This document shows positions 1 through 6,832 of a stretch of DNA of 6,832 bases, piece after piece. The notes under the pieces are model-generated. The model saw only the letters and a program-made list of their open reading frames with translations, was not told the origin of the DNA and made no database searches. The DNA is from Deltaproteobacteria bacterium (GTDB lineage: Bacteria; JAUYMQ01), in contig JAUYMQ010000325.1 in the NCBI GenBank assembly GCA_030698575.1, positions 1-6,832 on the forward strand, read 5' to 3'. Made by a program: the position numbers and the translations under genes. The stretch's first letter is position 1; each line of letters opens with the position of its first letter.

Positions 1-57
1 CCGGGACGGATCCACGAGGTCATCCGCAACGTTCTGCTCAAGGGGAGGACCGCATGA
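1..57 (+). CDS. C-terminal end of an upstream gene, probably 2-oxoacid:ferredoxin oxidoreductase alpha subunit (partial)
   Basis: An open frame runs from the first base to a TGA at 55-57 and encodes 18 residues ending in VLLKGRTA. The reading GRIHEVIRNVL resembles the short helical tail that closes many KorA/VorB-type alpha subunits, but it is too short to identify alone. The call rests mainly on context: the stop overlaps the ATG of a KorB-type beta subunit in an ATGA arrangement, and alpha and beta genes of this enzyme class are normally adjacent in that order. The alpha subunit would carry the pyrimidine-binding part of the thiamine diphosphate site and, in many members, a fused gamma domain; none of that is inside the window. 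The reading frame and stop are seen directly; the identity is inferred. Confidence 0.6.
   Translation, partial: PGRIHEVIRNVLLKGRTA
41..48 (+). promoter_or_regulatory. Ribosome binding site for the beta-subunit gene
   Basis: AGGGGAGG lies five bases before the ATG at 54, inside the end of the upstream gene. It is a strong Shine-Dalgarno match at a usable spacing and supports the 54 start. Together with the ATGA overlap it suggests coupled translation of the alpha and beta subunits. Confidence 0.7.
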
Positions 58-1007
58 GGGGAAACAGCTGCTCGCTGCTTACGGCAGGACAGGACGAGGA
101 GCACGAGTACGGCCTGCAGGATTACGCCAGCGCCACGCCGCGATGGTGCCCAGGCTGCGGGGACCACGGCATTCTCACCGGCGTGCAGCGAGTGCTGGAG
201 GCCGAGCAGCTTCCGCCGGAACAGACCGTCTTCGTGTCGGGAATCGGCTGCGCGAGCCGGCTGCCGCATTACGTGAAGACCTACGGGTTCCACGGCATAC
301 ACGGCCGGGCGCTGCCGGTCGCGACCGGCATCAAGCTCCATCGCCCCGAACTGAATGTCTTCGTGGTCATGGGCGACGGCGACTGCTGTTCTATCGGCGC
401 CGGCCACTGGATCCACGCGATCCGGTACAATATCGACATGGTGGTCCTGTTGCTCGACAACGAGATCTACGGCCTCACCAAGAACCAGACGTCGCCCACG
501 ACGCCGCAGGGCTTCCCGAGCAACACCCAGCCGCGCGGAAGCTACCTGCCCCCCCTGAATCCGCTCGTGACGACTCTGGGCGTCAGCAACGCCTCCTTCG
601 TGGCCCAGACCGCCGATTGGGCGCCGGCCCATGTCTTCGAGGTCATCCGCGCGGCTTACCGGCACCCCGGCTTCGCCTTCGTCCGGATCCTTCAGCGCTG
701 CCCGCAATACACGACCGCGATCTTCGACTCGGCCGTCCGTGATCCGTCCCTCGTGGAGATGCTCGTCCACGAGAACGGAGTGATCGTTCCGGAGCTGCAA
801 GGCATCTACAAGAACCAGCGGCGGCACGATCCCTCAAACCTCGATCAGGCCCGCAGGCTTGCCGAGGATGTTGAACCTGTGCGCCTGGGAATCTTCTACC
901 GGAACGAGGACCGGCCACGGTACGAAGAGACGCGCCACGTGCCGCCGCACTCGGTCGAGGATCGCTTGAGGCTCCTCAACAAGGAGTTCGATCGCCATGC
1001 CCTTTGA
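54..1007 (+). CDS. korB: 2-oxoacid:ferredoxin oxidoreductase, beta subunit (KorB type, thiamine diphosphate-binding)
   Basis: This is the beta subunit of a heteromeric 2-oxoacid:ferredoxin oxidoreductase, which interconverts a 2-oxoacid plus CoA with acyl-CoA and CO2 using ferredoxin. It is 317 residues, normal to slightly long for the family. Visible motifs are WCPGCG (31-36), GIGCASR (63-69), HGRALPVATGIK (about 83-94), GDGD (107-110) and NEIYGLT (136-142); the last two form the Mg-thiamine diphosphate site. C32, C35, C66 and C216 have nearly the spacing of the four [4Fe-4S] ligands known in archaeal two-subunit enzymes of this class, so one cluster is predicted. The pattern is most like 2-oxoglutarate-type KorB, but the substrate cannot be proven from the beta chain. 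The ATG overlaps the upstream stop and is the only good start before the WCPGCG motif. No signal peptide or membrane segment is seen, so it should be cytoplasmic. The final 60 or so residues are charged and lie beyond the conserved core. Confidence 0.93.
   Translation: MRGNSCSLLTAGQDEEHEYGLQDYASATPRWCPGCGDHGILTGVQRVLEAEQLPPEQTVFVSGIGCASRLPHYVKTYGFHGIHGRALPVATGIKLHRPELNVFVVMGDGDCCSIGAGHWIHAIRYNIDMVVLLLDNEIYGLTKNQTSPTTPQGFPSNTQPRGSYLPPLNPLVTTLGVSNASFVAQTADWAPAHVFEVIRAAYRHPGFAFVRILQRCPQYTTAIFDSAVRDPSLVEMLVHENGVIVPELQGIYKNQRRHDPSNLDQARRLAEDVEPVRLGIFYRNEDRPRYEETRHVPPHSVEDRLRLLNKEFDRHAL
981..986 (+). promoter_or_regulatory. Ribosome binding site for the unknown 338-residue gene
   Basis: AAGGAG lies ten bases before the ATG at 997, within the last codons of the beta-subunit gene. 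It supports a start at 997 with an 11-base gene overlap. The spacing is slightly long but workable. Confidence 0.55.
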
Positions 1008-2013
1008 CCCCGAGCGTCTCGATGCCGTCCGGGAAGCCCTGGGCGGGCTCTGGACTGACTACAGGTCGGCGGCCGCCGCCGCGGCGGACGAGGTTGAGGG
1101 AATGCTACGCGCGGCGCGGACTGCCGCGGAGGATGACCGGGGGCCGGCCTTCGCCGCGACGCTCGGGTACCTCGGGGCCGCGCACATCGACGTCGAATCG
1201 CTCGCGCCGCTGTTCGACGCCGAAGCGGCGCTCCCCCCGCCTGCGCTCAATGCAATGGAGGCGGCGGCCGCGGTGCTGCGCGAAATCGCCTGCGAGCCCG
1301 ATCCGACCCCGGTGGATCTGCCCCCCGGCGGCAGCCTGACAGACGCCGTCGGACACGCGCTGGCGCGTGTCGGGCGCGCCTTCGGCGCCGCCCATGTCGT
1401 GGCGCTCGCGCGCGCGGGGCGTTTCGACCGGAACGAGCACGGCCCCTGGCTCAAGGCCTATCCATTCTCCCGCTGGTCGCGGCGTGAGCGCCGGCTGGCG
1501 CCTCCGCTCCTGGTGACGCTCGAAGGAGCCGACCTGCGCGCCGGCGGCCTCACGGAATTTCTCGACGGCGCGATCAAACTTGTTCTGATCGTGCGAGACG
1601 ACGCGGCCCCCCCTGCCCCGCTCGTGCGTCTCGTCTCCCCGGGCGTGTATCTGGCGCAGACACACGACGGCGCCGCGCTCGCGCGGCTCGGCGGATGGTC
1701 CGGTCCCGGCGTGGTGGCATGGGTGCCCGAGGGCAGCGCCGCCTTTGTTCACGATCCCGCCGCGGGCCCGGCCCTCGGCGCGCGCATCCAGGTGATCTCC
1801 GAACCGCCGCCCCCCCGCCGCGGTCTCGGCGGACTCAGCGCCGCACAGCTGGCCGACGAGCTGCGCCAGCTCGAGGCGCTCGCGGGTACGGCAACGCTCG
1901 GCGAGCAGCCCGCCCCCTCCGGCACCGATAAAGAAAACCCCGTGGACCGGCTTGCCGCATGGATCCTGAGCCAAGCAAGCGCGGACGACGCCGCGGCACA
2001 GGCCGAACCATGA
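997..2013 (+). CDS. Uncharacterised soluble protein encoded within the oxidoreductase operon
   Basis: I do not recognise this 338-residue protein. Residues 1-100 are Ala- and acid-rich and look helical, with an Ala run at 25-30. Residues 130-225 look like the folded and most family-like part: FDRNEHGPWL (143-152), FSRWSRRERRLAPPLL (157-172), then alternating hydrophobic stretches such as KLVLIVR (194-200) and PLVRLVSPGVYLAQ (208-221). A Pro-rich segment (269-274) leads to a short helix (281-296) and a low-complexity tail. There is a single Cys (C99), so it cannot itself bind a [4Fe-4S] cluster, and no membrane segment or signal peptide is evident. It overlaps the beta-subunit gene by 11 bases and its stop is shared with the RnfB-like start, so it is almost surely co-translated with redox proteins. 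An assembly, docking or electron-transfer partner role is only a guess from context. Codon and base composition match its neighbours. Confidence 0.85.
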   Translation: MPFDPERLDAVREALGGLWTDYRSAAAAAADEVEGMLRAARTAAEDDRGPAFAATLGYLGAAHIDVESLAPLFDAEAALPPPALNAMEAAAAVLREIACEPDPTPVDLPPGGSLTDAVGHALARVGRAFGAAHVVALARAGRFDRNEHGPWLKAYPFSRWSRRERRLAPPLLVTLEGADLRAGGLTEFLDGAIKLVLIVRDDAAPPAPLVRLVSPGVYLAQTHDGAALARLGGWSGPGVVAWVPEGSAAFVHDPAAGPALGARIQVISEPPPPRRGLGGLSAAQLADELRQLEALAGTATLGEQPAPSGTDKENPVDRLAAWILSQASADDAAAQAEP

Positions 2014-2858
2014 ACCCCGGCGACTTCTTGCTCTCCGCTGGTATCCTGGGCGGAGTGGGGCTGGGGTTTGCCCTCCTGATCGCCCTTGCACACCGCCGGT
2101 TCTACGTCTGGGAGGATCCCCGGCTCGAGGCCGTGTCGCAGATGCTGCCGGGCAACAACTGCGGCGCATGCGGGTTCCCCGGGTGCCGCGGGTTCGCCGA
2201 GGAACTGGTGACGGGGAAGACGAGCCCGGCGACCTGTACAGTCATGAGTGCCGACCAGCGCGAGGAGGTTGCGGAATTAATGGGCGTCGAGGTCGGCACG
2301 GCGGCCTTGCGGGTGGCGCGGCTGCTCTGCGCCGGCGGGCGGGACGAGGCGGTCCGCCGCGCCGAATATGTGGGCCTCCAGACCTGCGCCGCCGCGGCGG
2401 CCGTGTCGGCGGGCGGGAGGGGGTGCACCTGGGGCTGCCTGGGCCTGGGCGATTGCGCGCGGGTTTGCATCTTCGACGCAATCTGGATGAGCGACAACGG
2501 GCTCCCGGTCGTGGAGCCGGAGCTCTGCACGGCCTGCGGCGATTGCGTGGAGGCGTGCCCGAAAGATCTATTCATCCTGATGCCGGCAGAGCAGAACCTG
2601 CTGGTGCAGTGCCGGAACCTGCTGGATGGGGAGCCGGCCACCGACGTCTGCCGGGTCGCCTGCAACACCTGCCGGCGCTGCGAGGCGGACGCCCCGGGGC
2701 TCATCACGATTCGCGATGGCCTCGCGGTGATCGATTACGATCGTTACGATCTGGCGAGCCCCGCCGCGGCGGCCCGCTGCCCGACGGGGGCCATCGTGTG
2801 GCTCGAGGGCCGGCAGTTCCCCGAGGCTTCAATACAGCTGGAGAAGGCGGCATCATGA
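2010..2858 (+). CDS. RnfB-like membrane-anchored iron-sulfur protein
   Basis: This 282-residue protein resembles RnfB, the ferredoxin-accepting subunit of the Rnf membrane complex. One hydrophobic segment (about 7-27) anchors it. Next is an Fe-S domain with C51, C54, C59 and C76 (GNNCGACGFPGC). A 2x[4Fe-4S] domain has C139, C143, C149 and C153 in the RnfB-typical CTWGCLGLGDCARVC pattern, then C173, C176, C179 and C183. A second ferredoxin-like domain (about 214-263) keeps C218, C221, C224 and C257, but the other expected Cys are replaced, so its clusters are probably lost or altered. The ATG at 2010 is chosen over one at 1959 because it forms an ATGA overlap with the upstream stop and puts the anchor at the N-terminus; no clear Shine-Dalgarno precedes it, so coupling is likely. 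No other rnf gene is in view. It probably relays electrons between ferredoxin, the flanking oxidoreductases and the membrane (inference). Confidence 0.88.
   Translation: MNPGDFLLSAGILGGVGLGFALLIALAHRRFYVWEDPRLEAVSQMLPGNNCGACGFPGCRGFAEELVTGKTSPATCTVMSADQREEVAELMGVEVGTAALRVARLLCAGGRDEAVRRAEYVGLQTCAAAAAVSAGGRGCTWGCLGLGDCARVCIFDAIWMSDNGLPVVEPELCTACGDCVEACPKDLFILMPAEQNLLVQCRNLLDGEPATDVCRVACNTCRRCEADAPGLITIRDGLAVIDYDRYDLASPAAAARCPTGAIVWLEGRQFPEASIQLEKAAS
2840..2847 (+). promoter_or_regulatory. Ribosome binding site for the PFOR-type gene
   Basis: GGAGAAGG ends seven bases before the ATG at 2855 and lies in the last codons of the RnfB-like gene. With the ATGA overlap at 2855-2858 it fixes the start of the long downstream frame. 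Confidence 0.7.
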
Positions 2859-5800
2859 AGTTCGGACGGCTAAAGAGCGAGTCTGCGGCGCCCCCCCGCT
2901 TCCCGGGCGTACCGTCGGCGGTCGACGGCAGCGAGGCCGTCGTCGCGATGGAGACGGCCGCGAGCGAAGCGGCGGGCGCGTACCCGATCACGCCCTCGAC
3001 CCAGATGGGCGAAGGCTGGGCCGCCGCCGTCGCCCAGGGCAAGCTGAACGTCAATGGGAGGCGGCTCCTCTTCTTCGAGCCGGAGGGAGAGCACGCCGCC
3101 GCGGCCGTTACGGCCGGCATGAGCATGGTGGGACTCCGGGCGACGAATTTCTCGAGCGGTCAGGGCATTGCCTACATGCACGAGTCGCTCTATGCGGCGG
3201 TGGGCAAGCGCCTCACCTACGTGCTGAACGTCGCCTGCAGGGCCATGACCAAGCACGCGCTGAACGTCCACGCCGGCCATGACGATTACCACGCCGTGGA
3301 CGATACGGGGTTCTTCCAGCTCTTCGCGAAGAACGTGCAGGAGATCGCCGATCTCAACCTCATCGCCCACCGCGTGGCCGAACTGTCGCTCAATCCCGGA
3401 ATATGCGCGCAGGACGGATTCCTGACGAGCCACGTGATCGAGTCGATCGTCCTGCCGGAGCCCGATCTCGTCAAGGCCTTCCTCGGAGATCCCGCCGACC
3501 TGATCGACTCGCCGACTTCGTCCCAGAAGATGGTTTTCGGCGCGAGGCGCCGCCGCATTCCCGAGATGTTCGATCTCGACTATCCGGCGATGCTGGGGGT
3601 GGTCCAGAACCAGGACAGTTATGCCCAGGGCGTCGCGGCCCAGCGGCCCTTCTACTTCGATCACATCGTCGAGCTGACAGAACGTGCTTTCGACGAGTAC
3701 GCCGCGCTCACCGGCCGCCGCTACACCCGCGCCAGCGGCTACCGGATCGAGGACGCCGAGTACGTCATTGTGGGGCAGGGCTCTATCGTCTGGAACGCGG
3801 AAGCCGTCTGCGACTACCTGCGCGATACCAAAAAGCTGCGCGTCGGCGTCGTAAACCTGACGATGTTCCGGCCCTTCCCCAGCGATCTCCTGGCGTCCCT
3901 GTTGCGCGGGAAGAAAGCCGTCACGGTGCTGGAGCGCGTGGATCAGCCGCTCGCGGCCGACGCGCCGCTGCTCAGGGAGATCCGGGTCGCGCTCGCGAAG
4001 GCGGTCGAGAACGGGCGGGCCCGGGGCACCGTGCCCCACGCCGGGGTACCGCCACTCCGGTCCGAGGAAGTGCCCGATTTCTACTCCGGCTGCTTCGGCC
4101 TCGGCAGCCGTGACGTCCAGGCCGGTGAGCTGGTCGCCGCGGTGGAAAACATGCTCCCCGGGGGCAAGCAGCGGCGCCAGTTCTACCTGGGCATCGACTT
4201 CGTGCGGCCGGGCACGCAACTGCCCAAGCTCGAGATCTGGCAGCAAGAGCTGCTGGCCGCCTACCCGCACCTGCCCGACCTTTCGATTCACGCCGGCGAG
4301 GACGTCAATCTGCTCCCGAAGAGATCGGTGGCGATCCGAATCCATTCGGTCGGCGGCTGGGGCGCGATCACGATGGGCAAGAACCTCGCCCTCACCGCCT
4401 CGGAGCTGCTCGGACTGCACATCAAGGCCAATCCGAAGTACGGATCGGAGAAGAAGGGCCAGCCCACCACCTTCTACGCCACGCTGGCGCCCGAGGCGAT
4501 CCGCATCAACGCCGAACTGCGCCACGTCGACGTCGTGCTCTCGCCCGATCCCAACGTCTTCCGCCACTCCGACCCGATTGCCGGCCTGGCGGACGGTGGC
4601 GTCTTTGTGCTTCAGAGCGAACGGGGCCCGGAGGAAGTGTGGAAGAACCTACCCCCGGCGACGCAAAGGCAGATCCGGGCGCGAAACATCCGCATCTTCA
4701 TGATCGACGGCTTCAAGATCGCCGCCGCGGAGGCCTCCGAGGCCGAGCACCGGTTCCGGATGCAGGGCGCGGCTTTCATGGGGGCCTTCTTCCGCGCCTC
4801 TCCACTGCTTGACGGGAGCGGGCTCGACGAGGCCCGGCTCTTCGAGGGCATCCGGAAACAGCTCGCGAAGAAATTCGGGCGCCTGGGCGAGCGGGTGGTG
4901 GAGGACAACCTCCGGGTCATCCGCCGCGGATACGAGGAATTGCAGGAGGTGGACTACGCCGCGCTGCCCGACAGCCGGGCCGAGCTGGGCTCGTTGCCCG
5001 TGATGCCCACGGAGCTCGACGCCAGCCACATGGCCCCGGGCATCGGGAACGCCGGACGGTTCTGGGAGCAGGTCGGGTTTCTCTACCGGACCGGCGAGGA
5101 CGGCATTGCCGATCCCTTCGCCGCGATCAGCGCCATCCCGGCCGCGACCAGCACGATCCGCGACATGACCGACATGCGGTTCGAGGTGCCGGAGTTCATC
5201 GCGGAGAATTGCACCGGCTGCGGACGTTGCTGGGTGCAGTGCCCCGACGCCGCCATCCCGGGGCTCGTGAACAGCATCGAGCAGCTTCTGGAGGCCGCCG
5301 TGGCGCAGCACGCCGACGGGAGGACCTTCGAGCGGATCCGCCCCGTGCTCCGGCCCCTCGCGCGCGAGGCCCAGCGCCTGCTGGCGGGGCCCACACGAAA
5401 CATCCCCGCGGCGCTCAGCGAGGCCTACACGGGCGTCGTGGAGCGCATGGGGATGGATCCCGAACGCCGCGCCGCCACCGACGCCGAGTTCGCGGTGATC
5501 CACGCCGCACTCGCCGATTTCCCGCTCGCCAAGACCGGGCCTTTCTTCGAGGTGCCGGAATCGAAGGAGAAGGGGAGCGGCGGCCTGCTCTCGATCACCG
5601 TCAACCCGGAGGCATGCAAGGGGTGCAACATCTGCGTCGAGGTCTGTCCCGACGGCGCGCTGATCACGGTCAAGCAGGACGAGGCGATCGTCGATCGGCT
5701 GCGGACCAACTGGGCCCTCTGGGAGCGCCTGCCCGACACTGACGACCGTTACGTGAATGTGCTGGACCTGGAGGAGGGCATCGGGGTTCTCAGCTCACTC

Positions 5801-6832
5801 CTCCTTAAGAAGGAAAGCTATCGCTCGATGTTCGGTGGCGACGCGGCGTGCATGGGCTGCGGCGAGAAGACGGCCATTCACCTCGTCTTCTCGGCGGTGA
5901 ACGCGCTCATGGGCCCGCGCGTGGCCCGTCAAGTGGTGCATCTCGATGATCTGATTGCCCGGCTGGACCGCAACGCCCGCGAGCTGCTCTCGGCCGACGC
6001 CGATCTCGAGAACCTCGATCAGCTCGACCTCGACAAGGCTGCCGTTCCGCTCGCGCCGGAGAAACGGGCGAAGGTCGACCAGCTGGCGCGGATGCTCCAC
6101 GACCTGAAGGATCTTCACTGGCGCTACATCGAGGGGCCCAGCGGCAAGGGGCGGGCGACGCTGGCCATCGCCAACTCGACGGGCTGCTCGTCGGTCTGGG
6201 GAAGCACCTATCCCTACAACCCCTACCCGTTCCCGTGGGTCAATCACCTGTTTCAGGACGCGCCCTCGATCGCCATCGGCATCTTCGAAGGGCAGATGCG
6301 GAAGATGGCCGACGGATTCATCGCGGTCCGCCGGGCTGAGCTGGAGCTGGCGGGCGAGTATGACCCCGAGGAGCACGAGCCGTTCTTCGAACGCTTCGAC
6401 TGGAGGCAGTTCACCGACGATGAGTTCGGCCTGTGTCCGCCGATCTTCGCGGTGGGGGGCGACGGTGCGATGCTCGACATCGGGTTCCAGAATCTCTCGC
6501 GCCTGCTGGCCTCGGGCAAGCCGATCCGGGTGGTTGTGCTCGACACGCAGGTGTATTCGAACACCGGCGGGCAGGCCTGCACGAGCGGATTCACCGGGCA
6601 GGTGTCGGACATGGCGGCCTGGGGCAATGCCCAGCACGGCAAGGAGGAGACCCGCAAAGAGCTCGCGCTGCTGGTCATGGCGCACCGGAACGCCTACGTC
6701 CTGCAGGGTTCGCAGGCCAACCCCTCCCATCTGCTGGCGGGCGTCATCCGCGGCCTCAAGGCGCGGCGCCCGGCGGTTTTCTCGCTCCACTGCCCCTGTC
6801 CGCCCGAGCATGGGCTGGCCGACGACGCGGCC
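2855..6832 (+). CDS. Single-chain pyruvate:ferredoxin oxidoreductase-type enzyme, unusually long, 3' end beyond the window
   Basis: The frame is open for 1326 codons to the last base. It follows the PFOR/NifJ domain order: domain I (about 24-250) with YPITPS (43-48), E79 and CRAMTKHAL (128-136); domain II (about 264-400) with YVIVGQGS (303-310) and FRPFP (338-342), then YSGCFGLGSRD near 410-420; gamma domain (about 490-720) with GGWGAITMGKN (500-510); a diverged EKR-like segment (763-785); ferredoxin motifs C786/789/792/796 and C921/924/927/931; and a thiamine diphosphate domain with CMGCGE (999-1004), TGCSS (1109-1113), GGDG (1201-1204) and YSNTGGQ (1234-1240). By analogy with Desulfovibrio africanus PFOR, T46, R129 and N1236 would bind the 2-oxoacid, E79 would contact the cofactor, and C999, C1002, C1111 and C1315 would hold the proximal cluster. 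Typical PFORs are about 1170-1200 residues; this one is already longer, owing to segments inserted at about 800-905 and 1005-1105. Pyruvate is the default substrate but is not proven. Three [4Fe-4S] clusters are predicted; it is cytoplasmic. Confidence 0.93.
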   Translation, partial: MKFGRLKSESAAPPRFPGVPSAVDGSEAVVAMETAASEAAGAYPITPSTQMGEGWAAAVAQGKLNVNGRRLLFFEPEGEHAAAAVTAGMSMVGLRATNFSSGQGIAYMHESLYAAVGKRLTYVLNVACRAMTKHALNVHAGHDDYHAVDDTGFFQLFAKNVQEIADLNLIAHRVAELSLNPGICAQDGFLTSHVIESIVLPEPDLVKAFLGDPADLIDSPTSSQKMVFGARRRRIPEMFDLDYPAMLGVVQNQDSYAQGVAAQRPFYFDHIVELTERAFDEYAALTGRRYTRASGYRIEDAEYVIVGQGSIVWNAEAVCDYLRDTKKLRVGVVNLTMFRPFPSDLLASLLRGKKAVTVLERVDQPLAADAPLLREIRVALAKAVENGRARGTVPHAGVPPLRSEEVPDFYSGCFGLGSRDVQAGELVAAVENMLPGGKQRRQFYLGIDFVRPGTQLPKLEIWQQELLAAYPHLPDLSIHAGEDVNLLPKRSVAIRIHSVGGWGAITMGKNLALTASELLGLHIKANPKYGSEKKGQPTTFYATLAPEAIRINAELRHVDVVLSPDPNVFRHSDPIAGLADGGVFVLQSERGPEEVWKNLPPATQRQIRARNIRIFMIDGFKIAAAEASEAEHRFRMQGAAFMGAFFRASPLLDGSGLDEARLFEGIRKQLAKKFGRLGERVVEDNLRVIRRGYEELQEVDYAALPDSRAELGSLPVMPTELDASHMAPGIGNAGRFWEQVGFLYRTGEDGIADPFAAISAIPAATSTIRDMTDMRFEVPEFIAENCTGCGRCWVQCPDAAIPGLVNSIEQLLEAAVAQHADGRTFERIRPVLRPLAREAQRLLAGPTRNIPAALSEAYTGVVERMGMDPERRAATDAEFAVIHAALADFPLAKTGPFFEVPESKEKGSGGLLSITVNPEACKGCNICVEVCPDGALITVKQDEAIVDRLRTNWALWERLPDTDDRYVNVLDLEEGIGVLSSLLLKKESYRSMFGGDAACMGCGEKTAIHLVFSAVNALMGPRVARQVVHLDDLIARLDRNARELLSADADLENLDQLDLDKAAVPLAPEKRAKVDQLARMLHDLKDLHWRYIEGPSGKGRATLAIANSTGCSSVWGSTYPYNPYPFPWVNHLFQDAPSIAIGIFEGQMRKMADGFIAVRRAELELAGEYDPEEHEPFFERFDWRQFTDDEFGLCPPIFAVGGDGAMLDIGFQNLSRLLASGKPIRVVVLDTQVYSNTGGQACTSGFTGQVSDMAAWGNAQHGKEETRKELALLVMAHRNAYVLQGSQANPSHLLAGVIRGLKARRPAVFSLHCPCPPEHGLADDAA

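Follow-up and report, generated by a model that had tools for sequence, protein, structure and literature searches.

Why should two different 2-oxoacid:ferredoxin oxidoreductases be encoded in a single chain of overlapping genes, together with an RnfB-like membrane protein and a protein of no recognised family? This arrangement had been noticed by a first-pass annotation of the 6,832-nt stretch of DNA analysed here (the window), a 6.8-kb piece that is one whole contig and is cut inside a longer operon. The gene chain is real, and its junctions (korA/korB, korB/HYP, HYP/rnfB and rnfB/PFOR) overlap by 4, 11, 4 and 4 nt, respectively. We favour the explanation that the window encodes the half of an Rnf complex through which electrons enter, with 2-oxoacid:ferredoxin oxidoreductases built in. 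The product of the operon is probably a 2-oxoacid:NAD+ oxidoreductase that pumps ions and could in principle run either way, with KorAB and PFOR supplying RnfB via a tethered ferredoxin. The evidence consists throughout of sequence from metagenome-assembled genomes (MAGs). Operon content and order, domain make-up and the loss or retention of motifs are read directly from it, and we infer the physical association, the electron path, the direction and the substrates.

Two contigs of the same bin (653 contigs, 91.6% complete, 4.6% contamination) extend the operon on both sides. The three-contig join shows strain differences at the contig ends, with 96% identity over a 244-bp overlap between C533 and the korA end of the window, and 99% over a 76-bp overlap between C400 and its PFOR end. 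These overlaps place korA upstream on C533, while C400 supplies the last 354 residues of PFOR followed by rnfC, rnfD and rnfG. The cluster nearest to that of the window was found in a Gemmatimonadetes MAG, at 79% identity.

The window opens with the 3' end of korA (1–57, forward strand, as are all genes described here), encoding the fused γ-α subunit of a 2-oxoacid:ferredoxin oxidoreductase of 622 aa in all, the remainder of which lies on C533. These nucleotides encode PGRIHEVIRNVLLKGRTA followed by a stop; its 18 residues are letter-identical to the C-terminus of the 622-aa KorA on C533 (L041:188-2056:-), which confirms the previously inferred end of the alpha subunit. The catalytic beta subunit, KorB (54–1007, 317 aa), starts within a 4-nt overlap with korA (ATGA) and is complete, as had been stated, with Pfam matches to TPP_enzyme_C (PF02775, 95 bits) and PFO_beta_C (PF12367, 32 bits). 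Its score against TIGR02177 (PorB_KorB), 245.3 bits, lies slightly below the cut-off of 261.9. The cluster cysteines C32, C35, C66 and C216 and the TPP/Mg motif GDGD...N136 are intact, and these cysteines, D108, D110 and N136 are invariant in all 62 aligned KorB proteins of the cluster. KorB is the predicted beta subunit of a KorAB-type enzyme, with a TPP site and one [4Fe-4S] cluster. It resembles the 2-oxoglutarate:ferredoxin oxidoreductase of Magnetococcus (6n2n) and the Sulfolobus enzyme (5b46-5b48) in its beta subunit, four cluster cysteines and TPP motif, and KorA presumably shares its γ-α fusion with them. Unlike these enzymes, KorAB of the cluster is encoded in an rnf operon together with HYP.

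The last gene of the window (2855–6832) encodes the first 1326 residues of a divergent single-chain PFOR before leaving the contig; completed by C400, the protein comprises 1680 aa. Its Pfam domains follow the order POR_N, PFOR_II, POR, two Fer4 and TPP_C, which identifies it as PFOR-type in the broad sense, and the YPITP, Glu, Arg, GDG and YSNTGG positions as well as the four proximal-cluster cysteines are intact. Against the TIGR02176 equivalog, the 1326-aa part scored 394.9 bits, below the cut-off of 911. The earlier description as a single-chain PFOR-type enzyme thus stands as regards type but needs amending, as the protein is long, divergent and fused to a ferredoxin: its part on C400 includes a linker rich in Ala and Pro and, at the C-terminus, a ferredoxin domain of the [4Fe-4S] type (PF13370). 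In an AF2 model of the homologous C-terminus from L044, the linker is disordered and the domain matches Desulfovibrio africanus ferredoxin I (1fxr) in a fold search, with a TM score of 0.84 by target and an rmsd of 0.9 Å. Of the 66 PFORs judged complete, 65 carry the ferredoxin domain, and it is lacking in all six long PFOR relatives that stand alone, with no rnf genes next to them (L037, L038, L124-L127). In domain order, catalytic and proximal-cluster residues and the two Fer4 clusters, the cluster PFOR resembles the enzymes of D. africanus (1b0p/7plm) and Moorella thermoacetica (6cin), its C-terminal half aligning to 6cin with a Z of 32; it differs from them in being ~450 residues longer, with insertions around the Fer4 region and the C-terminal linker and ferredoxin domain. 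In the pyruvate:NADP+ oxidoreductase of Euglena, PFOR is wired directly to pyridine-nucleotide reduction with no need of free ferredoxin, a feature that the cluster would share; the Euglena enzyme differs in being a soluble flavodoxin-reductase fusion with no ion pump.

Between KorB and RnfB lies HYP (997–2013, 338 aa), whose gene overlaps korB by 11 nt. It had been listed as unrecognised, and profile searches indeed gave no Pfam or NCBIfam match, but the protein can now be placed. A HYP profile matched PFOR-type proteins in hmmsearch (E 2e-7), and hhalign aligned HYP with PFOR at E 3.6e-5 and a probability of 71.5%. The AF2 model reached a pLDDT of 89.7; Foldseek alone gave no significant match for it, and the placement came from a second-look alignment and the sequence profiles. 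The best structural neighbours were PFOR residues 811-1170 (6ciq), with a Z of 8.8 that is just modestly above unrelated entries. Profile and fold thus relate HYP to the TPP domain of 2-oxoacid:ferredoxin oxidoreductases (beta subunit or domain VI), each line being of moderate strength and all of them mutually consistent. HYP carries EGA in place of GDG, has lost the YSNTGG region and contains no conserved cysteine, which leaves it without the TPP/Mg and cluster signatures of these enzymes. HYP is, by prediction, a degenerate, TPP-less and cluster-less copy of the PFOR thiamine-diphosphate domain (domain VI), and probably a pseudo-subunit or adaptor.

RnfB (2010–2858, 282 aa) begins with a hydrophobic stretch that reads as a membrane helix, followed by the FeS domain (PF04060, 47.9 bits) and ferredoxin-like Fe-S domains, and scores above the TIGR01944 rnfB cut-off (71.7 against 68.7 bits). 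The idea of a membrane-bound relay holds, but this is not a stray RnfB-like protein: it is the electron-input RnfB of a complete Rnf complex in the same operon. Directly after PFOR, C400 encodes RnfC (ORF 1143-2468; Complex1_51K, the FMN/NADH domain, 166.5 bits; RnfC_N, 107.8 bits) and RnfD (334 bits), and also carries a partial RnfG-like ORF; a tandem PF02508 pair of the RnfE/RnfA type lies on contig C244 of the same bin, and the full rnfCDGEA set is present in related loci. We predict that the Rnf of the window couples electron transfer to ion pumping. The Rnf complex of Acetobacterium woodii, of known structure, is described as a Na+/H+-translocating ferredoxin:NAD+ oxidoreductase (PMC11889175). 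Related genomes likewise hold RnfB, C, D, G, E and A in the operon, with RnfB as the ferredoxin-binding input subunit and RnfC as the NAD(H) subunit; unlike known Rnf, a ferredoxin-fused PFOR is encoded between rnfB and rnfC, with KorAB and a pseudo-TPP subunit upstream. The rnfBCDGEA genes of Caldithrix abyssi, with consecutive locus tags Cabys_3129-3134 (PMC5317091), share the subunit order B-C-D-G-E-A but have neither a PFOR between B and C nor korAB.

The first-pass annotation had asked whether the gene order is conserved across distant taxa. It recurs in scores of genomes under many phylum labels (Gemmatimonadota, Rokubacteria, Planctomycetota, Gammaproteobacteria and others), far more often than chance would allow, and the gene set is not confined to one strain. 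Across 80 loci the order is korA-korB-HYP-rnfB-PFOR-rnfC-D-G-E-A, often followed by apbE, with mostly short overlaps or short gaps at the junctions. RnfB directly precedes PFOR in 74 of 75 loci, and rnfC directly follows it in 60 of 62 (exceptions, L080 and L102). The module occurs in 63 of 298 sampled Gemmatimonadota genomes, about a fifth. Most of 24 carriers examined contain a single full-strength match to RnfC. PFOR and RnfC distances correlate with r = 0.90; the corresponding KorA correlations are unreliable due to a broken gene call in L053. In the architecture lacking korAB, no conserved genes were seen upstream of rnfB. These observations bear out the proposal of a redox module that is conserved and inherited together, with a relay in the membrane common to both enzymes. 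Rnf has also been reported in Rokubacteria MAGs (PMC6064768), in passages that name the complex with no mention of PFOR or KOR integration; these MAGs share their group label with L048, L049 and L120, and their Rnf genes are likely the same as those in our loci.

In the mechanism that we propose, KorAB and PFOR would each oxidise a 2-oxoacid with CoA, the substrates likely being 2-oxoglutarate and pyruvate. Electrons from PFOR would pass from the proximal cluster through the two Fer4 clusters to the linker-hung ferredoxin domain, and those from KorAB would leave the single cluster of KorB for the same tethered domain, which would deliver both to RnfB, its flexible Ala/Pro-rich linker permitting it to swing. 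The membrane part, RnfA-E/D/G, would then carry the electrons on to RnfC and NAD+, pumping Na+ or H+ in the process. The role of HYP, whose copy of the TPP domain is dead, would probably be to dock KorAB to PFOR/RnfB. Run backwards, NADH and the ion gradient could drive reductive carboxylation.

The PFOR has lost catalytic residues in three lineages, namely a Calditrichota clade, L120 (Rokubacteria label) and a Lysobacterales clade that comprises some of the carriers so labelled, and yet both Fer4 motifs are kept there and the KorB residues remain intact in 62/62. This combination is what would be expected if PFOR acted as a wire for KorAB. The Calditrichota clusters have their ferredoxin domain moved to X, a second pseudo-PFOR occupying the HYP slot. 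We give even chances to the fuller proposal of a single supercomplex of KorAB, PFOR, HYP and Rnf at the membrane. It would act as an ion-pumping 2-oxoacid:NAD+ oxidoreductase whose swinging, covalently tethered ferredoxin takes electrons from both enzymes to RnfB, and in several lineages PFOR would serve as a non-catalytic electron scaffold for KorAB alone.

The same module might run mainly in reverse, NADH and ion-motive force driving electrons through Rnf and the tethered ferredoxin for the conversion of acetyl-CoA to pyruvate by PFOR and of succinyl-CoA to 2-oxoglutarate by KorAB, as anaplerosis in aerobes. Rnf is able to work backwards (PMC11889175), and metabolic markers counted in 24 carriers leave room for this direction: in 17 of them no isocitrate lyase scores above cut-off, so that acetyl-CoA assimilation would need another route there, and the oxidative direction is already covered by dehydrogenase-type E1 enzymes. 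E1_dh matches occur in all 24, which speaks against a general replacement of missing pyruvate or 2-oxoglutarate dehydrogenase; in about 20 of them the open frame holding the E1 reaches 900 aa or more (OGDH-like by size only), and none of that size was found in the window's own bin, which is 91.6% complete. With a heme-copper oxidase in 23 of the 24 as well, the module is not simply an anaerobic replacement. On the other hand, carriers of isocitrate lyase keep the module too, the NAD side of RnfC is compatible with both directions, and the markers of CO2 fixation and anaplerosis covered were isocitrate lyase and nifH. A mainly reverse operation is possible, at rather long odds.

Less probable still is a plain co-regulated operon, in which KorAB, PFOR and Rnf would be separate enzymes linked by diffusible ferredoxin and HYP an assembly factor. 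Co-transcription is no proof of a complex, and KorAB, which generally works through soluble ferredoxin, could do so here. Known Rnf likewise takes its electrons from soluble ferredoxin (PMC11889175). Such an operon would leave unexplained why, among the PFORs examined, only those embedded in rnf operons carry a fused ferredoxin, why a dead PFOR is kept with intact wires, and why HYP and X are PFOR-derived. A role in supplying 2-oxoacid electrons to nitrogenase or a different low-potential reductase is very improbable. Such a service to nitrogenase is described for the Rnf of Azotobacter (review PMC12174285), but nifH is absent from all 24 carriers, which disfavours this role. That binning or chimeric contigs brought unrelated genes together can practically be dismissed, as the identical order, found in many independent assemblies including the megabase contigs L128, L129 and L131, refutes an artefact in spite of the shortness of the window's contig and of the 653 contigs and 4.6% contamination of its bin.

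Our literature search, in which subscription journals were thinly covered and absence is no proof, returned no paper that places PFOR or KOR genes within an operon of rnf genes, and as far as we found, this widespread cluster is a previously undescribed form of Rnf. Pyruvate and 2-oxoglutarate dehydrogenases do not conserve the drop from about -500 mV to NAD+ (-320 mV). If the favoured explanation of an Rnf fed by KorAB and PFOR is true, the oxidation of pyruvate and 2-oxoglutarate would become an ion-pumping step in bacteria with heme-copper oxidases, carried out by a direct-coupled Rnf needing no free ferredoxin, and their breakdown could directly energise the membrane. The lineages with live and dead PFOR would then provide a natural test of how enzymes turn into scaffolds.

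The window comprises the whole of a 6832-bp contig (G000:C322) from a genome bin of 653 contigs (completeness 91.6%, contamination 4.6%). All of its genes lie on the + strand and each overlaps its neighbour: the final 18 codons of korA (1-57), korB (54-1007), the gene of a 338-aa protein, HYP (997-2013), rnfB (2010-2858) and the initial 1326 codons of a single-chain PFOR-type gene (2855-6832). The first-pass annotation had described these genes, and gene calls together with domain and family profile matches bore it out. Contig C533, which bears a 622-aa KorA with a C-terminus letter-identical to that encoded in the window, overlaps the 5′ end of the window (244 bp, 96%). At the 3′ end, C400 overlaps by 76 bp (99%) and supplies the rest of the PFOR (1680 aa in total), followed by RnfC (Complex1_51K, 166 bits; RnfC_N, 108 bits), RnfD (334 bits) and an incomplete RnfG-like ORF. 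We infer both joins from these contig-end overlaps, which contain a few strain differences. Contig C244 of the same bin encodes two RnfE/RnfA-type proteins in tandem. Away from the rnf cluster, the genome has another KorAB pair (L043, on G000:C500), its KorB being 38% identical.

Scanning GTDB genomes with the window's PFOR yielded 80 loci at 55-79% identity. As deposited, most are labelled Gemmatimonadota, the others Rokubacteria, Planctomycetota, Deltaproteobacteria, Gammaproteobacteria (Lysobacterales, Halieaceae), Hydrogenedentota, Calditrichota, KSB1, Acidobacteria and others. Gene calls and homology gave the order korA-korB-HYP-rnfB-PFOR-rnfC-rnfD-rnfG-rnfE-rnfA (architecture A), often with apbE next, and the junctions of the cluster loci are mostly overlaps or short gaps. 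The rnfB gene lies immediately upstream of PFOR in 74 of 75 loci, and rnfC immediately downstream in 60 of 62. PFOR and RnfC distances correlate (r = 0.90), consistent with inheritance as one unit. Architecture B, rnfB-PFOR-rnfCDGEA without korAB and HYP, occurs under the labels Hydrogenedentota, Calditrichota, KSB1 and Acidobacteria. Among exceptions to the synteny, PFOR and rnfC are set apart by several unrelated genes at L102:9503-17036, and neither rnfB before PFOR nor rnfC after it was called at L080:6962-8245 (Dehalococcoidia label). On a 2.96-Mb contig of G241 the operon is broken within PFOR, with korB and rnfB at one site (L133) and the PFOR C-terminus and rnfC-A at the other (L134), ~800 kb apart, through either misassembly or real rearrangement.

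The window's PFOR has the PFOR domain order, all catalytic residues checked, both Fer4 motifs and the four proximal-cluster cysteines. It is about 1680 aa long, whereas classical PFOR has about 1200 aa, and it scores far under the PFOR equivalog cut-off. A [4Fe-4S] ferredoxin domain (PF13370), preceded by a linker, closes the C-terminus. AlphaFold modelling of the L044 homologue gave a disordered linker (model residues 779-837, pLDDT <50) and a C-terminal end that superimposes on ferredoxin I of D. africanus (TM 0.84, rmsd 0.9 Å). Of 66 rnf-context PFORs judged complete, 65 have this domain; none of the six stand-alone long relatives examined, all without rnf neighbours, has it. These six (L124-L127, Gemmatimonadota; L037; L038) form a separate family of 1517-1581 aa that shares about 39-41% identity with the PFOR of the window. 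Of 298 genomes sampled from the L044 phylum (Gemmatimonadetes label), 63 gave strong PFOR matches; four of these matches reach only 39-41% identity, and each of the four is the stand-alone form. At L039 and L040 (G031, G048) the long PFOR is encoded by two adjoining ORFs (660 + 525 and 659 + 511 aa), which may be a naturally occurring two-subunit version.

HYP, unrecognised in the first-pass annotation, gave no matches in Pfam or NCBIfam. A profile of the window copy and 55 homologues matches the TPP-domain region of PFOR-like proteins (best E 2e-7), and profile-profile comparison with the PFOR C-terminal half aligned 150 columns (E 3.6e-5, probability 71.5%). A plain Foldseek search with the AlphaFold model (pLDDT 89.7) gave no significant match; the top structural neighbour of the model is PFOR domain VI of the M. 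thermoacetica enzyme (residues 811-1170, Z 8.8), and other OFOR beta subunits also rank near the top. The GDG motif is lost and no cysteine is conserved. We read HYP as a dead TPP domain retained as a structural part.

Rnf itself has been reported from Rokubacteria (PMC6064768) and from Caldithrix, there as rnfBCDGEA without PFOR (PMC5317091). Within the partial texts returned by our literature search, we found no description of an rnf operon that includes PFOR or KOR genes, of this kind of PFOR with a fused ferredoxin or of pseudo-PFOR subunits, and we file the operon as a new variant of Rnf.

Among 24 carrier genomes, heme-copper oxidase was found in 23, E1_dh matches in all 24 (in about 20, one lies in an open frame as large as an OGDH E1, judged by size only), isocitrate lyase above cut-off in seven, and one full-strength RnfC match in most. 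The oxidase count places the module in bacteria with an aerobic respiratory enzyme, and the absence of nifH (0/24) speaks against nitrogenase as its electron acceptor.

Gene content and residue conservation, read directly from the sequences, suggest how the proteins may associate, along with a possible electron path, substrates and direction. In the forward direction, KorAB and PFOR would each oxidise 2-oxoacids, and the PFOR-tethered ferredoxin would take up electrons from both and dock on RnfB, where Rnf is known to bind ferredoxin (PMC11889175). Electrons would then travel through RnfA/E, RnfG and RnfD to RnfC and on to NAD+, coupled to ion pumping. Alternatively, the module may run backward, in carboxylation.

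Some lineages carry a degenerate PFOR. In G073 and relatives, which appear to belong to Calditrichota, the order is korA-korB-X-rnfB-PFOR*-rnfCDGEA (architecture C). X, a pseudo-enzyme derived from PFOR, measures 820-1437 aa in complete copies and bears the C-terminal ferredoxin domain. PFOR* has lost its TPP glutamate, the asparagine that ligates Mg2+ and every one of the four proximal-cluster cysteines; the GDG aspartate is missing from most copies as well. It retains the two Fer4 motifs. At L147-L158 and L036 (Calditrichota), X and PFOR* of this parallel rnf operon are both predicted to be catalytically dead, beside an intact KorAB. Architectures B and C occur together in two genomes, G430 and G433; in G430 the live-PFOR and dead-PFOR rnf operons share one contig. 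TPP residues of PFOR are also lost within architecture A, in clusters that are otherwise normal: L106, L107 and L118 (Lysobacterales label) carry E77A and/or N1228A, and L120 (Rokubacteria label) lacks the YPITP region, the asparagine and all proximal cysteines. In the PFOR tree, B and C are clades, and L120 and the Lysobacterales trio are nested in intact-PFOR clades, which makes the losses appear independent. None of the 62 aligned KorB sequences shows a change at the residues checked. A dead PFOR with Fer4 motifs beside an intact KorB fits an electron wire kept for KorAB, and, judged from sequence, this pattern of lost PFOR residues and retained KorB residues is the strongest indication that KorAB, PFOR and Rnf work as one system.
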